64,000 nucleotides of DNA, from IMG/VR virus record IMGVR_UViG_3300023174_000120, positions 1 to 64,000 of that record; one strand, given 5' to 3'. Positions within the stretch are counted from its first letter, which is position 1. Each line of letters opens with the position of its first letter. Origin of the DNA: a virus. Shown one piece after another: positions 1-64,000 of the stretch. The notes beneath the pieces were generated by a model, which made no database searches, had not been told where the DNA came from, and saw nothing but the letters and a program-made list of their open reading frames with translations. The position numbers and the translations under genes were made by a program.

Positions 1-1
1 C

Positions 2-2005
2 CAGCAAGGTGTGGCGGAAGGCGGCCCATTTAGTTATGGTAAAAAAGCCCCACGCAAAGGCTCAGTGGCTGATTTGGCAGCACGGCGTCGTAAAGAACAG
101 GATAGAAAAACTCCCCCTATTGAACCACGAGACCAAATGGTTGGCACGGCTAAGGTCACGAAAGATGTGAAGGAAGGCTTGAAGCAGATACTACGTAAAG
201 TCGATCCTACTATCAAATCAAGATTGCGTAGTAAAGCCGATAGACTTGATGACGAGGGCGATGAAGTACATCAAGATTTAAAATCTATGGGCATGAAGCC
301 TCACAATGCTATGACTCGTAATATGGATCCTGAAAAATATTATAGAAATGCCGATCGCTATCGTAGATTGGCTGACAAAGATACAAAAGAATCTCAACTA
401 GCCGAACTAGATCGCCCAAGTGGTAAGTTATTCATTATTGTCAAAGCAGATAACGCAGGTGCTACTCATGTGTTTGGCGACTTTGGATCATTCCCACAGG
501 ATGTTATGCACAAGATCAGCAAGCGTGGCACTAGGGATAAATCTGGCGCCAAGACTAAACTAAAGATCGATTTCTTGTTCAACGACTTTAGATCCACAAT
601 CCAACAACTGAGAACCATTTTTAGAGATGTGGATTTTGTGGGTGCTGAAGCAGCAGAATTTATTATTCACAGTTCCGCACTAAAAAGCGATCAAGGCGAA
701 GATGTTAAACAACTAAGAGACTACATCGAAGCCGGTGACGATCGTCGTATGAAAATATATCAAGAACCAGAGGATGATGAAGAAGACGACGGCGAAACAA
801 CCGGCGGTAATATATTACGCATTGATCCCGAAACTGGAGCAGCACGTAAAGTAATGGGTGTAAAACCACAAACACAAATGGGTGGCAAATCCATAGAACA
901 GCCCGGTATGACCACTTATCGTTTTAAAGATCCAAGATTTGCTCAACAGCTACGTGGAATGAATTTAGGATTCAATATCAAAGGCGATAGTATCACTGTA
1001 GATCAAAAACAAAAAGCAAAACTGGTCAGTATGTTAGGCAATAAGTTCGGTGATATTTTTACCAGCCAAGAACGTTTTAAAGAAGAAGATGCGGTCGAGG
1101 CCATGTTACCAAAAAGTTCTTTTGCAGGCAGTAATAAAAACAAACTAGGGCCAGCAGCACATCTCAAAGGCAGTATGAAACGACCAGCGAGAGCCGGAGA
1201 TCTAGTTGGTGGTGATGCTCAAGAAAGTCGCGAACTAAGCGAAAAAGCAGTTAGTCAGCAACAGCAAAAGTTCTTTGGTATGGTTCATGCTATGCAGAAA
1301 GGTAAAAAGATTCCCGGTGCCAGTGCCGAACTAAAGAAAACTGCTAAGAGCATGAGCAAGGGAGATGTAAAAGATTTTGCCAAAACTAAACACGCCGGAC
1401 TACCTAAGAAGGTTAAGGAAGGTGGAATGTCTTTACCGCCCCCGGGAATGAGTCCGGAACAGGCCAGAGATTTTGCCAATGCGCAAATGGCCGGTCAACA
1501 GGCAATAAACCAACATGCTGCTCAACAATCAAATACACCACCTAGAGGTGTTAATTATGCTCCGGACTATTTAGAAAAGGCAGCAGATCCTAACAGATTT
1601 GGCAGGTATATGATATCAGTTGACGATGCTAAAATTGCGTTAGATTGGTTAGCTAAGAATCCAAACTACAAACCGCCAGTAGCACAACCAAGTACACCGG
1701 CTGCAGGATCAGGCTATAGCAGAGAATATTTAGAGAAGGCAGCAGATCCTAACAGATTTGGTAGGTATATGATCAGTGTAGAAAAAGCACAAGAACTATT
1801 AGGTCAAATGAAAGAAGATACTTACATGGAATCATTATCCGCTGCACTAGAACAAAAACTCAGCGTAAATGATACTCCCGAGGTATGGCGAGATGATTTT
1901 GTAAATGCAGATCCTGTCAAGTATAAACAGTTTAGAAACAAGACTGATGAGAAAAAACGTCATATGGCCGATGTGGCTCGCTATAGACAGATTCAGAAAA
2001 AATGA
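2..2005 (+). CDS. Large hypothetical protein, 5' end outside window
   Basis: The frame is open to the left edge, so the gene probably starts upstream; the first possible start inside is GTG at 11, preceded in frame by Gln-Gln-Gly. At least 664 residues are present. The protein is charged and low in complexity, with a basic N-terminus, an acidic stretch near residues 250-260 and many Gln/Ala/Lys segments. A roughly 23-residue unit beginning YLEKAADPNRFGRYMISV occurs twice in the C-terminal third (about 1567 and 1727), an internal duplication joined by a Pro-rich linker. I recognise no catalytic motif. The stop overlaps the start of the deaminase gene (ATGA), suggesting translational coupling. 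A structural or scaffold-associated role is possible but only a guess. Confidence 0.7.
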   Translation, partial: QQGVAEGGPFSYGKKAPRKGSVADLAARRRKEQDRKTPPIEPRDQMVGTAKVTKDVKEGLKQILRKVDPTIKSRLRSKADRLDDEGDEVHQDLKSMGMKPHNAMTRNMDPEKYYRNADRYRRLADKDTKESQLAELDRPSGKLFIIVKADNAGATHVFGDFGSFPQDVMHKISKRGTRDKSGAKTKLKIDFLFNDFRSTIQQLRTIFRDVDFVGAEAAEFIIHSSALKSDQGEDVKQLRDYIEAGDDRRMKIYQEPEDDEEDDGETTGGNILRIDPETGAARKVMGVKPQTQMGGKSIEQPGMTTYRFKDPRFAQQLRGMNLGFNIKGDSITVDQKQKAKLVSMLGNKFGDIFTSQERFKEEDAVEAMLPKSSFAGSNKNKLGPAAHLKGSMKRPARAGDLVGGDAQESRELSEKAVSQQQQKFFGMVHAMQKGKKIPGASAELKKTAKSMSKGDVKDFAKTKHAGLPKKVKEGGMSLPPPGMSPEQARDFANAQMAGQQAINQHAAQQSNTPPRGVNYAPDYLEKAADPNRFGRYMISVDDAKIALDWLAKNPNYKPPVAQPSTPAAGSGYSREYLEKAADPNRFGRYMISVEKAQELLGQMKEDTYMESLSAALEQKLSVNDTPEVWRDDFVNADPVKYKQFRNKTDEKKRHMADVARYRQIQKK

Positions 2006-2523
2006 AAATAATCGAAGTCTATGATCCAGATAGATATGAAATACATAATCTAAAAAAACTGGATCATATCCTAGTTGAACTGTGTGAAATGATTGTTCGC
2101 GGCCAACAAAAAGAAGCTGAACATTATGGCATGGTTGCTGCCTGTGTGTTGGATCCCGACAACCGTCCTGTATTTGGAATAAATCAACCTGCCGATGATG
2201 GGACACGGGTTCATGCCGAGCGTGTGGCTATAGACAAATACAACAGAGAATATGGTGAGATACCCGAAGGCAGTATTATCATTACCACACTGAGCCCGTG
2301 TAATGAATTACACGATGTAACAGCAGATGATCGCTACAAAGAAAGTTGTACCGATTTAATTAATCGCAGCCCAGTCCGTAAAGTCTATTGTGGCTATATG
2401 GATCCTACCCAGGGGGATGATCAACACGATGAACGTGAATTCACACTAGAAGAATCTGCTAATCCTGATATACGCAGACTTTGCGAAACATTTGCCAATA
2501 CATTCTTGACAACAACAAAGTAA
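2002..2523 (+). CDS. Zinc-dependent deaminase, RibD-like
   Basis: A 173-residue member of the cytidine deaminase superfamily. The zinc ligand and catalytic glutamate are in RVHAERVAID (HAE, about residue 74) and the cysteine ligands in TLSPCNE and later KESC. The second cysteine lies 15 residues after the first rather than two as in dCMP deaminases. The segment after it, ending in VRKVYCGYMDP, resembles the RibD deaminase pattern (TLEPC..., C, then R-V-V-x-x-x-x-DP). The substrate could be a pyrimidine nucleotide or a pterin/riboflavin-type intermediate. No RibD reductase domain is attached. The start overlaps the stop of the preceding gene, and a strong promoter for the next gene lies in its 3' end. 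Confidence 0.7.
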   Translation: MKIIEVYDPDRYEIHNLKKLDHILVELCEMIVRGQQKEAEHYGMVAACVLDPDNRPVFGINQPADDGTRVHAERVAIDKYNREYGEIPEGSIIITTLSPCNELHDVTADDRYKESCTDLINRSPVRKVYCGYMDPTQGDDQHDEREFTLEESANPDIRRLCETFANTFLTTTK

Positions 2524-2534
2524 TCGCTTATACT
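2506..2534 (+). promoter_or_regulatory. Sigma70-type promoter
   Basis: TTGACA at 2506-2511 and TATACT at 2529-2534 are separated by exactly 17 bases. A Shine-Dalgarno AAGGAG and the ATG at 2557 follow. The promoter lies inside the end of the deaminase gene and should drive the DsbA-like gene. Confidence 0.8.
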
Positions 2535-2556
2535 AGTGTATAAGGAGAATTATTCT

Positions 2557-2832
2557 ATGAGTAAAGCATATGGTGCGCCCGAACAGGCCAAGATCAAACA
2601 GATCGTCGCCGAAGGGGTTACAGTCATGCAGGAAATCCAAGATCTTACCGAAGGTCTTAACGATACCATCAAAGCAGTTGCCGAAGAATTGGATGTTAAA
2701 CCTAGTGTCATTCGCAAGGCGATTCGTATTGCCCAGAAAGATACGTGGGACCAAGTATTCCGTGAATTTGACGATTTAGAATCCATTGTGGATATCAGTG
2801 GTCATGCCAATCGCCGCAAGGATGACGAATAA
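2557..2832 (+). CDS. Small DNA-binding regulator, DsbA-like
   Basis: About 91 residues. I chose the ATG at 2557 because AAGGAG ends about 10 bases before it; a longer reading from 2536 would begin within the promoter region. The protein is all-helical in character: a helix rich in Ile/Glu, then LNDTIKAVAEELDVKPSVIRKAI, which reads like a helix-turn-helix, then a helix with KDTWDQVF. Size and pattern resemble the T4 DsbA family of small double-strand DNA-binding proteins that enhance late transcription, but the identity is from pattern memory and is not certain. It has its own consensus promoter and is followed at once by the membrane protein gene. Confidence 0.55.
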   Translation: MSKAYGAPEQAKIKQIVAEGVTVMQEIQDLTEGLNDTIKAVAEELDVKPSVIRKAIRIAQKDTWDQVFREFDDLESIVDISGHANRRKDDE

Positions 2833-2835
2833 ATA

Positions 2836-3135
2836 ATGATTAATACTCTGTTCAGGCCGACCCTGGAATGGATTAGGAATGATTATGAATCCAATCGTTT
2901 TAGGTTTATTATGGAGCTCATTGCTTGGGCTATTAGTATTGGGTGTGCTATTGCGATGGCTGGAACAGTACCATCGCCTCCCTTTATTTACATGTACCCT
3001 CTTTGGATTACTGGTTGTGCTATCTATGCCTGGGCTGCTTGGACTCGCCGTTCATTTGGTATGCTGGCTAACTACCTCCTGCTTGTCACCATTGATTCCA
3101 CAGGCCTGGTGAGACTGTTAATAAATACACATTGA
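2836..3135 (+). CDS. Small inner-membrane protein
   Basis: 99 residues with at least two hydrophobic segments: about residues 24-44 (FIMELIAWAISIGCAIAMAG) and 50-70 (FIYMYPLWITGCAIYAWAAW), with a third weaker one at 75-93. A basic RR pair lies between the second and third. The start codon sits four bases after the stop of the DsbA-like gene, so the two are probably co-transcribed. Similar small membrane proteins next to the polymerase occur in other T4-like marine phages as far as I recall; no function is established. It could modify the host inner membrane, but that is inference. Confidence 0.7.
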   Translation: MINTLFRPTLEWIRNDYESNRFRFIMELIAWAISIGCAIAMAGTVPSPPFIYMYPLWITGCAIYAWAAWTRRSFGMLANYLLLVTIDSTGLVRLLINTH

Positions 3136-3205
3136 GTAAGGTTAGATCAGCCACAAATGATCATTGAGGTATTTGAGAGCCGCAAATCTCAAAAGGAGAA
3201 AAATT

Positions 3206-5878
3206 ATGAGTTACGTTGATGCCCGCTGGGATCGTGACCGAGACATCGTCCAGGTTATTGAAAGAGATCCAAAAAAAGGTCGTATCTATCAAGAATACGC
3301 CGCCCGATACGTTTTCTATTATCCAGATGCTCGAGGAAAATATCGCAGCATTCATAACGAGCCGTTGAATCGTGTAACGGCTAAAAGTTTCAAAGAATTT
3401 ACCAAAGAACAAAAGATTCACAGCAATCATAAACTTTATGAAAGCGACATGAATCCTATATTTCGATGTCTAGAAGAAAACTACTTGGATAGAGATGCTC
3501 CAAAACTAAATGTAGCATTTTTTGATATCGAGGTAGACTTTGATCCAGAACGCGGATATGCATCGCCGGATGATGCATTTATGCCTATTACTGCCATTGC
3601 TGTACATCTACAATGGCTAGACACACTGGTATGCTTGGCTGTCCCACCTAAAACACTGACCATGGCACAGGCCACTGAACAGGTTAAAGAATTTCCTAAC
3701 ACTATCCTGTTTGAAACAGAATATGAAATGTTAGATACATTCCTTAATCTAATCGAAGATGCCGATGTGCTTAGTGGATGGAACAGCGAAGGATTTGATA
3801 TACCATATACGGTAAATAGAGTCACCAAAGTTTTAAGCAAAGAAGATACTCGCAGGTTTTGTCTGTGGGATCAAATGCCTAAAAAACGTGAATATGAAAA
3901 GTATGGAAAAACTGCTGTTACATATGACCTAGTTGGTCGTGTTCATTTAGATTCATTGGAACTTTACAGAAAATACACTTATGAAGAACGTCACACATAC
4001 CGGTTGGATGCCATCGGAGAAATGGAAATCGGCGAAAACAAAACAGTCTACGAAGGATCTCTGGACCAACTCTACAACAACGACTTCCGCAAATTTATCG
4101 AATACAATAGGCAAGACTGCGCCCTTCTGGACAAACTCGACAAAAAGCTCAAGTTCCTGGATCTAGCCAATACCATCGCACACGAAAATACTGTGCTATT
4201 GGCTACTACTATGGGTGCTGTGGCTGTAACAGAACAGGCCATTGTTAACGAAGCCCATCGTCGAGGAATGATTGTGCCTAGTAGACCCAAACGTAGCGAG
4301 GATGGAACCGATACACAGGCAGCCGGTGCATATGTAGCATATCCTAAAAAAGGGCTCCACGATTGGATTGGATCTATGGACATCAACAGTCTGTATCCAT
4401 CAGTAATTCGTGCGCTAAACATGGGCCCAGAGACTATTGTAGGCCAATTGCGTATGGATTATACCCGAGCAGATATTGACACTAAAATGGCCAAGGGTTC
4501 AAGTTTTGCCGCTTCCTGGGAAGGAAAATTTGGTACCAATGAATACGAATTTGTTATGGCACAAGATCGCAGTCATGACATTGTGGTCGATTGGGAAGAT
4601 GGCCGAACTGAGATTATGAGCGGTGCTCAAATCTACGAAATGATCTTCAATAGTGGTAAACCATGGATGCTCAGTGCCAATGGCACAATCTTTACACACG
4701 AATTTGAAGGTATTATTCCTGGACTGCTGAAACGTTGGTATGCCGAACGTAAAGAAATGCAGGCCAAACTACGAGACTCTATCAAAGCGGAGAATAAAAT
4801 TGAAGAAGAATACTGGGACAAACGACAACTGGTCAAGAAAATTAATCTTAACAGTCTATACGGTGCTATTCTTAATGCTGGTTGTAGGTTCTTTGATAAT
4901 CGTATTGGTCAATCTACCACCCTTACCGGCCGTGCAATTGCCCGACATATGGCTGGTAAGATCAACGAAGTTATAACTGGAGATTATAATCACGTAGGAA
5001 AAGCCGTTATCTATGGAGACACAGACAGTGCATACTTTACTGCATATACCGCACTGAAGAATGAAATTGCCAAGGGAGAAATTGCCTGGGACAAAGATAC
5101 TGTGGTCAAACTATATGATACCGTAGCAGATGAAGTGAATTCAACTTTTGCCCAATTTATGTTAGAAGCATTCCATTGCCCTAAATCACGTGGCGAGGTT
5201 ATTAAGGCCGGTAGAGAGATTGTTGCTATCAAAGGCCTGTTCATTACCAAAAAACGCTATGCTGTTCTTAACTATGACAAAGAAGGCAAACGACTTGATG
5301 TAGATGGCAAACCTGGCAAGATCAAGGCCATGGGGCTAGATCTCAAACGCAGTGATACCCCGGAATTTATGCAAAAGTTCTTAGAAGAAATTCTAACTCG
5401 GGTGTTGAACGGTGCCCAAGAAGAAGAAATATTGGAGAGAATCAGTGAATTTAGAACAGATTTTAAGACTCGTCCGGGTTGGGAAAAAGGCAGTCCCAAA
5501 AGGGCAAACAACATTACAGAATATGCCGATAAAGAGAAGAAGGCTGGCAAGGCAAATATGCCTGGTCATGTCAGAGCAAGTATTAATTGGAATACGCTCA
5601 AGCGAATGAACGGCGACAAATATTCTATGAATATTGTCGATGGTATGAAAGTGATTGTGTGTAAACTCAAAGATAATCCATTAGGATATACCAGCGTGGC
5701 ATATCCAGTAGACGAATTGCGTTTACCTAAATGGTTCCAGGAATTGCCATTCGATCACGGCGAGATGGAAGCCACTATCATTAATAACAAACTGGATAAT
5801 CTCATTGGGGTTTTGGAATGGGATTTAAACTCAACTACACAAAACAATACATTTGGTAATCTTTTTTCATTTGAATAA
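3206..5878 (+). CDS. 43: DNA polymerase, family B (gp43)
   Basis: The replicative polymerase with proofreading exonuclease, about 890 residues (T4 gp43 is 898). The ATG at 3206 is chosen because AAGGAG lies just upstream; an earlier ATG at 3164 lacks one. Exonuclease motif I is FFDIEVDF (about residue 105) and motif III is YNRQDCALLD. Polymerase motifs are DINSLYPS (about 392), KINLNSLYG (about 545) and YGDTDS (about 602), all intact. The extreme C-terminus NNTFGNLFSFE matches the hydrophobic tail that T4 gp43 uses to bind the sliding clamp, and the clamp gene follows. No intein or intron interrupts the gene. Confidence 0.97.
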   Translation: MSYVDARWDRDRDIVQVIERDPKKGRIYQEYAARYVFYYPDARGKYRSIHNEPLNRVTAKSFKEFTKEQKIHSNHKLYESDMNPIFRCLEENYLDRDAPKLNVAFFDIEVDFDPERGYASPDDAFMPITAIAVHLQWLDTLVCLAVPPKTLTMAQATEQVKEFPNTILFETEYEMLDTFLNLIEDADVLSGWNSEGFDIPYTVNRVTKVLSKEDTRRFCLWDQMPKKREYEKYGKTAVTYDLVGRVHLDSLELYRKYTYEERHTYRLDAIGEMEIGENKTVYEGSLDQLYNNDFRKFIEYNRQDCALLDKLDKKLKFLDLANTIAHENTVLLATTMGAVAVTEQAIVNEAHRRGMIVPSRPKRSEDGTDTQAAGAYVAYPKKGLHDWIGSMDINSLYPSVIRALNMGPETIVGQLRMDYTRADIDTKMAKGSSFAASWEGKFGTNEYEFVMAQDRSHDIVVDWEDGRTEIMSGAQIYEMIFNSGKPWMLSANGTIFTHEFEGIIPGLLKRWYAERKEMQAKLRDSIKAENKIEEEYWDKRQLVKKINLNSLYGAILNAGCRFFDNRIGQSTTLTGRAIARHMAGKINEVITGDYNHVGKAVIYGDTDSAYFTAYTALKNEIAKGEIAWDKDTVVKLYDTVADEVNSTFAQFMLEAFHCPKSRGEVIKAGREIVAIKGLFITKKRYAVLNYDKEGKRLDVDGKPGKIKAMGLDLKRSDTPEFMQKFLEEILTRVLNGAQEEEILERISEFRTDFKTRPGWEKGSPKRANNITEYADKEKKAGKANMPGHVRASINWNTLKRMNGDKYSMNIVDGMKVIVCKLKDNPLGYTSVAYPVDELRLPKWFQELPFDHGEMEATIINNKLDNLIGVLEWDLNSTTQNNTFGNLFSFE

Positions 5879-5885
5879 ATTTTAC

Positions 5886-5914
5886 TTGACCTTTACAAAA
5901 AATCTAAATAAAAT
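5886..5914 (+). promoter_or_regulatory. Sigma70-type promoter for clamp gene
   Basis: TTGACC (5886-5891), 17-base spacer, TAAAAT (5909-5914), then AAGGAAAT and ATG at 5934. It lies in the 55-base gap between polymerase and clamp genes. Confidence 0.7.
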
Positions 5915-5933
5915 AACACAAAGGAAATAAAAC

Positions 5934-6668
5934 ATGAAAGATATTCTACAAGACATCGTTGCACATACTCAAAAACTCGGTATACTGAACATTGTTAAAG
6001 TTACCGGTACTGATAAACAAACACTGATCGACTCTATGGCTGAAGATCGCACTTTGATCATGTACGCCGAAACTGCCGATCCTCATCCAGAAATGATTGG
6101 CACATTTGGTATGCCTCAATTGGAAAAACTTCGTTACCTGGTTGATGGCAAAGAATATCAAGAAGATGCTACCATCGAAGTAGTTCGCGAAACTCGCAAT
6201 GGAGAATTGGTTCCAGTCGGTCTCCACTTTGAAAATGCGGATGGCGATTTTAAAAATGATTATCGTTTTATGAATCAAGATATCATCAACGAGAAACTCA
6301 AAACTGTTAAATTCCGCGGCGTCAAATGGGATGTAGAAGTTGAACCTACTGTTAGCGCTATTCAAAGATTTCAATTCCAGGCTGGCGCCAATACAGAACA
6401 TGTTACCTTTTTGGCAAAAACTGACGGAGACAAATTGAAATTTACGTTTGGTGATGTCAGCACTCACGGTGGAGAGTTTGTATTTGCTACTGGTATTACT
6501 GGTAAAATTAACAAAGCATGGACTTGGCCTGTGGCACCTGTGTTGGGCATTCTTAAAATTGCCGACGCTAACAATGCCAAAATCAGTTTTAGCAACGAAG
6601 GCGCTATGCAGATCACACTGGACAGCGGCCTGGCTACTTACAAATATATTATTCCAGCGCAAGCATGA
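5934..6668 (+). CDS. 45: Sliding clamp, DNA polymerase processivity factor (gp45)
   Basis: 244 residues, close to T4 gp45 (228). The protein forms a trimeric ring that holds the polymerase on DNA and, in T4, also activates late transcription. Support comes from position directly after gp43, length, and a C-terminal pattern of alternating strands ending LDSGLATYKYIIPAQA, which is typical of gp45-type clamps. The first 40 residues contain the expected helix and strand with ILNIVKVTGTDKQTLIDSM. No catalytic motif is expected. It has its own promoter, and its stop overlaps the start of the next gene by four bases. Confidence 0.85.
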   Translation: MKDILQDIVAHTQKLGILNIVKVTGTDKQTLIDSMAEDRTLIMYAETADPHPEMIGTFGMPQLEKLRYLVDGKEYQEDATIEVVRETRNGELVPVGLHFENADGDFKNDYRFMNQDIINEKLKTVKFRGVKWDVEVEPTVSAIQRFQFQAGANTEHVTFLAKTDGDKLKFTFGDVSTHGGEFVFATGITGKINKAWTWPVAPVLGILKIADANNAKISFSNEGAMQITLDSGLATYKYIIPAQA

Positions 6669-7042
6669 TAAAAAGTATATTTCAGGGCGGTAAGTATCTT
6701 ATGGTATCCGGCGGACAGCCTGCTACCACCTATATCCACTCGTATAATAACACAAATAATCTAGTGGGTAATATGAGATACAATACTTCCACTAACAATA
6801 TAGAAGTATACGATGGTGTGAATTGGCAAACTTTACAAAGTTCTCATGCCAGTATACAATTAGATAACGAGGCAATCGGTATTTTAGACTGGGCCAGAGA
6901 TAAACGACGTGAAGAAATGGAATTAGAAAGTTTATCACATGATTATCCTGCTGTAAAGGCAGCATATGAAAATGTTAAACGAGCCAAAGATCAGTTAAAA
7001 GCAACAATTATATTGAGTAAAAATGCAGAGACCACCAATTAA
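6665..7042 (+). CDS. Conserved hypothetical protein, two-part
   Basis: 125 residues. The first half (about 1-60) contains NLVGNMRYNTSTNNIEVYDG, a motif familiar from trimerising segments of phage fibre and neck proteins. The second half is a charged helix (DKRREEMELESLSHDYPAVKAAYENVKRAKDQL), likely coiled coil. It overlaps the clamp gene by four bases and the DpdA-like gene by 20, so it is part of the same operon. A virion protein between replication genes would be unusual, so the fibre resemblance may reflect only a short oligomerisation module. Function unknown. Confidence 0.65.
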   Translation: MIKSIFQGGKYLMVSGGQPATTYIHSYNNTNNLVGNMRYNTSTNNIEVYDGVNWQTLQSSHASIQLDNEAIGILDWARDKRREEMELESLSHDYPAVKAAYENVKRAKDQLKATIILSKNAETTN

Positions 7043-8582
7043 CTTAACTCCGCTACAAAAGGACTATGCTGTTTTCCTTCCAGCAATCTCAAGTTTTTAT
7101 AGCACCTATGTAGCAAAACAACGGCTCAGCGAATATATACCTAAAGAGCGTATGCCTGCAGGGTTTGATCGCGGCATTGAAGGTATGAACTTTCTTAATG
7201 CTGAAGAAGGGTATTTTACCTACAAGTATTCTCTGTATTCTGCAGGTCATGCTCAACTGGATCTTAAAAAGGCTCTTACCGACGATTCAATGCTGCAACA
7301 ACGAGATCGTGCTAATACCATGGTTCTCGGAGACTCAGGAGGATACCAAATTGGTAAAGGTATTCTCAAATTTGACTGGAAAGACTTTGAAGGAGCATCA
7401 GCAAATAAAACACGCAGTGAAATTGTTAATTGGTTAGAAGCAACCGCAGATTGGTCAATGACATTAGATGTTCCTATCTGGGCCTGTGATAAAAATAACC
7501 AAGCCAGAACCGGGTTGACCAGTCCAGATGATTGCTTAACGAAAACCAGATTCAATAATGAATTCTTCCTAAAAAATCGTCAAGGCAAAACAAAATACCT
7601 AAATGTTCTGCAGGGCAGTGATTGGCTTAGTGCAGAAACATGGTATGAAGGTGTTAAAGAATACAGCGACAATAACATCTACGGTGATCAGGCTTTTGAA
7701 GGCTGGGCATTTGGTGGTGTTAATATGAGCAAGATGGACATGACACTGAAACGCTTAATGATCTTGCGTGAAGAAGGACTACTTAAAGGAAAAGATTGGA
7801 TACACTTTCTTGGAACTGCTCAACTGGACTGGGCTTGCTATTTAACTTCAATTCAACGACGAATCAGAGAACATATCAATGAAAACCTTACCATATCTTT
7901 TGACTGCGCCTCACCGTTTGTCGCAACTGCACACGGACTCACTTACACCAACGCGATCCACACGTCCAAAAAGTTCAGTGTTGTTATGGACAAGGCACCA
8001 GATAACAAAGCACTTGCAGAATCCACAATCCCATTCCCATTCGAATCGGAAATCGGCCGCAGGCTAGTAATGGGCGATATCTGCTGGTATGATCCTACTA
8101 TGAAAAACAAGATTGGAAAAATAGGTTCTACCAGTTGGGATAGTTTTGCCTACGCACTAATGATGGGACATAATGTCTATTGTCATATTGTAGCAGTTCA
8201 GCGAGCCAATCAATTGGCTGATATTGAATGTACCAAATATAAACCAGATTGGCGCGAATGGAATAAACTCAATGCTAAAAATCTCAACAGTAACCAATTT
8301 AGCGAATGGGTTCCGCGTAGCATTTTGTATTTTGATCGTTTTGTTGAGGAACTATTTGCAACTAAAAATCTCACAGAGGCAATGGATATGCTTGAACAAC
8401 CCAATGCCAAATCGTTTTTAACCAGTATTGCCGGTGCTAGAAATACCACTAATGGTCAGAGCGATAATCTGTTTGGTAGCCTTTTTTCAGTTGAAGAAGT
8501 TACACGAGCAGATGAAATTTGGTTAGAAAATCCCGAAGACGAAAAACTTCGGGCTCTTGAACAAGGACTATTAGGAGAATAA
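7023..8582 (+). CDS. dpdA: DpdA-like DNA/tRNA 7-deazaguanine transglycosylase
   Basis: 519 residues with the layout of the TGT/DpdA family, which swaps guanine for a 7-deazaguanine base. VLGDSGGYQIG (about 101-111) corresponds to the DSGGFQ substrate-binding motif. FGGVN and HFLGTA correspond to the GG-x-x-x-G and x-x-GxG segments of the barrel. SFDCASPF (Asp about 292) matches the nucleophile Asp motif. DpdA enzymes act on DNA, TGT on tRNA; phage context with QueE and a QueD-like protein favours DNA. Near the C-terminus (about 480-491), NLFGSLFSVE closely repeats the polymerase tail GNLFSFE, a possible clamp-binding peptide. The start overlaps the preceding gene by 20 bases. Confidence 0.8.
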   Translation: MQRPPINLTPLQKDYAVFLPAISSFYSTYVAKQRLSEYIPKERMPAGFDRGIEGMNFLNAEEGYFTYKYSLYSAGHAQLDLKKALTDDSMLQQRDRANTMVLGDSGGYQIGKGILKFDWKDFEGASANKTRSEIVNWLEATADWSMTLDVPIWACDKNNQARTGLTSPDDCLTKTRFNNEFFLKNRQGKTKYLNVLQGSDWLSAETWYEGVKEYSDNNIYGDQAFEGWAFGGVNMSKMDMTLKRLMILREEGLLKGKDWIHFLGTAQLDWACYLTSIQRRIREHINENLTISFDCASPFVATAHGLTYTNAIHTSKKFSVVMDKAPDNKALAESTIPFPFESEIGRRLVMGDICWYDPTMKNKIGKIGSTSWDSFAYALMMGHNVYCHIVAVQRANQLADIECTKYKPDWREWNKLNAKNLNSNQFSEWVPRSILYFDRFVEELFATKNLTEAMDMLEQPNAKSFLTSIAGARNTTNGQSDNLFGSLFSVEEVTRADEIWLENPEDEKLRALEQGLLGE

Positions 8583-8583
8583 A

Positions 8584-8973
8584 ATGTCAATCTGGCAATT
8601 ATCAACAGCATCAAAGAAAAATGCTGTAGAGAAACAATTTTGGTATAAAGAAAGTGTTACTATTACCAGAGAAGAAGGTTATCGTTGGGGAACCTTTTCA
8701 TGCGAAAGTGATGAACAACCCGATGTTGATCTTGACAATGAAGATGGATATCTTCTGACCAACTCAGAATATGACTGGGAGTTAGACATACTCGATGATG
8801 GTTGTTGGGTTGATTGGGACTTTCCAGAAGATATGAGTGAAGAGGAACAAGAAAGAATACAAGAATTATGCGAAGAGGATTTCATCGAAGGACTTGAAAA
8901 CGACGGGTGGGTTAACGACGATACCGAATATTGGTTCTATGGCCCATTAGAATTAAAAGAGATTGATGAATAA
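8584..8973 (+). CDS. Highly acidic hypothetical protein
   Basis: 129 residues. After a basic start (about 1-30) the protein is strongly acidic, with runs such as DVDLDNEDGY, DWDFPEDMSEEEQERIQ and WVNDDTEYW, and many aromatic residues. No catalytic motif is visible. It begins two bases after the DpdA-like stop, with AGGAG just upstream, so it is in the same operon. Acidic, Trp/Tyr-rich small phage proteins can be DNA mimics that block restriction or nucleases, but there is no direct evidence of that here. Confidence 0.7.
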   Translation: MSIWQLSTASKKNAVEKQFWYKESVTITREEGYRWGTFSCESDEQPDVDLDNEDGYLLTNSEYDWELDILDDGCWVDWDFPEDMSEEEQERIQELCEEDFIEGLENDGWVNDDTEYWFYGPLELKEIDE

Positions 8974-8990
8974 ATTGGCAAAAATTACGA

Positions 8991-9019
8991 TTGATTAATT
9001 TTATCAATTACACTATAAT
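8991..9019 (+). promoter_or_regulatory. Sigma70-type promoter
   Basis: TTGATT (8991-8996), 17-base spacer, TATAAT (9014-9019); ATG of the next gene at 9026. The leader would be nearly absent, so either the transcript is almost leaderless or it serves genes further down. Confidence 0.6.
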
Positions 9020-9025
9020 AGATAT

Positions 9026-9544
9026 ATGGAAAGAACATACGCGACCGAATCCACAGACAACGTAAACTTTTTTACCGGAATAGAGGTAGAACATACTCCT
9101 GCTTACGGTAAAAAAACACTTTTTGTTGTGGGTCTACAGAGGTTTCAAGATATTCAAACACATCTGATAGGGTGTGAACACATTTTCTTTGGCGCTAATC
9201 ACAGTTTCAACCCACCGGCAGACAATCCAGAATATTGGCGGGCTTGGGAAGAAATGATTGAGAATTTTCTCAGAAGAGATTATCTCTGTAGCTTGGATAT
9301 TCCTATCAGTGCAGTTGAAGAATTTCACGAAAATGGTCTTTGTGAATTCAACAATTTTATTCCACAGATTCGTATTAGTATTCCATATGTAAAATTATGG
9401 AATTATAACACAATGATTAAAATTGACGATCGAGATTTTAACGCAACCAATCCTGGAGTGTGGTGCCACAGCCTACACACTCTGATGGATCGTAGTAAAT
9501 TCACAGGCTGGGAACAATATAACAAGGACGAAATCCTAAAATGA
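9026..9544 (+). CDS. Conserved hypothetical protein
   Basis: 172 residues. I do not recognise a named family. Visible features are an N-terminal strand-rich part with TGIEVEHTPAYGKKTLFVVG, a segment with several aromatic residues and Cys (LIGCEHIFFGANHSF), and a C-terminal DFNATNPGVWCHSLH. The balanced composition suggests a folded cytosolic enzyme or binding protein. The gene is the first of a tightly coupled set (next start overlaps its stop) that leads to the QueD-like gene, so a role linked to deazapurine metabolism is possible but unproven. Confidence 0.65.
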   Translation: MERTYATESTDNVNFFTGIEVEHTPAYGKKTLFVVGLQRFQDIQTHLIGCEHIFFGANHSFNPPADNPEYWRAWEEMIENFLRRDYLCSLDIPISAVEEFHENGLCEFNNFIPQIRISIPYVKLWNYNTMIKIDDRDFNATNPGVWCHSLHTLMDRSKFTGWEQYNKDEILK

Positions 9545-9726
9545 TCACTAGTAAAATTACCAAAGGTGTTCCAGAAGCCAGTTCAGACGAGCGTATGCTT
9601 AAACTGTTGGAAAGTATTGACTGGAAACTGTGGGAAATGTATAATATGATGAAAGACAATCTCCCAGAAAAACCCAAGGCCAAGACACCTAAAACAGCAA
9701 CTAAAAAAGAAGCAACACCAGAATGA
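9541..9726 (+). CDS. Small hypothetical protein with basic tail
   Basis: 61 residues. A central amphipathic helix (ERMLKLLESIDWKLWEMYNMM) is followed by a Lys/Pro/Thr-rich tail (KPKAKTPKTATKKEATPE), which may bind nucleic acid. It overlaps both neighbours by four bases, which supports a real coupled gene. Confidence 0.55.
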   Translation: MITSKITKGVPEASSDERMLKLLESIDWKLWEMYNMMKDNLPEKPKAKTPKTATKKEATPE

Positions 9727-10100
9727 TTATTAAACAGGACGTTCGCCCAAATAAAATGACTTTTATCAAAGTTCGCACAGAATTTGAAGGGTTTCATTAT
9801 TATCCAAATGCTGGAACAATTGATCCTCGTATTCAGTTTCTCGAAAATGAACATCGTCATATGTTCAAAGTAGAAGTGAAAATTTCAGTCGAACATCTAG
9901 ATCGTGAATTGGAATTTTTCTTAGTCAAATGGGCATTACAAGAATTTATTAAATCTGGAAATCAAAATCACAAAAGTTGTGAGATGATTGCTACAGATAT
10001 TTTAGAAAATCATCTACTTCCTAAATACGGGCAACGGTATTATGAAATTGTGGTCTCCGAAGACGGAGAATCCGACGGAATTATTGAGTATAAACCTTAA
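9723..10100 (+). CDS. QueD/PTPS-like protein
   Basis: 125 residues resembling 6-pyruvoyl-tetrahydropterin synthase and QueD (6-carboxytetrahydropterin synthase). FEGFHYYPNA would supply the first zinc histidine and NEHRHMFKVEV the HxH pair. The late segment CEMIATDILENHL followed by YEIVVSEDGESDGIIEY corresponds to the PT-x-E helix and final strands. The usual catalytic Cys before HxH is missing (FLENEHRH), so the activity may differ from QueD. In this window QueE and a DpdA-like enzyme are also encoded, which fits preQ0-type synthesis. It overlaps the preceding gene by four bases. Confidence 0.6.
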   Translation: MIIKQDVRPNKMTFIKVRTEFEGFHYYPNAGTIDPRIQFLENEHRHMFKVEVKISVEHLDRELEFFLVKWALQEFIKSGNQNHKSCEMIATDILENHLLPKYGQRYYEIVVSEDGESDGIIEYKP

Positions 10101-10136
10101 TAATATTTTTTAAACTTTTTTTATTTTTAAATCAAA

Positions 10137-10358
10137 ATGGCACAACCAGCTTATATCACTAAATCCTTTCGTATGAAACCCGAAGTCAGCAAGATCTTTG
10201 ATGATCTTGAAGAATGGCTCGACGTTTGTCGCTTTAACCTTATGCGCTATGACGAAAAGGATCTTTATCGTAGCCCGGAGTATAAGGAATTCAAACGCCG
10301 CAGTCGGTACGAAAATAATCGTCGCGGCAACAATCGTCAGCAGGCCGATCAAGCATGA
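10137..10358 (+). CDS. Small basic hypothetical protein
   Basis: 73 residues. The first half is KSFRMKPEVSKIFDDLEEWLDVCRFNLMRYDEKDLY, probably helical. The second half is strongly basic (EFKRRSRYENNRRGNNRQ), suggesting nucleic-acid binding. An AT-rich leader of 36 bases precedes it with no clear Shine-Dalgarno. The stop overlaps the glycosyltransferase start by four bases. Function unknown. Confidence 0.6.
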   Translation: MAQPAYITKSFRMKPEVSKIFDDLEEWLDVCRFNLMRYDEKDLYRSPEYKEFKRRSRYENNRRGNNRQQADQA

Positions 10359-11554
10359 GAAAACTTTGGTATATGGGGCTTGAGCCATATAAGGCTCGTT
10401 ATACCCTACAACTACAAGATTGGAACGAGACTGTATTCAAACGACGCGGTATTGACTACCAAATCGTTCCCGGAGAAACACTCAGCAGTGATCAAGCAAT
10501 CGTTACTGGTCAAGTTCTCGATGCTCATGGTCGCACATATTTCGGTATGTCGCAACTAATGAATCTAGTTAAGTCAATGAAGGCCGGAGAATGCAGTAAT
10601 GAAGATGTTGTCTACTTTGAGGACATGTTTCAGCCGGGCATTGAAAGCCTACCTTATATTCTCAATCAAATCGGTAGTGAGCATCGCCCTCGCATTTTTG
10701 TTCGCTGTCTTGCTCAGTCTATTGATCCAGATGATTTTGTTCACGTCTGGGGTATGTCGAAGTGGATGGGGCATTATGAGAAAATGGTTGACTCGTTTGT
10801 AGACGGCGTGTTGGCCAGTAACGAAGAAATGGTCATGCACATGAAGATTGCTGGGTGGACTGCTCCAATCTACAATATCTCCGGTCTTGCTTTTGGAAAG
10901 CAAGAAGTGATGAGTCGTGTGAATGATGTAACACCATTTGAAAATCGCTCTCATCGTGTGGCATTTTCTGCTCGGTGGGACCAAGAAAAACAACCAGACT
11001 TTTATATGGACCTAATCAAAGAATGGGTCCGTCGCTATCCAAATGATATTGCCCGAGTACAAAATCGCAAACCTGTAGAATTCTGTATTCTTTCCGGAAG
11101 TCGACTCCGTTCAAATGGTGCTCGCTATGTAGAAAGGGCGCGAGAGTTAGAAGCAAAAGGTCTATTGACAATCTATGAGGATTTGGAAAAGAACGAATAC
11201 TATCGTATCCTAAACGATACTCGTGTATTGTTTAATTGTGCTTTACAAGATTGGACCAGTAACACAGTTAGTGAGGCCGACTCTCTTGGTTGTAATGTGT
11301 TGTTCCCAGCATATCGCAGTTTTCCAGAAACCTTTGCTAATGATCACGAACGACTGTATGTTCCTTGGAGTTTAGAAGATGCTATCCAGAAACTAGAAAA
11401 TCTTCTCAAACAAGAACATCCAAATCAGGGTAAGATCAGTGATTGGACTAATGGCTGTATTGATCGCACCCTGGATATTATTGAAGGCCGAGGGGAAGAA
11501 TGGCGTCGAGACAGTGTTGATTATAGACAACACTCGCGTCAATCCAAGTATTAA
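10355..11554 (+). CDS. Glycosyltransferase, GT-B fold
   Basis: 399 residues. The C-terminal half looks like a GT4-type nucleotide-sugar domain: VAFSARWDQEKQPDFYMDLIKEW opens it, then EFCILSG, LLTIYEDLEKNEYYRILNDTRVLFNCAL and the SEADSLGCNVLFP segment that corresponds to the E-x7-E/G-x-P donor-binding motif. The N-terminal half would carry the acceptor site. The acceptor may be phage DNA (the cluster encodes base modification), a protein or host surface sugar; the sequence does not decide. It overlaps the preceding small gene by four bases and is followed by a promoter for the protease. Confidence 0.75.
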   Translation: MRKLWYMGLEPYKARYTLQLQDWNETVFKRRGIDYQIVPGETLSSDQAIVTGQVLDAHGRTYFGMSQLMNLVKSMKAGECSNEDVVYFEDMFQPGIESLPYILNQIGSEHRPRIFVRCLAQSIDPDDFVHVWGMSKWMGHYEKMVDSFVDGVLASNEEMVMHMKIAGWTAPIYNISGLAFGKQEVMSRVNDVTPFENRSHRVAFSARWDQEKQPDFYMDLIKEWVRRYPNDIARVQNRKPVEFCILSGSRLRSNGARYVERARELEAKGLLTIYEDLEKNEYYRILNDTRVLFNCALQDWTSNTVSEADSLGCNVLFPAYRSFPETFANDHERLYVPWSLEDAIQKLENLLKQEHPNQGKISDWTNGCIDRTLDIIEGRGEEWRRDSVDYRQHSRQSKY

Positions 11555-11555
11555 C

Positions 11556-11584
11556 TTGACCTGTTTGTACATTTTTGCTACAAT
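11556..11584 (+). promoter_or_regulatory. Sigma70-type promoter for subtilase
   Basis: TTGACC (11556-11561), 17-base spacer, TACAAT (11579-11584), a 50-base leader, then AAGGAAAT and ATG at 11634. It sits just after the glycosyltransferase stop, so the protease is a separate transcription unit. Confidence 0.75.
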
Positions 11585-11633
11585 AGTCTTAACATTAACT
11601 CCGTTAAATAGTCTTACATAGTAAGGAAATCCA

Positions 11634-13661
11634 ATGAAACTTAAAAAATTAGCTGCTAGTATTGCCTTTTTACTTTCTACAGGGGCAGTTGCTCAAACTC
11701 AAACGTCAGTTTGGGAAACTAGCGAATACTACAAAAGTCGAACCCTACAATCCATTAACGCCAGCACCGCTTGGAGTCGTGGATTTACAGGCAAGGGCAG
11801 TGTAATTGCTATTTTAGATTCTGGTATTGACACTAAAAATACCGAATTTGCTAATCGCATTAAGTTGATTCAAGACTTTTCCAACAGTGGCAGCATTGTT
11901 GACAATCTTGGACACGGCACCCATGTGGCAGGTATTGCTGCCGCGGCACATAACGGAGTTGGTGTAGAAGGAGTAGCATTTGACGCTACTCTACTTATTG
12001 GCAAAGTTACTAATAACGGTTCGGCCACTACCACTACTCTCGGTAATGGTGTCCAATGGGCCAATAATAACAATGCCGATGTTGCCAATTTGAGCTTTAG
12101 TAACACTCTTTCGGCAACTGCTATTGGAGCAAAACTGATTGCTCCCGGTGTTTATTCTACTATCTATACAAATACTGGAAATTTGCCAGGCATGTCAAAT
12201 CCCCAACAATGGGTAGATGCCATGAAAGGTAATATGGTATTGGTGCTGGCTGCCGGTAATGATGCCACTGCTTGGGCAGGCGGATTAGCCCAAATTGCTA
12301 CTGCTACTGATAAGAGCGGAAACCTATTGTTAGGCGGCCGAGTCATTATTGCTGGAAACTGGAACGAGCAAAGTAATACTGGACTAGGACCGAATAGCAA
12401 TGCTGCTGCTACACTTTGCCAAGTAGTAGTTGCTAATGTGTGTCAAGACAAGTATCGTATGAGTCAATTTTATCTCCTGGCTCCAGGAACTGGCATTAGT
12501 TCAACTGTTCCAACCAGTCTAAACAGCACTGGATTGAGTAATATGACTGGTACTTCAATGGCTGCTCCAGCTATTAGCGGTGGTGTAGCCATTATCCACC
12601 AAATGTGGCCACAAATGACCGGTGCTAACATTGTTCAACTACTGTTCGTTACAGCCAATAAAAACCTGCCAGGATACAAACCAGAATTGTACGGACAAGG
12701 ACTAATGGACCTCGACAAGGCCACTCGTCCAATTGGTACGTTGGGTATTCCTACAACAGGTCGTCTTAGCGGTCCAACAACTACTGCCGTTCAACCTGTA
12801 TTGGTGACCAGTGGTAGTGCCAGCACAGGAAAAGTCAGCGGTCTTATGGTAGTTGACAGTTTCCAACGTGACTTTTATATTTCAGGTAAAACACTGACTG
12901 CCTACAATAATCAAAGTTATTTCAACGTAGCGCAGGCAGCAATGCCATATACTACCGGTAATAACTACAGCCAATTTAACAATTATACAGACTATGTTCA
13001 TAATCAGTCTGGCGATTTTGAAATTAATCTTTATCGCAACAACAATTTTAATCTGGTAGGAAATAACCCTGGCATGATTGAAATGAGTTATCGATCACGC
13101 AGTGAATATGCCGATGTTAAATTTACCTCTGGTATGTTTGTAGAGAATAATACTTGGCTAGGTAATGCTCTAAATAGTTTTAGTGGCGGTGGTGATAATA
13201 AGATGAGTTCTACTTACTTTACTGGTGTGGGTATTGATCGTACTGTTGGCAAGACCAATTTCTATGCCAATGTTACACACGGCGTAACACTAGCCGCTAG
13301 CTCAAGCGATACTGTTAAAAATCTTGGATCTGTTCTTAGCTATACTTGGACTGCGGGTGCTGAACATCGGCTCGATACTAAAAACTCACTGGGTCTAATG
13401 GTGTACCAACCTGTATCAGTATATCGTGCTATGGCAGATGTTAACGCACCTGTTGGATTAGATAGTAACTTCAATGTAATCCAAAATAGCCGTCAAAATC
13501 TTGCTGCTACTGTACACGAAACACGAGTAGGTCTTTACTACAAGTTTAAAGATGAGGATCGCTCAAATGTTCTGGCATTTGTAGAAAATCGTCAAAACTA
13601 TCGTGGCCAACTTGGTGCTAGTGACAATGTTGCCGGTGTTATGTTCAATCAACGTTTTTAA
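11634..13661 (+). CDS. Secreted subtilisin-like serine protease with beta-barrel-like C-terminus
   Basis: 675 residues. Signal peptide: basic MKLKK, hydrophobic core, probable cleavage after AVA (residue 20). S8 triad: Asp62 in AILDSGID, His94 in GHGTHVAG, Ser about 308 in TGTSMAAP; the oxyanion Asn is probably in LAAGND. After about residue 390 the sequence changes to alternating polar/hydrophobic strands rich in Asn, Ser, Tyr, and it ends VAGVMFNQRF, a terminal Phe typical of outer-membrane barrels. The layout is that of a serine protease autotransporter (signal, passenger, translocator), though the C-terminal part (about 260 residues) should be modelled. It has its own promoter. The end overlaps the convergent radical SAM gene by 17 bases. 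Such a gene is very unusual in a phage and was probably taken from a host. Confidence 0.85.
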   Translation: MKLKKLAASIAFLLSTGAVAQTQTSVWETSEYYKSRTLQSINASTAWSRGFTGKGSVIAILDSGIDTKNTEFANRIKLIQDFSNSGSIVDNLGHGTHVAGIAAAAHNGVGVEGVAFDATLLIGKVTNNGSATTTTLGNGVQWANNNNADVANLSFSNTLSATAIGAKLIAPGVYSTIYTNTGNLPGMSNPQQWVDAMKGNMVLVLAAGNDATAWAGGLAQIATATDKSGNLLLGGRVIIAGNWNEQSNTGLGPNSNAAATLCQVVVANVCQDKYRMSQFYLLAPGTGISSTVPTSLNSTGLSNMTGTSMAAPAISGGVAIIHQMWPQMTGANIVQLLFVTANKNLPGYKPELYGQGLMDLDKATRPIGTLGIPTTGRLSGPTTTAVQPVLVTSGSASTGKVSGLMVVDSFQRDFYISGKTLTAYNNQSYFNVAQAAMPYTTGNNYSQFNNYTDYVHNQSGDFEINLYRNNNFNLVGNNPGMIEMSYRSRSEYADVKFTSGMFVENNTWLGNALNSFSGGGDNKMSSTYFTGVGIDRTVGKTNFYANVTHGVTLAASSSDTVKNLGSVLSYTWTAGAEHRLDTKNSLGLMVYQPVSVYRAMADVNAPVGLDSNFNVIQNSRQNLAATVHETRVGLYYKFKDEDRSNVLAFVENRQNYRGQLGASDNVAGVMFNQRF

Positions 13662-14514
13662 ATTTGGTAATTTGTTGATCGGCCTGTGATACGCAGGCCT
13701 GCATAGAACATATTTGGGGCTCCTTTGGCGGGCTCCACCATTCTGACCAAATATTTCCTAAAGGTTGATTATTACAATCACTACCTGCCACCCATCCATT
13801 GTAGTTTATTCTCAAACGTTCTATTCCCACATTACATAACATTCCGCTATAAATTGGATTGGTATTATATTTTTCTTCGTGTCGTTCTTGCCAGGTAGTC
13901 GATTCGAAATGTATTTTTTGTTCTACCGCTTTACGACCTTGTATTATATCTAATTGTTCATTGGTATAAGGGTACATTCCAGATTCGGCCATGGCATTTT
14001 TATACAAAACAGATTTACTTACTACAAATTTATATTCACGCTCTATTGCCAATGCTCGTTCAAGATCTTCATCAAAATAATCAGGACGAATAGGAACAAT
14101 AACATCAATAGGTTTTGATTTTGATAAAAACAATTCTATAATGTATTTTATCAAACTGGGATTTTGCCAATAGTGATAGCTCAATCTCAATCGATCAACT
14201 TGTGGTTCAACTGCCCACCAATCCATCCATAATTGCCCGCCGCCTGTATGGAGTTCAATGTGCCCATCGGCATCTTTACATAATTTTAAAATCCTTACTG
14301 TTCCATCCATATCCAAAGGTTCGCCACCATCGAATGTCCAATCTATTGTTCTACCAAGGCTGGCATAATGATTTATCAGTAGATTGGTTATACGAACATA
14401 CTCGACTGTATCTCTAGGCAACCCACCACCTCTTGAGGCAATGGGGCAATAACTACATTCCGCTTTACAGTAATCGTTAAGATGCCAGGTAATTTGAGTT
14501 TTTAATTGGTTCAT
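13645..14514 (-). CDS. Radical SAM protein with C-terminal Cys cluster
   Basis: About 289 residues. CKAECSYC near the N-terminus is the CX3CX2C motif that binds the 4Fe-4S cluster and S-adenosylmethionine; FDGGEPL corresponds to the GGEP motif. The C-terminal part has LCNVG, GSDCNNQPLGNIW and ICSMQACVSQ, like a SPASM/twitch auxiliary-cluster region. Such enzymes often modify peptides, but no precursor peptide is evident nearby. I start at ATG 14514; TTG at 14523 would add three residues. The 5' end overlaps the -35 box of the divergent MazG promoter, and the 3' end runs into the protease gene on the other strand. It is the only minus-strand gene in the first 22 kb. Confidence 0.8.
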   Translation of the reverse strand: MNQLKTQITWHLNDYCKAECSYCPIASRGGGLPRDTVEYVRITNLLINHYASLGRTIDWTFDGGEPLDMDGTVRILKLCKDADGHIELHTGGGQLWMDWWAVEPQVDRLRLSYHYWQNPSLIKYIIELFLSKSKPIDVIVPIRPDYFDEDLERALAIEREYKFVVSKSVLYKNAMAESGMYPYTNEQLDIIQGRKAVEQKIHFESTTWQERHEEKYNTNPIYSGMLCNVGIERLRINYNGWVAGSDCNNQPLGNIWSEWWSPPKEPQICSMQACVSQADQQITKFKNVD

Positions 14515-14516
14515 TG

Positions 14517-14545
14517 TTGACAAGGCCTAAATAATAGCGTATACT
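14517..14545 (+). promoter_or_regulatory. Sigma70-type promoter for mazG-queE operon
   Basis: TTGACA (14517-14522), 17-base spacer, TATACT (14540-14545). It points to the MazG-like gene at 14565 and the genes behind it, and overlaps the 5' end of the divergent radical SAM gene. Confidence 0.8.
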
Positions 14546-14564
14546 ATTTACTCACAGACAACAC

Positions 14565-14861
14565 ATGGTATCTAATATGAATAAAATTGATGAAATCTTA
14601 CTGATCACTCAAGAGGAGTGCGCCGAAGTTACTCAGGCTATCAGCAAGTGTTTTAGGTTTGGGTTGGACAATATCAAGCCAGGCAAACCAAAAAGTAATA
14701 GAGAACATCTTGAAGAAGAACTAGGCGATCTAGTAGCAATGATTACTCTACTGGAAATGAATGGTGTAATTAGTCAACACAATATCGAAAAGGCCAAACT
14801 GGCCAAATTTGAAAAACTTAAACAATGGTCAAATATCTATGAGCAAATTAAAGATCAGTGA
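14565..14861 (+). CDS. MazG-like nucleotide pyrophosphohydrolase
   Basis: 98 residues. The metal-binding pattern of the all-alpha NTP pyrophosphatase family is seen as QEECAEV and, later, LEEELGDLVAM (EExxE ... ExxD). These enzymes hydrolyse (d)NTPs to monophosphates; phage members may limit unwanted nucleotides or alter ppGpp. ATG at 14577 is an alternative start, 12 bases in; neither has a clear Shine-Dalgarno. The 3' end overlaps the QueE gene by 23 bases. Confidence 0.8.
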   Translation: MVSNMNKIDEILLITQEECAEVTQAISKCFRFGLDNIKPGKPKSNREHLEEELGDLVAMITLLEMNGVISQHNIEKAKLAKFEKLKQWSNIYEQIKDQ

Positions 14862-15696
14862 ACTATTCTACTCCATTCAGGGAGAGGGGCGATATATGGG
14901 GGTTCCTAGTGTGTTCCTTCGCACCTTTGGCTGTAATTTTACCTGCGACTCATTTGGCATGCCGCGTGGAGGAAAAAGTGTAGAACGAGTAAACGTAGCA
15001 TTTGCTCACGGCAATACTCCGTTCAAAGACTATAAAGATCTGCCACTTGTGAGCACAGGCTGCGACAGCTATGCCAGTTGGGATCCAGCATTTAAAGATC
15101 TAAGCCCGCTACTGACCACAGATGCTATTGCCAATCGAATTATGGAGATTCTTCCACACGGTGAATGGCGTGACGAACATCTGGTTATTACAGGTGGTGA
15201 ACCATTGTTAGGATGGCAACGTCAATATCCAGACTTGTTAGATCATCCTAGAATGTCATGTCTTAAAGAAATTACATTTGAAACAAATGGCACTCAAAAG
15301 CTATCTAAAGAATTTAAAGAATATCTTGAAAGATGGCACGATCTTGGGTCAGGTGAAAGAGAGATTACTTTTAGTGTCAGTGCTAAATTACCTTGTAGCG
15401 GAGAGGCGTGGGAGGATGCTATCAAACCCAAAGTGGTCTGTGAATACGAACAGTATGGCACAACCTATCTGAAATTTGTTATTGCCACAGAACAAGACTT
15501 TGCCGATGCCCAACGAGCCATTGCTGAATATCGTGCGGCTGGATTTACTGGGCACGTTTATCTAATGCCAGTAGGTGGGGTAGAAAGTATCTATTCTATG
15601 AACAATAAAAATGTAGCTATGCTGGCTATGAAAAATGGTCTACGATATAGCGATAGACTTCAAATACCGCTCTTCCGCAACGCATGGGGTACGTAA
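14839..15696 (+). CDS. queE: QueE-like 7-carboxy-7-deazaguanine synthase
   Basis: 285 residues from ATG 14839. ELFYSIQGEGRYMGVPSVFLRTFGC is the QueE N-terminal signature; TGGEPLLGW and TFETNGT are further family motifs. The iron-sulphur cysteines are unusual: CNFTC is followed by a glycine-rich insertion of about 45 residues before TGCDSYASWD, which probably supplies the third cysteine. QueE turns 6-carboxytetrahydropterin into 7-carboxy-7-deazaguanine, a precursor of preQ0. The product could supply the DpdA-like enzyme; QueC and FolE are not seen in this window. The gene overlaps the MazG gene, and its TAA overlaps the next ATG. Confidence 0.85.
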   Translation: MSKLKISELFYSIQGEGRYMGVPSVFLRTFGCNFTCDSFGMPRGGKSVERVNVAFAHGNTPFKDYKDLPLVSTGCDSYASWDPAFKDLSPLLTTDAIANRIMEILPHGEWRDEHLVITGGEPLLGWQRQYPDLLDHPRMSCLKEITFETNGTQKLSKEFKEYLERWHDLGSGEREITFSVSAKLPCSGEAWEDAIKPKVVCEYEQYGTTYLKFVIATEQDFADAQRAIAEYRAAGFTGHVYLMPVGGVESIYSMNNKNVAMLAMKNGLRYSDRLQIPLFRNAWGT

Positions 15697-16070
15697 TGGA
15701 ATGGTTTAAAAAACTCTTTTTTGAAAAGAAAGCCGAAGAAAAAACCGCGCCTGCTCCCGAACCCAAGGCCGCTCTAACCGAAAAAGAAATTGCCACTGCT
15801 AACAAGGAACCTTGGGTAGCTGTACTAACTACTCATGTCAATAAAGAAAACATTCGTAATGGATTTTTCGAACTTGACTGGAATGAATACTTTGTGCTAC
15901 AATTACGCAGTGCTGGATACACTGGAGAAACAGATGAGGCCATTGTTGATGCTTGGTTTACTGAACTGTGCCGTAATGTCGGAACTGAACAAGGTGTTGA
16001 TATGAGCCGCCGTGGGTCTGGATATGTTAACCGTGCCCTTCGTGATGATGGGCGAACTGAGATCAGTTAA
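15696..16070 (+). CDS. Conserved hypothetical phage protein
   Basis: 124 residues from the ATG that overlaps the queE stop (TAATG). The N-terminus is basic, then Pro/Ala-rich (residues 15-35), then a folded part with NGFFELDWNEYFVLQLRSAGYTGETDEAIVDAWFTELCRNV. I know this pattern only from unnamed phage proteins. The gene overlaps the RNase H gene by one base, so it is translationally coupled to replication genes. Confidence 0.7.
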   Translation: MEWFKKLFFEKKAEEKTAPAPEPKAALTEKEIATANKEPWVAVLTTHVNKENIRNGFFELDWNEYFVLQLRSAGYTGETDEAIVDAWFTELCRNVGTEQGVDMSRRGSGYVNRALRDDGRTEIS

Positions 16071-17062
16071 TGAGCAAAACTTATATTTTAGTCGATACTG
16101 CAAATACTTTTTTCCGTGCTCGGCACGTGGTTCGAGGCGACCTCAATGACAAAATTGGTATGAGCATTCATACCGTATTGAGCAGTGTTCGCAAGGCCTG
16201 GAGAGACTTCAAAGGCAACCATGTCATCTTCTGCTTGGAGGGGCGTAGCTGGCGAAAGGATCATTATGCTCCTTACAAACGACAACGGGCAGAAGCTCGT
16301 GCCGCACACAGCCCACGAGAAGCAGAAGAAGAACGTGTATTTTGGGAAACATTTGATCAGTTTAAAGACTTTGTGCTGAACAAAACAAATACCAGTGTGC
16401 TACATAATCCACAACTGGAAGCTGATGATCTCATTGCCGGATGGATTCAAAGTCATCCCAACGATAATCATGTGATCATTAGTACAGACGGTGACTTTGC
16501 TCAACTTATTGCACCCAATGTTCGTCAGTATAACGGCATTATGGGTGTCACTACTACTCACGAAGGCTACTACGATGAGAAGGGTAAACCGGTAATTGAT
16601 AAAAAGACTAAAGCAGTAAAACCTGCTCCTGAGCCCGAATGGCTACTGTTTGAAAAGTGTATGCGTGGAGATACTAGCGATAACATCTTCAGTGCTTATC
16701 CTGGTGTGAGAGAAAAAGGAACTAAAAATAAAGTTGGTCTGCGTGAAGCATTTGCCGATAGAAAAACTCGTGGTTACAACTGGAATAACATGATGTTACA
16801 GAGATGGGTCGATCATGAAGGTGTTGAACATCGTGTGCTAGATGATTATCAACGCAATGTACAACTATGCGACCTTACTGCTCAACCACCCGAGATTAAA
16901 AAAATTATTCAAGAAACAATAGATCAAGAAATTGAAAAGGCAAAAAATATTCCACAGGTAGGAATAAGATTACTTAAATTCTGTGCGGCTTTTGACTTGC
17001 AAAAGATCAGTGAACAAGTAGAAAGTTATGCAGAACCACTTAACGCAAGGTATGCTCAATGA
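16070..17062 (+). CDS. rnh: 5'-3' exonuclease / RNase H, FEN family
   Basis: 330 residues (T4 RNase H is 305). It removes RNA primers and flaps from lagging-strand fragments. Acidic metal ligands are in VDTANTFFRARH (Asp9), LEADDLIAGW, STDGDFAQL and RGDTSDNIFSAYPGV, followed by a helix-hairpin-helix-like region. The K/R-rich DHYAPYKRQRAEAR (about 65-80) fits the helical arch over single-stranded DNA. Members use two metals in the active site. The gene is coupled to both neighbours by short overlaps. Confidence 0.9.
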   Translation: MSKTYILVDTANTFFRARHVVRGDLNDKIGMSIHTVLSSVRKAWRDFKGNHVIFCLEGRSWRKDHYAPYKRQRAEARAAHSPREAEEERVFWETFDQFKDFVLNKTNTSVLHNPQLEADDLIAGWIQSHPNDNHVIISTDGDFAQLIAPNVRQYNGIMGVTTTHEGYYDEKGKPVIDKKTKAVKPAPEPEWLLFEKCMRGDTSDNIFSAYPGVREKGTKNKVGLREAFADRKTRGYNWNNMMLQRWVDHEGVEHRVLDDYQRNVQLCDLTAQPPEIKKIIQETIDQEIEKAKNIPQVGIRLLKFCAAFDLQKISEQVESYAEPLNARYAQ

Positions 17063-17541
17063 CATCATCGACAGCAAAAAATTTAATACCAAATAAAGAA
17101 TGGTTAATCAAATACGGCACTGAGAAAATTGGCAGTATTAGTAAAGAGAAAAAGGGCTATGCATTTTTGCGAAATGGACAAAAGATCTCTTTTAAAAATC
17201 TAGCCGAAGTTAAATCTCAATTAGGCATTGCACTGTTCGAAGACAATATTAAAAAAATAAAAACAGATAAAGAAGATAAAAATTACTCTATCTATGATTA
17301 CCCCTGCAAAACCAAACCCTATGATCCTGTATTCAATTTACGAAATAGACTACCACTATACGTTAAAAATCTCAAAAGTAAAAGCAGATATTGTGCCGGA
17401 TATTATCTAATTGAATTTCGCAAAGGATGGACCAAGGCCTATTGTCCTAAACTAATTACACTACAGAGATATCCGTTTCAAGGTCCATTTAAAACTGAAG
17501 AAGAAATGAAAATTCAGTTAAATATTGCAAATAAATCATGA
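17059..17541 (+). CDS. Conserved hypothetical basic protein
   Basis: 160 residues, lysine-rich. Two parts: an N-terminal strand-rich section (GSISKEKKGYAFLRNGQKISFKNL) and a C-terminal section with CAGYYLIEFRKGWTKAYCPKLITL. No motif recognised. It overlaps the RNase H gene and the next gene by four bases each, consistent with one operon. Nucleic-acid binding is plausible from its charge only. Confidence 0.65.
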   Translation: MTSSTAKNLIPNKEWLIKYGTEKIGSISKEKKGYAFLRNGQKISFKNLAEVKSQLGIALFEDNIKKIKTDKEDKNYSIYDYPCKTKPYDPVFNLRNRLPLYVKNLKSKSRYCAGYYLIEFRKGWTKAYCPKLITLQRYPFQGPFKTEEEMKIQLNIANKS

Positions 17542-17759
17542 AAGAATTAAACACACTGCCCATTGAAGATTTTTTAAATCGTGCTCGTGTTGCTATTAAA
17601 AGCAATCAACGAGACCTAACACTTTCTATTAAAGAAGTAACTGATCTACAAAATAGTCTCAGTGTGGTAATGACAAGGCTGGCAGGTGAATTAGATCAAG
17701 TAATGACTAATTTACCATCCGGCGATATCGAAGTCAAAATGAATGGCGGGTTTTTTTAA
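17538..17759 (+). CDS. Small hypothetical protein, helical
   Basis: 73 residues with a long predicted helix (LTLSIKEVTDLQNSLSVVMTRLAGELDQVM) and a short glycine-rich end. The start overlaps the preceding stop. The end GGCGGGTTTTTTTAA resembles part of a terminator, but no clear stem pairs with it. Confidence 0.55.
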   Translation: MKELNTLPIEDFLNRARVAIKSNQRDLTLSIKEVTDLQNSLSVVMTRLAGELDQVMTNLPSGDIEVKMNGGFF

Positions 17760-17772
17760 CTCACAAAGTATA

Positions 17773-17779
17773 ATAAATA
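17773..17779 (+). promoter_or_regulatory. T4-type late promoter box
   Basis: ATAAATA within a TATAATAAATAC context, 28 bases before the ATG at 17807. It resembles the T4 late consensus TATAAATA read by gp55 holoenzyme; TATAAT at 17770-17775 could alternatively be a sigma70 -10 box, though no -35 is evident. Confidence 0.45.
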
Positions 17780-17806
17780 CACATACCATTTTGGAGATAT
17801 GTGTAT

Positions 17807-18106
17807 ATGAGCCGTCCTAAACCTAATGTAATATTAGAAAATATTAGCAAAAAGACATTTAAGGTAGAACAAGTTCTTGAAGCAGAAGCAATCTGGGCAG
17901 TTTTTTATAAAGACAAACCTATCAACTTAAAAACCAGTAGTGTAGTAGCACAACACATAGGTCCTAAATATAAAAAAGTCAGCTTTTCCAATGCCGGTCA
18001 TGCACACAATCTTGCCGATAAAATGAATAAACTTTTTAACACAGAAGATTTTTCTGTATACAAACTAACCACCGGTGAAAGAGTCACCAATGAATCAAAA
18101 GATTGA
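17807..18106 (+). CDS. Hypothetical protein
   Basis: 99 residues. I chose ATG 17807 because TTGGAGA lies about 10 bases upstream; a GTG at 17801 is in frame but too close to it. The sequence mixes strands and helices (FKVEQVLEAEAIWAVFYKDKPINLKT; HAHNLADKMNKLF). Unknown function. The last 17 bases overlap the next gene. Confidence 0.6.
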   Translation: MSRPKPNVILENISKKTFKVEQVLEAEAIWAVFYKDKPINLKTSSVVAQHIGPKYKKVSFSNAGHAHNLADKMNKLFNTEDFSVYKLTTGERVTNESKD

Positions 18107-18479
18107 AATAACACGCTATGTGGCAGAACAGCTAGGACTGCCAACCGATGATAAAAGTCTAAGAAATTGTAAAAGACTTTGGTGGCAAAATTTAAGAGTT
18201 AAACCCAAAGGTGGACTGCGTCTTACCGAAGCCGGATACACAGCTCTTTGCCAGGCCAAAATTAGAGATCTCAAAGTCAAATATGACGCCAAATTTGAGT
18301 ACAAGAGTGAGTTTATTCTCCTGCTAGATAACTATATAGATGCACCTTGGTATATCACACCCAAAGCCATTCATGTGTTTAACGATCGTTTAGCTGTGCA
18401 ATTGGTGTTGTTTTCAGGCAACATTGAACGACTAATAAGGGCAAAAATTGCCAGTGACTTGACAGCAACCGCTGTCTAA
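18090..18479 (+). CDS. Conserved hypothetical protein
   Basis: 129 residues from ATG 18090. It begins MNQKIEITRYVAEQLGLPTDDKSL, then KRLWWQNLRVKPKGGLRLTEAGY, a basic/aromatic segment that looks like a winged-helix or DNA-contact region, and ends in a hydrophobic part (APWYITPKAIHVFNDRLAVQLVLF). Similar proteins occur in other large phages from memory; no assigned role. The strong promoter for the MoxR gene lies in its last codons. Confidence 0.65.
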   Translation: MNQKIEITRYVAEQLGLPTDDKSLRNCKRLWWQNLRVKPKGGLRLTEAGYTALCQAKIRDLKVKYDAKFEYKSEFILLLDNYIDAPWYITPKAIHVFNDRLAVQLVLFSGNIERLIRAKIASDLTATAV

Positions 18480-18487
18480 GGTATAAT
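18459..18487 (+). promoter_or_regulatory. Perfect-consensus sigma70 promoter
   Basis: TTGACA (18459-18464), 17-base spacer, TATAAT (18482-18487): both boxes match the consensus exactly. It drives the MoxR-like gene after a 60-base leader. It overlaps the end of the preceding coding region. Confidence 0.9.
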
Positions 18488-18552
18488 AGATACACGTTGA
18501 AGCAATAAGCAATCAACAGTAAACATTACCAATTAACTTGAGAGTTTTTTAA

Positions 18553-19632
18553 ATGGCAGAGAAAATTTCCGCAAATCGCACTGTTAGCCCGAACGAAGCC
18601 AAACGTAGCATTCGTAAGTGCGTTAAAATCCAACGCCCTGTATTCATGTGGGGTCCTCCGGGCATTGGCAAATCAGATATCGTCAAACAGGTCGGCGACG
18701 AGTTTGATCGCGAGGTTATTGACGTTCGACTGAGCCTTTGGGAACCTACCGATATTAAAGGTATTCCTTATTACAATGCTCAGGCCAATACCATGAGCTG
18801 GGCACCTCCGGCAGAATTGCCCACTGATCCAGACAGCACCGCTATCCTGTTCTTGGATGAACTAAACTCGGCTGCTCCGGCTACGCAGGCTGCGGCATAT
18901 CAATTGATCCTTAATCGTCGTGTTGGCACCTACGTTCTTCCCAAAGGTGTTAGCATTGTGGCAGCAGGCAATCGCGAAACTGACAAGGGCGTTACTTATC
19001 GTATGCCGGCTCCGTTGGCAAATCGCTTCCTTCATATTGAACTGCGTACCGACTACGAAGATTGGCTCCAGTGGGCTACTTTGAATCGTGAACACGAGCA
19101 GGTTGTAGGTTACATTGGCTTTGCCAAACAGGATCTTTACGACTTTGATCCAAAATCTAGCTCACGTGCCTTTGCTACTCCACGTAGCTGGCATTTTGTT
19201 AGCGAACTGTTGGAAGATGACGACCTGCCAGAAAGCACACTGACCGATTTGATTGCCGGTGCAATTGGCGAGGGTCTTGCTGTTAAATTTATGGCACATC
19301 GTAAGGTTGCCAAGCAGATGCCCGATCCAAGCAATATCCTTGCCGGTAAGGTCAAAAACTGCGAAATTAAAGAAATTTCGGCAATGTACTCACTGACTGT
19401 GAGCATGTGCTACGAACTCCAAACGGCATACGAGAAGAAAGTCAAGGATTGGGATTCTATGGCAGACTGCTTCTTTGGGTTTATGATGGACAATTTCCCA
19501 ACTGAGTTGGTTGTGATGGGAGCCAAAACGGCCTTGACCACATACAAACTGCCTTTCGATGCCAGCAAGTTGAAACACTTCGACCGCTTCCACGAGAAGT
19601 ATGGCAAGTATATTATCACTGCAATGGAGTAA
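18553..19632 (+). CDS. MoxR-like AAA+ ATPase
   Basis: 359 residues. Walker A is WGPPGIGKSD (about 32-41) and Walker B ILFLDELNSA (about 97-106); AAGNRETDKG (about 138) is the sensor 1 region. MoxR ATPases work as chaperones that remodel or insert cofactors into a partner carrying a von Willebrand A domain, and just such a partner follows. A consensus promoter precedes it and a hairpin terminator follows, so it can be expressed alone and in quantity. Its role in the phage cycle is not known. Confidence 0.9.
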   Translation: MAEKISANRTVSPNEAKRSIRKCVKIQRPVFMWGPPGIGKSDIVKQVGDEFDREVIDVRLSLWEPTDIKGIPYYNAQANTMSWAPPAELPTDPDSTAILFLDELNSAAPATQAAAYQLILNRRVGTYVLPKGVSIVAAGNRETDKGVTYRMPAPLANRFLHIELRTDYEDWLQWATLNREHEQVVGYIGFAKQDLYDFDPKSSSRAFATPRSWHFVSELLEDDDLPESTLTDLIAGAIGEGLAVKFMAHRKVAKQMPDPSNILAGKVKNCEIKEISAMYSLTVSMCYELQTAYEKKVKDWDSMADCFFGFMMDNFPTELVVMGAKTALTTYKLPFDASKLKHFDRFHEKYGKYIITAME

Positions 19633-19633
19633 A

Positions 19634-19657
19634 AATAGGGCCCGCAAGGGCCTTATT
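19634..19657 (+). terminator. Rho-independent-type terminator
   Basis: A ten-pair stem (AATAGGGCCC / GGGCCTTATT, one G-T pair) with a GCAA tetraloop begins two bases after the MoxR stop and is followed by TGTCTC. The T-run is interrupted, but stem strength and position make a terminator likely. It insulates the MoxR gene from the next promoter. Confidence 0.75.
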
Positions 19658-19663
19658 TGTCTC

Positions 19664-19692
19664 TTGACACATTAAATAAGTGTGTGTATAAT
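19664..19692 (+). promoter_or_regulatory. Perfect-consensus sigma70 promoter
   Basis: TTGACA (19664-19669), 17-base spacer, TATAAT (19687-19692), both exact. It starts the unit of the VWA protein, with CGGAGAAAG before ATG 19725. The pair of identical promoter architectures before MoxR and VWA genes suggests matched expression. Confidence 0.9.
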
Positions 19693-19724
19693 AACTCATA
19701 TACAGTTAAACAACGGAGAAAGCA

Positions 19725-20987
19725 ATGGCATCAGTAATGAAATCCGAAAAGACCAAGAAGATTGTTCCCAAGAACTTCACACAAGCAGAAAAGAATAAGA
19801 TTGTAGAAAAATTAGTAACTGCCCGTATCGGACTGTTGCTTCGCCATCCTTTCTTTGGTAATCTTGCTACTCGTATGCAACTTATTGATGCTACTGAATG
19901 GTGTTCAACCCTTGCTACAGACGGTCGCCGTTTCTATTACAATAACGACTTCGTTAATAAGTTGACTCCTAAACAGGCCGAGTTTGGCTTTGCTCACGAA
20001 GTGCTCCATAATGTGTTTGACCATATGGGTCGTCGAAATAATCGTCATCCTATGTTGAGCAATATTGCAGCCGACTATGCCGCTAATCAAATCCTCAAAG
20101 ATGAGCGTATTGGCGAAGTGCCAGATTGGATTAAAATCTATCAAGATAACAAATATCGTGGCTGGAGTTACGAGGAAATTTACGACGAACTGTACGATAA
20201 GGCCGAAAAGATCAAGATTGAGGATCTTGGCGAATTATTGGACGAGCACCTTGACGACAGCGACGATGATGAAGACGGTGACGGAGAGGAGGGCGAAGAC
20301 GGTCGCCCACGTCGTCCAAAGCTCACTGCCGAGGAACGGAAACAGATCCGCGACGAGATCAAAGAAGCTGTTGTAGCCGCAGCTCAGGCAGCAGGTGCAG
20401 GTAAAGTGCCGGCAGGTATTGCTCGTATGATCAAAGATTTTACCGAGCCCAAGATGGATTGGCGGCAGATGTTGCGTATGAATATTCAAAGTATTCTCAA
20501 AAGCAACTTCAGTTTTAATCGTCCAAATCGCAAAAGCCAACACTGCGGCGCTGTATTGCCTGGTATGATGAATGAAGAGACCATTGACATTGCCTGCAGT
20601 ATTGACATGAGCGGTAGTATTACTGACGAAATGGGCAAGGACATGATCAGTGAGATCAAAGGCATTATGGAAGAATACCAAGACTTTAAACTTAAACTTT
20701 GGTGTTTTGATACTGCTGTTTATAGCTATGCCGAATTTTCTGGGGATAATGCCGACGAAATTATGGAATACGAATGCAAAGGTGGAGGCGGCACTGACTT
20801 TGAAGCCAACTGGTCTTTTATGAAAGAAGAATGTATTGAGCCTAAGAAGTTCATTATGTTTACAGATGGACTACCTTGCGGTGGATGGGGTGATGAACAT
20901 TATTGCGATACGCTGTTTATTATCCACGGTAGCGAAACTATTGTTCCACCGTTTGGACAATATGCTTATTACAAAGATACTGCCTAA
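19725..20987 (+). CDS. VWA-domain protein with HExxH metallopeptidase-like domain
   Basis: 420 residues, of the DUF2201 type. N-terminal domain: HEVLHNVFDH (about residue 91) is an HExxH zinc-peptidase motif with a third possible ligand in AADYAANQ. A linker of acidic residues (about 180-200, DDSDDDEDGDGEEGED) follows. The C-terminal VWA domain has the metal-ion site DMSGS (about 293), then GGGGTDF and MFTDGLP. Such proteins are partners of MoxR ATPases, encoded just before. Together they may form a chaperone-protease machine acting on a host or phage target. The stop overlaps the next start. Confidence 0.85.
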   Translation: MASVMKSEKTKKIVPKNFTQAEKNKIVEKLVTARIGLLLRHPFFGNLATRMQLIDATEWCSTLATDGRRFYYNNDFVNKLTPKQAEFGFAHEVLHNVFDHMGRRNNRHPMLSNIAADYAANQILKDERIGEVPDWIKIYQDNKYRGWSYEEIYDELYDKAEKIKIEDLGELLDEHLDDSDDDEDGDGEEGEDGRPRRPKLTAEERKQIRDEIKEAVVAAAQAAGAGKVPAGIARMIKDFTEPKMDWRQMLRMNIQSILKSNFSFNRPNRKSQHCGAVLPGMMNEETIDIACSIDMSGSITDEMGKDMISEIKGIMEEYQDFKLKLWCFDTAVYSYAEFSGDNADEIMEYECKGGGGTDFEANWSFMKEECIEPKKFIMFTDGLPCGGWGDEHYCDTLFIIHGSETIVPPFGQYAYYKDTA

Positions 20988-21277
20988 TGGCTCTCAGTAG
21001 AGGACAAGTAAATCCGTTAAGTGCCTTGGGGGTAAGAAAATTAACTTTTATCCCCAAGCATTTCAGTTCTATTACTGTATCCACTGCTGTAGATATCAAA
21101 TTATTAGACCATTGGATTAACTACCACTTAAATAGTAGGTATGCAATTAAACGAAGCCTAAGCGTTGATCAACTTAATAAAATGGTCGACGTAACGGTAA
21201 TTGGCATAGAAGATCCCAGGGAGATCACTATGCTGTCATTAGGATGTCCCTATTTACACAACAAGGAAGATTTTTAA
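20987..21277 (+). CDS. Hypothetical protein
   Basis: 96 residues, start overlapping the VWA stop by one base. The sequence is mixed (LTFIPKHFSSITVSTAVDIKLLDHWINYHLNSRY; PREITMLSLGCPYLH). No recognised domain. Position suggests co-expression with the VWA protein. Confidence 0.6.
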   Translation: MALSRGQVNPLSALGVRKLTFIPKHFSSITVSTAVDIKLLDHWINYHLNSRYAIKRSLSVDQLNKMVDVTVIGIEDPREITMLSLGCPYLHNKEDF

Positions 21278-21278
21278 A

Positions 21279-21533
21279 ATGGATGATCAAGCACAAGTAG
21301 CAACAGAAAACGGTATTGGTGGCGATGTTCCGGCCGCCGCTCCTGCACCTGAACTCAGTATCAGCGACCTTCAAAACCTACGTGCCATTGTAGATACAGC
21401 AGCACGCCGTGGTGCTTTCCAAGCAGCAGAAATGAGCGCAGTTGGTTCAGTTTTTGATCGTGTTAATGCATTTCTCAATGCTGTAGCACCACCAAAACCC
21501 GCCGAGGCACCTGCTGAAGCACCAGCAGCCTAA
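21279..21533 (+). CDS. Small conserved phage protein
   Basis: 84 residues. A central helical region (LSISDLQNLRAIVDTAARRGAFQAAEMSAVGSVFDRVNAFL) lies between an Ala/Pro-rich start and a Pro/Ala/Glu-rich tail. I recall similar small proteins in other T4-like marine phages without assigned function. One base separates it from the preceding gene. Confidence 0.65.
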   Translation: MDDQAQVATENGIGGDVPAAAPAPELSISDLQNLRAIVDTAARRGAFQAAEMSAVGSVFDRVNAFLNAVAPPKPAEAPAEAPAA

Positions 21534-21545
21534 ATAGGAGTTCAC

Positions 21546-22118
21546 ATGAAACATGTGGGAAAAATGAAAAACAATGGCGCTAAGATCGTCATTGCCTATC
21601 GAACTTTACCGGGTGATCCTTACAGTGCCTTGGTGATTGGAACTAACGTGTTGGGTGATACTTATCACGATAGCCTTATGAATTTGATCCAGGGCAACGA
21701 AGCACAGGCAGCCAACGAATTGGCAGATATTCTCGCTGTTCGTAGGTTTCCAGATGGCAGTAATATGCTAGAGTGGTTTCACGTCAATAACCACCTTAAA
21801 AAGGTTCCCACAAACGGTGTTCTGGTAACTCCTACTCCTCAAAGCAGTGTTCCACTTGACGAACTCAATGTGATCATTGCCGAGCAAAAAGGTGTGGCAT
21901 TAGAGGATTTGGCAATTACAGATGGTAAGAATCCCAATCCTAAACCTGCTAAAACTCCAGCACCCGTAGTCGAACCTGTTGTCGAAGAAATGAGTGCTGG
22001 AGAACTGAGGTCTCGTGCCGATGCCCTGTTCAAACAGGCTCAACAACTTCGCAAGAAAGCTGACGAACTAGATCCGCCAAAAAGCAAGAGCAAGAAAGTC
22101 ACTGTAGCTGCTGAATGA
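21546..22118 (+). CDS. Conserved hypothetical protein with basic C-terminus
   Basis: 190 residues. The N-terminal domain (about 1-125) contains KIVIAYRTLPGDPYSALVIGTNVLGDTYHDSLMNL and SVPLDELNVIIAEQKG, a pattern I know from unnamed phage proteins. A Pro-rich linker leads to a helical, lysine-rich tail (ELRSRADALFKQAQQLRKKADEL, then PPKSKSKKVT). AGGAG precedes the start. It overlaps thyA by four bases. Confidence 0.65.
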   Translation: MKHVGKMKNNGAKIVIAYRTLPGDPYSALVIGTNVLGDTYHDSLMNLIQGNEAQAANELADILAVRRFPDGSNMLEWFHVNNHLKKVPTNGVLVTPTPQSSVPLDELNVIIAEQKGVALEDLAITDGKNPNPKPAKTPAPVVEPVVEEMSAGELRSRADALFKQAQQLRKKADELDPPKSKSKKVTVAAE

Positions 22119-22981
22119 AACAGTACCTAGATGCCCTTAAAAATGTTCTAGAAAACGGTGACCTACGTCCTGATCGCACAGGCGTAGGTACCCGCAGTCT
22201 ATTTGGTCTTCAACTGCGTTTTGATTTAACAGCAGGTTTTCCAGCTGTTACTACTAAAAAACTTGCCTGGCGATCTGTAGTAAGCGAACTACTTTGGTTT
22301 ATTGAAGGCAGCGGGGATGAACGAAAACTGAAAGAACTACTTTACGGTGATCAAAATAGCGATAAGAAAACTATTTGGAGTGATAACGAAAGTGCCGATT
22401 ATTGGCAACGTAGAAAAAAGTTTAAAGGTGATTTAGGCAGAATTTACGGTGTTCAATGGCGCACTTGGAGAGCTCCGGTATTTGGTGCAAACCGTATGGG
22501 CATCAAACACATTGATCAATTGGTTGAGCTAATTAACGGTATCAAAGCAGATCCATATGGTAGGCGACATATTATTACAGCATGGAATCCGGGTGAACTG
22601 GATTTAATGGCATTACCACCTTGCCATATGATGGCTCAGTTCTATGTTAGTAATGGGCGTCTAAGTTGTCAGATGTATCAGCGTAGTGCAGATATGTTTT
22701 TGGGAGTGCCATTTAACATCGCTAGTTATGCACTGTTTACGCACATGATAGCCCAGGTCTGTAATTTAGCTGTAGGGGAGTTGATTATTACGTTAGGTGA
22801 TGCTCATATCTACAATACTCACATCGACCAGGTTAAAGAACAATTGTCCAGAGAGCCTATGACATTGCCTGTGTTAACATTGAATCCATCAATTGGTGTG
22901 ATTACCAATTTTGTTATGGATGATATTGAACTAATTGGATATACCAGCCACGGCGCTATAGCAGCACCAATGGCTGTTTAA
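22115..22981 (+). CDS. thyA: Thymidylate synthase
   Basis: 288 residues. It methylates dUMP to dTMP using methylene-tetrahydrofolate, raising the dTTP supply for phage replication. RPDRTGVGT binds phosphate; LPPCHMM (about 166-172) contains the catalytic Cys169; QMYQRSADMFLGVPFNIASYA is the signature that binds dUMP; GDAHIYNTH follows. Full length relative to bacterial ThyA (264), with no intron, unlike T4 td. The stop codon shares a TTAA with the stop of the convergent fibre gene. Confidence 0.96.
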   Translation: MKQYLDALKNVLENGDLRPDRTGVGTRSLFGLQLRFDLTAGFPAVTTKKLAWRSVVSELLWFIEGSGDERKLKELLYGDQNSDKKTIWSDNESADYWQRRKKFKGDLGRIYGVQWRTWRAPVFGANRMGIKHIDQLVELINGIKADPYGRRHIITAWNPGELDLMALPPCHMMAQFYVSNGRLSCQMYQRSADMFLGVPFNIASYALFTHMIAQVCNLAVGELIITLGDAHIYNTHIDQVKEQLSREPMTLPVLTLNPSIGVITNFVMDDIELIGYTSHGAIAAPMAV

Positions 22982-24222
22982 ACTACTAAAACTTCTATAA
23001 CCCCAAAGCCCTCGGAGTGATTTCCTAGGGCTTTTCCTATTACAGCATTAGGACTATCACCATTACTCCAGGCTGCTGCATATCCCGGAACAGAGCTGGT
23101 TACTAGTAGATCACCTTTTTCTACGGTGCCACAAATTTTGCATAAAACTCGACCTTTTAAGGCAATAAAGGGGTGAGTTTCGTCATTTCCGGCGTCAGAA
23201 TTCATCATATATGCCGGATTTTTACTCACTATTCCAATCACTGCTGTATTGGCCTTAACGTCTGTAGTTGTGACCTCTTTTTCCCCGCCTATTACTAAAA
23301 CCGTACCTACCTCATATGGCTTGTCCGATTCATATCGTTCTGCTAGGTCCGCATAATAGGCAGAGGTGGCTGTAGCATTTAGCACGCCAGTTGCCGCATT
23401 GTAATTAAAAGAACTGGTAGATGCTATAACAGTAGCACCGCCACTGAAGGTATTCACAAAAGGAACAAAGAATGTTCCAGAAATTGTTGGAGTAACTGTG
23501 ATTCCGGTCGCGGTGACTGCTGTTAATGCTTCGGCTGCTGTTCCCCAAAAATAGTAATCATTGGCACGGCTAGACCCATTCACATCGCATCCGGCTAGTG
23601 TTACGCCTTTCTTAATACCATTACTGAAATCTGGCTTACCGGTTGAACTGATAAGATCAGAATTGGTTACTTTTATAGTAGATGTACTTATTAAATCTGA
23701 AAAGGATGTAATAGCAACAGCAGGTCTGCTGTTTAAATTGCCTTTAATAAATGGAATACTATATGAAGTGTTGGTATCATCTATATAGGTTTCTTCGGTA
23801 AATGTCCAAGATGATTTAGCAGAAGAAACTGTAGTAGGTCCAACTGTTAGATAGCTAGTACCATTAAATGCTTTTAGTTGATTACTGGCAGTATCCCACC
23901 ATAACTCACCTTGAATAGAAACAGTAGGAGTAGTAGATTGAACTCTTAGTGTTGCTAAACCTTTAAAGTTTTTTCCATCATAACATACATTTAATCGTCG
24001 CTGATCACTGTTACTATTAAACCAAAGTTGTCCCATTAGCGGGCGACTAGGCTGTGTGGTATTAGAAAAATTCTCTAATAATCTCAATAAGTTTTCATTG
24101 ATAATTTCGCCGTAGCCGGAATAATTCCTACCGACAAAACTTAAATTGGTAGTGAGATCTAAACTGGCATCTTCTAATACTGCTAATTTAGTTCCGTTAG
24201 TTTTATTTAAAATATAAGGCAT
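22978..24222 (-). CDS. Tail fibre/adhesin with shared N-terminal module
   Basis: 414 residues. Residues 1-130 are a module repeated in two upstream genes: TKLAVLEDASLDLTT, LSFVGRNYSGYGEIINENLLRLLENF, PLMGQLWFN, then GELWWDTASNQLKAFNGTSYLTVGP. This probably anchors the fibre to the baseplate. The C-terminal part has YADLAERYESDKPYEVGTVL followed by a domain ending FGVIEVLVV, familiar from C-terminal peptidase/chaperone-like regions of phage fibres (IMC or peptidase G2 type). The receptor-binding tip is probably between. Its end meets thyA tail to tail. Confidence 0.75.
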   Translation of the reverse strand: MPYILNKTNGTKLAVLEDASLDLTTNLSFVGRNYSGYGEIINENLLRLLENFSNTTQPSRPLMGQLWFNSNSDQRRLNVCYDGKNFKGLATLRVQSTTPTVSIQGELWWDTASNQLKAFNGTSYLTVGPTTVSSAKSSWTFTEETYIDDTNTSYSIPFIKGNLNSRPAVAITSFSDLISTSTIKVTNSDLISSTGKPDFSNGIKKGVTLAGCDVNGSSRANDYYFWGTAAEALTAVTATGITVTPTISGTFFVPFVNTFSGGATVIASTSSFNYNAATGVLNATATSAYYADLAERYESDKPYEVGTVLVIGGEKEVTTTDVKANTAVIGIVSKNPAYMMNSDAGNDETHPFIALKGRVLCKICGTVEKGDLLVTSSVPGYAAAWSNGDSPNAVIGKALGNHSEGFGVIEVLVV

Positions 24223-24229
24223 AATTTAT

Positions 24230-24568
24230 TTATAAGACCCATACTGAGACTAAATCTCTACCCCAGTTACCTGAGCGAGAATTTTCTAAGGCAATAGCAA
24301 ATACTTCCGGATGCCCGGGTTGAGTGACTCTAGCCTTACCATTATCCGAAGCCACTAATCTATCTCCTTTTTTAACCAAAGAATCACACTTAATTTGAGT
24401 TCTACCTTTGATCACCACTGTTACATCATTTTGATCACTACTAGATACCACACCGACTACTCGATCTCCATTTGAACAGGAAACAATTTCTGCTGATCCA
24501 CCTATGGTAACTACGGTTCCGTCTGCAAGGGCAGTGTCTGATTTAAATACTTCAGTTATAACGGTCAT
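24230..24568 (-). CDS. Small fibre-associated protein
   Basis: 112 residues. The sequence DGTVVTIGGSAEIVSCSNGDRVVGVVSS ... VKKGDRLVASDNGKARV ... FAIALENSR resembles the C-terminal domain of the neighbouring 414-residue fibre (GTVLVIGGEKEV ... VEKGDLLVTSS ... VIGKAL), so it may be a detached version that works in trans or a head-fibre decoration. It lies between two fibre genes with 5-7 base gaps. Confidence 0.65.
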   Translation of the reverse strand: MTVITEVFKSDTALADGTVVTIGGSAEIVSCSNGDRVVGVVSSSDQNDVTVVIKGRTQIKCDSLVKKGDRLVASDNGKARVTQPGHPEVFAIALENSRSGNWGRDLVSVWVL

Positions 24569-24573
24569 ATATT

Positions 24574-25557
24574 TTAAATCCTTGAAAATTCGCTTATAAC
24601 ATTAGTAGCTGTGTAAGCGGCTCCGGTAGTTTTTCCTACCCACACTCCAGTTTGATCTGCCTTAAAAAGTCTAATCTGATATACATAAGAACTAGCAGTT
24701 GAGCTTAATAAAACTCTAGCTTCGCTATTAACCGGAACCCCTGTTTCCGTTAACGTGGCTGCATAATAATTAGGGATCGGATCTATTCCAGTGTTGATCG
24801 GAAAAACTGATCTCAATACCGCTGCGATTCTAGAATTTTGAGTAGTTACATTTACGGCATTAGACTCATATAAATTGTCTAATGTAGTGATATTACTTAA
24901 ATTTAAATCTAGAGTCAAATATTTGTTTGAAATCTTTCCGCTATATTGAATATCACCAAGAACTGTTAATCCCTTAACTGTTGAAGTAGTTGTTCCAGAT
25001 GTTAGATATGAAAAGTTTGTTAAGGTATTAATAACAAAAGGTTCAGAGGATACATATCCTAGTGTAACACCATAGTTCTTTATTAATGTTAAATTTTTAG
25101 TATTATTATCAATATCTCTAACACTAACACTAGGTAAAACAAATCCGTTCTCGCCAACTAACTTAGGAAATGCAGGGCCTACTACTGTGGCTGTGCTACC
25201 AGTATAAACTTTTAATTGAGTATTAGCAGTGTCCCACCATAAATCTCCAGCAACTAATGTTGATGGTTGGGTAGATGCTATAATGGCTCCGCTAATAGAT
25301 TTAAAAGATCCATCAAACACTTTGACCCGTTTACCAGTAGTGTCATACCATAGCTGCCCTACTAAAGGACTGCGAGGAGGATTACCCGATGTATTAGCGG
25401 AGTTGGCCAATAACTTAACAAGATTGTTATTGTATTCTTGACCGAACCCTGTGTAATTTTTTCCAATTAAGGTCAGGCTGGTAGCAGATTGATCGATCGT
25501 GCCATCTGCCAAAGATAGTAATTTGGTTCCGTCTGTATTTGATATTGTATATGCCAT
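24574..25557 (-). CDS. Tail fibre paralogue
   Basis: 327 residues. N-terminal 130 residues repeat the module of the neighbours: GTKLLSLADGTIDQSATSLTLIGKNYTGFGQEYNNNLVKLLANSA, SPLVGQLWYDTTGKRVKVFDG, AGDLWWDTANTQLKVYTGST. The rest is beta-rich, with Thr/Asn/Ser in abundance. It lacks the YADLAE C-terminal domain. Probably a short fibre or an adaptor. Six bases separate it from the tailspike gene upstream. Confidence 0.7.
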   Translation of the reverse strand: MAYTISNTDGTKLLSLADGTIDQSATSLTLIGKNYTGFGQEYNNNLVKLLANSANTSGNPPRSPLVGQLWYDTTGKRVKVFDGSFKSISGAIIASTQPSTLVAGDLWWDTANTQLKVYTGSTATVVGPAFPKLVGENGFVLPSVSVRDIDNNTKNLTLIKNYGVTLGYVSSEPFVINTLTNFSYLTSGTTTSTVKGLTVLGDIQYSGKISNKYLTLDLNLSNITTLDNLYESNAVNVTTQNSRIAAVLRSVFPINTGIDPIPNYYAATLTETGVPVNSEARVLLSSTASSYVYQIRLFKADQTGVWVGKTTGAAYTATNVISEFSRI

Positions 25558-25563
25558 TCGATT

Positions 25564-28071
25564 TTATCCTATTCTCCACTCAGATCCGGTATAATAAACA
25601 GGAACCACATATGATCCTCCACTGGCCGCAACACTATAAAATGTACTGGTATTGGCATCGCTTACCATTGCTCGCATTCCTTGAAGCCCGGATGGCAATG
25701 TTCCTACGGTATAAGTTGGTGTTATTAGAGGAGTAAATGCTTGTACATAGGTTTTAGCTATCTGAAGTGATCCTACCGAATCAATTGTAAAGTTTAATTG
25801 CTTATTAGTTCTATCATATGCCATAGTAGAGCTACTACTAAGTGCAATGAGAGGATTGCCACTGTTCATTGTAAGATAAAAATTATCATCATCCAATGTT
25901 AATCGTTCAAGCGTGGTCCAAACAGAACCGGTTGTTCTACCTAATGTATTGTTTGATAAATCGGTCGTTCCGTCAAAATATACAACACCGCCGGCATTTT
26001 CAATACCGTATCCTGTATTTCCAATAGACTTACCACCATTGATACGAACCTGATAACTGTTAATGCTAGATCCAATCTTAATTCCGCTTTTAGCAGAACC
26101 AGGGCCTACAGTATAACCAGCACCTAAAATATAAGGAATATTAAAATCGTAGTCTAGTCCAGCTGTAATTTCTATACCGTGACTTGTTGGATAATCAATT
26201 TCAATATGATTGAAACGACCGATAGCAGGGAAGGTAGTAGCACTCGGATGACTATCTTTATAGGTATTACGAATAATTGCTCCCTTAGTTCCCACCAATC
26301 CAAGATATCCAATTTCTAAACTATGGCAATTACCATCCCAATCAAGTCCATATTGGTCATCGGCACAATCTAACACAGCAAAATTAATTCTTAAAATATC
26401 AGATCTCAAACTATCTGATCCGTACCAAGTAATACCTTTACCACCTGTTACTGCCCACATCCAGTCAACTACACAGGTGTTACATTCTTGAACGTGTAAA
26501 ATAGAACTGGTTGTATTGTTAGTTCCAATACTAACTCCATGTAATTTCTTAATGGTTACACGATTGGCGGCATCGACTCTTACAGCACATCCAGCAAGAT
26601 CGGGAGCATTGAAAGTCAAATCAACTTCGACTCCTTCGTATCCAGTAATTGTAACACCGTTGATACTACCACTAGGTTTTAAAATTCCAGGACCGCCAAA
26701 TCGTTGATAACTATTATTTAGAACAATACCTGTTGTGTAATAATAGGTCTTACCATCTGACAAATATACAGATTTACCTGTGTTAATAGCAGCCTGTAAG
26801 GCACCATAATCATTTGTTGATCCATTACCTACCGCACCAAAATCTTCCGGATAAACTATGGCCGCAGTAGCGGTGGTTAAAATACGTGCCCCGGCAATGG
26901 TAGAAGTTGTTCCAATATTTAAACTACCTCCAATTCCAACTCCTCCAGCAACAGTTAGTGCGCCAGTTGTAGTTGAGGTTGATACTGCGGTATTTGATAA
27001 TGATAACGTAGCAGTGTTTAAATTAAACCCATTGACATATAGTTTCTTACCTACATAAAAATTACCGCCAACTGCTGCTCCACCTGTAATTACCAACGCA
27101 CCTGTTGTGGTACTGACCGCCTCTGTAGTAACATTAATTTTTACCAAGGATTTTTCTATATACATAGAATCCAATAGTCCAGGTGTAGCCCCTGTAGTTT
27201 TAAAAATTAATTTCCCACCTGGCGTATTATTAAGAATTACTGCGTCATTGGTATTTTTGTAAAATTGAATGTAGTTTGGATCACCAGATTTAAAAATTAC
27301 TACACCATCTCTGCCAAGAGCGGCTGCTTGATCAGCAGGAGTTACGTAAACAACTTTACCTGTGATTGTTTCTCCGCCCGAATTGTCTTTTCTTAAAAAT
27401 TTTGAAGATGAATAAAGAACTCCATTAATAGAAAAATTCGATGCGGATAATGCTGTCCCGTTAAGAATAGAACCAGTGGCTAAATTTGTTCCTGTAGTTA
27501 ACGAGGTAAATCCTTCTATTACTGGGTTTGGGGTAAAGGCATCTTTTGTAACAATAGATATAACCTTGCCATCAACTTTGTTTAATATAACATCATACGG
27601 CCCACCAGATAATGCCGGTAATGTAGCGACAATAGCCCCGGTGTCTGTGGAAGTAGATGGGCCTACTGTAGTCCAATTTCCAGAACTGTAAATTTTAAGT
27701 TGTGTCTTGCTAGTGTCAACCCAAATATCACCTTCTTTAAGACCTTGATTAGTTTCTAAGGTTGGGTCTGTAGATTGCTGATATATTCCACTTACTGTTG
27801 GCCAATTCGCTCCATCTAGTACCCGCAATACTTTATTATTAGGATCACTAGTGTCATACCACAATTGCCCTTCTATAGGATTTTCAGGAGGAATTTGATT
27901 GGCAAAATTTTCTAATAGATACAAGAAATTTTGTGCTATCTTTTCACCATAGTTAGGATATCCTCTACCTACTAGGTCTAGGCTTGTATCAACAGCATTG
28001 ATGCCGGGCGGCATGGCAGGAACTACAATAGTAGTCTTGGTGCTATCAGAAAATTTCAATGTATAGGACAT
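25564..28071 (-). CDS. Tailspike with pectate-lyase-like beta-helix
   Basis: 835 residues. Residues 1-150 carry the shared fibre module (DLVGRGYPNYGEKIAQNFLYLLENFAN; PIEGQLWYDTSD). The middle has repeated TTGALVITGGAAVGGNF and TTGALTVAGGVGIGGSL units, which look like trimeric shaft repeats. From about residue 400, VYPEDFGAVGNGSTNDYGALQAAINTG is the start signature of pectate-lyase-superfamily beta-helices found in capsule-degrading tailspikes, followed by turn-rich coils. Likely role: binding and cutting host surface polysaccharide. Catalytic acids cannot be assigned by eye. Confidence 0.8.
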   Translation of the reverse strand: MSYTLKFSDSTKTTIVVPAMPPGINAVDTSLDLVGRGYPNYGEKIAQNFLYLLENFANQIPPENPIEGQLWYDTSDPNNKVLRVLDGANWPTVSGIYQQSTDPTLETNQGLKEGDIWVDTSKTQLKIYSSGNWTTVGPSTSTDTGAIVATLPALSGGPYDVILNKVDGKVISIVTKDAFTPNPVIEGFTSLTTGTNLATGSILNGTALSASNFSINGVLYSSSKFLRKDNSGGETITGKVVYVTPADQAAALGRDGVVIFKSGDPNYIQFYKNTNDAVILNNTPGGKLIFKTTGATPGLLDSMYIEKSLVKINVTTEAVSTTTGALVITGGAAVGGNFYVGKKLYVNGFNLNTATLSLSNTAVSTSTTTGALTVAGGVGIGGSLNIGTTSTIAGARILTTATAAIVYPEDFGAVGNGSTNDYGALQAAINTGKSVYLSDGKTYYYTTGIVLNNSYQRFGGPGILKPSGSINGVTITGYEGVEVDLTFNAPDLAGCAVRVDAANRVTIKKLHGVSIGTNNTTSSILHVQECNTCVVDWMWAVTGGKGITWYGSDSLRSDILRINFAVLDCADDQYGLDWDGNCHSLEIGYLGLVGTKGAIIRNTYKDSHPSATTFPAIGRFNHIEIDYPTSHGIEITAGLDYDFNIPYILGAGYTVGPGSAKSGIKIGSSINSYQVRINGGKSIGNTGYGIENAGGVVYFDGTTDLSNNTLGRTTGSVWTTLERLTLDDDNFYLTMNSGNPLIALSSSSTMAYDRTNKQLNFTIDSVGSLQIAKTYVQAFTPLITPTYTVGTLPSGLQGMRAMVSDANTSTFYSVAASGGSYVVPVYYTGSEWRIG

Positions 28072-28073
28072 AC

Positions 28074-28703
28074 TTAAATTCCATTAGTAAGACTCTGGAC
28101 TCTTACCGTATAATCAATTTGTATCATTCTGTTTAATGATTTTTGAACAGGATGAAAAATAACGTGAGTTAATAAATCTCCCATACCCGGTCCTTCTGGG
28201 CTATAAGATTTAAGTCCTAACTCATCAAACACAAATGTACCATCGGTATTGGTAGCATTGTCAAATGCTGCCTGACCTGTAGGTTCACCAAAGTCCAGTA
28301 AACAACTGACTAAAATATCGCTGTAGGCAGTTCCTAACACATGACGGACTTCCATAAAGTTTCTAGCCGGGTCTAAACTATCTGTCGATCTGGCATCGAC
28401 AATTTTAGTATAGGTTTCGTTATATAATGCGCTATTGGTGCCTACAGTGTTAGGAGTTAGGTAAGTAATTATACCAGTTTCTCCTACTCTTGTTCCGCCA
28501 TTACCAAATGCCATTTCTGAAATAGTTCCAAATCCTTGACTGCTTAAACTTCTTGCTAATGCTAAAGAAAAATTCTCATAATGGATGGCATTACGCTTGT
28601 CAATAAAAACTTCTTTAGATACAGGATCAAAAATCTTGATGTGCCCTTGAATGCTGATAGAGCCTTGCTCGTCGGGTTTTCTTATGGTTGCTGTATTATT
28701 CAT
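28074..28703 (-). CDS. Structural protein, probable fibre connector
   Basis: 209 residues. It begins MNNTATIRKPDEQGSISIQGHIKIFDP and contains AMAFGNGGTRV-type segments (ISEMAFGNGGTRVGETGIITYLTP), common in phage tail proteins that sit between baseplate and fibre. No enzyme motif. It lies between the tailspike and the collagen-like gene in the same strand with short gaps, so it belongs to the fibre operon. Confidence 0.6.
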   Translation of the reverse strand: MNNTATIRKPDEQGSISIQGHIKIFDPVSKEVFIDKRNAIHYENFSLALARSLSSQGFGTISEMAFGNGGTRVGETGIITYLTPNTVGTNSALYNETYTKIVDARSTDSLDPARNFMEVRHVLGTAYSDILVSCLLDFGEPTGQAAFDNATNTDGTFVFDELGLKSYSPEGPGMGDLLTHVIFHPVQKSLNRMIQIDYTVRVQSLTNGI

Positions 28704-28721
28704 AGTGGTATTTATGCTGTA

Positions 28722-29519
28722 TTAAAAGGTGGTGGCATAGAGTTTACGCCAGGTATTGGTGGCAACACATATATAGACAAAATCCCCAGAGTAGGCAATC
28801 TGCCCAACTGTTCCCGAACTGCTGCTATTAGCAGGAGCCGATACTATTGTAATAGCGTTTGCTCCACTGGGACCACTTGGCCCGCTGGGTCCACTAGATC
28901 CTTGCGGACCTGATGCTCCTTGTGGACCTTGTGGTCCTTGTGCTCCAGCCCCTTGAGGTCCGCTAGGTCCCTGTGGTCCTGCTACATTACTAACTCCACT
29001 GGGGCCGCTTGGGCCCTGAGGGCCAACAAACCCCCGGGGGCCTTGTGGTCCCGCTACATTACTAACTCCACTAGGTCCTTGTGTACCACTTGGTCCGCTT
29101 GGTCCTTGTGGCCCGGTAACTCCTTGCGGTCCTTGGGCACCTGCTCCACTTGGTCCGCTCGGCCCTTGTGGCCCTGCTATATTACTAACACCACTTGGGC
29201 CACTGGGCCCTTGTGGACCGGTCACTCCTTGTGGTCCTTGAGCACCGGTATATCCAGTATAACCAATAGGACCTTGTGGGCCTACTACACCTTGTGGTCC
29301 TTGTGGTCCAGTTACACCGTTTGTTCCTGCCGTTCCATTTGGGCCACTGGGACCTTGTGGTCCTGTGCCACTCGGGCCGCTTGGGCCGCTAGGACCTCTG
29401 GATACCTGATTTAAAATGTCTTGATAAGACGCACGTCTAGCCAGCCGATGATCCTCGACAATAAAATATGTTTCATCTGTTGCTGTTGTAATAACAGGTA
29501 ATTGCGAAATCTTTGGCAT
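28722..29519 (-). CDS. Collagen-like fibre protein
   Basis: 265 residues. The first 45 residues ([36 protein letters not shown]) form a probable attachment domain. Then about 170 residues of uninterrupted Gly-X-Y triplets ([12 protein letters not shown] types) predict a collagen triple helix. A short C-terminal globular part ([39 protein letters not shown]) probably caps the trimer. The DNA has short repeats that could recombine to alter fibre length. The first two bases downstream of the giant gene stop separate them. Confidence 0.9.
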
Positions 29520-29520
29520 C

Positions 29521-32500
29521 TTAATTTCCTTCTAGCGGCTGGTCTTCGTCTGTAGTAATAGCGTATCCGTCATCTCCAACCAATCCCGGATCACCTCCAT
29601 AATAATACTTATCTGGTAATTCAGCAGGGCGCAACTGTAAGAACTTGGCCTGCGTTGTGCTGCTCACCATTAAAGATTTAGTTTCATCAGAACTTATTAT
29701 ATCATTCCATACTGTTGTTAAATCTTTCTTGGTCACTACTAATTTTATTCCCCCCTGAACTCCGTTATCAATATTTAATATTAAATCAAAACTATTTTTA
29801 ATTAGCAAACTGGCATTTGATTCTGTATTAACAGTGAATCCTAATTCTGTAAAATCATAACCTACAGCAAGTTTAACATATGATAAAGCATCTGTTAATG
29901 TAACTTGCCCGTCACCATTTAAATCATACAATAAGTCTTCCGGTAATACTCCAATGGCCATTTTAACAGCATCTATTCCGAAATTTAATGCCATTGTTTT
30001 ATCAATAATTTCAACAGTGAATTCTGGCGGTTGATAGTCTAATCCTCTGTAAACATAACCATTAACTGATGACGAATCTACTGAGTTTTCATATATCCAT
30101 ACCTGATTAGTATCTTCAACAATATATCCTTGGCCCATAACTGTAGTGGATGGCAATAAATCTACTGTAGAGGTGGTACCAATAGATGTATATCTAGGAC
30201 TATCATAAGATACTGTAATATCTTGATGGAATGTTCCTGTCTTGTTTAATTTTCGACCGCCATACCGAACATCTATTTGATTGCTAATAAATCCCTGTCC
30301 TTCTTGAAGTATTAAATTAGTACTAAATGTTATTCCATCATTGATATATTGATGATAGGTTCCTGTATTTGCAACATAATCAATAGAACTGATAGAATAT
30401 GTATTGGTTGATGTAGAAGTCAATAACACCTGTTTGTAAATATTTTCTTTGTAAGGAACAGTTTGATCTAACCCTTGATCAATAACTTTGGTATTTTCTT
30501 CGCTGTAAAAACTAGGTGCTGTTCCTAATGTTGATCTACGCAACTGTCCCAACACATTTCCTGTAACTGTAAAGAATTCTATACGCTCGCCGTCAATAAT
30601 TACAACACCGGGCATATTTTTAGCCACTAACGGTGGGGTCAATACCGACGCATCTGCTACATAAATCTCAGTATCGGTAAACGATAACGGCTGAGTTAAG
30701 TAGGTTGTATTTTGTTTGCTCAGTCTCTTAAAATGTGTTCTATTAAAGATGTCATTGAACACTCGATAACCTAACACAGTAGTAGCCAATGGCGAGTCAC
30801 TGATCGATATAATAGTAATTTTATCACTTGCTGTATGCTCAAATCTCGAACTTATTTGAACTGTAACTAGATCGTCTAAAATTTCATAATCTAGTTTATT
30901 AACCAGTGGTATACCATTGACAATAACCCAAACATAATTGTCATTGAGAGCCGGGCGACTGATTTGATATCTACGCCCAGCAAGTCCAATAAACTGCTCA
31001 GTTCTAATAAACATATTATCATGATTGTTATAGGTAATAACTTTGATCTGTTTACTAGTTGAGAATCCTGGCTCTAAAGATAATACATTACCAACAATAT
31101 CATAATCATAGTTAGGCGTAGCCGGTTTTGATAACACAGCCACTACATCATTAACCTGACAAATACCAAAATTAATAGAAACCTGTGTGCCACCAACTAC
31201 ACTGTATTCAAAACCTGGTTTAAGTTCAATACCATTAACATACACTCTTAAACTGCTGCCTAATGTATATGTACCTGTATTGTTGATTGGGAAAGTGGTA
31301 CTATAAAGGTTAACAACTTTATAATAATCAGTATGAGGAGGTCTGAGAATATTTCTTTGACCAGTAGCAGGATCATACAATTCCACAATGGCTTCTTCCG
31401 CTACAGGTTCTATATTTCCCGGAGGATACGATAAAGTATAATAGGTGCTGCCAGTGATAGTGAATGTTTCTTCCTTAACTTCATTAAAATACTTGTTGTA
31501 AGTACCAAAGAACCATGCAGTTACCGTATTGGTTTTATCGGTAGGTAATCTATGTACATTAACAGCAGCTCTACGATTAATAGAATTAGCATAGGTTAAT
31601 TCATAGTAAACACCGGTTCCTGTGGACTCAATTTTTTGACCATTCAGTGTTACATAAGCACTTTTTACAGACTGATAAGAAGATAGACTTTGCGCCTGAA
31701 CTGTTGATGTTCCTATTACAGAAACACTGGACGAATCTATCACTCCGGCTTCTTGATCTGGTCTCCCGCCACCAATGCTAACAATAGTATATCCTAAATT
31801 ACCACTTACTGCTTGTGGTGGTAAAACAATTTGATTGGCAGCCCAATCAATGGTATAAGTGCTGGCAGTAAAATTAGTTCCTGTAATATAAGTGAATATA
31901 TTATTGTTAAATGTTACTATGATGTTGTCGGCACTGGGTGGAACTATTCCCAATGTTTGAGTAGTAGTTGTGCCGGCAACAACATTAACATATGAACTTA
32001 ATACAATAGGACCACCTTGAGGATTTTTAGTATAAACATTTATACCTAGGCTTTCATTAACTTCTCCAGGTACTAATTCTTCAGGAGCATAACTGGTGTT
32101 GGCTGTAATAAACCCGTCGCCATCTATTGTAATATCCTCAGGATTAATACCTAATGCACCAACTCTGGTAGAAGTATTCCAGGTGCCGCCTTCGATAGCG
32201 CTATCTAAAATACTCATTTCAGAATCTAATGTCCAAAATTCTATGCTAGAACCTGTTGAAATTGTTGCAAAAGTTGTTGTATTAAATATAACAAGATTAG
32301 TTGATGTGTTTATATCAACTACTTGAACTGTAGCAGTTGTAAATGTTTGTGTTACTGTGCTGGATACATTAACATATTGCCCTATCGATACTCCTGCTAT
32401 ACTAGATAAGTGAATCGAAGTCCAAGTTCCCCCGACCGAAGATGAAGCAGAACTAGAAGTTGTGCTGGTATAGAATCCAACACTGTCTGCATACGAAGAT

Positions 32501-35500
32501 GAATCATAACCGGTATATACGTCCCAGTCTGTGGCATAGTCAAACATTAATCCTTCAACTCTAGTCTTAGGATAAACAATTCCAGTCATAAGTTGGCCAA
32601 GGTCTAATCCTGGCATGCCAGCTGTTGCTGTATAAAAATTTAAAACTCTATCGGCAGCATTTAATAAACTGGTTTTCTTATAATAGGATACCACCAATGT
32701 TTGACCGATTGGAGGGGTATAATTTAAAAATACAATTTTACTTCTATTTTTACGATATTCCCCAGTAAATTGTCCATAATCTTCATCGTAATAAGTTATA
32801 GAATAATCTAAACCTAATACCAGTGCGCCGCCTAATGTAACTGTAATTTTAGATTTATCGGGCTCTGCTTCCCAACTCAGCACAAATGAATTATCTGAAC
32901 CATTACAAATAAAGGTGTCAACTGTTTGAAGATTTTCAATTTCAATACCTCTACTAACCCTATCAAACTTCATTCCAATAAGATTTGTTCTAACAGTACC
33001 GCTGGTTAGATAATTGTCTGTCCACGATTTCCACGGATATACATTGGTTAATGTATTGGTAATTGTAAAGGTAGAAGAACTTTCACTAGCAAGAATTTCT
33101 ATGCTGGTAAATTGATTTGTATTTTTATCATAGTATGAAGGAAGATCAAAGTCAGTGTTGTACGATCCAGTGGGCTCTAATACACTGTACTTAGATGTGA
33201 AACTTCTAATGTTGGTATGATAAGGTTTAACTTCCTTGATATAATCTTCAAAGTATTCAGTATTTTGTAATTTATAAACTGTGCGTTGATCTAATGTTCC
33301 AGCATTGTTTACTACATTAATAAAGGATGTTTTAAATGCCCAATCTAATAATTTCTGTTCACTTAGTGCATATTTTACTGCTTTGAAAAATAAGTAATTC
33401 CAATTAACTTTTAAGTCATTGATAAACAAATCATCTCTTAATGCTATCAAAATATAATTTAATTCAGTGTCAGGTGTTTGATCATATAGTGTTTGATCAT
33501 AACTACTTACTTGATCAAAGTTAAGATTACTATTAGCAAAATCCCAAACAGTGTCTAATATTTGAATTGTACCATTTTCACTGTAGACAATATTAAACTG
33601 CTCACTAAAATCTCCTACCATACCATCAAGAACTCTTTCTACTATAATATAGTATCCTAAACCACCATTTTTAATTTTGACATAATCCCCGGCCTGTAGA
33701 TCTTCTAGTGATTCTAATTCATATATTTCGTCAACGGTATAAGCATAATCTACGAATGGGTTATAATCAGGGCTGATCCAATCACGATAGTCCCAATAGA
33801 TGGTAGTATTATACTGTTGTGTATGTATTCTTGACCAAGTACTAGTTGACACATCGTAAACAAACTCGCTCCACTTTCCATTATTTTCGGCATCTGCTAA
33901 AACAATTACAGTATAAGATCTAACTTGCAATACCGGCGCCGTTGTAAACTTAGATCCAGCATTTACTATTTCGGTATCAATTACACTGCCATATTGGTCA
34001 ATAATTGTTTTAATTTCGGCCAAAGAATCAGTGGGCAATTTAACCAATGGGCTTATCTTATATCCATATCCCGGATTGTCAATATTAACAGTGACTATTC
34101 TACCATTTTCTATTTCACAAGAAATTTCAGCCTTTACAAAATTTCTAGTATCAACTGTTAATAATCCTTCGTTGTCTTCAACTACTTCATCGTACCTATG
34201 ACTATCTTCATACGGCACGGTTTCTTGTTTGTTTAAATTAGCAAAACTATAATTGCCAGTAATACGATTCGTAATTAGCACACCGTTAGAAAATTCAACA
34301 ATATTTCTAATGGCCTCGGATCTATTTTTAAACAGAGTTTGGCGTGGTCTGATACTGATCCCGTACCTGGCTCTGGAGGACAAAGCAGGATCAGGAACTG
34401 GATTACCTAAACTATCGTGCCCTAATAAACTGTCAAATAGTTTCTTTTCTAACAGTGTATTTGGTCGGCTGGTTGCTAATCCTTCCTGTAGTAGTAACCA
34501 TTCAGTGTGCAATGGAATAGGATTATTAATAATATCGTAATTGATATTAATATGTATTCTGTCATCAACTAGTGTATCACCCAGATTAGATAACATCATA
34601 GAATCTTGATCAATAATCGCAGCATATTTTAACCCGTATAATGTTGGGTCAGCTATAATACTTGCTATTTGATTGGCAGTGATTCTTCTGTTTTTTGTAT
34701 TAGGTAATGTTACTTTATTTTTTACCCAGAAATAATATCTGTTTTCAAATGACAAAGTAGCAGAATTATAGACCTGTTTGATAGATACCACAGAATCATC
34801 AGGGTATTTAGGTTGTCCACTGATTCCCTGTGATAATCCTGCTACTGTATCAGCAATTTGAGACCATTCGCTAGGCAAGTATGGAGTTCCTACCCATTCG
34901 TATATGTCAATGCTGGAACCAGGAAACACTCGTCCCCAGTTGTTTTTTCTATAGGTTACATCTGCCTGTTCGTACCAAACATATTTTACTGTACTGAGAT
35001 CCCACCATAACTCGCCGACATGACTATCTAACCAGTTGATATCGGTATTATTAACGGTAGCACTAGTGCCGGTTGAATATATTGCAGGATCTGTAAGAGA
35101 TTTATATCTTACGTCTTGATCTGCTTGTCCGGCAATTTTACCTTTTACCGGATCAATGGTGTCGAGGTAATCAATTACTTCTTCATTAAAAGAATCAATT
35201 ATGGAAATTTTCTGTACGGTGTTTAAATCCACTAATTGATTTTGTTTTCTAATTGCTTGAAGACTGTCAGATTCTGTGTCTATTTTATAAAATTGATGAA
35301 CAGCACCCGGTGTATCGCTACTATAAGCAGGAGCACCAACATAGATGCTGTTGTCATTAACTGCTACGCTATATCCATAATTGGTTCCAGAACTGGCATT
35401 CACAGGAACAAGTTCGTAAGTTAATCTAAATTTATTTGTTTTTCTATTATAGATATAAACCGATCCCGAATCATTAGATGAATCGTAAAATACTGTAGAG

Positions 35501-38500
35501 TCAGCGTCAAATGTTGTGGATTCAGCAAGTGTAGCACTGTCTGGGTTTTTGGCATAGGGAGTGGTCGGATCAGGCTGATCAGCAGACGATAACAGATCTT
35601 TATAGGTATCAAATGTTGTAATGATATGTTTATTTTTACCTATAGCAGAAATAACTAATTCTGTATTATTATTGTTAATATCAATTGCTTGCCCAAACTT
35701 CATTCCGACTGTCGGTAGCGGATTCTCTAAAACACTATCTAATACAAATAAATGGTTAGTTAATGTATACACAGCAACCTTACCATAAGATTGATCAGTA
35801 CCCCTAGCATCTATTGCCGAAACAAACAAATATGATCCATCTGAAGAAACTTTAACAACTTCTCCAAATTTAGAATGGTCGCCGAATGGTGAGCTAATTG
35901 TTTGAATATAAGTTAATGATGTTCCTGTAAAGATTGAAACTATCCCAGCATTGTTTGAATGTCCGGGGGCGCCAATTGCTATTACACCAGCATCGTCAGA
36001 TCCACTGATTGAATATCCCCAACGATCCCCGGAAGCTAATGTTACACTGGAAGTCGTAACTGATTCAACGTAACTCAGATCAATTGTTCCGGTAGTAACA
36101 GTGCTGGTAGTTACAAGATAGGCATAAACATGACCGGTTCCTTGATTATAAATCTGGGGAGCGCCCACAAGAAGAAGTTTTCCATCATCGGTTTCTGTTT
36201 GTTGAACATAGAGACTATGTCCAAATCTTTCATAACTAGAAGGATTAGGACTTAACAAAACACGTTGGGTATATTCTTCGTTTGTAAGCGGATCAATTGA
36301 GCTGATTTTTACCAGCCCTTCTTGAGTAGAGGTGCTTACTGTTCCTGTATTATAAGCATATCTAATACTGCTAAAATCGTTAGATTTAGTTCCACTTGCA
36401 CCCGGTGCTCCGGCAAAAAATATCCCATAACCAGAAGACCCTGTAACACCAATAAAATCTCTATCATCGTATGCTAAAGAATATCCAAATTCAGCATTGC
36501 CGCCTGGCGCATGATAAGTTATTGAATTGGTATTAAGATTATATCGAATTTTAACTTCAACGCTACCTTTATTTTTTTCAACATCATATTTTTCAGCGTA
36601 TACAAATACTGTTCCTGTATTGTTGGTAGATTTATACCCAGTAGCGCCAACCATAAAGATATTTGAATTTTTGGCTTTAGTTAAACTCCATCCCAACTTT
36701 TCATTGGCTATTGAATTTGATCCAGCAATTGAATATCTATTGTAATTCTTTACCTTTTGATAAACTACCCAATTACCACTCCCATCATCGTCAACCCACA
36801 ATTTTGTTTTAACTGGGAATTGTAATAACGTGTTGTCAGAGGGTAATTCATCGTACAAACTATAGCGAGAATTAACAAATTTAAACAACAGACCAGTCGA
36901 TGCTAGTTCTGTAATAGCATTAGGGGTCGGATAATCAATGACAAACTCTGTAATTTTATTACTGACAGATTTTACTATATAAATTCCATCAATTCTGCTG
37001 TCGCACTCATATATAGCAATAATATCGCCTTTAGATAGGTAATGAGTCTTATCCGTTTTTAATGTAAGTTCGCCTGTAGTACCGTCCTCTACAGAAGCTC
37101 CTATTATTCTAGAACTGGATAATGTGTATCTAAACACACCCCAGTCATTATTTTTCTTGGCTGCTACCCAAACTGTATCTCCACGTTTTATAAGTGTACC
37201 AGAGTCTTGAATAGATAATACAGCAGTTTCATTATATGCCGTATAATTAACATCATCAAAATTCACATATCCAGCAATAGGCAATTGAAACATATCTGTG
37301 CTGGAAGTAGTAACAAATGTTGTAGTAGCAACATAATCAGTAGGAACAATAGACCAACTGGTTGACGTACTGTAATAAATTAAATCATTAGGAACGGACG
37401 GAACTGAATCGATAAATTTGATAATTTGTGGATTTTCAATGAACTTACCTTCCACAAGAGATACTTCTAATTCCTTAAATGTTTCGTAAGATCCATAATG
37501 TCCTACTCTAAATGCCCATTCTTCTGTATAATCTATATCGCCTTGAAGATTATGAATACTGGCCTTGGCCAATTTAGCAATTGAATTACGTGTTCCTTTT
37601 TCTTTAATATACCCCTGATAAAACTTGTACTGACTAATCGGATTAGTGAAGATATTGTTTAGATAAACCCTAGGAGTGTAACCTGTAAGATGCTGAGCCA
37701 TCTTTTGTTGAGCAGAATCAAAATTGTCAATATCTAAACTGTAAAAATCTTCAAACTGACTGATTTTATAATCAAAGTTAGGAATAAGATCTGCAGTAGG
37801 TTTTGATCTTAAAACAGTCCACTTGGTAAAGTCAAATTCAGAATCACCAGGTATGTTTTTATTAGCAGAATAATAATTTCCATTGAATCTAACAACATCG
37901 GCATATCTATAATCAGTATATGTTTTCCAATCGTCTACTACGGCAGTATCATAGATAAATCCTGGACTAAAATAATCTCCGTTCCATCCTGCTGTTCTAA
38001 ATCCAACCAGCTTCATTCTACGTTGACGATATCCAGTTTCTACATCGTATATGGTGTCATTGAACATTGTGGTATTGTTAAACACCATTGCATGTTCTTT
38101 TTGTACATTATTAAGAACAACAAAGTATATACCTTGTGGAGTATTGCTGGTGCGAATAGTACAGGTGCCATTATCTCTGTTCACGCTTAAATTACTATGT
38201 CTAATAGCTTTTCCATTGACCTGTAATACTGCACGATGATAAAAGTTATCAAATATATTATCGACCACACTATCTGCCGAATAAAACTTAACCTGATCAG
38301 CAAATGGACTTAATGTGATTACGCTATTGTCTGCCCAATTCTGTGTAGTCCAAAACAAAAACTCATTTCCTGAAAATTTCCAATCTAATATTGTTTGAAG
38401 ATCGTTATTAAATTGATCAAAAATAAATCCTTGATCTTCTAACCATGCTCCATACCCTACAATAAGATCATAAACTTCTTGAATTTTATCAAACTCAGTG

Positions 38501-41500
38501 CCGTATGGAATCTGAACTACTTTTTTATCATATCTAATAGCAGTCTGTACACTGACACCGCCGTTGATCGGTAATGATGGTAATAATTGGAAAAGATTAG
38601 CGTTAAAGGTATCTCCACTCTTATGATTAATTTTTACTCTGTAAAATCTATCACCATATGAAACTATCTGGCCTTGTTGATAAAATACTCCATATGTTGC
38701 CGATTGTGCTGTAGTAACGTCAACATCGGTCAATCCAGTGCTACCACCCGATGAACTAGACTTCCATAAAACATACGGTTGAGAAACTCCACCTACTGTA
38801 ATTGTCGGTGTGGTGGCATTACGAACTGCTGGATATACATTAAAATATGGTCTATAATTGTCATACCCCCTAACTATAAACTTTCCATTAGACTTTTGAA
38901 CAATAATACCAGAAATTGCTGTTACCTTAACTGGATTGCTGGTGTTTAAAATGAGATTATAATCTTCAGGGGGGAGTATTGCCCCCGAACTTGAACTGGT
39001 AGGATCAATTGCATCAATAATAATCTGCATTTTATTTTTGCTAATGAATCCTCCGACCTTATAGAACAAATTAAAATCAACATACGCAAGATCGCTCTTT
39101 AGCTCTTGTATATAATTTCCAGTTCTTTGTCTACCGGCCTCACTGACAAATACTGAATATCCAGTTGTTAAATCACTACCATTGCCGTGTATTTTAACCA
39201 CATCGGGACTTAAAAACTGATGATCATCGCCATATGTCCATTGATCAGCAATATTTTTTGTAAGTCTAATAGGATCATACAATAACGCAGCATAGTCAGC
39301 GGGTTTGGTTAATGCCAATAATTTCTGCAATACAAATGGCCAATAGCTACTACGACGCCATGCTGTTTCCGCAGGTCCTTGCTGATTAAACGTCCATAAA
39401 CTTCTAATTTTGCCAGGGGTTATGCTGTTGTCTTGAACAATTAATTCAGTAGGATCTAATAAATCGCCAAACTCATCAACTGGTATTACATCCAATAATC
39501 CTTCGCGCACATACAAAGGATTAACTACTCCATTGATTCTACCTGCTGATAAATCTTCCCAAAGCAAACTATTACCACTGGTGTATGGGGCAGGGCCATA
39601 GAGGGTGCTCCACCAATCAGGCTCAATTGTAAATCCTAGCATTTCCCAAGGAGCAGTGTGGGGGCGATCTGTATCGTAAAAATATTTGTAAATTGCTCTC
39701 CAACTACCTGTTAGATTGGTGTCTACAGTGGAATTGTAAGTGTTGGTATAATTCCATGTGTAAGGATTACCTTCGTCAAAAGACGAATTACTGGTAATTT
39801 CTATACCATAGATACCTGCCCAATTATTAAAATCGCCATTGATTATACCCTTTATTTCGTCTTGAGTGTATTGTGTAGCTCTAAATGCTCCAGGAATAAC
39901 AGTATTATAATCTAATAGTTCGTTACGATACGATGCCTTGATATTATTAAAAATACGTTTTTCAAATTCTAAAATAATATCATCTCTGTAATCATTATAG
40001 GCAATCATTAAACTACCGTCGTGACCTTGAATAACCATTGTATCTTGGTCTACGTAAGTTGTATCATTAAAAATCTTAGGAATATATTTTGGATATAATC
40101 CTAATTTTGTAGGAGTAGATGGAACAAAATTACCAACTGTATTGGTGTAATCATTTATAACAATGGTATCGCCTACTGCCAAATCAACTAGTATTTTAAC
40201 ACTGGAATCATTAACTTCAAATTGATATTCGATATCATGTATCAATTGTGATCCATTAAGATATACCAACACTGCTCTCATTGACAACACCAAAGGATCA
40301 TAGTCAGTAGTAATCGAATAAATCTTATTTCTGCTATTGGTAACCGTCCAAGTTCTTACAATCTTATCTGTACCATATGGAGTCATATCAGACAGATAAT
40401 ACGGACTTAATGTATCTTTGTCGGCATTTAATTCATTAAGAACCTGATCAACAGCCGCAACCGGATCAGTCTGATTATCAATCTTTGTTATTTTTCTTAA
40501 GAAAGCCAATTTATACTGATTGTACTGCTCTGCTGCCTTATCTATTGCGTCAATTAAATTGTGTTCTTTTTTACCAATGAATATTTGAGCAAAGGCCAAC
40601 GGATTTATATTTGAAATTAATCTACGTTGACTATTGTTAACATGATCTGCTATCTCACTTAATGTAAGACTAGAAATTGATCCATTTAACGGATTGTTAG
40701 TTAACCCTAACGGCGGTTCATAATAAGTATCACCTGTTTCCGGCGATACCAATGTTGGAATAGGATAAGTGTCGGTCCCTGACCAAACATTAACATACTC
40801 GTTATCTAATTTACAATAAGTAATACCGGTAGAAATTATTTTGGTAGTCTGACTATCAACCGAAATTGAAATCGTATCAGTCATGAAATAGTTTTTAAAC
40901 AGATAACTACCAGTTCCTACACTATTTCGATATTTTATTTTAAATTGTAAAATAGGATCGTAAATAGTTCCTATTTCATATCCAAATATTTTATTTCCAG
41001 CAAAATCACTTTTATAATAAGTGATGTCACTATAACTATTTCCTTGATTATCAAAAAGATCAAATAATGGTGCTTGATTTATAGTTGTATGTTGCTGAGC
41101 ATATATCCAAGTATCGCCATCATACCACCAACTGGTACCAGCATAATCGTTGCCAAGAATAGCACTGGTTACCGATCCTGCTGCCGGTACTGCTATTTCT
41201 TCAAGCGTTAATCTTGTTGTGTTTTGAATGACAACATAATTAACTTGATAAATTTTACTGCGCACTGTCGAATCAGTATCAGCAGTGAAAATAACTTTAT
41301 GACCCTGCTCTAATAACACTCCATCAACATAATATCCAGCCGACCCTTCTACTGTATTAAAAGCATCGGTGGTTGTGGTATCAATTAAATCAATATCCGG
41401 AATTCCTACACTGCCATAATTGTATAATTTTAAATCTGCTTTAAATTCAATGATAGGACGTCTTGCTCTTTTATCAGATGGATATACCGGCTGTTGATCA

Positions 41501-42342
41501 GATGCTGCTGCACTGATTTTAATAACATCTTTATGCACCCATCGATTATATCTAGACCAAGAATTTAGATCTTTACTGGCTCGATTAATGGTAACATATT
41601 CGATATTCTCTGGAAGATTTTTGTAACCATCAAAAGGATAATCATCAAAAGGATCGGCATCAAAATGATCGATATAAAGTGTTGTAATATCTTCTGAAGA
41701 ATTTAAATCATCGTATGGTACTAATTTAATTACAGATCCAACACCTTCGACAAAAAAGTCTCGCCCTTGATAAGATTCAGGAGAAACATTTCCTAAAAAT
41801 CTTAACTTCATTCCATTTAATAAATCAATTCCGTTATAGGTGTAACTGGAAGTTGTAAGAATATCAGTTTCAATGTTCAACACCTGTGTGCTGGTATTGT
41901 TGATGACTACATTATCAGGGCCGTTAACTAACCAATAGTAATTTTGATAATTTACAAATTTATCCCAATCAATATGAGGGTCGTATGAATAAAAACTACT
42001 TCTATATAACCTATCAAAATTATCAGGATACCCACCATTCAGCTGAATCTCGTTAGTAAGATCATCTATGCCTATTACATCTTGCACTGTTCCTAAACTG
42101 TCTTTAATAACACAGGCTGGTTCTAATTGATAGTTTCCACGAAGGGGTGATGATTCAGCAACATAGATATCGCTAGTGGAAACATAATTAGGCGTAATTG
42201 TAGATCCTATGTAACCATCTATTCTTTCTAGCTGGGCAGGATTAATTAATTGATCAAGTGTACTGGATAAGAATTTAGAATTTTTTTCAGTTCTTAAAAA
42301 TTCAGGTAGTAAATTAATTGATTTAATATCTTTAGCGGCCAT
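29521..42342 (-). CDS. Giant structural protein, 4273 residues, baseplate/fibre
   Basis: One uninterrupted 12.8 kb gene, a fifth of the window. N-terminus: INLLPEFLRTEKNSKFLSSTLDQLINPAQLERIDGYIG, then ADVYVAESS-like and YQLEPA segments, which I recall from large baseplate-associated proteins of marine T4-like phages. Residues about 1880-2345 hold at least six FG-GAP-like blades (see separate entry). Several short YADVVRFNGNYYSAN-type segments resemble carbohydrate-binding modules. Near residue 4136, DLNGDGQVTLTDALSYVKLAVG is dockerin-like. The rest is beta-rich repeats. It follows gp6 on the same strand by two bases. It may take the place of gp7/gp10-like wedge proteins or form a long fibre. 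Function is inferred from context only. Confidence 0.85.
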   Translation of the reverse strand: MAAKDIKSINLLPEFLRTEKNSKFLSSTLDQLINPAQLERIDGYIGSTITPNYVSTSDIYVAESSPLRGNYQLEPACVIKDSLGTVQDVIGIDDLTNEIQLNGGYPDNFDRLYRSSFYSYDPHIDWDKFVNYQNYYWLVNGPDNVVINNTSTQVLNIETDILTTSSYTYNGIDLLNGMKLRFLGNVSPESYQGRDFFVEGVGSVIKLVPYDDLNSSEDITTLYIDHFDADPFDDYPFDGYKNLPENIEYVTINRASKDLNSWSRYNRWVHKDVIKISAAASDQQPVYPSDKRARRPIIEFKADLKLYNYGSVGIPDIDLIDTTTTDAFNTVEGSAGYYVDGVLLEQGHKVIFTADTDSTVRSKIYQVNYVVIQNTTRLTLEEIAVPAAGSVTSAILGNDYAGTSWWYDGDTWIYAQQHTTINQAPLFDLFDNQGNSYSDITYYKSDFAGNKIFGYEIGTIYDPILQFKIKYRNSVGTGSYLFKNYFMTDTISISVDSQTTKIISTGITYCKLDNEYVNVWSGTDTYPIPTLVSPETGDTYYEPPLGLTNNPLNGSISSLTLSEIADHVNNSQRRLISNINPLAFAQIFIGKKEHNLIDAIDKAAEQYNQYKLAFLRKITKIDNQTDPVAAVDQVLNELNADKDTLSPYYLSDMTPYGTDKIVRTWTVTNSRNKIYSITTDYDPLVLSMRAVLVYLNGSQLIHDIEYQFEVNDSSVKILVDLAVGDTIVINDYTNTVGNFVPSTPTKLGLYPKYIPKIFNDTTYVDQDTMVIQGHDGSLMIAYNDYRDDIILEFEKRIFNNIKASYRNELLDYNTVIPGAFRATQYTQDEIKGIINGDFNNWAGIYGIEITSNSSFDEGNPYTWNYTNTYNSTVDTNLTGSWRAIYKYFYDTDRPHTAPWEMLGFTIEPDWWSTLYGPAPYTSGNSLLWEDLSAGRINGVVNPLYVREGLLDVIPVDEFGDLLDPTELIVQDNSITPGKIRSLWTFNQQGPAETAWRRSSYWPFVLQKLLALTKPADYAALLYDPIRLTKNIADQWTYGDDHQFLSPDVVKIHGNGSDLTTGYSVFVSEAGRQRTGNYIQELKSDLAYVDFNLFYKVGGFISKNKMQIIIDAIDPTSSSSGAILPPEDYNLILNTSNPVKVTAISGIIVQKSNGKFIVRGYDNYRPYFNVYPAVRNATTPTITVGGVSQPYVLWKSSSSGGSTGLTDVDVTTAQSATYGVFYQQGQIVSYGDRFYRVKINHKSGDTFNANLFQLLPSLPINGGVSVQTAIRYDKKVVQIPYGTEFDKIQEVYDLIVGYGAWLEDQGFIFDQFNNDLQTILDWKFSGNEFLFWTTQNWADNSVITLSPFADQVKFYSADSVVDNIFDNFYHRAVLQVNGKAIRHSNLSVNRDNGTCTIRTSNTPQGIYFVVLNNVQKEHAMVFNNTTMFNDTIYDVETGYRQRRMKLVGFRTAGWNGDYFSPGFIYDTAVVDDWKTYTDYRYADVVRFNGNYYSANKNIPGDSEFDFTKWTVLRSKPTADLIPNFDYKISQFEDFYSLDIDNFDSAQQKMAQHLTGYTPRVYLNNIFTNPISQYKFYQGYIKEKGTRNSIAKLAKASIHNLQGDIDYTEEWAFRVGHYGSYETFKELEVSLVEGKFIENPQIIKFIDSVPSVPNDLIYYSTSTSWSIVPTDYVATTTFVTTSSTDMFQLPIAGYVNFDDVNYTAYNETAVLSIQDSGTLIKRGDTVWVAAKKNNDWGVFRYTLSSSRIIGASVEDGTTGELTLKTDKTHYLSKGDIIAIYECDSRIDGIYIVKSVSNKITEFVIDYPTPNAITELASTGLLFKFVNSRYSLYDELPSDNTLLQFPVKTKLWVDDDGSGNWVVYQKVKNYNRYSIAGSNSIANEKLGWSLTKAKNSNIFMVGATGYKSTNNTGTVFVYAEKYDVEKNKGSVEVKIRYNLNTNSITYHAPGGNAEFGYSLAYDDRDFIGVTGSSGYGIFFAGAPGASGTKSNDFSSIRYAYNTGTVSTSTQEGLVKISSIDPLTNEEYTQRVLLSPNPSSYERFGHSLYVQQTETDDGKLLLVGAPQIYNQGTGHVYAYLVTTSTVTTGTIDLSYVESVTTSSVTLASGDRWGYSISGSDDAGVIAIGAPGHSNNAGIVSIFTGTSLTYIQTISSPFGDHSKFGEVVKVSSDGSYLFVSAIDARGTDQSYGKVAVYTLTNHLFVLDSVLENPLPTVGMKFGQAIDINNNNTELVISAIGKNKHIITTFDTYKDLLSSADQPDPTTPYAKNPDSATLAESTTFDADSTVFYDSSNDSGSVYIYNRKTNKFRLTYELVPVNASSGTNYGYSVAVNDNSIYVGAPAYSSDTPGAVHQFYKIDTESDSLQAIRKQNQLVDLNTVQKISIIDSFNEEVIDYLDTIDPVKGKIAGQADQDVRYKSLTDPAIYSTGTSATVNNTDINWLDSHVGELWWDLSTVKYVWYEQADVTYRKNNWGRVFPGSSIDIYEWVGTPYLPSEWSQIADTVAGLSQGISGQPKYPDDSVVSIKQVYNSATLSFENRYYFWVKNKVTLPNTKNRRITANQIASIIADPTLYGLKYAAIIDQDSMMLSNLGDTLVDDRIHININYDIINNPIPLHTEWLLLQEGLATSRPNTLLEKKLFDSLLGHDSLGNPVPDPALSSRARYGISIRPRQTLFKNRSEAIRNIVEFSNGVLITNRITGNYSFANLNKQETVPYEDSHRYDEVVEDNEGLLTVDTRNFVKAEISCEIENGRIVTVNIDNPGYGYKISPLVKLPTDSLAEIKTIIDQYGSVIDTEIVNAGSKFTTAPVLQVRSYTVIVLADAENNGKWSEFVYDVSTSTWSRIHTQQYNTTIYWDYRDWISPDYNPFVDYAYTVDEIYELESLEDLQAGDYVKIKNGGLGYYIIVERVLDGMVGDFSEQFNIVYSENGTIQILDTVWDFANSNLNFDQVSSYDQTLYDQTPDTELNYILIALRDDLFINDLKVNWNYLFFKAVKYALSEQKLLDWAFKTSFINVVNNAGTLDQRTVYKLQNTEYFEDYIKEVKPYHTNIRSFTSKYSVLEPTGSYNTDFDLPSYYDKNTNQFTSIEILASESSSTFTITNTLTNVYPWKSWTDNYLTSGTVRTNLIGMKFDRVSRGIEIENLQTVDTFICNGSDNSFVLSWEAEPDKSKITVTLGGALVLGLDYSITYYDEDYGQFTGEYRKNRSKIVFLNYTPPIGQTLVVSYYKKTSLLNAADRVLNFYTATAGMPGLDLGQLMTGIVYPKTRVEGLMFDYATDWDVYTGYDSSSYADSVGFYTSTTSSSASSSVGGTWTSIHLSSIAGVSIGQYVNVSSTVTQTFTTATVQVVDINTSTNLVIFNTTTFATISTGSSIEFWTLDSEMSILDSAIEGGTWNTSTRVGALGINPEDITIDGDGFITANTSYAPEELVPGEVNESLGINVYTKNPQGGPIVLSSYVNVVAGTTTTQTLGIVPPSADNIIVTFNNNIFTYITGTNFTASTYTIDWAANQIVLPPQAVSGNLGYTIVSIGGGRPDQEAGVIDSSSVSVIGTSTVQAQSLSSYQSVKSAYVTLNGQKIESTGTGVYYELTYANSINRRAAVNVHRLPTDKTNTVTAWFFGTYNKYFNEVKEETFTITGSTYYTLSYPPGNIEPVAEEAIVELYDPATGQRNILRPPHTDYYKVVNLYSTTFPINNTGTYTLGSSLRVYVNGIELKPGFEYSVVGGTQVSINFGICQVNDVVAVLSKPATPNYDYDIVGNVLSLEPGFSTSKQIKVITYNNHDNMFIRTEQFIGLAGRRYQISRPALNDNYVWVIVNGIPLVNKLDYEILDDLVTVQISSRFEHTASDKITIISISDSPLATTVLGYRVFNDIFNRTHFKRLSKQNTTYLTQPLSFTDTEIYVADASVLTPPLVAKNMPGVVIIDGERIEFFTVTGNVLGQLRRSTLGTAPSFYSEENTKVIDQGLDQTVPYKENIYKQVLLTSTSTNTYSISSIDYVANTGTYHQYINDGITFSTNLILQEGQGFISNQIDVRYGGRKLNKTGTFHQDITVSYDSPRYTSIGTTSTVDLLPSTTVMGQGYIVEDTNQVWIYENSVDSSSVNGYVYRGLDYQPPEFTVEIIDKTMALNFGIDAVKMAIGVLPEDLLYDLNGDGQVTLTDALSYVKLAVGYDFTELGFTVNTESNASLLIKNSFDLILNIDNGVQGGIKLVVTKKDLTTVWNDIISSDETKSLMVSSTTQAKFLQLRPAELPDKYYYGGDPGLVGDDGYAITTDEDQPLEGN
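35330..36700 (-). repeat. FG-GAP/integrin-like repeat region in giant protein
   Basis: About residues 1880-2345 of the 4273-residue protein. Units of 60-70 residues share the pattern W/F-G-x-S-L/V, a short loop, then I/L-x-V-G-A-P/T-G: for example FGYSLAYDDRDFIGVTG, FGHSLYVQQTETDDGKLLLV, WGYSISGSDDAGVIAIGAPG and YGYSVAVNDNSIYVGAPAYS. Six to seven units are visible, matching a seven-bladed integrin-type propeller, often an adhesion module. Confidence 0.75.
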
Positions 42343-42344
42343 TA

Positions 42345-45300
42345 TTAATTTCCACTATTGGTTACAATTGAACTGGTTTTCAATTGATTAGCTGTAATTG
42401 CTGGAATTATTTCTATATCATTGGCTGTTGCGCCATTAATAAACAGTTCATTTGTCAAACAGGCCACTTCGTATAGGCTTCCAAAATTATTATTAGACTT
42501 AGGAACAATAACAAAGTTAGTAATATCTGGAGTCATTATATTCATAATATAAGTTGCCAATTCACTAAAATAAAAACTTTGGCCGAAATCCCAATTTTCT
42601 AAACTGAAGAAATTTTGTATAGCAGATAATATACGACTTTTTAATTCATTATCACTAACCGGTATTGCTGGATTTTTTACCGCTTTAAATTTTGCCTGGA
42701 GATTAATATCTGCTAAATCTCCAAACAATACTTTATATCGTACAGGTTGAAAAACAATTTCGTCGCTAATTGATTTAATTAAATCTAGTTTTCCACCATA
42801 ATTTTGTTCTAAACTTTGACTAGTAGGAGCCATCGGTTCTGTGCCTGTTTTTGTTATTAACCAGGATCTATAAGCAGTATCGTAAGAAGCTGTTAACAAA
42901 TATACATCTATAATATTACTCTTACTAGGATCAATTCTACGATCTTCTCCGCTATTATGAATGTAATGGAATTTCAAATTAGATCTACCAGGATATGCAA
43001 AATAATCCGGCTCATATACCCAAGGATCTAATGTTCCAGCAAGATCGGCCGAATAACTTTTTACAACATTATAGTCCGGGTCATAAAAATAATAAAGATC
43101 CCCGTCACTAGGAGTTCCTACAACACTGTCCGGATTAGGAAATGGTGTAAACAAATCACTGTCTTGTAGTTGATATCTCAATCCATCATCAGATAGTTTA
43201 AAGTAAACAAATTTATATAAATTGTCATATGAATTAGTCGATGCAGGATCTACAATATTATTAAATGAATCAGGATCTGTTATTTGTCCGGCGTTATCAT
43301 AATCATAAAAACTTACTCGAACTTTTTTAGGCTCAACATATCCATCCGGTTCAATAATAGATCCATCAATTTGCCACCGATAATCTTTATTTAGAGCGGT
43401 AGTGCCTGTACTAATTGTATTAACAGATAATACCGTGACCTGATCTTTTACAACAGTATTGCTAACAAAATCATAATTTATAGAATCATTATCTATAAAG
43501 AAAGCTGTTTCTTTTTCGCTTTCAAAAATATAATCTGTTATCCTATATCTAACTTTATAATTATTTCCAGTCCAAGTAAATGCTATTAACCAGCTGGCAT
43601 CCCTATTAGAATTTTCTGTATTTCCTTGATATACCAAACTAAATGGATTTACTAAATCTATATTAGTATCTACAACAATATTCCAAGTCCTTGTTAGCTT
43701 ATCAAAACTTAAACCAAAATTTCTTTTATTAATACAGAGATTTACCAATTCATTTTCAAAGGCAGTGCTTAATACATTGATAAAGTTAGGAATAATTTCA
43801 ACTGCCACGGCACCATTGTCGACATAATTGCTTAGAATAATAGGACCTGTTCCGTCATCTAATGCTCCCTGTCCGTCATTAGACCCGTTACCGATTACCT
43901 GTAGTACTTTAGCCCAGAGATAACTAGTAGTATTATTTCCAGCAGAAGAAACTAATTTACCAGTAGAAGAAAAGTATTTGTCAGTTGGTGCTGCAAATTT
44001 TACCAAAGCCCCTGTGGTGATGTAGGACAAATTATTTGAAGTAGACACCCCCACATTTAACGGTCCCGATAATTCTGTAGATTGTCCCAAGAAATACCCC
44101 CGTGGCTGTCCAATAACCGGTGCTTGCCATACACCATATCCACTTAAACTTGGTCTATCATATTGATCAAAATAAAATGAACGTAGAGCGGAAGATGCTA
44201 CAATAGGTTCTAATTTTTGTTTTAAAATTGCCAATATTTCATTTTTATTGGTAACATTGAATTCAAAAATTTGTTCATGATTATTTTTGTAAATCATGCC
44301 ATCTGCCGCAAAGATATTGGTCTTGCTGTATTTTCCACTGACATCGCTGAGGTCAAAATATTTGCTTAATCCACTACTGATTCTGTTAACACTTTTAACC
44401 TTTAATATATCGCTACCCAGTGTGAGGGGGGCAATGTTATAGTCCTCGGCGGTAACCATTCTGTTTTGTGTGTAGAAGGCCTGCGGCGCTTTATTTTGAA
44501 TACTGGTATTGGTTTCTGTAGCAGCACTATTGGTAACTGTGTAACGAAGACCCATATTCAATGTTAGTGAATGGCTCTGGCCTTGCTTATTGGTATAAGG
44601 AATCTCAACAACAATACCGCCCATTTGTTCCGGCTTAATAACATAGGTAAGACCGTTACTTTGACGATAATAAATTACAAATTGACCTTTTGGTAAATTA
44701 CCAAAACTGCCATCAGCAAAATTTAAATCAATTTGATCTTGATCTCTTGAGGTAACGCTGTATATGTTTCTTTCATTCTTATCAACACTGTTGTAGATAA
44801 TGTTGTTTCCGACAACATCAGGAACTCGTGTCCACAGAGTTGAATAGCCACCGTTACCATCCAACTGCCATAACCATACATCAGAGTTATTAATATTTGT
44901 AGAATTGATTCCAATAATTTCGTTGGCTACAGGACGATCTAAACCAAATGTTGATCTATTTAAACTGCCTTGACGGAAATGAACAAAAAAACCTGTATTA
45001 GCACTGTTGAATCCTTGGTTGTCGTTACGATACAAAAAACTAAACGTGTTGGCAGGGCGAGGAGTTTCTTCGTATATAGTGGTTGCTCCGGAAAAAGTTG
45101 CCGGAACAATTTCAAAATTCATAGCGGTTCCGTTAATGTTTTTAGTGAAACTGTAGATCGGAACATCACTATTGGTGCTGGATATTCTATACTGCTCGGT
45201 TAAAATCCCATCGATGGTAGCTCTATCATAAGGTTTTCCAAACACAAACGAACCAGGTATAGCAGAATTTATAACGCCAATAAACTGTTGATACCAATTT

Positions 45301-45746
45301 GAATTGGTAGAATCATTCCACAATATGGTAGTATTGGCTAAATTATTGCCGGATCCATCAAATACACTATCAGTTGTAGATATAGAATTTAATTTAAGGA
45401 ACCCCGAAGCAGGTGTATTACGGGTAGGAACATAACTAACCAATTGTGCTAGTCTTAATATGCTGTCTCGACGTTGAGCGGTTTCTAAGAAATTTTCACG
45501 AGCATTAAGGTCAATACGAAAACTTAAATTCTGCCCAAGATAAGCAATAACATCAATTAACGCAATGTATTCACTGCTTTCGATATAATCATTAAAATCT
45601 TCAGGATAATTTTCCTGAAGATAAGAAATCATTGTTCTTCGTAAGGTTTCAAAATCATAGCTTTTGAAATCAGCATTTCTGAAAGATTGATATATTTTTT
45701 TCCAATCTTCGCTTACTAGTAGTTTTGTGTTAGTTGATGGAATCAT
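42345..45746 (-). CDS. 6: Baseplate wedge protein gp6
   Basis: 1133 residues, much longer than T4 gp6 (660). The N-terminus MIPSTNTKLLVSEDWKKIYQSF...FRNADFKSYDF and YIESSEYIALIDVIAYLGQNLSFRIDLNARENFLETAQRR matches the gp6/J-type wedge family, which forms the ring of the baseplate inner part. The C-terminus has the gp6-like ELATYIMNIMTPDITNFVIVP. The additional length is in the middle, with beta-rich insertions. It follows gp25 on the minus strand, as in T4-like order. A late promoter box lies 20 bases upstream. Confidence 0.85.
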   Translation of the reverse strand: MIPSTNTKLLVSEDWKKIYQSFRNADFKSYDFETLRRTMISYLQENYPEDFNDYIESSEYIALIDVIAYLGQNLSFRIDLNARENFLETAQRRDSILRLAQLVSYVPTRNTPASGFLKLNSISTTDSVFDGSGNNLANTTILWNDSTNSNWYQQFIGVINSAIPGSFVFGKPYDRATIDGILTEQYRISSTNSDVPIYSFTKNINGTAMNFEIVPATFSGATTIYEETPRPANTFSFLYRNDNQGFNSANTGFFVHFRQGSLNRSTFGLDRPVANEIIGINSTNINNSDVWLWQLDGNGGYSTLWTRVPDVVGNNIIYNSVDKNERNIYSVTSRDQDQIDLNFADGSFGNLPKGQFVIYYRQSNGLTYVIKPEQMGGIVVEIPYTNKQGQSHSLTLNMGLRYTVTNSAATETNTSIQNKAPQAFYTQNRMVTAEDYNIAPLTLGSDILKVKSVNRISSGLSKYFDLSDVSGKYSKTNIFAADGMIYKNNHEQIFEFNVTNKNEILAILKQKLEPIVASSALRSFYFDQYDRPSLSGYGVWQAPVIGQPRGYFLGQSTELSGPLNVGVSTSNNLSYITTGALVKFAAPTDKYFSSTGKLVSSAGNNTTSYLWAKVLQVIGNGSNDGQGALDDGTGPIILSNYVDNGAVAVEIIPNFINVLSTAFENELVNLCINKRNFGLSFDKLTRTWNIVVDTNIDLVNPFSLVYQGNTENSNRDASWLIAFTWTGNNYKVRYRITDYIFESEKETAFFIDNDSINYDFVSNTVVKDQVTVLSVNTISTGTTALNKDYRWQIDGSIIEPDGYVEPKKVRVSFYDYDNAGQITDPDSFNNIVDPASTNSYDNLYKFVYFKLSDDGLRYQLQDSDLFTPFPNPDSVVGTPSDGDLYYFYDPDYNVVKSYSADLAGTLDPWVYEPDYFAYPGRSNLKFHYIHNSGEDRRIDPSKSNIIDVYLLTASYDTAYRSWLITKTGTEPMAPTSQSLEQNYGGKLDLIKSISDEIVFQPVRYKVLFGDLADINLQAKFKAVKNPAIPVSDNELKSRILSAIQNFFSLENWDFGQSFYFSELATYIMNIMTPDITNFVIVPKSNNNFGSLYEVACLTNELFINGATANDIEIIPAITANQLKTSSIVTNSGN

Positions 45747-45766
45747 AGTTTTAACAGTAGATATCG

Positions 45767-45774
45767 TATTTATT
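45767..45774 (-). promoter_or_regulatory. T4-type late promoter box
   Basis: On the minus strand AATAAATA, 20 bases before the gp6 start, in the 48-base gap after gp25. It is one base from the TATAAATA consensus for gp55-dependent late transcription. Confidence 0.55.
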
Positions 45775-45794
45775 GACGTAATAAACTGGATATA

Positions 45795-46232
45795 TTATTG
45801 GATCGCCGTTCCGGTTTCTCGGTTGAACGATATCTTCATATTAGAGGATTGATCGGTACCGACTACCTGTAATGTTAGTTCTAATAGGTAACCATCTTGA
45901 TATTCAGTTAGATCCATTTGCGTAGGATTTACCCTAGGATCTGCTGTACATACTGTTTTAATATCATTTTTAAGAAGTTCAGTAGTATCATCGGTTAATG
46001 GTTCCATAATTAGGTCCCAAATAATACTGCCAAACTCTGGCTTCATAACACGCTCGCCGCGTTTAGTATTAAAATGATTTATGATATCTTGTTTGATTAA
46101 ATCAATATCAAAAAGATTATTACCTTCATTGGTGGTATCAACAGTACTGAATCCTTTATAGAAATGATCCTGTTTTGTAGGCTGTTGATATATGGATTCT
46201 TGGGTAGTAATTACTAATGTTTTGTAAGCCAT
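45795..46232 (-). CDS. 25: Baseplate wedge protein gp25
   Basis: 145 residues (T4 gp25 is 132), GPW/gp25 family with lysozyme-like fold but structural role. FNTKRGERVMKPEFGSIIWDLIMEPLTDDT is the family signature. It joins the wedge to the tube-hub and initiates sheath assembly. It lies eight bases after the gp5-like gene on the same strand and before gp6, the same neighbourhood as in other T4-like phages. Confidence 0.92.
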   Translation of the reverse strand: MAYKTLVITTQESIYQQPTKQDHFYKGFSTVDTTNEGNNLFDIDLIKQDIINHFNTKRGERVMKPEFGSIIWDLIMEPLTDDTTELLKNDIKTVCTADPRVNPTQMDLTEYQDGYLLELTLQVVGTDQSSNMKISFNRETGTAIQ

Positions 46233-46240
46233 AATAATAT

Positions 46241-47779
46241 TTATTCAGCCTTTTTATTTGCTGTTCCTGTTAACACATCGGTAGCTGTTGAGCTGACCTT
46301 AACCCTGTTGGTGTTATTTTCGTGCTGTATCCAAGGCTCATGTACCGGAACACGCTGCATGATGCTTTGTAAATCATCTGTTTTGTATCTATCTGCATTG
46401 GTCCACGCATCTTCTACATATTTGGTATTAGGGAGAATAAACTTAGATAATGCATCAGGTATTGCGGCCGAATCAGCAGGAGTGGCTGTGGCCGCTGTAG
46501 GACCATTCATATGAATTGCCCTGGCAGATTCTAAATGCTGTCCCTGTGTAGAAATATTGGTATTACCATTGGCTGAAAAATTATTATTTGCTCCGGCAAC
46601 AATATTAAAATTACCAGAAGCAGTTTGTTTAACATCCCCTGTTACTTTAATATCAAACCCAGCATCTGATTTTAATTTTGTACTACCGGTTACAGATTGA
46701 TCTAAATTACCTTTGAATTGAATTTTGCCATCAACGCCAACTATAACATTATGATTTTGATCGGTGTTAATATTCAAATCTCCAACTGAATGTATATTAA
46801 CATTCCTACCTGCTTCTAAATTAATATCTCGATCGGCTCTGAAATTAAAATCTGTTTCAGAATGTATACTGATCGAATCTCGAGAATAGATATCAATCTT
46901 GCCATCACTGGTTAATTCGATCCAGGCTGTTCCTCGACTGTTGGCAATGTAAATTAAATCGTGAGTATTATGTAATAGTATTTGATGGCCGGTCCTAGTT
47001 CGAATCCTTACCAATTCGTTGTCGCCGTTTTTATCGCCATCGTCCATAACAAAAGTAGTTCCACCGAGCCGGCTAACTGGCTGAAGTTTACTGGCTCCGT
47101 CATAACCAACTTCGGCTTTTTTACCGTTAGGGTCAAGTGGGCCCGGGGTGCTTATACCAAATACTTTACTAGGTGCTTCGCGTCTTGCTGAACTAGATGT
47201 TATTCCTCTAATATTATCGGCTAATAATCCTTGATCTCTTAAACGTTTGGCAAATGGATGTAGTGGTTTCTTAAACTTACTAACATTTGGTCCGGCATTT
47301 TGAAACTTTGGAGATTTAAGAAATTCCCCAACTGGCAGCGGCCCATCTGTATATTGTCTTGTTTGTTCTTGAGATATATCCACTGTATCACTAGCGGCAA
47401 TACCTGGGACCATTTGATTTTGAAACTGGTCCATAATGCACCCGATCCAATATCCTTGGTTAGGATCCCCGTCAATGAATATGACTAATACTCTAGTTCC
47501 TATATCAGGAGGAACCATCCACATACCATAACTTTTCTGAACATCGTCAAAGTTATTACTGTTAGGACCTTGATATTTGTCCGAGGTTACTCCATAGAAC
47601 GGACTAAGATATTTTACAATATATGTGTTTGACTGATCGGTGGTATCAGGATATAAACCCTTGATTAATCCTACTTCCAGCCTGCCCATAAAAGTAGGAT
47701 CTAAATTGTTGGTTATTATTCCAATAAATGGACCGGGCGAACCTAATTTTGACCTAGTTCTGGTATCTACAAAATCCAT
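46241..47779 (-). CDS. 5: Baseplate central spike protein, gp5-like, no lysozyme domain
   Basis: About 512 residues from ATG 47779, chosen because it lies just after the stop of the hub gene. Residues 20-115 form the OB-fold (GPFIGIITNNLDPTFMGRLEVGLIKG; YGMWMVPPDIGTRVLVIFIDGDPNQGYWIGCIMD). The C-terminal half has VgrG/gp5 spike repeats (DINLEAGRNVNIHSVGDLNI, then GKIQFKGNLDQSV). The T4 lysozyme domain between them is missing, and no Glu-x8-Asp-x5-Thr pattern is seen, so peptidoglycan cutting must be done elsewhere. It trimerises at the tail tip. Confidence 0.85.
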   Translation of the reverse strand: MDFVDTRTRSKLGSPGPFIGIITNNLDPTFMGRLEVGLIKGLYPDTTDQSNTYIVKYLSPFYGVTSDKYQGPNSNNFDDVQKSYGMWMVPPDIGTRVLVIFIDGDPNQGYWIGCIMDQFQNQMVPGIAASDTVDISQEQTRQYTDGPLPVGEFLKSPKFQNAGPNVSKFKKPLHPFAKRLRDQGLLADNIRGITSSSARREAPSKVFGISTPGPLDPNGKKAEVGYDGASKLQPVSRLGGTTFVMDDGDKNGDNELVRIRTRTGHQILLHNTHDLIYIANSRGTAWIELTSDGKIDIYSRDSISIHSETDFNFRADRDINLEAGRNVNIHSVGDLNINTDQNHNVIVGVDGKIQFKGNLDQSVTGSTKLKSDAGFDIKVTGDVKQTASGNFNIVAGANNNFSANGNTNISTQGQHLESARAIHMNGPTAATATPADSAAIPDALSKFILPNTKYVEDAWTNADRYKTDDLQSIMQRVPVHEPWIQHENNTNRVKVSSTATDVLTGTANKKAE

Positions 47780-47783
47780 AATT

Positions 47784-49967
47784 TTAAATTCCAAGCGTTG
47801 TTACAGTAACATCTGTCTTGTATGGATCCTGAAAAGTTACATTATTATCTATCGGTTTAGTAACCTTAATATTATCGGGCAGTTGTCCAGGAACCCTAAC
47901 CAGCTTTAATCTCTGTTTAAATAATCCATCTTTAAAAGAACTGGCAACTTCCGTTACCATAAAAACTCCGCTGGCATCAGCAGAGCTGGATTTAAACTCA
48001 AGAGATCCGGTTTTTTCATTAATATCAACCGGGTTACTAAATGTTAAAGATATTAATACCTGTCCATAAAATCTATCGGCTTCGTTATCTTTGGTAACAC
48101 CTTGTTGATTTTCGCTTGGTGCAGGATTATAATTTCCGATTCCGCCTGTGACAAGATAAAACGGATCTCCAATTATATCTAAATCACCGGTTACCCTACT
48201 AACAGAATTTATTAATGCCAGGTGCATATTTTTTGCCATAGCAGTATAAGGATCGGAATTGGGTTGATTGGCATTCATTTCATTGCCTGGATGAACACTT
48301 GCTCGAGAAGATGCAGATTGAGTTTCTGCACGACCAATTATTGAATCAATAGGGTTCACTCCATGTAATTCTATAGCATTATCGCTATTAATTGTGTCGG
48401 CTACTCCTTTATCATTATTTCTACCCAATGCTCTAGGGATAGCTTCAAAATATAGATAATTATAATCTAATTTAAAAGCAGTGATATCCACATTCATTCC
48501 AGTATAGATATAATTGTAATCCCTTAATACTAGAGTTTTTAATTTAGTTTTATCAATTTTTTGACTATTCCCATATGTAGGAATAAAGGTATAATGAACA
48601 TAATGCTCAGTAACGATGTAAGTAAATATTTGATAAGGTCTGCCTTTGGGTGAATTAATTGTTTTTTTATTTTCAACGTGAAGACGAATAAGAAAATACT
48701 TAACTCGCCCAAAGGTATCAGGATTATCTCCTTTTCCTATATTTTCTAGTTTTGTTTTAACATAAGAACTGTCTCTTATGGTAGCAGTAATAATATCGTG
48801 AATATTATCACCTTCTTTAAATTGTATAGTTGGCGAAGCAGCAGATGTTCCTAGTGTTTCTGCCAACGATGTGGTAGTACTGGCAGCATCGTGGCGAATT
48901 AATCTAACCAAATCTCCGCCTGCATGACTATATGATATATCGGCATTGGCAATTTCGTTTTCTGTTTTACTTTCTAAATCCCATCCTTTACCATTAATCC
49001 ATACAGGGAATTTTATTTCATAGGTATCGCAATCTTTATCTTCAATATTGGTAGCATAGGTAGGATCTTTGATTTTTCCATTTAAATTCTCCATGAAATT
49101 TTTTAAAGTATCTCCTACCTTGGTACCCGACATCGATGTACCAGTTTGTAATTTTCCTTCTTCGCCGAACCCTTTATCAGCAAACGGCACAGCCGTGCAA
49201 GAATATTTGGTTCCGTTTTCAGTTAATTCGATGCTCATGCCTGTAAAACGTATTAAAAAATGACGTGATGTGTTGGGGATAGATTCAGGTCTAGGTAGAT
49301 CTTTATTGTCTTTATAACCTATAAAATCAATGGTCAATAAAAAGCTAGCATTAGAATAAACTTCATATCCAGCCGCCTGTGCTGTTACTTGTAATGCTTC
49401 AATAAAACCATTAATACTATATGGTTCAAATACGTCAAAAGACATATTAGTCGGTAATGTAAGCCCACCGGCTTTGCTAGGAGCCATAATAGTTCCTATT
49501 TCTACATTATCGATATACATGTCAAATCGTCCAGGGCTAAATTTGTTAAAATCATTAACTAATTGTTGAGCCGATTCTTTATCGTATCCAGTAAGAACTT
49601 TAAAGTCAACCTTTCTGGTTGTTACCGAAGAAACAATATCACTTTCGGAGGTAACAGTGCTTGTTACTTCCTTGGTGTCTGTTCGAAAAACTGGGGATCC
49701 GGTTACATTACCAGTTAAACCTTCAGGTCCTTTACCACCAGATCTTAAAATTACAAAATTTTTAGAACTATCTCTATAATTTTTAGGATCATTTGCCGAA
49801 TTAATACTAACAGCGGACAAGGTAAAGTTATAGGTGTAAGACCTATAACTGTTAAGAACATTGGACTTACCGGACGATTCTATATTGAGTGTGTTAGATT
49901 TATTAGTTTTTCTATCTATTCCTTTAGGAAGAACACTGGTAAAAGAAACTGGATTATAATCCGACAT
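47784..49967 (-). CDS. Baseplate hub protein, gp27-type
   Basis: 727 residues. By position (directly upstream of the gp5-like spike) and content it is the hub that connects tail tube and spike. FLIRFTGMSIELTENGTKYSCTAVPFADKGF and the late VFMVTEVASSFKDGLFKQRLKLVRVPGQ match the style of large gp27-like hubs in marine T4-like phages. T4 gp27 is only 391 residues, so about 300 extra residues are present. Its stop is five bases before the spike start. Confidence 0.7.
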   Translation of the reverse strand: MSDYNPVSFTSVLPKGIDRKTNKSNTLNIESSGKSNVLNSYRSYTYNFTLSAVSINSANDPKNYRDSSKNFVILRSGGKGPEGLTGNVTGSPVFRTDTKEVTSTVTSESDIVSSVTTRKVDFKVLTGYDKESAQQLVNDFNKFSPGRFDMYIDNVEIGTIMAPSKAGGLTLPTNMSFDVFEPYSINGFIEALQVTAQAAGYEVYSNASFLLTIDFIGYKDNKDLPRPESIPNTSRHFLIRFTGMSIELTENGTKYSCTAVPFADKGFGEEGKLQTGTSMSGTKVGDTLKNFMENLNGKIKDPTYATNIEDKDCDTYEIKFPVWINGKGWDLESKTENEIANADISYSHAGGDLVRLIRHDAASTTTSLAETLGTSAASPTIQFKEGDNIHDIITATIRDSSYVKTKLENIGKGDNPDTFGRVKYFLIRLHVENKKTINSPKGRPYQIFTYIVTEHYVHYTFIPTYGNSQKIDKTKLKTLVLRDYNYIYTGMNVDITAFKLDYNYLYFEAIPRALGRNNDKGVADTINSDNAIELHGVNPIDSIIGRAETQSASSRASVHPGNEMNANQPNSDPYTAMAKNMHLALINSVSRVTGDLDIIGDPFYLVTGGIGNYNPAPSENQQGVTKDNEADRFYGQVLISLTFSNPVDINEKTGSLEFKSSSADASGVFMVTEVASSFKDGLFKQRLKLVRVPGQLPDNIKVTKPIDNNVTFQDPYKTDVTVTTLGI

Positions 49968-49968
49968 A

Positions 49969-50268
49969 TTAATTCCCTAACGCCAGTCTTACAGTTTCTT
50001 GTGTAGGTACATAAATTTTTATTCCGGCTACCATGTCAAAAACTGGATCTCGAAGTATGTCTTTATTTCGCACACTGAATATCCACCATAGACCGGGTTC
50101 TTGATACAGATCATAGGCCAATAGATCCGGACGATTTTCATATTCTTTGCCTACTGTGAATAATACATCATTTACTGATTGAGGGATATCTCTAAATACC
50201 TGAACATCTAAATATCCCAATGAATAATCAGTGCTATAATACGGACTGTTGCTATCGTATAATGCCAT
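49969..50268 (-). CDS. 53: Baseplate wedge protein, gp53/LysM-like
   Basis: 99 residues. YENRPDLLAYDLYQEPGLWWIFSVRNKDILRDPVFDMVAGIKIYVP is the gp53-type signature: a LysM-like fold in which the PGLWW loop is conserved. T4 gp53 is longer (196). It links neighbouring wedges. The stop is one base from the hub gene start, and the start overlaps the previous stop. Confidence 0.8.
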   Translation of the reverse strand: MALYDSNSPYYSTDYSLGYLDVQVFRDIPQSVNDVLFTVGKEYENRPDLLAYDLYQEPGLWWIFSVRNKDILRDPVFDMVAGIKIYVPTQETVRLALGN

Positions 50269-51032
50269 TATAGATATCCTCCAGTCCTACCATTTTTTAA
50301 CCAATTTTCAACTGTGAATTTTTGTATTTCATTTCTACTATATACTACCGAACAATTTACCGTGATGGTACAAAATGTAGGAACAGAAGATTGATCAGAA
50401 TTTGTATTTTTATTCAGAGTGAAATAATCTACCGCCTCCGGTAACTCCATTCTAAAAGATTTAATAACTATAGGAGCCTGATCTAAAATTTGTTGTCCAT
50501 AAGCATATAATCTACAAACAGGCGGTGGTGCTCCACTATTGGTTTCGTTGCCTGATCTCATTTTAGTTAATATTCTTAATAGATGTATGGTTGATAATAG
50601 TGTCCTAGCATCTGCTTCATTTTGAACTGTGAATTTTCCTATGATATTAATATCAGTTACAGAACTGTTTTTATAAAAATACTGCGTATAATTACTATGG
50701 GTAGGAGTTACCGCCGCATAATCTGCTTTGTTGTCATATGATATCGAAGGAGTATATGGAAAAATTATTCCTCCTGCATTATATAATGTATAATCTACAC
50801 CAGTATAGATATACTCATTAGGAACCTTAATTCTTACCCGCTTGTCTGCAGATAATGATTTTCCAGAAACACTTTTAATATTAACAGGAGCCTTTGGTAA
50901 ACTAATTCCTTTGACTTTATCAATGAGAGCCTGAGCACCGCGAGTAATGCTTTGAACATTTCTAGCAGCATTGCCTAACGCCTGTCCACCATATTTGTCA
51001 ACAACACCTACAATTTCATCACCGGTAGCCAT
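50268..51032 (-). CDS. Baseplate-tail tube connector, gp48/gp54-like
   Basis: 254 residues. The central part has FPYTPSISYDNKADYAAVTPTHSNYTQYFYKNSSVTDINIIGKFTVQNEADARTLLSTIHLLRILTKM, which matches the tube-junction proteins that start tail tube polymerisation (gp48 or gp54 in T4). The final VNCSVVYSRNEIQKFTVENWLKNGRTGG is also typical. It cannot be assigned to one of the two by eye. It heads the minus-strand structural operon, with AAGGAG and a late promoter box upstream. Confidence 0.7.
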   Translation of the reverse strand: MATGDEIVGVVDKYGGQALGNAARNVQSITRGAQALIDKVKGISLPKAPVNIKSVSGKSLSADKRVRIKVPNEYIYTGVDYTLYNAGGIIFPYTPSISYDNKADYAAVTPTHSNYTQYFYKNSSVTDINIIGKFTVQNEADARTLLSTIHLLRILTKMRSGNETNSGAPPPVCRLYAYGQQILDQAPIVIKSFRMELPEAVDYFTLNKNTNSDQSSVPTFCTITVNCSVVYSRNEIQKFTVENWLKNGRTGGYL

Positions 51033-51051
51033 AAACCACTCCTTTACTGTA

Positions 51052-51059
51052 TATTTATT
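51052..51059 (-). promoter_or_regulatory. T4-type late promoter box
   Basis: Minus-strand AATAAATA, followed by ACAGTAAAGGAG and the ATG at 51032. It heads the baseplate operon and lies back to back with the sigma70 promoter of the gp55 gene. Confidence 0.6.
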
Positions 51060-51093
51060 GTTAAATAAACTGCTAACTTAATAACCCGTGATA

Positions 51094-51122
51094 TTGACAT
51101 AAACATATTGTTGTGTTATTAT
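51094..51122 (+). promoter_or_regulatory. Sigma70-type promoter for late sigma gene
   Basis: TTGACA (51094-51099), 17-base spacer, TATTAT (51117-51122), then AAGGAAAAT before ATG 51148. So the late sigma factor itself is placed under host-type control. Confidence 0.75.
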
Positions 51123-51147
51123 AAATCACAAGGAAAATATAAAAAAT

Positions 51148-52065
51148 ATGACGACCGATCTAGGAACAACTACCGGACGAAAAGTAAAATATCTAAATAA
51201 TCGAGACTTACTAACAGAAATTCACAAAAGTAAATGCTCATATTCCAGCTTTGTTAAACCAGAATATCATCAATACGATGTTATTATTTCTAACCTAAAC
51301 GACATTAACGACACAGTGTTAGAAGAAGCCAAAAAAAATCGTGCTAAAAGATTGGGATTAGAAGCATTTAACTTGGCTAGAGCCACCGGTGATAAAAAAA
51401 TTAAACTGGCAGAATGCGTAAAAGATCCTAATACCATTGATAAAATTGATCTTGTTATTCGTATAATGACGTTTGATCATATTCCTATGACTCCGGGCAG
51501 GAAAAAAACAACAAAAACCACTGCCGACGGGCACGAAAAAGTAAACTTCCCTCCATTTCAACATTGGAAATACAACGATCAAGACCAGCTGATCTGTGTT
51601 GGCAAGAGCCATTGGAAAGGTCCAGTTGATACTGGAAAGTTCGAAAAGGATCACGGACGTATTACAGAAGGTCTGGGACGTATGTATATCAAGCTCAGCG
51701 AACGCTATGCCCAACGTAGTAACTGGAGGGGATACACTTACATTGATGAGATGCGAGGACAAGCAATACTACAACTAAGCCAAATCGGTCTACAGTTTGA
51801 TGAAAGCAAAAGTGAAAATCCATTTGCTTACTATACTGCCGCTGTAACTAATTCTTTTACTCGTGTGCTGAATATTGAAAAAAAGAATCAAAATATTCGT
51901 GACGATATGTTGGAAGAACACGGATTAACTCCAAGTTCTACCAGACAACACGCTCACGAATACGCCGAAGAAACTGCTAGACAAGCCGAATTATATAAGA
52001 ATATTCGTATGCCCAAACGCGAGGACAGCATAGAGGAAGAAGAATCGCCAGAAGAGGAAGTATAA
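51148..52065 (+). CDS. 55: Late transcription sigma factor gp55
   Basis: 305 residues (T4 gp55 is 185). The core region NWRGYTYIDEMRGQAILQLSQIGLQFDESKSENPFAYYTAAVTNSFTRVLNIEKKNQNIRDDML is sigma region 2-like and matches gp55. Gp55 directs host RNA polymerase to TATAAATA late promoters. The C-terminus is acidic (DSIEEEESPEEEV) and lacks the hydrophobic clamp-binding tail of T4 gp55. The N-terminal 80 residues, with YSSFVKPEYHQYDVIISNLNDI, are conserved in relatives but extra to T4. Confidence 0.9.
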   Translation: MTTDLGTTTGRKVKYLNNRDLLTEIHKSKCSYSSFVKPEYHQYDVIISNLNDINDTVLEEAKKNRAKRLGLEAFNLARATGDKKIKLAECVKDPNTIDKIDLVIRIMTFDHIPMTPGRKKTTKTTADGHEKVNFPPFQHWKYNDQDQLICVGKSHWKGPVDTGKFEKDHGRITEGLGRMYIKLSERYAQRSNWRGYTYIDEMRGQAILQLSQIGLQFDESKSENPFAYYTAAVTNSFTRVLNIEKKNQNIRDDMLEEHGLTPSSTRQHAHEYAEETARQAELYKNIRMPKREDSIEEEESPEEEV

Positions 52066-52067
52066 TA

Positions 52068-52097
52068 TTGACTATTAAACTATTACTCTGCTATAAT
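52068..52097 (+). promoter_or_regulatory. Sigma70-type promoter for gp47/gp46
   Basis: TTGACT (52068-52073), 18-base spacer, TATAAT (52092-52097), then AAAGGAGAG and ATG 52115. Confidence 0.75.
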
Positions 52098-52114
52098 AGC
52101 AAAGGAGAGATTTA

Positions 52115-53128
52115 ATGGCATTATTTAAAAAAGTCGCGTGTTTCACAGATCTTCATGTCGGTGCTAAATCAAACAGTGTTGTTCATTTGCAAGACTGCGA
52201 AGATTTTGTAGATTGGTTTATTGAACAAGCCCAAGCGGCAGGTTGTGAAACTGCTATCTTCTTGGGCGACTGGAGTCATAATAGAAACAGTATGAATCTA
52301 TATACTCTAGACACCAGTATTAGGTGTTTAGAGAAACTGGGCGCTGCTTTTGAACAGTTTTTCTGGTTTCCGGGCAATCACGACCTGTTTTATAAAGACA
52401 AACGAGACATTCACAGCAGCATATTTGGCAGACATATCCCCGGAGTAACCGTAGTCGACGGTGTTACAACATTAGACGATGTTACTCTAGTACCGTGGCT
52501 AGTAGGCGATGAATGGAAAACCATGCGGAATATTAAGAGCCGCTATGTGTTTGGGCACTTTGAACTGCCTAAATTCTTTATGAACGCTATGGTACAGATG
52601 CCAGACCACGGAGAATTGCGAGCAGAAGACTTTGTCGGACCTGAATATGTGTTCAGTGGCCACTTCCATAAACGACAAACCAACCAAAATGTTGTGTATA
52701 TTGGCAATGCCTTTCCACATAACTTCTCAGATGCATGGGATGACGAGCGCGGAATGATGACAATGGAGTGGGGTGGCCAACCTGAATATAAGACTTGGCC
52801 TGACGCTCCTAAGTTTAGAACTATCAAACTCAGCGAACTAATCGATCGCAAGGACGAAATCATGCTGAGTAAAATGTATCTGCGTGTTAATCTAGACATT
52901 GATATCAGTTTTGAAGAAGCCAACTACATCAAAGAAACCTTTATTAAAGATTATGACATCAGAGAAATTGGTCTAGTCCAAGATAAAAGCAATTTAGAAG
53001 GCAGTTACGAAGACACACCCGATACTAAATTTGAAAGTATTGACACTATTGTTGCTGAACAACTGGTCAATATTGACAGCGGCCAATTTGATAAAAAAAT
53101 CCTAATGGATATCTACAACGACCTATGA
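52115..53128 (+). CDS. 47: Recombination nuclease subunit gp47 (Mre11/SbcD)
   Basis: 337 residues (T4 gp47 is 339). Metallophosphoesterase motifs: CFTDLHVGAKS (DxH), FLGDWSHNR (GD), FPGNHDLFY (GNHD), YVFGHFELP and VFSGHFHKRQ (GHxH). With gp46 it resects DNA ends to give 3' overhangs for recombination-dependent replication, and degrades host DNA. The stop overlaps the gp46 start by four bases. A clear promoter and Shine-Dalgarno precede it. Confidence 0.95.
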   Translation: MALFKKVACFTDLHVGAKSNSVVHLQDCEDFVDWFIEQAQAAGCETAIFLGDWSHNRNSMNLYTLDTSIRCLEKLGAAFEQFFWFPGNHDLFYKDKRDIHSSIFGRHIPGVTVVDGVTTLDDVTLVPWLVGDEWKTMRNIKSRYVFGHFELPKFFMNAMVQMPDHGELRAEDFVGPEYVFSGHFHKRQTNQNVVYIGNAFPHNFSDAWDDERGMMTMEWGGQPEYKTWPDAPKFRTIKLSELIDRKDEIMLSKMYLRVNLDIDISFEEANYIKETFIKDYDIREIGLVQDKSNLEGSYEDTPDTKFESIDTIVAEQLVNIDSGQFDKKILMDIYNDL

Positions 53129-54915
53129 GCCAATTCCGCATTAAAAACTTAACCGTAAAGAATTTTATGAGCGTGGGTAATCAAACCCAGGCAGTAAACT
53201 TTGATCAAGAATCACTCACACTGGTGCTAGGCAGCAACTTAGACTTAGGTGGGGACGATACCGGATCACGCAACGGTACTGGTAAAACTACAATCATTAA
53301 CGCTCTCAGTTATGCCCTGTACGGACAAGCACTGACTAACATTCGTAAAGAAAACCTAATCAACAAGATCAACGGTAAGAACATGTTGGTTACTGTAGAA
53401 TTTGAAAAAAATGGACTAAACTATCGCATTGAACGAGGTCGTAAACCTAATTTGCTGAGATTATACGTAGATGACCGAGAGATCAGTATGGATAATCAAG
53501 GTGAAGATGAAAGCCAAGGCGACAGTAGAGAAACACAAAAGTCTATTGAACAGATGTTAGACATGACTCATACCATGTTCAAGCATCTGGTTGCGCTGAA
53601 TACCTATACAGAACCATTCTTGGCCATGCGAGCCGCTGACCAAAGAGAAGTAATTGAGCAGTTGTTGGGCATTACATTGCTCAGTGAAAAGGCAGAACTG
53701 CTAAAAACTCGTGTCAAAGAAACTAAAGATTTAATCAGTGCCGAACAATTTCGCATCGAAGCAATTAAATCTGCCAACGAGAATGTTCAGAAAAGCATTG
53801 ACAGTTTAGGAATTAAGAGTTCTGCGTGGGAAAAAAAGAAGAATGAAGAAATAGAAAGACTGGGTGCTGCCATTGTTAGTCTTGAATCGGTAGATATCGA
53901 TGCCGAATTACTGCTTCATGCTACATTAAAGCAGTGGTTAGAAAACTCTAACAGGATTAGAGACCTAAATAAACAAAAGGCTACCTACGAAACCGCAGTG
54001 ACACAGGCTGAAAAAGCAGTTGATAGGTATCGTAAGGCACTAGAATCATTGCTGGATAAAAAATGTCCTGCTTGCGAACAGAATATTCACGATCACAAGC
54101 ACGAAGAAATGACCACAACAGCAACTAAAAATTTAGAAGATGCTGTAGTATATCTTGACACTTGCCAAACCAACTATGATAATGTTCTGCAAGAGTTATC
54201 GGATATAGGCGAGCAAGGACGCAGACCTGAACCTTTCTATGACACCGAAGCAGAAGCACTAGGGCATAAGAACAATTTAGACCAATTGACCAAGTCCTTA
54301 GAGGGCAAGGTATTAGAAATTAATCCCTACGACGAGCAGATCGAAGAATTAAAGAACACCGCTATCCAAGAAATATCTTGGGATACCATTAACGAACTCA
54401 CTAGATTAAAGGATCACCAAGAGTTCCTGCATAAACTGTTAACCAATAAAGATAGCTTCATACGAAAACGTATTATTGATCAGAATTTGTCCTATCTCAA
54501 CAAGCGATTAAGTTATTATATTGATAAACTTGGTCTACCACATACAGTTATATTTCAAAATGACCTCACTGTGGAAATCACGCAGTTAGGACAGGACTTG
54601 GATTTTGATAATTTGTCGCGTGGAGAACGCAATAGATTGATTCTCAGCATGAGTTTTGCCTTCCGCGATGTGTGGGAAGGACTATATCAGCATATCAATC
54701 TGCTGTTTATCGACGAATTAGTTGATGCCGGTATGGACTCAGCAGGGGTAGAAAGTGCCCTGGCGGTTCTAAAAAAGATGGCCAGGGAACGAAATAAGAA
54801 TATATACTTGATCAGTCATAAGGATGAATTGATCGGACGTGTGAATAACGTGCTCAGAGTAATCAAAGAAAATGGATTTACTTCTTATTCCAACAGTTTA
54901 GATTATGTCAACTGA
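53125..54915 (+). CDS. 46: Recombination ATPase subunit gp46 (Rad50/SbcC)
   Basis: 596 residues (T4 gp46 is 560). Walker A GSRNGTGKTTIINAL (about residues 49-63), long coiled coil with the zinc hook KKCPACEQN (about 312), signature NLSRGERNRLILSMSFAF (about 502), and Walker B LLFIDELVDAGMD. It forms the ATPase and DNA clamp of the gp46/47 complex. Start and stop overlap neighbours by 4 and 11 bases. Confidence 0.95.
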   Translation: MSQFRIKNLTVKNFMSVGNQTQAVNFDQESLTLVLGSNLDLGGDDTGSRNGTGKTTIINALSYALYGQALTNIRKENLINKINGKNMLVTVEFEKNGLNYRIERGRKPNLLRLYVDDREISMDNQGEDESQGDSRETQKSIEQMLDMTHTMFKHLVALNTYTEPFLAMRAADQREVIEQLLGITLLSEKAELLKTRVKETKDLISAEQFRIEAIKSANENVQKSIDSLGIKSSAWEKKKNEEIERLGAAIVSLESVDIDAELLLHATLKQWLENSNRIRDLNKQKATYETAVTQAEKAVDRYRKALESLLDKKCPACEQNIHDHKHEEMTTTATKNLEDAVVYLDTCQTNYDNVLQELSDIGEQGRRPEPFYDTEAEALGHKNNLDQLTKSLEGKVLEINPYDEQIEELKNTAIQEISWDTINELTRLKDHQEFLHKLLTNKDSFIRKRIIDQNLSYLNKRLSYYIDKLGLPHTVIFQNDLTVEITQLGQDLDFDNLSRGERNRLILSMSFAFRDVWEGLYQHINLLFIDELVDAGMDSAGVESALAVLKKMARERNKNIYLISHKDELIGRVNNVLRVIKENGFTSYSNSLDYVN

Positions 54916-55219
54916 GAAAATTGATCGATATAGAGTTCTGTACTCAGAATATGTAAAGCACTTTGTAACTTTGCATAACTATCATAACGTGTTTATGGAG
55001 AATCGGGGTAAAGATTCTACTGCTCAAGTTAGAACCAGTTTGTATTCAATGATCAAACTTGAAAGAGAAATGGCTCAGTTGGCATTAGAGTGCTTTAAAG
55101 AAAATCAAGAAAACACTAAAGCTCAAAGACAACGTCTCAAAGAGATGAGAGCGAAAGCAAAACCCAGGATCAAACCTGGAGGAAGACCAAAAGGAAGAAA
55201 AAATGGAATCGACAGTTGA
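54905..55219 (+). CDS. Small protein with AT-hook-like tail
   Basis: 104 residues. Mostly helical with TLHNYHNVFMENRGKDSTAQVRTSLYSMIKLEREMAQLALECF, then a basic C-terminus KPRIKPGGRPKGRKNG, in which GRPKGRK resembles an AT-hook that binds the minor groove. It overlaps gp46 by 11 bases and the histone-like gene by 17. The context suggests a DNA-binding helper in replication or recombination, not shown. Confidence 0.65.
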   Translation: MSTEKIDRYRVLYSEYVKHFVTLHNYHNVFMENRGKDSTAQVRTSLYSMIKLEREMAQLALECFKENQENTKAQRQRLKEMRAKAKPRIKPGGRPKGRKNGIDS

Positions 55220-55400
55220 AAATCTACAGACAGCATTTGATGAGTTTCTCAAAGAAGATGCTAAATTCGCCGGCGGTAACGCTGCTGCTGGCACCCGTGC
55301 TCGTAAGGCATTAGCAGAGATTGGCAAGTTGGTTAAGGCTCGCCGCAATGAGATCACTGCTGAAAAGAACGCTCGTAAAGAGGCCAAGGCAGCAGCATAA
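55203..55400 (+). CDS. Histone H1/Hc1-like small basic protein
   Basis: 65 residues. FDEFLKEDAKFAGGNAAAGTRARKALAEIGKLVKARRNEI is very like the Hc1-type nucleoprotein motif (GNxAAxxRxRK...) found in bacteria and phages, which condenses DNA. Ends in AEKNARKEAKAAA, an Ala/Lys-rich tail. The start overlaps the preceding gene by 17 bases. Probable role: packing or regulating phage or host DNA. Confidence 0.7.
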   Translation: MESTVENLQTAFDEFLKEDAKFAGGNAAAGTRARKALAEIGKLVKARRNEITAEKNARKEAKAAA

Positions 55401-55403
55401 TCA

Positions 55404-55829
55404 ATGACCTGGACCTATCAAGGTACAGTCGTTGAAGAACTTCCAGAAACCTGTGTAGGATTCGTATATCTAATTACGAATTCTATCACAGGCAGGAAAT
55501 ATATTGGCAAAAAATTAGCAAAGTTTAGCAAAACCACATACAAAACAGTAAAACTAAAGAACGGCAACAAAAAGCGAAAGCGTATTAAGGGCAAAATAGA
55601 ATCAGATTGGAAAACTTATTACGGAAGTAATACAGAATTAAATCAAGATGTGGCAAACTTAGGCATTGAAAACTTCACAAGAGAAATACTATACTATTGT
55701 AATAGCAAAGCAGAATGCAGTTACATTGAGGCACGAGAGCAGTTTGAACGTAAAGTTTTAGAAAGTAGAGATTTCTACAATGGTCAAATTGCTGTAAGAG
55801 TACATGGCTCCCACATACTAAAAAAATAG
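55404..55829 (+). CDS. GIY-YIG endonuclease
   Basis: 141 residues. The motif GFVYLITNSITGRKYIGKK is the GIY-YIG start (here VYL and YIG), followed by SDWKTYYGSN, IENFTREILYYCNSKAECSYIEAREQF, with the conserved Arg and Glu of the family. A Lys/Arg-rich loop (KLKNGNKKRKRIKGK) could contact DNA. Resembles stand-alone nucleases in T4-like phages; it may be a homing enzyme of the Seg type or a DNA-processing nuclease. It lies just before the structured non-coding region, so the two could be parts of one mobile element. Confidence 0.8.
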   Translation: MTWTYQGTVVEELPETCVGFVYLITNSITGRKYIGKKLAKFSKTTYKTVKLKNGNKKRKRIKGKIESDWKTYYGSNTELNQDVANLGIENFTREILYYCNSKAECSYIEAREQFERKVLESRDFYNGQIAVRVHGSHILKK

Positions 55830-55849
55830 GCATATCACGCGGTATTAAG

Positions 55850-56275
55850 GCTTGCACTGGCCAACTTCAAGTGCCCTAAACCTGGACAATCGTATCACAG
55901 GGATGGAAACCTCTTGCCGCTGAGAGTTCTCAATCACTACCCGCAAGGATGTAGACAGCCAAGACCTGCTGTTTGATTGTTAGAAAATATTAAAATAGGC
56001 CAAAAGAAGGGAGAAAAACCCTGGGCATACCAATATGTTAGTGTATATTGTTATGCTGCCGTCATATCGAAGACGGGGCTCGAGGTACCGGATGACCGCC
56101 TCTGCAACGCCCTAACACTAAGTGAACATAAGAACTCGGATAATGTTCAATATTCTTCGCCCTATGCGGGCGAAGTGTGACCAATGAATCTGGATAATAT
56201 TAAATCTTCTTCGAAGAAGACCATATGATATGAGCGCTGTGCGCGAAATATCAAGTGAACGCAGTTCACTTCTCA
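55850..56275 (+). ncRNA. Candidate large structured RNA
   Basis: This 450-base gap between the nuclease and the chaperone gene has no convincing gene but a dense set of helices (plus-strand positions). 55854-55874 GCACT/AGTGC; 55886-55891 with 55975-55980 ACAATC/GATTGT enclosing 55913-55947 CTTGC/GCAAG and 55955-55972 ACAGC/GCTGT; 56009-56021 GGG/CCC; 56025-56056 GCATA-CAATAT/ATATTG-TATGC; 56059-56076 CCGTC/GACGG; 56082-56102 GAGG-CGG-atga-CCG-CCTC; 56123-56149 TGAACAT/ATGTTCA; 56155-56175 CTTCGCCC/GGGCGAAG; 56205-56220 palindrome; 56227-56252 GATAT-GCGC/GCGC-ATATC; 56253-56271 AAGTGAAC/GTTCACTT. Most palindromic arms pair on either strand, so the strand is not proven. I favour plus because of GNRA-like loops and nearby nuclease. 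It could be a phage RNA such as a HEARO/omega-type, intron remnant or new class. Confidence 0.65.
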
Positions 56276-56278
56276 GTA

Positions 56279-56508
56279 TTAAAAGAAAGGAAGACCTGAT
56301 TCTTTAGTTGTTTCTAAGTTCTCACCAATAATACGACTAATAATATCTCTATTTTCGTAATCTAATTGAAAGGCTTGCTCTATGGTTATAGAACCTCTCA
56401 TGTACCAACACAGTCTAAACAATTCTTTCTTTAATGCTTTTGATTCTTTTTCGTGGCTCTCAACTAGTTTGACAATGTCATCATTGGATAATGTTAAGAG
56501 CCTTGAAC
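56279..56508 (-). CDS. Frameshift extension of tail assembly chaperone
   Basis: An open frame of 76 codons in the -1 frame relative to the gp26-like gene, with no ATG before the middle (first is in WYMRG). It encodes LTLSNDDIVKLVESHEKESK, then LFRLCWYMRGSITIEQAFQL and ends ETTKESGLPFF. This ending is familiar to me from T4-like phages. Read by -1 frameshifting at 56509-56515 it would extend the protein to about 362 residues, as in the lambda G/GT type. Confidence 0.7.
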
Positions 56509-57366
56509 GAAAAAATTACTATTGTCCATGGTTATAGGTAGCTCATATACAGCAGGGGCACCAGCAAGGATCTGTTCTTCAGTTGAGTGAACTGTTAATG
56601 GTAAGATACCCACGGTCTTTTTATTTTTGTTGATAAGATCCTGAATCTTTTGTATAAGACCTGCGTCTGCATTTTGAATAAATTCTCTAATGAAGTTGCG
56701 ATCTTCTACAAAATTATCAGGTGTCTTTATATAGAATACGCTTTCTGCAATCATTTCTACTGTGAGATCGGTTAATTTAGAGATACCCTGATTGAAAAGT
56801 TCTAATTTTTGTTCATCTGTTAGATCAGAACTAGCAACAGACTGAATGGTTTTTTGTGATTCAAATGTTCTAATACTAACATCAGTCATGTGTCTATAGG
56901 ACAAAGGTTTTACACCACAGATAATATCCGGACTAATTTCCACACTGTCAATCCACTGTGTTGTGGATAAAATTTGATCCATTACGGCAGTTAAATCAAT
57001 TTGATGGTCAACCGTTTCATCCGTTCCTGGGACCTGATGAGAAATAGTCATTGTACCGCCATAGGTAGCAATTCTAATGGCAATTAGTATAAGGTCAACA
57101 TCTATTCCTGAACACCTCCACGCATTTTTAATATTGGGCATACAACTTTGAATAACATCGACAATTGCTTGCCCATTCATTAATGCGTCTGGAGTTTTAA
57201 AAGTTAACTCATCTTTGGCTGTCATAGAATATACTGGAAATTCATTGTTCTCCGGTATATCAATGCTGCCTTCCTCCCAAAAGAGACCATTACTTGGCAA
57301 TCTAATATAGATTTTTGGTTGCCTCATGTAGCCAAGTAAAGGGTTTACTTTTGATTGAATCGTCAT
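56494..57366 (-). CDS. 26: Tail assembly/baseplate protein, gp26-like (zero-frame)
   Basis: 290 residues. NPLLGYMRQPKIYIRLPSNGLFWEEGSIDIPENNEFPVYSMTAKDELTFKTPDALMNGQAIVDVIQSC matches the family of T4 gp26-type baseplate proteins (PF12322). T4 gp26 is a hub assembly component of 208 residues. Here it is divergent from the tape measure gene, as chaperones usually are next to it. Near its end a U-UUU-UUC slippery site allows a C-terminal extension. Start: GGAG and a TATAAATA late box upstream. Confidence 0.8.
   Translation of the reverse strand: MTIQSKVNPLLGYMRQPKIYIRLPSNGLFWEEGSIDIPENNEFPVYSMTAKDELTFKTPDALMNGQAIVDVIQSCMPNIKNAWRCSGIDVDLILIAIRIATYGGTMTISHQVPGTDETVDHQIDLTAVMDQILSTTQWIDSVEISPDIICGVKPLSYRHMTDVSIRTFESQKTIQSVASSDLTDEQKLELFNQGISKLTDLTVEMIAESVFYIKTPDNFVEDRNFIREFIQNADAGLIQKIQDLINKNKKTVGILPLTVHSTEEQILAGAPAVYELPITMDNSNFFVQGS
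56509..56515 (-). promoter_or_regulatory. Slippery heptamer for -1 frameshift
   Basis: On the minus strand T TTT TTC in zero frame, four codons before the gp26-like stop. A -1 slip lets ribosomes read CGT TCA AGG into the frame that ends at 56279. I do not see a definite stimulatory stem directly downstream, though the region ahead has A-rich single strands. Confidence 0.65.
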
Positions 57367-57378
57367 GTTTTATCTCCA

Positions 57379-57385
57379 ATAAATA
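57379..57385 (+). promoter_or_regulatory. T4-type late promoter box
   Basis: ATAAATA (AATAAATACATA) on the plus strand, 49 bases before the tape measure start at 57434. A Shine-Dalgarno TGGAGAAAA precedes that ATG. Confidence 0.55.
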
Positions 57386-57400
57386 CATATTAACTAGATA

Positions 57401-57408
57401 TATTTATA
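57401..57408 (-). promoter_or_regulatory. T4-type late promoter, exact consensus
   Basis: TATAAATA on the minus strand, 34 bases upstream of the gp26-like ATG, overlapping the region of the opposite late box. Both divergent tail genes thus have a late promoter. Confidence 0.75.
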
Positions 57409-57433
57409 TGAGCATTTTATTGGAGAAAACTAA

Positions 57434-59515
57434 ATGGTAGCACCATTGCTAGCAGGAGCAGCAGCAGCAGCAGGAACGGCGCTCGGTGGAGTGGCAAAAG
57501 GTGCCGAAGTTGCTGGCAAGGCGCTCGATAGGGCTGCAGGTATAGCTGAAACTTTCATATCTGCATCGTTCAGTATGTCTAAAGCCGCTACCACCGGGGC
57601 AGCCAGTCTCGGTGATATGGGAGCCGCAGTAGGTCAGGTAGCCAGTTTGATTCCAGTGGTAGGAGCAGCCTTTGCCTCGGTGTTGAACACTGCTATCGCA
57701 ACCTTAGAAAAAAATATAGAAACACAAAAAACTCTCAGTGATGTTGGAGCAACATTCGGGGGTGAGCTTAAAACTCTTCGTGCCTCTGCCAATAGCACGT
57801 ACCTCAGTATGGATCAATACGCAAAGGTAGTTAGTGCAAGTGGAGATGTATTGGCATCATTTAACGGCGGTGTACAAAACGGAACTAAAAACTTTACCAA
57901 TGTTTTAACAAGTCTACTAAAAAATGGATCAACTACCGGAGATATGTTGGCCAATCTTGGCATAGGGTTCGAAGAAGGCGCTCAACTAACAGCACAATTC
58001 ATGCGTGGGTTGGGTAATATGAATAGAACCGGTCAAATGAGTGCTGACCAATTGGCAAAGGCCAGTGCTGATTATGCTGTAGAATTAACTGGACTTAGTC
58101 AGTTAACTGGACAAAGCAGAAAAGCACTAGCTGAAAAAGTCAACGAGGAAATGGCCGAAGCACAATTTCAAAATTTTCTCAACACACTTGATCCCACAGA
58201 AGCTGCAAAACTACAAGAAGCTGTGGCTCAAGAATTTGCGGTATCGGGTAAAGCAGGAGCCGATGCGTTAAAAGCATCTGCTGCTGGCTTTCCACCAATG
58301 ACACAGGCTTCGAGATTGTTTACAGCTACACAAGAAGCCAGTGTAGGGAGACAACAAGAATTAATAAGCAAAATAAGAGACTCTAGTGTGGATCTTGATA
58401 CCTTTCGAGTTCAATCAAAAACAATATTAGCAAACTCTCTAGAAGGCATGAGAGAAGATCAAAAGAAAATTGCTACCGCGGCCATGGCAGGGGTTTTAGC
58501 CGGAGGATCAGAGCTTAGTAAATCTATTGAATCAATTACTAAATTGTTAAACGCTACATATGGAAAAGGTGCTGCTGAAATAGAAGGTTATTTTAAACAA
58601 CTTAGATTAACAGCCCCCGATGCAGGTACAGATGCCGCTATAGGTGTTAGACAAACAAAAGAAATAATAGCACAGTCAAATGCTACTTTATCAAAACTAC
58701 AGCCATTTCTTGACTCGGCCCTAGTAGCAGGAACCAAAATGTCTAGCATATTAAATGGAGTTGCTGGAGTGATAGCCGGTAAACTACCATTTATAACTAA
58801 TTTTGTTTTGGGAAAGATGGAGATACTGACCGACAAAGCAGAAAAGGCAATAGGTGCAGAACTAACTGAAGAAAATGCAATGGCAGCTTTTGACAAATTT
58901 TTGAATAAAACCGGAGAATTAGGAAAAACTGGAATTGATGCTCTATTTGGTGATAAAGATGCCCAAAGAAAATTCTTTGCAGATTTAAAATCTGGATGGG
59001 ATAGTGTAATGAAACATATTAAAGATTCAATTCCTAAACTTTCAGATTTTTTATTTGGAAATCGACCAGCACCGGGTGGTGAGGGTACACCTAGTGGAAC
59101 ACCCCCAAAACCGCCACAAACTCTGGCAGAAGAAATCGCAGATGCATTAAGAAAACAATTAGGATTAGGAGCTCCGAAAATTTCAGAAGGAGCCCCAACA
59201 GAATTGCCAAAGCCCCCTCCGGGATACAAATATCCGGGCATGGCTGACGGTGGCGAAACGACACCCGGAACTTATCTTGTCGGAGAAAGAGGACCCGAAT
59301 TAGTAAGCCTCGGTAATCGCGGTGATGTTATTAACAATGACAATCTCACTGCTTTGATATCTGCGTTGTCTAATCAGAACGGCATGGGAGAAAGTATAAA
59401 TCAGTTAAATAACACTAATGGTCAAATGCTAGCAGCAATTAAAGACTTGATAGATATTAGTAAACGAAATTTAACTGCTACTCGAGGCCTAAACGGAAAC
59501 CTATTCGCGGCTTAA
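57434..59515 (+). CDS. Tail tape measure protein
   Basis: 693 residues. Ala/Gly-rich hydrophobic N-terminus (LLAGAAAAAGTALGGVAKGAEVAGKAL), long helical middle, proline-rich segment about 540-590 and C-terminal TYLVGERGPELVSLGNRGDVI (about 613), a signature of tape measure proteins. It sets tail length and passes through the tube during DNA ejection. T4 gp29 is 590 residues. It is divergent from the gp26-like/chaperone gene and upstream of the portal gene. Confidence 0.8.
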   Translation: MVAPLLAGAAAAAGTALGGVAKGAEVAGKALDRAAGIAETFISASFSMSKAATTGAASLGDMGAAVGQVASLIPVVGAAFASVLNTAIATLEKNIETQKTLSDVGATFGGELKTLRASANSTYLSMDQYAKVVSASGDVLASFNGGVQNGTKNFTNVLTSLLKNGSTTGDMLANLGIGFEEGAQLTAQFMRGLGNMNRTGQMSADQLAKASADYAVELTGLSQLTGQSRKALAEKVNEEMAEAQFQNFLNTLDPTEAAKLQEAVAQEFAVSGKAGADALKASAAGFPPMTQASRLFTATQEASVGRQQELISKIRDSSVDLDTFRVQSKTILANSLEGMREDQKKIATAAMAGVLAGGSELSKSIESITKLLNATYGKGAAEIEGYFKQLRLTAPDAGTDAAIGVRQTKEIIAQSNATLSKLQPFLDSALVAGTKMSSILNGVAGVIAGKLPFITNFVLGKMEILTDKAEKAIGAELTEENAMAAFDKFLNKTGELGKTGIDALFGDKDAQRKFFADLKSGWDSVMKHIKDSIPKLSDFLFGNRPAPGGEGTPSGTPPKPPQTLAEEIADALRKQLGLGAPKISEGAPTELPKPPPGYKYPGMADGGETTPGTYLVGERGPELVSLGNRGDVINNDNLTALISALSNQNGMGESINQLNNTNGQMLAAIKDLIDISKRNLTATRGLNGNLFAA

Positions 59516-59552
59516 TTATGATAAAGAAACAGTCCAATAACGGGGAAATCTA

Positions 59553-61292
59553 ATGGCAGGATGGCGTAAGTATTTTACTCCCGTTAACACTGGTGGACGA
59601 CTAAGTCCAGTTAGCGGCTCAATGAGCTCAGGTGGTTCAACAAACCCTAGCAGGACCAACTATTCCAGCTACCTGCCCGACGTTTATTCAGGTCATCCTA
59701 ATCGTCTTGAACGCTATGGTCAATACGATACCATGGACTGGGACAGCGAAGTCAACGCTGCCCTGGATATCCTAGCAGAATTCTGCACACAGGCCAACGA
59801 AGAAAATGGTACACCGTTTCAAGTATTCTTTAAAGAATCTGCCACCGGCACTGAAATTAAAATCATTAAAAAGTATCTACAGCAGTGGACCAAACTCAAC
59901 AAGTTCCATACTAGAATTTTTAAAATTGTTCGCAATGCTTTTAAATACGGTGATACATTCTTTGTTAGAGATCCTGAAACACAAGCATGGATGTATGTAG
60001 ATCCTGCCAAAGTTGATAAAGTTATTGTAAATGAAAGTGAAGGTAAGAAACCGGAACAATATATCATCAGAGATTTTAACCCCAACTTAGAAACACTGGC
60101 CACTACTGCTATTAACCCTAGCAATGTACACGGTGGCGGCAATCAGTTTGGTGGCAGCTATGGCACAGGACAAGGCGGCGCCGGTGGATCGCGTGGTATG
60201 GTTGGAGCATTTCCTAGCAGCACCAACAGCAGCAGATTCCAACAGAATCAAAACCAGTATGCTATTGATGCCAAGCACGTAATACATATCAGTATGAGTG
60301 AAGGGTTAGATAACAACTATCCCTTTGGTAATAGCCTAATGGAAAGCATCTTCAAAGTGTTCAAACAAAAAGAATTACTTGAGGACAGTATTCTAATCTA
60401 TCGTATTCAACGTGCTCCGGAGCGACGTGTATTTTATATTGACGTGGGCAATATGCCCAGTCATTTGGCTATGAGTTTTGTTGAACGTGTTAAGAATGAA
60501 GTTAATCAACGTCGTATTCCTAGTACCACTGGCGGTAGTCAAACTGTAGTAGATGCTGGTTATAATCCTCTCAGCATCAACGAAGATTACTTCTTCCCAC
60601 AGACAGCAGAAGGTCGCGGTAGTAAAGTTGAAATCCTTCAAGGCGGTCAGAATCTAGGAGAAATTGATGATCTTAAATATTTTACCAATAAGCTATTTAG
60701 AGCTCTCCGTATACCTAGTAGTTATCTACCAACTGGTGCCGATGATGGCGGCAGCAACTTCAATGATGGCCGAGTCGGGACAGCATATATTCAAGAGTTG
60801 AGATTTAATGAATATTGTAAGCGTCTACAAAGCCTTATGCATGAAGCATTTGATACTGAATTCAAACGATATATAGCCAACAAAGGCATTAACATTGACA
60901 GTAATATTTTTGATGTTAAGTTCAATCCACCTCAAAACTTTGCCAGTTATCGTCAGGCAGAAATGGACACAGCCCGTGTTAATACATTTAATGTAATGGT
61001 AGCAGTTCCTTTCGTTAGCAAACGATTTGCTATGAAGCGTTTCTTGGGCATGACCGCAGAGGAAGTGGCAGAAAACGAGCGTATGTGGAAAGAAGAAAAC
61101 ATTGACGAAGATACTAAACTCAGTGCCAGTGCTGAAATGCGCAGCGCAGGAGTCACTGCCAATACCATGGCAGGGGATTTGAGTAATTTAAGTGCTAATA
61201 CAGCAGAGCCGATACCTCCAGGAACCGAAGGAGCACCTACTGCAAGTGGGCCAACTCCGCCCGCAGCCGCTGGGGCAACTACCCCTCCCTAA
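59553..61292 (+). CDS. 20: Portal protein gp20
   Basis: 579 residues (T4 gp20 is 524). It forms the dodecameric ring at the head vertex through which DNA enters. YGQYDTMDWDSEVNAALDILAEFCTQANEENGTPF (about 50-90) and the later RQAEMDTARVNTFNVMVAVPFVSKRFAMKRFLGMT are portal signatures; ERRVFYIDVGNMPSHLAMSFVERVKNE is also typical. A Gly-rich insertion lies near 190-220. The C-terminal 50 residues are Pro/Ala-rich and probably disordered. Confidence 0.93.
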   Translation: MAGWRKYFTPVNTGGRLSPVSGSMSSGGSTNPSRTNYSSYLPDVYSGHPNRLERYGQYDTMDWDSEVNAALDILAEFCTQANEENGTPFQVFFKESATGTEIKIIKKYLQQWTKLNKFHTRIFKIVRNAFKYGDTFFVRDPETQAWMYVDPAKVDKVIVNESEGKKPEQYIIRDFNPNLETLATTAINPSNVHGGGNQFGGSYGTGQGGAGGSRGMVGAFPSSTNSSRFQQNQNQYAIDAKHVIHISMSEGLDNNYPFGNSLMESIFKVFKQKELLEDSILIYRIQRAPERRVFYIDVGNMPSHLAMSFVERVKNEVNQRRIPSTTGGSQTVVDAGYNPLSINEDYFFPQTAEGRGSKVEILQGGQNLGEIDDLKYFTNKLFRALRIPSSYLPTGADDGGSNFNDGRVGTAYIQELRFNEYCKRLQSLMHEAFDTEFKRYIANKGINIDSNIFDVKFNPPQNFASYRQAEMDTARVNTFNVMVAVPFVSKRFAMKRFLGMTAEEVAENERMWKEENIDEDTKLSASAEMRSAGVTANTMAGDLSNLSANTAEPIPPGTEGAPTASGPTPPAAAGATTPP

Positions 61293-61305
61293 GATAAATA
61301 ACAGT

Positions 61306-61551
61306 ATGATACTGAGAGAATTCATTTATTTCAATAAAGATCATCCCGATCCACAAGATGATGGTAGTTATCTTAGTCAGAATGATACTACAGTGTTGCG
61401 GCAAGGCGACCTACGTAAAAGCAGATTGACACTGCGTATGATCAACGATATACGCAAAGCAGCCGAATCTCACAGTAAAGAAGTTAAAAAAGAGTTAGGG
61501 TTAGTTAGAAAGATGTATGCAGCTCCTCCAGCAGAAGCGATACCTAGATAA
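61306..61551 (+). CDS. Small prohead-region protein
   Basis: 82 residues. ATG 61306 follows the portal stop with an ATAAATA box at 61294-61300 only five bases before. Sequence: REFIYFNKDHPDPQDDGSYLSQNDTTVLRQGDLRKSRLTLRMINDIRKAAESHSKEVKKELGLVRKMY. In T4 small genes 67 and 68 lie between portal and protease. I consider it a possible gp68-like or unnamed prohead protein; no stronger statement possible. Confidence 0.65.
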   Translation: MILREFIYFNKDHPDPQDDGSYLSQNDTTVLRQGDLRKSRLTLRMINDIRKAAESHSKEVKKELGLVRKMYAAPPAEAIPR

Positions 61552-61721
61552 CTACCAGTATAAATTTTTGTTGAATTTTTAACAAAAACTTGTCAAACCA
61601 GAGGTAAAACTCTGTCATAAAAGGTCAAAACGATTCGTTTTAGGCCTATTTCGTGTAGCATATTTGTAATGGTCTTAAATATAGAATAGCCTTGCCGCTA
61701 ACCTATAGGAGAATTTTTAAT
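61552..61721 (+). other. Intergenic leader before prohead core gene
   Basis: 170 bases without a gene. Contains GTATAAATT at 61558-61566, similar to the late box, and a CAGAG/CTCTG hairpin within 61600-61617, plus an ACGATTCGT near-palindrome. At the end AGGAG precedes ATG 61722. Probably holds the late promoter for the head core genes. Confidence 0.45.
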
Positions 61722-62717
61722 ATGTCTACGAAATTTGAACAATTATTAGACTATCTAGTAAATGAAGAAATGGATAAGGCCAATGAGCTTTTCCATGAGA
61801 TCGTTGTAGAGAAGTCAAGAACAATTTATGAAAACCTCATTGCTGAAGAAGATGATGAGATGGATGAGTCTATGAACGACGAAGAAATGGACGAGTCTGC
61901 TGAAGAAGAAATGGACGAGTCTGCTGAAGAAGAAATGGACGAAGGTTCCGAGGAACTAGAAGACAGTTTTGTAATGGACGCCGACGATGACATGGGCGGT
62001 GAAGAAGGTGATGCTACTGATGATTTTGGTAGTGACATCGAAGCCGATATGGATCACGAAGAAGGTGGCGAAGATCAGGCCATGTTTGACATCAAGAACG
62101 CCATTGAAGAACTAGAAGCAGCCTTTGCTGAACTAGAAGCAGCCCAGGGCGGTGAAATGGGCGATGAGTTCGGTGATGAAGAAGGTGACGAAGAGTTTGG
62201 CGATGAAGAAGACGACGAAGAGCTCGAAATGGGCATGTTCGAAGGACGTCGCTTACGTGAATATCGTGAAGCCGTTAGTGATGGACACGGTGCCGAAAAG
62301 AAAGGTGCTGCCGAAGGCGGTATCGTAGGTGCTAACACAGGCGAGAAAATGCCCAGTGGTACTAATACCAAGAGCATTGTAAGCAGTGGTAAAGGCAAGC
62401 CCACAACTGGTGCTGATGCTAAAAACATTCTAGGCAAGAGTGCTACTGCTGCCGAAGATGGTACATCACCACATGGTAAAGTTGGCGGTTTAGTTAAGAG
62501 TGGTGGCCAGTTTACTAAAGGTGTTGAAAAGAACATCGCTAGCAGCTCTAAGGCCAGCATGAAAGACGGTGCTGCTCTAAACAAGCAGGGTTCCGGATAT
62601 CCTAGCAACAACAAGACCCCAGGTCCAGTTGGTAGTGGTACAGGCGACAAGGCTGGTCAGACCAGTGTTGGACAGGTTAAGAGCCCACTAAACGGCGCTC
62701 CTAATCGTAACGCCTAA
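61722..62717 (+). CDS. Acidic prohead core protein
   Basis: 331 residues. ATG 61722 chosen for AGGAG upstream. Residues 1-45 are helical (FHEIVVEKSRTIYENL, a pattern seen in gp67-type core proteins of T4-like phages), 45-180 extremely acidic with repeats of EMDESAEE, and the C-terminal 130 residues low-complexity Gly/Ser/Lys. Such proteins line the prohead scaffold and are cut by the gp21 protease; the acidic part may mimic DNA or keep space. The coding repeats could be prone to slippage. Confidence 0.7.
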   Translation: MSTKFEQLLDYLVNEEMDKANELFHEIVVEKSRTIYENLIAEEDDEMDESMNDEEMDESAEEEMDESAEEEMDEGSEELEDSFVMDADDDMGGEEGDATDDFGSDIEADMDHEEGGEDQAMFDIKNAIEELEAAFAELEAAQGGEMGDEFGDEEGDEEFGDEEDDEELEMGMFEGRRLREYREAVSDGHGAEKKGAAEGGIVGANTGEKMPSGTNTKSIVSSGKGKPTTGADAKNILGKSATAAEDGTSPHGKVGGLVKSGGQFTKGVEKNIASSSKASMKDGAALNKQGSGYPSNNKTPGPVGSGTGDKAGQTSVGQVKSPLNGAPNRNA

Positions 62718-62728
62718 TAGAGAAACAG

Positions 62729-63358
62729 ATGAAGTTGGCATATCTACGCGAGCATCTAAGTTTTGACCAGAGCGGTATTGTTCTGGAAAGCGATGACAAG
62801 GATGGTAAGAATCTTTATTTAAAAGGTATTACCATCCAAGGTGGTATTCGCAATGCCAACCAACGTGTTTATCCAGTGGATGAAATTGAACGTGCTGTAA
62901 AAACACTGAATGATCAAATTCAAAATGGTTATTCAGTGTTAGGCGAAGTTGATCATCCCGATGATTTAAAAGTAAATTTGGACCGTGTGTCTCATATGAT
63001 TACTCATATGTGGATGGAAGGTCCTAATGGATATGGAAAGATGAAAATCCTTCCTACGCCGATGGGTAATTTAATTCGTACTATGCTTGAAAGCGGTGTA
63101 AAACTTGGCGTAAGTTCTCGTGGTAGCGGCAATGTCAACGACATGAACGGCCATGTATCCGATTTTGAGATTATCACAGTAGATGTGGTTGCCCAACCCA
63201 GTGCCCCTGGTGCTTATCCTACTCCTGTTTACGAGCATCTAATGAATGCTCGTGGAGGAAACAAAGCATTTAAGGTTGCACAAGAAACGAAAGAAGATCC
63301 AAAGGCCCAGAAATATTTGAAGGAAAGTCTCCTTCAAATTATTAAAGGTCTAAAATAA
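62729..63358 (+). CDS. 21: Prohead core protease gp21
   Basis: 209 residues (T4 gp21 is 212). Serine protease of the T4 prohead type: His in GEVDHPDD, Ser in GVSSRGSG (about 128-135), Asp in TVDVVAQPSAPGAYP. It matures the capsid by cutting core and head proteins after Glu. The order portal, core, protease, scaffold is as in T4. Confidence 0.93.
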   Translation: MKLAYLREHLSFDQSGIVLESDDKDGKNLYLKGITIQGGIRNANQRVYPVDEIERAVKTLNDQIQNGYSVLGEVDHPDDLKVNLDRVSHMITHMWMEGPNGYGKMKILPTPMGNLIRTMLESGVKLGVSSRGSGNVNDMNGHVSDFEIITVDVVAQPSAPGAYPTPVYEHLMNARGGNKAFKVAQETKEDPKAQKYLKESLLQIIKGLK

Positions 63359-63375
63359 GCCCGAGGAGAAAAGCA

Positions 63376-64000
63376 AATGGACGCATTCAAGCAATTGGTC
63401 GAAAGTGGGTTAATTAATGAAGATGTAAGATCTGAGTTAGAAACCGCCTTCGCCCAAAAATTACAAGAGAATCGCGACCAAGTCACCGCTGAACTTCGTG
63501 AAGAATTCGCACAAAAATACAGCCACGATAAGTCTGTTATGGTTGAGGCGATCGACAAGATGTTAAGCGATAGATTGGCCGTAGAGATGTCCGAGTTGCA
63601 CGAAGATAGAACAGGTCTAGCAGAAGCTAAACAGGCATACAAACGAAAGATGACTGAAGATAGCCGTAAGCTAGAAGGTTTTGTAATCAACCAGCTTGGT
63701 AAAGAACTAGTAGAGTTCCAAAACGATCGTAAGAAAGTTAGCGAGAACTTTTCTAAATTAGAGCAATTCGTAGTACATGCTCTAGCCAGAGAAATCAAAG
63801 AGTTTGCCATTGACAAACGTGACCTAGCTGAAACCAAAGTCAAGCTAGTACGTGAGGCCAAAGACAAATTTGAGACTATCAAACAAAGTTTCATTAAACG
63901 ATCTGCCAAGGTCGTTGAAGCCACAGTTACACGTAAGTTAACATCTGAAATCAAGCAATTGAAAGAAGATATTGACAGCAGCCGTAACAACAGCTTCGGT
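63376..64000 (+). CDS. 22: Prohead scaffold protein gp22, 3' end outside window
   Basis: At least 208 residues, open to the right edge. MDAFKQLVESGLINEDVRSELETAFAQKLQENRDQ and long charged coiled coils (KKVSENFSKLEQFVVHALAREIKEFAIDKRDLAETKVKL) match T4 gp22 scaffold (269 residues). It forms the inner core of the prohead and is degraded during maturation. AGGAG precedes the start. The major capsid gene (gp23) is expected next, beyond the window. Confidence 0.85.

Follow-up and report, generated by a model that had tools for sequence, protein, structure and literature searches.

A DpdA-like DNA transglycosylase encoded in the replication region of a virus is, with a probability that we put at about 80%, a clamp-tethered exchanger of DNA bases: its disordered tail contains a peptide of the type with which the DNA polymerase of the same virus ends, and through which the enzyme would bind the sliding clamp. 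The match between the two peptides is real and above chance. Binding of the DpdA peptide to the clamp is well supported by computation, that is, by sequence comparisons and structural models, and modification behind the replication fork is a plausible further step. F484 and F488 of the peptide offer a two-residue handle on how phages put 7-deazaguanines into their own DNA, and on whether they do so during or after replication. In a search of open-licence papers, none was found in which a sliding clamp is linked to DpdA or to a tRNA-guanine transglycosylase (TGT).

The window is the whole stretch analyzed here, 64,000 nucleotides corresponding to positions 1-64,000 of IMG/VR record IMGVR_UViG_3300023174_000120 (86,662 bp in total). 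Its gene order (Table 1) is best explained as that of a replication operon, in which the polymerase is followed by the sliding clamp and then by the DpdA-type transglycosylase. As an earlier sequence-only reading of the window had stated, the DpdA and polymerase genes lie on either side of the clamp gene, and one 125-aa ORF also separates the clamp from DpdA. Relatives were gathered from IMG/VR and GenBank phages: 175 distinct DpdA proteins, 159 of them with a polymerase C terminus and 167 with a clamp in the locus. Single-query pattern scans of IMG/VR (with the DpdA proteins of PA5oct and Vibrio phage 2.275) gave no matches; alignment queries did yield relatives. In 149 of 167 relatives, DpdA begins downstream of the clamp at a distance of at most 1.5 kb, and the polymerase lies at most 1.5 kb from the clamp in 152 of 159. 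The replication region of the window also includes a 675-aa ORF (11634-13661), a candidate secreted S8-type protease with an autotransporter-like C-terminal part.

Table 1. Features of the window discussed in the text
Feature	Position	Strand	Evidence
Family-B (T4-type) DNA polymerase, 890 aa	3206..5878	+	Pfam DNA_pol_B 2.5e-37; phrog_262 5.9e-196
Polymerase C-terminal clamp-binding-like peptide NNTFGNLFSFE	5843..5875	+	Sequence; kept in relatives' polymerases; T4 counterpart SLDFLF
Sliding clamp, PCNA/gp45 fold, 244 aa	5934..6668	+	phrog_12062 (function unknown); AlphaFold2 model; Foldseek PCNA 1plq
125-aa ORF between clamp and DpdA	6665..7042	+	Weak PHROG matches of unknown function; missing from some relatives
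DpdA-like DNA transglycosylase, TGT fold, 519 aa	7023..8582	+	Foldseek; structural match to nt-1 DpdA2
Disordered C-terminal stretch of DpdA, residues 474-507, containing the motif	8442..8543	+	pLDDT <50 throughout, DpdA alone
Putative clamp-interacting peptide DNLFGSLFSVE, DpdA residues 481-491	8463..8495	+	Sequence, conservation, model
QueE-like radical SAM protein (7-carboxy-7-deazaguanine synthase family)	14839..15696	+	phrog_2076 6.2e-50; TIGR03365 2e-14, under curated cut-off

The name DpdA-like, already used in the sequence-only reading, is supported by structure. The window protein has no Pfam, PHROG or NCBIfam match, and its profile gave no PDB sequence match; because these curated DpdA/TGT sequence searches failed, its identity rests on the fold. 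The best 26 PDB matches of its AlphaFold2 model (mean pLDDT 88) are all TGTs (Foldseek, best E 6.5e-8), and the model also matches that of Vibrio phage nt-1 DpdA2 (R9TGF0, YP_008125322) with an E value of 1.5e-9. The residues D104-S-G-G-Y-Q, D149 and D294 are invariant in nine diverse sequences that include both the window protein and its distant relative in Sinorhizobium phage Phosso, and D104, D149 and D294 may be the counterparts of D102, D156 and D280 of the Zymomonas mobilis TGT. The enzyme resembles the known phage DpdA and DpdA2 proteins (PMC6884629) in its TGT fold and in having nearby a putative gene of the 7-deazaguanine pathway, the QueE-like one. Among 11 large relatives, FolE was found in eight, a QueD-type PTPS in seven and QueC in two; FolE and the QueD-type PTPS are common beside QueE in G016, G018-G021, G023, G026 and PA5oct (W01). 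DpdA may insert carboxy-7-deazaguanine or some other 7-deazaguanine; alternatively, QueC may come from the host. The minus strand of the window (13645-14523) encodes a further radical SAM protein, whose matches to the STM4011 and viperin-type models are weak and fall under the curated cut-offs.

The neighbor of this enzyme, a 244-aa protein, yields an AlphaFold2 model with the two-domain PCNA fold, which matches PCNA (1plq) with a Foldseek E value of 1.2e-9 and a probability of 1.00; because this phrog_12062 protein matches PCNA structures, it is taken to be the sliding clamp.

The peptide shared by DpdA and the polymerase lies within positions 8440-8510, where the sequence-only reading had placed it: DNLFGSLFSVE in DpdA compares with NNTFGNLFSFE, followed by the stop codon, in the polymerase. 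Over the whole 86,662-bp record, the pattern N-x-[FY]-x-x-L-F occurs in two of 251 ORFs (at least 50 aa, both strands), namely those of the polymerase and DpdA, so that no further clamp client with this motif was found in the record. A scan of 15 large records for the full polymerase-type tail, F..LF.F[DE]-stop, gave one or zero occurrences in each. The parallel that had been drawn with the C-terminal LF peptides of T4 holds on the T4 side, where the C-terminal peptide of the polymerase gp43 (892-SLDFLF-897) binds the clamp gp45 (PMC12746103). In the window DpdA, by contrast, the peptide is internal, about 28 residues before the end of the protein. The clamp motifs of T4 gp43, gp55 and gp33 are interchangeable, and an internal gp55 clamp-binding segment is still functional (PMC2988020). 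A candidate T4 gp55-like late sigma factor is present in the window (51148-52065); its C terminus, SIEEEESPEEEV, is without a clamp peptide, unlike that of T4 gp55.

The motif is present in most relatives of the enzyme. Counts were made on 88 DpdA proteins less than 85% identical to each other, using the last 50 residues for a broad motif rule. This rule is satisfied by 75 of the 88 tails, versus 12% when tails are shuffled and 7% for other ORFs, and the strict form [FY]..[LF]F by 63 of the 88, versus 2.4% of shuffles. Some of the 13 tails that fail the broad rule retain LF with an altered first anchor (for example, NISNDLF). Conservation extends to the PA5oct-type Pseudomonas jumbo phages; the DpdA of PA5oct, about 41% identical to that of the window, has SNSFNSLFDVD at the motif site. 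The DpdA proteins of Sinorhizobium phage Phosso (L003), L085 and L196, in whose neighborhood neither a T4-type polymerase nor a clamp was detected, have no such motif. Just upstream of the Phosso DpdA is a protein similar in size to the PA5oct clamp homologue, annotated 'virion structural protein' (9211-9933).

A functionless similarity, arising by chance or by gene conversion of the polymerase tail at the DNA level, would account for the codon usage of the window, where the six identical residues of the eight-residue motif core are encoded by identical codons (6/6) in the two genes, and for the near-identical codon use of the two motifs in the nearest kin (L004-L006). Across the family, paired motifs have 56% codon identity versus 50% for shuffled pairs, a small excess that leaves DNA-level copying unsupported at this scale. 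Moreover, where Y replaces F in both the polymerase and DpdA (L036 and L062), the two genes use different codons for it, and the match is therefore at the protein level. In a 63-row alignment of DpdA proteins, F488 is the sole invariant column beyond D400 and, beyond column 445, alone reaches near-invariance while the rest of the tail varies. Such long-term conservation within a variable tail largely refutes chance or copying, which we regard as very improbable, the more so as a second enzyme family, described below, shows the same peptide match.

The type of motif carried by DpdA follows the tail of the polymerase encoded by the same genome. The association is clear at the level of sequence, but few independent events underlie it within the family, because the tree shows only about five changes. 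In one lineage (L090-L095 and L157), polymerases end in FFEF or similar (one in FFDF, one in FFDL), and the extreme C terminus of DpdA reads FFEF, FFEM or FFEGF; in L092, for example, the two proteins end in LQAFFEF and LNEFFEF, respectively. When 14 such records were scanned for FF[DE]F-stop, all 18 sites fell at the ends of polymerases (13) or DpdA proteins (5). Polymerase and DpdA agree also in L223 (FNKFF and FKKFF), in L038 (FGKFF and FTKFF) and in Vibrio phage 2.275 (NNTDLFDW-stop and NNNDLFGW-stop), and disagree in tail type in L217. Overall, FF is found in the DpdA tail of 10 of 11 genomes with an FF polymerase versus three of 77 others (Fisher p 6.7e-10, ignoring relatedness). In a tree-based test of independent pairs for FF versus LF, three of the supported pairs are concordant, one shows no change and none goes the opposite way (sign test p 0.25), a result that agrees with co-variation at low statistical power. 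Best-window scores between DpdA tails and polymerase tails are 17.2 for the polymerase of the same genome and 14.9 for those of other genomes, and none of 20,000 permutations reached the own-genome value; this scoring is weak by itself, because relatedness is ignored and shuffled tails attain the own-genome score in 12% of cases.

The same peptide device recurs, as judged from C-terminal sequences, in a separate family, the DpdA2 proteins described by Hutinet et al. (PMC6884629). No BLASTP similarity was found between the window protein and nt-1 DpdA2, a member of this family. In Stenotrophomonas phage Moby (L277) the polymerase carries SLEDLFGW and DpdA2 SLDDLFG; the corresponding pairs are SLDDLFE and TLDELFE in Acidovorax phage ACP17 (L278), SLESLFG and SLEELFG in Xanthomonas phage X1 (L287), and TLDDFFS and SLDSFFD in Synechococcus phage BUCT-ZZ01 (L279). 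These four DpdA2 proteins are mutually only about 30% identical, and of 2756 ORFs (100 aa or longer) in the other loci, none has a T4-type tail. Searching at the DNA level with a loose pattern for this type of peptide was dropped as too unspecific. No clamp-like tail was found on the DpdA2 proteins of nt-1, KVP40 and pf16, despite the T4-type polymerases of these phages; nt-1 DpdA2 thus differs in this respect from the window DpdA and the four other DpdA2 proteins.

One could imagine that the motif binds another partner common to the polymerase and DpdA, such as the clamp loader, the single-stranded DNA-binding protein or a phage compartment protein, the pointers to the clamp being confined to sequence similarity and a single-chain model. 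This reading is improbable in our view: the C termini of T4-type polymerases are known clamp ligands (PMC12746103; PMC2988020), the four DpdA2 tails have the form of the T4 clamp-interacting peptide SLDFLF (PMC12746103), and inclusion of the clamp in the modeled chain alters the predicted state of the DpdA motif. In the AlphaFold2 model of DpdA alone, the motif block (481-490) has a mean pLDDT of 35 and no secondary structure, and the motif thus lies in a disordered tail rather than buried in the DpdA fold. When the clamp and DpdA were modeled as one chain, the mean pLDDT of the block was 53/49, residues 482-490 reaching at least 50 and the flanks staying below 50. A helix (484-487) and a strand (488-490) then appear, at moderate pLDDT and with the partner of the strand not visible. 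This chain has one clamp subunit and an artificial 119-residue linker created by reading through stop codons, a construction that favors contact and has no polymerase-peptide control. The model supports an exposed peptide that the clamp would order into a helix-strand, PIP-box-like shape, as in ligands of PCNA-type clamps.

The proposal of the sequence-only reading that the enzyme rides on the clamp is therefore backed, by computation, through the motif, its co-variation with the polymerase tail, its recurrence in DpdA2, the exposed tail and the PCNA-fold neighbor. As we picture the clamp-tethered exchanger, a body of TGT fold would be followed by a disordered tail with the peptide F-x-x-L-F, an acidic or small residue and a hydrophobic residue, and this peptide would dock as a short helix plus strand in a hydrophobic pocket of the phage clamp. 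Because gp45 forms a ring of three subunits and offers three of these pockets, polymerase and DpdA, most likely using the same type of pocket, could share one ring, possibly at once. Held in this way on phage DNA that has just been replicated, the exchanger would be more processive, and the tether would sort phage DNA, with its phage clamp, from host DNA with the host beta clamp. On the phage DNA, DpdA would swap guanine for a 7-deazaguanine, presumably behind the fork.

The short peptide of T4 and RB69 gp43 offers a close comparison, being also hydrophobic, rich in F and L and located in a disordered end; it binds as a one-turn helix in a pocket of a PCNA-fold clamp, as the DpdA peptide may do. 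Here the peptide is borne by a base-exchange enzyme, internally in the window DpdA and C-terminally in other lineages. PIP-box DNA modifiers such as DNMT1 work on PCNA. DNMT1 is, as DpdA would be, a post-replicative DNA modifier tethered to a clamp of PCNA fold, but it is a eukaryotic methyltransferase, unrelated in the enzyme and in the details of the peptide. Two polymerases have been seen on one clamp by cryo-EM (PMC12746103). Clamp-bound phage DNA modifiers are already known, with T4 alpha-glucosyltransferase on gp45 as the precedent (Sommer et al. 2004, as cited in PMC13216743, where the pull-down is repeated), and DpdA, as read here, adds another such modifier. The T4 enzyme modifies phage DNA and binds the phage sliding clamp, as DpdA would, and was proposed to act with replication; it glucosylates hydroxymethylcytosine and has another fold, whereas the window DpdA is a putative guanine exchanger.

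Clamp binding might serve only to recruit DpdA to phage DNA or replication centers, with base exchange taking place at any time, uncoupled from the fork. TGT-type exchange works, in principle, on finished double-stranded DNA, and a 2026 study of T4 found the alpha/beta ratio to be governed mostly by expression rather than by clamp binding, even though alpha-glucosyltransferase binds gp45 (PMC13216743). On the other side, the position of DpdA beside the polymerase and clamp in the 149 relatives and the mimicry of a replisome partner's peptide fit coupling to the fork. We hold such uncoupled recruitment to be possible. Returning to the clamp-tethered exchanger, we consider it rather likely that tethering is a recurrent design of DpdA-type enzymes in phages that encode a T4-type clamp of their own: such an enzyme would sit beside the polymerase on the ring and exchange guanine for a 7-deazaguanine in fresh phage DNA, its peptide being re-tuned together with that of the polymerase. 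If so, no transglycosylase before it would have been known as a passenger of the replisome. The choice of phage over host DNA would also be explained, because the enzyme would bind a ring loaded by the phage replisome only.

Enzymes of this kind occur in cultured phages, including PA5oct, Paride, MIJ3 and others on P. aeruginosa (several on PAO1), Moby on Stenotrophomonas, X1, ACP17 and BUCT-ZZ01, and testing therefore needs no metagenomic material. Comparison of any C terminus with the polymerase tail of the same phage could serve as a sequence test for clamp clients of jumbo phages. In PA5oct (L001), the polymerase gene (3605-8831) is annotated as two pieces with a Hef-like homing endonuclease between them, the second piece retaining the clamp tail HFDSLFGW, and the clamp homologue (8912-9658) is annotated 'structural protein'.
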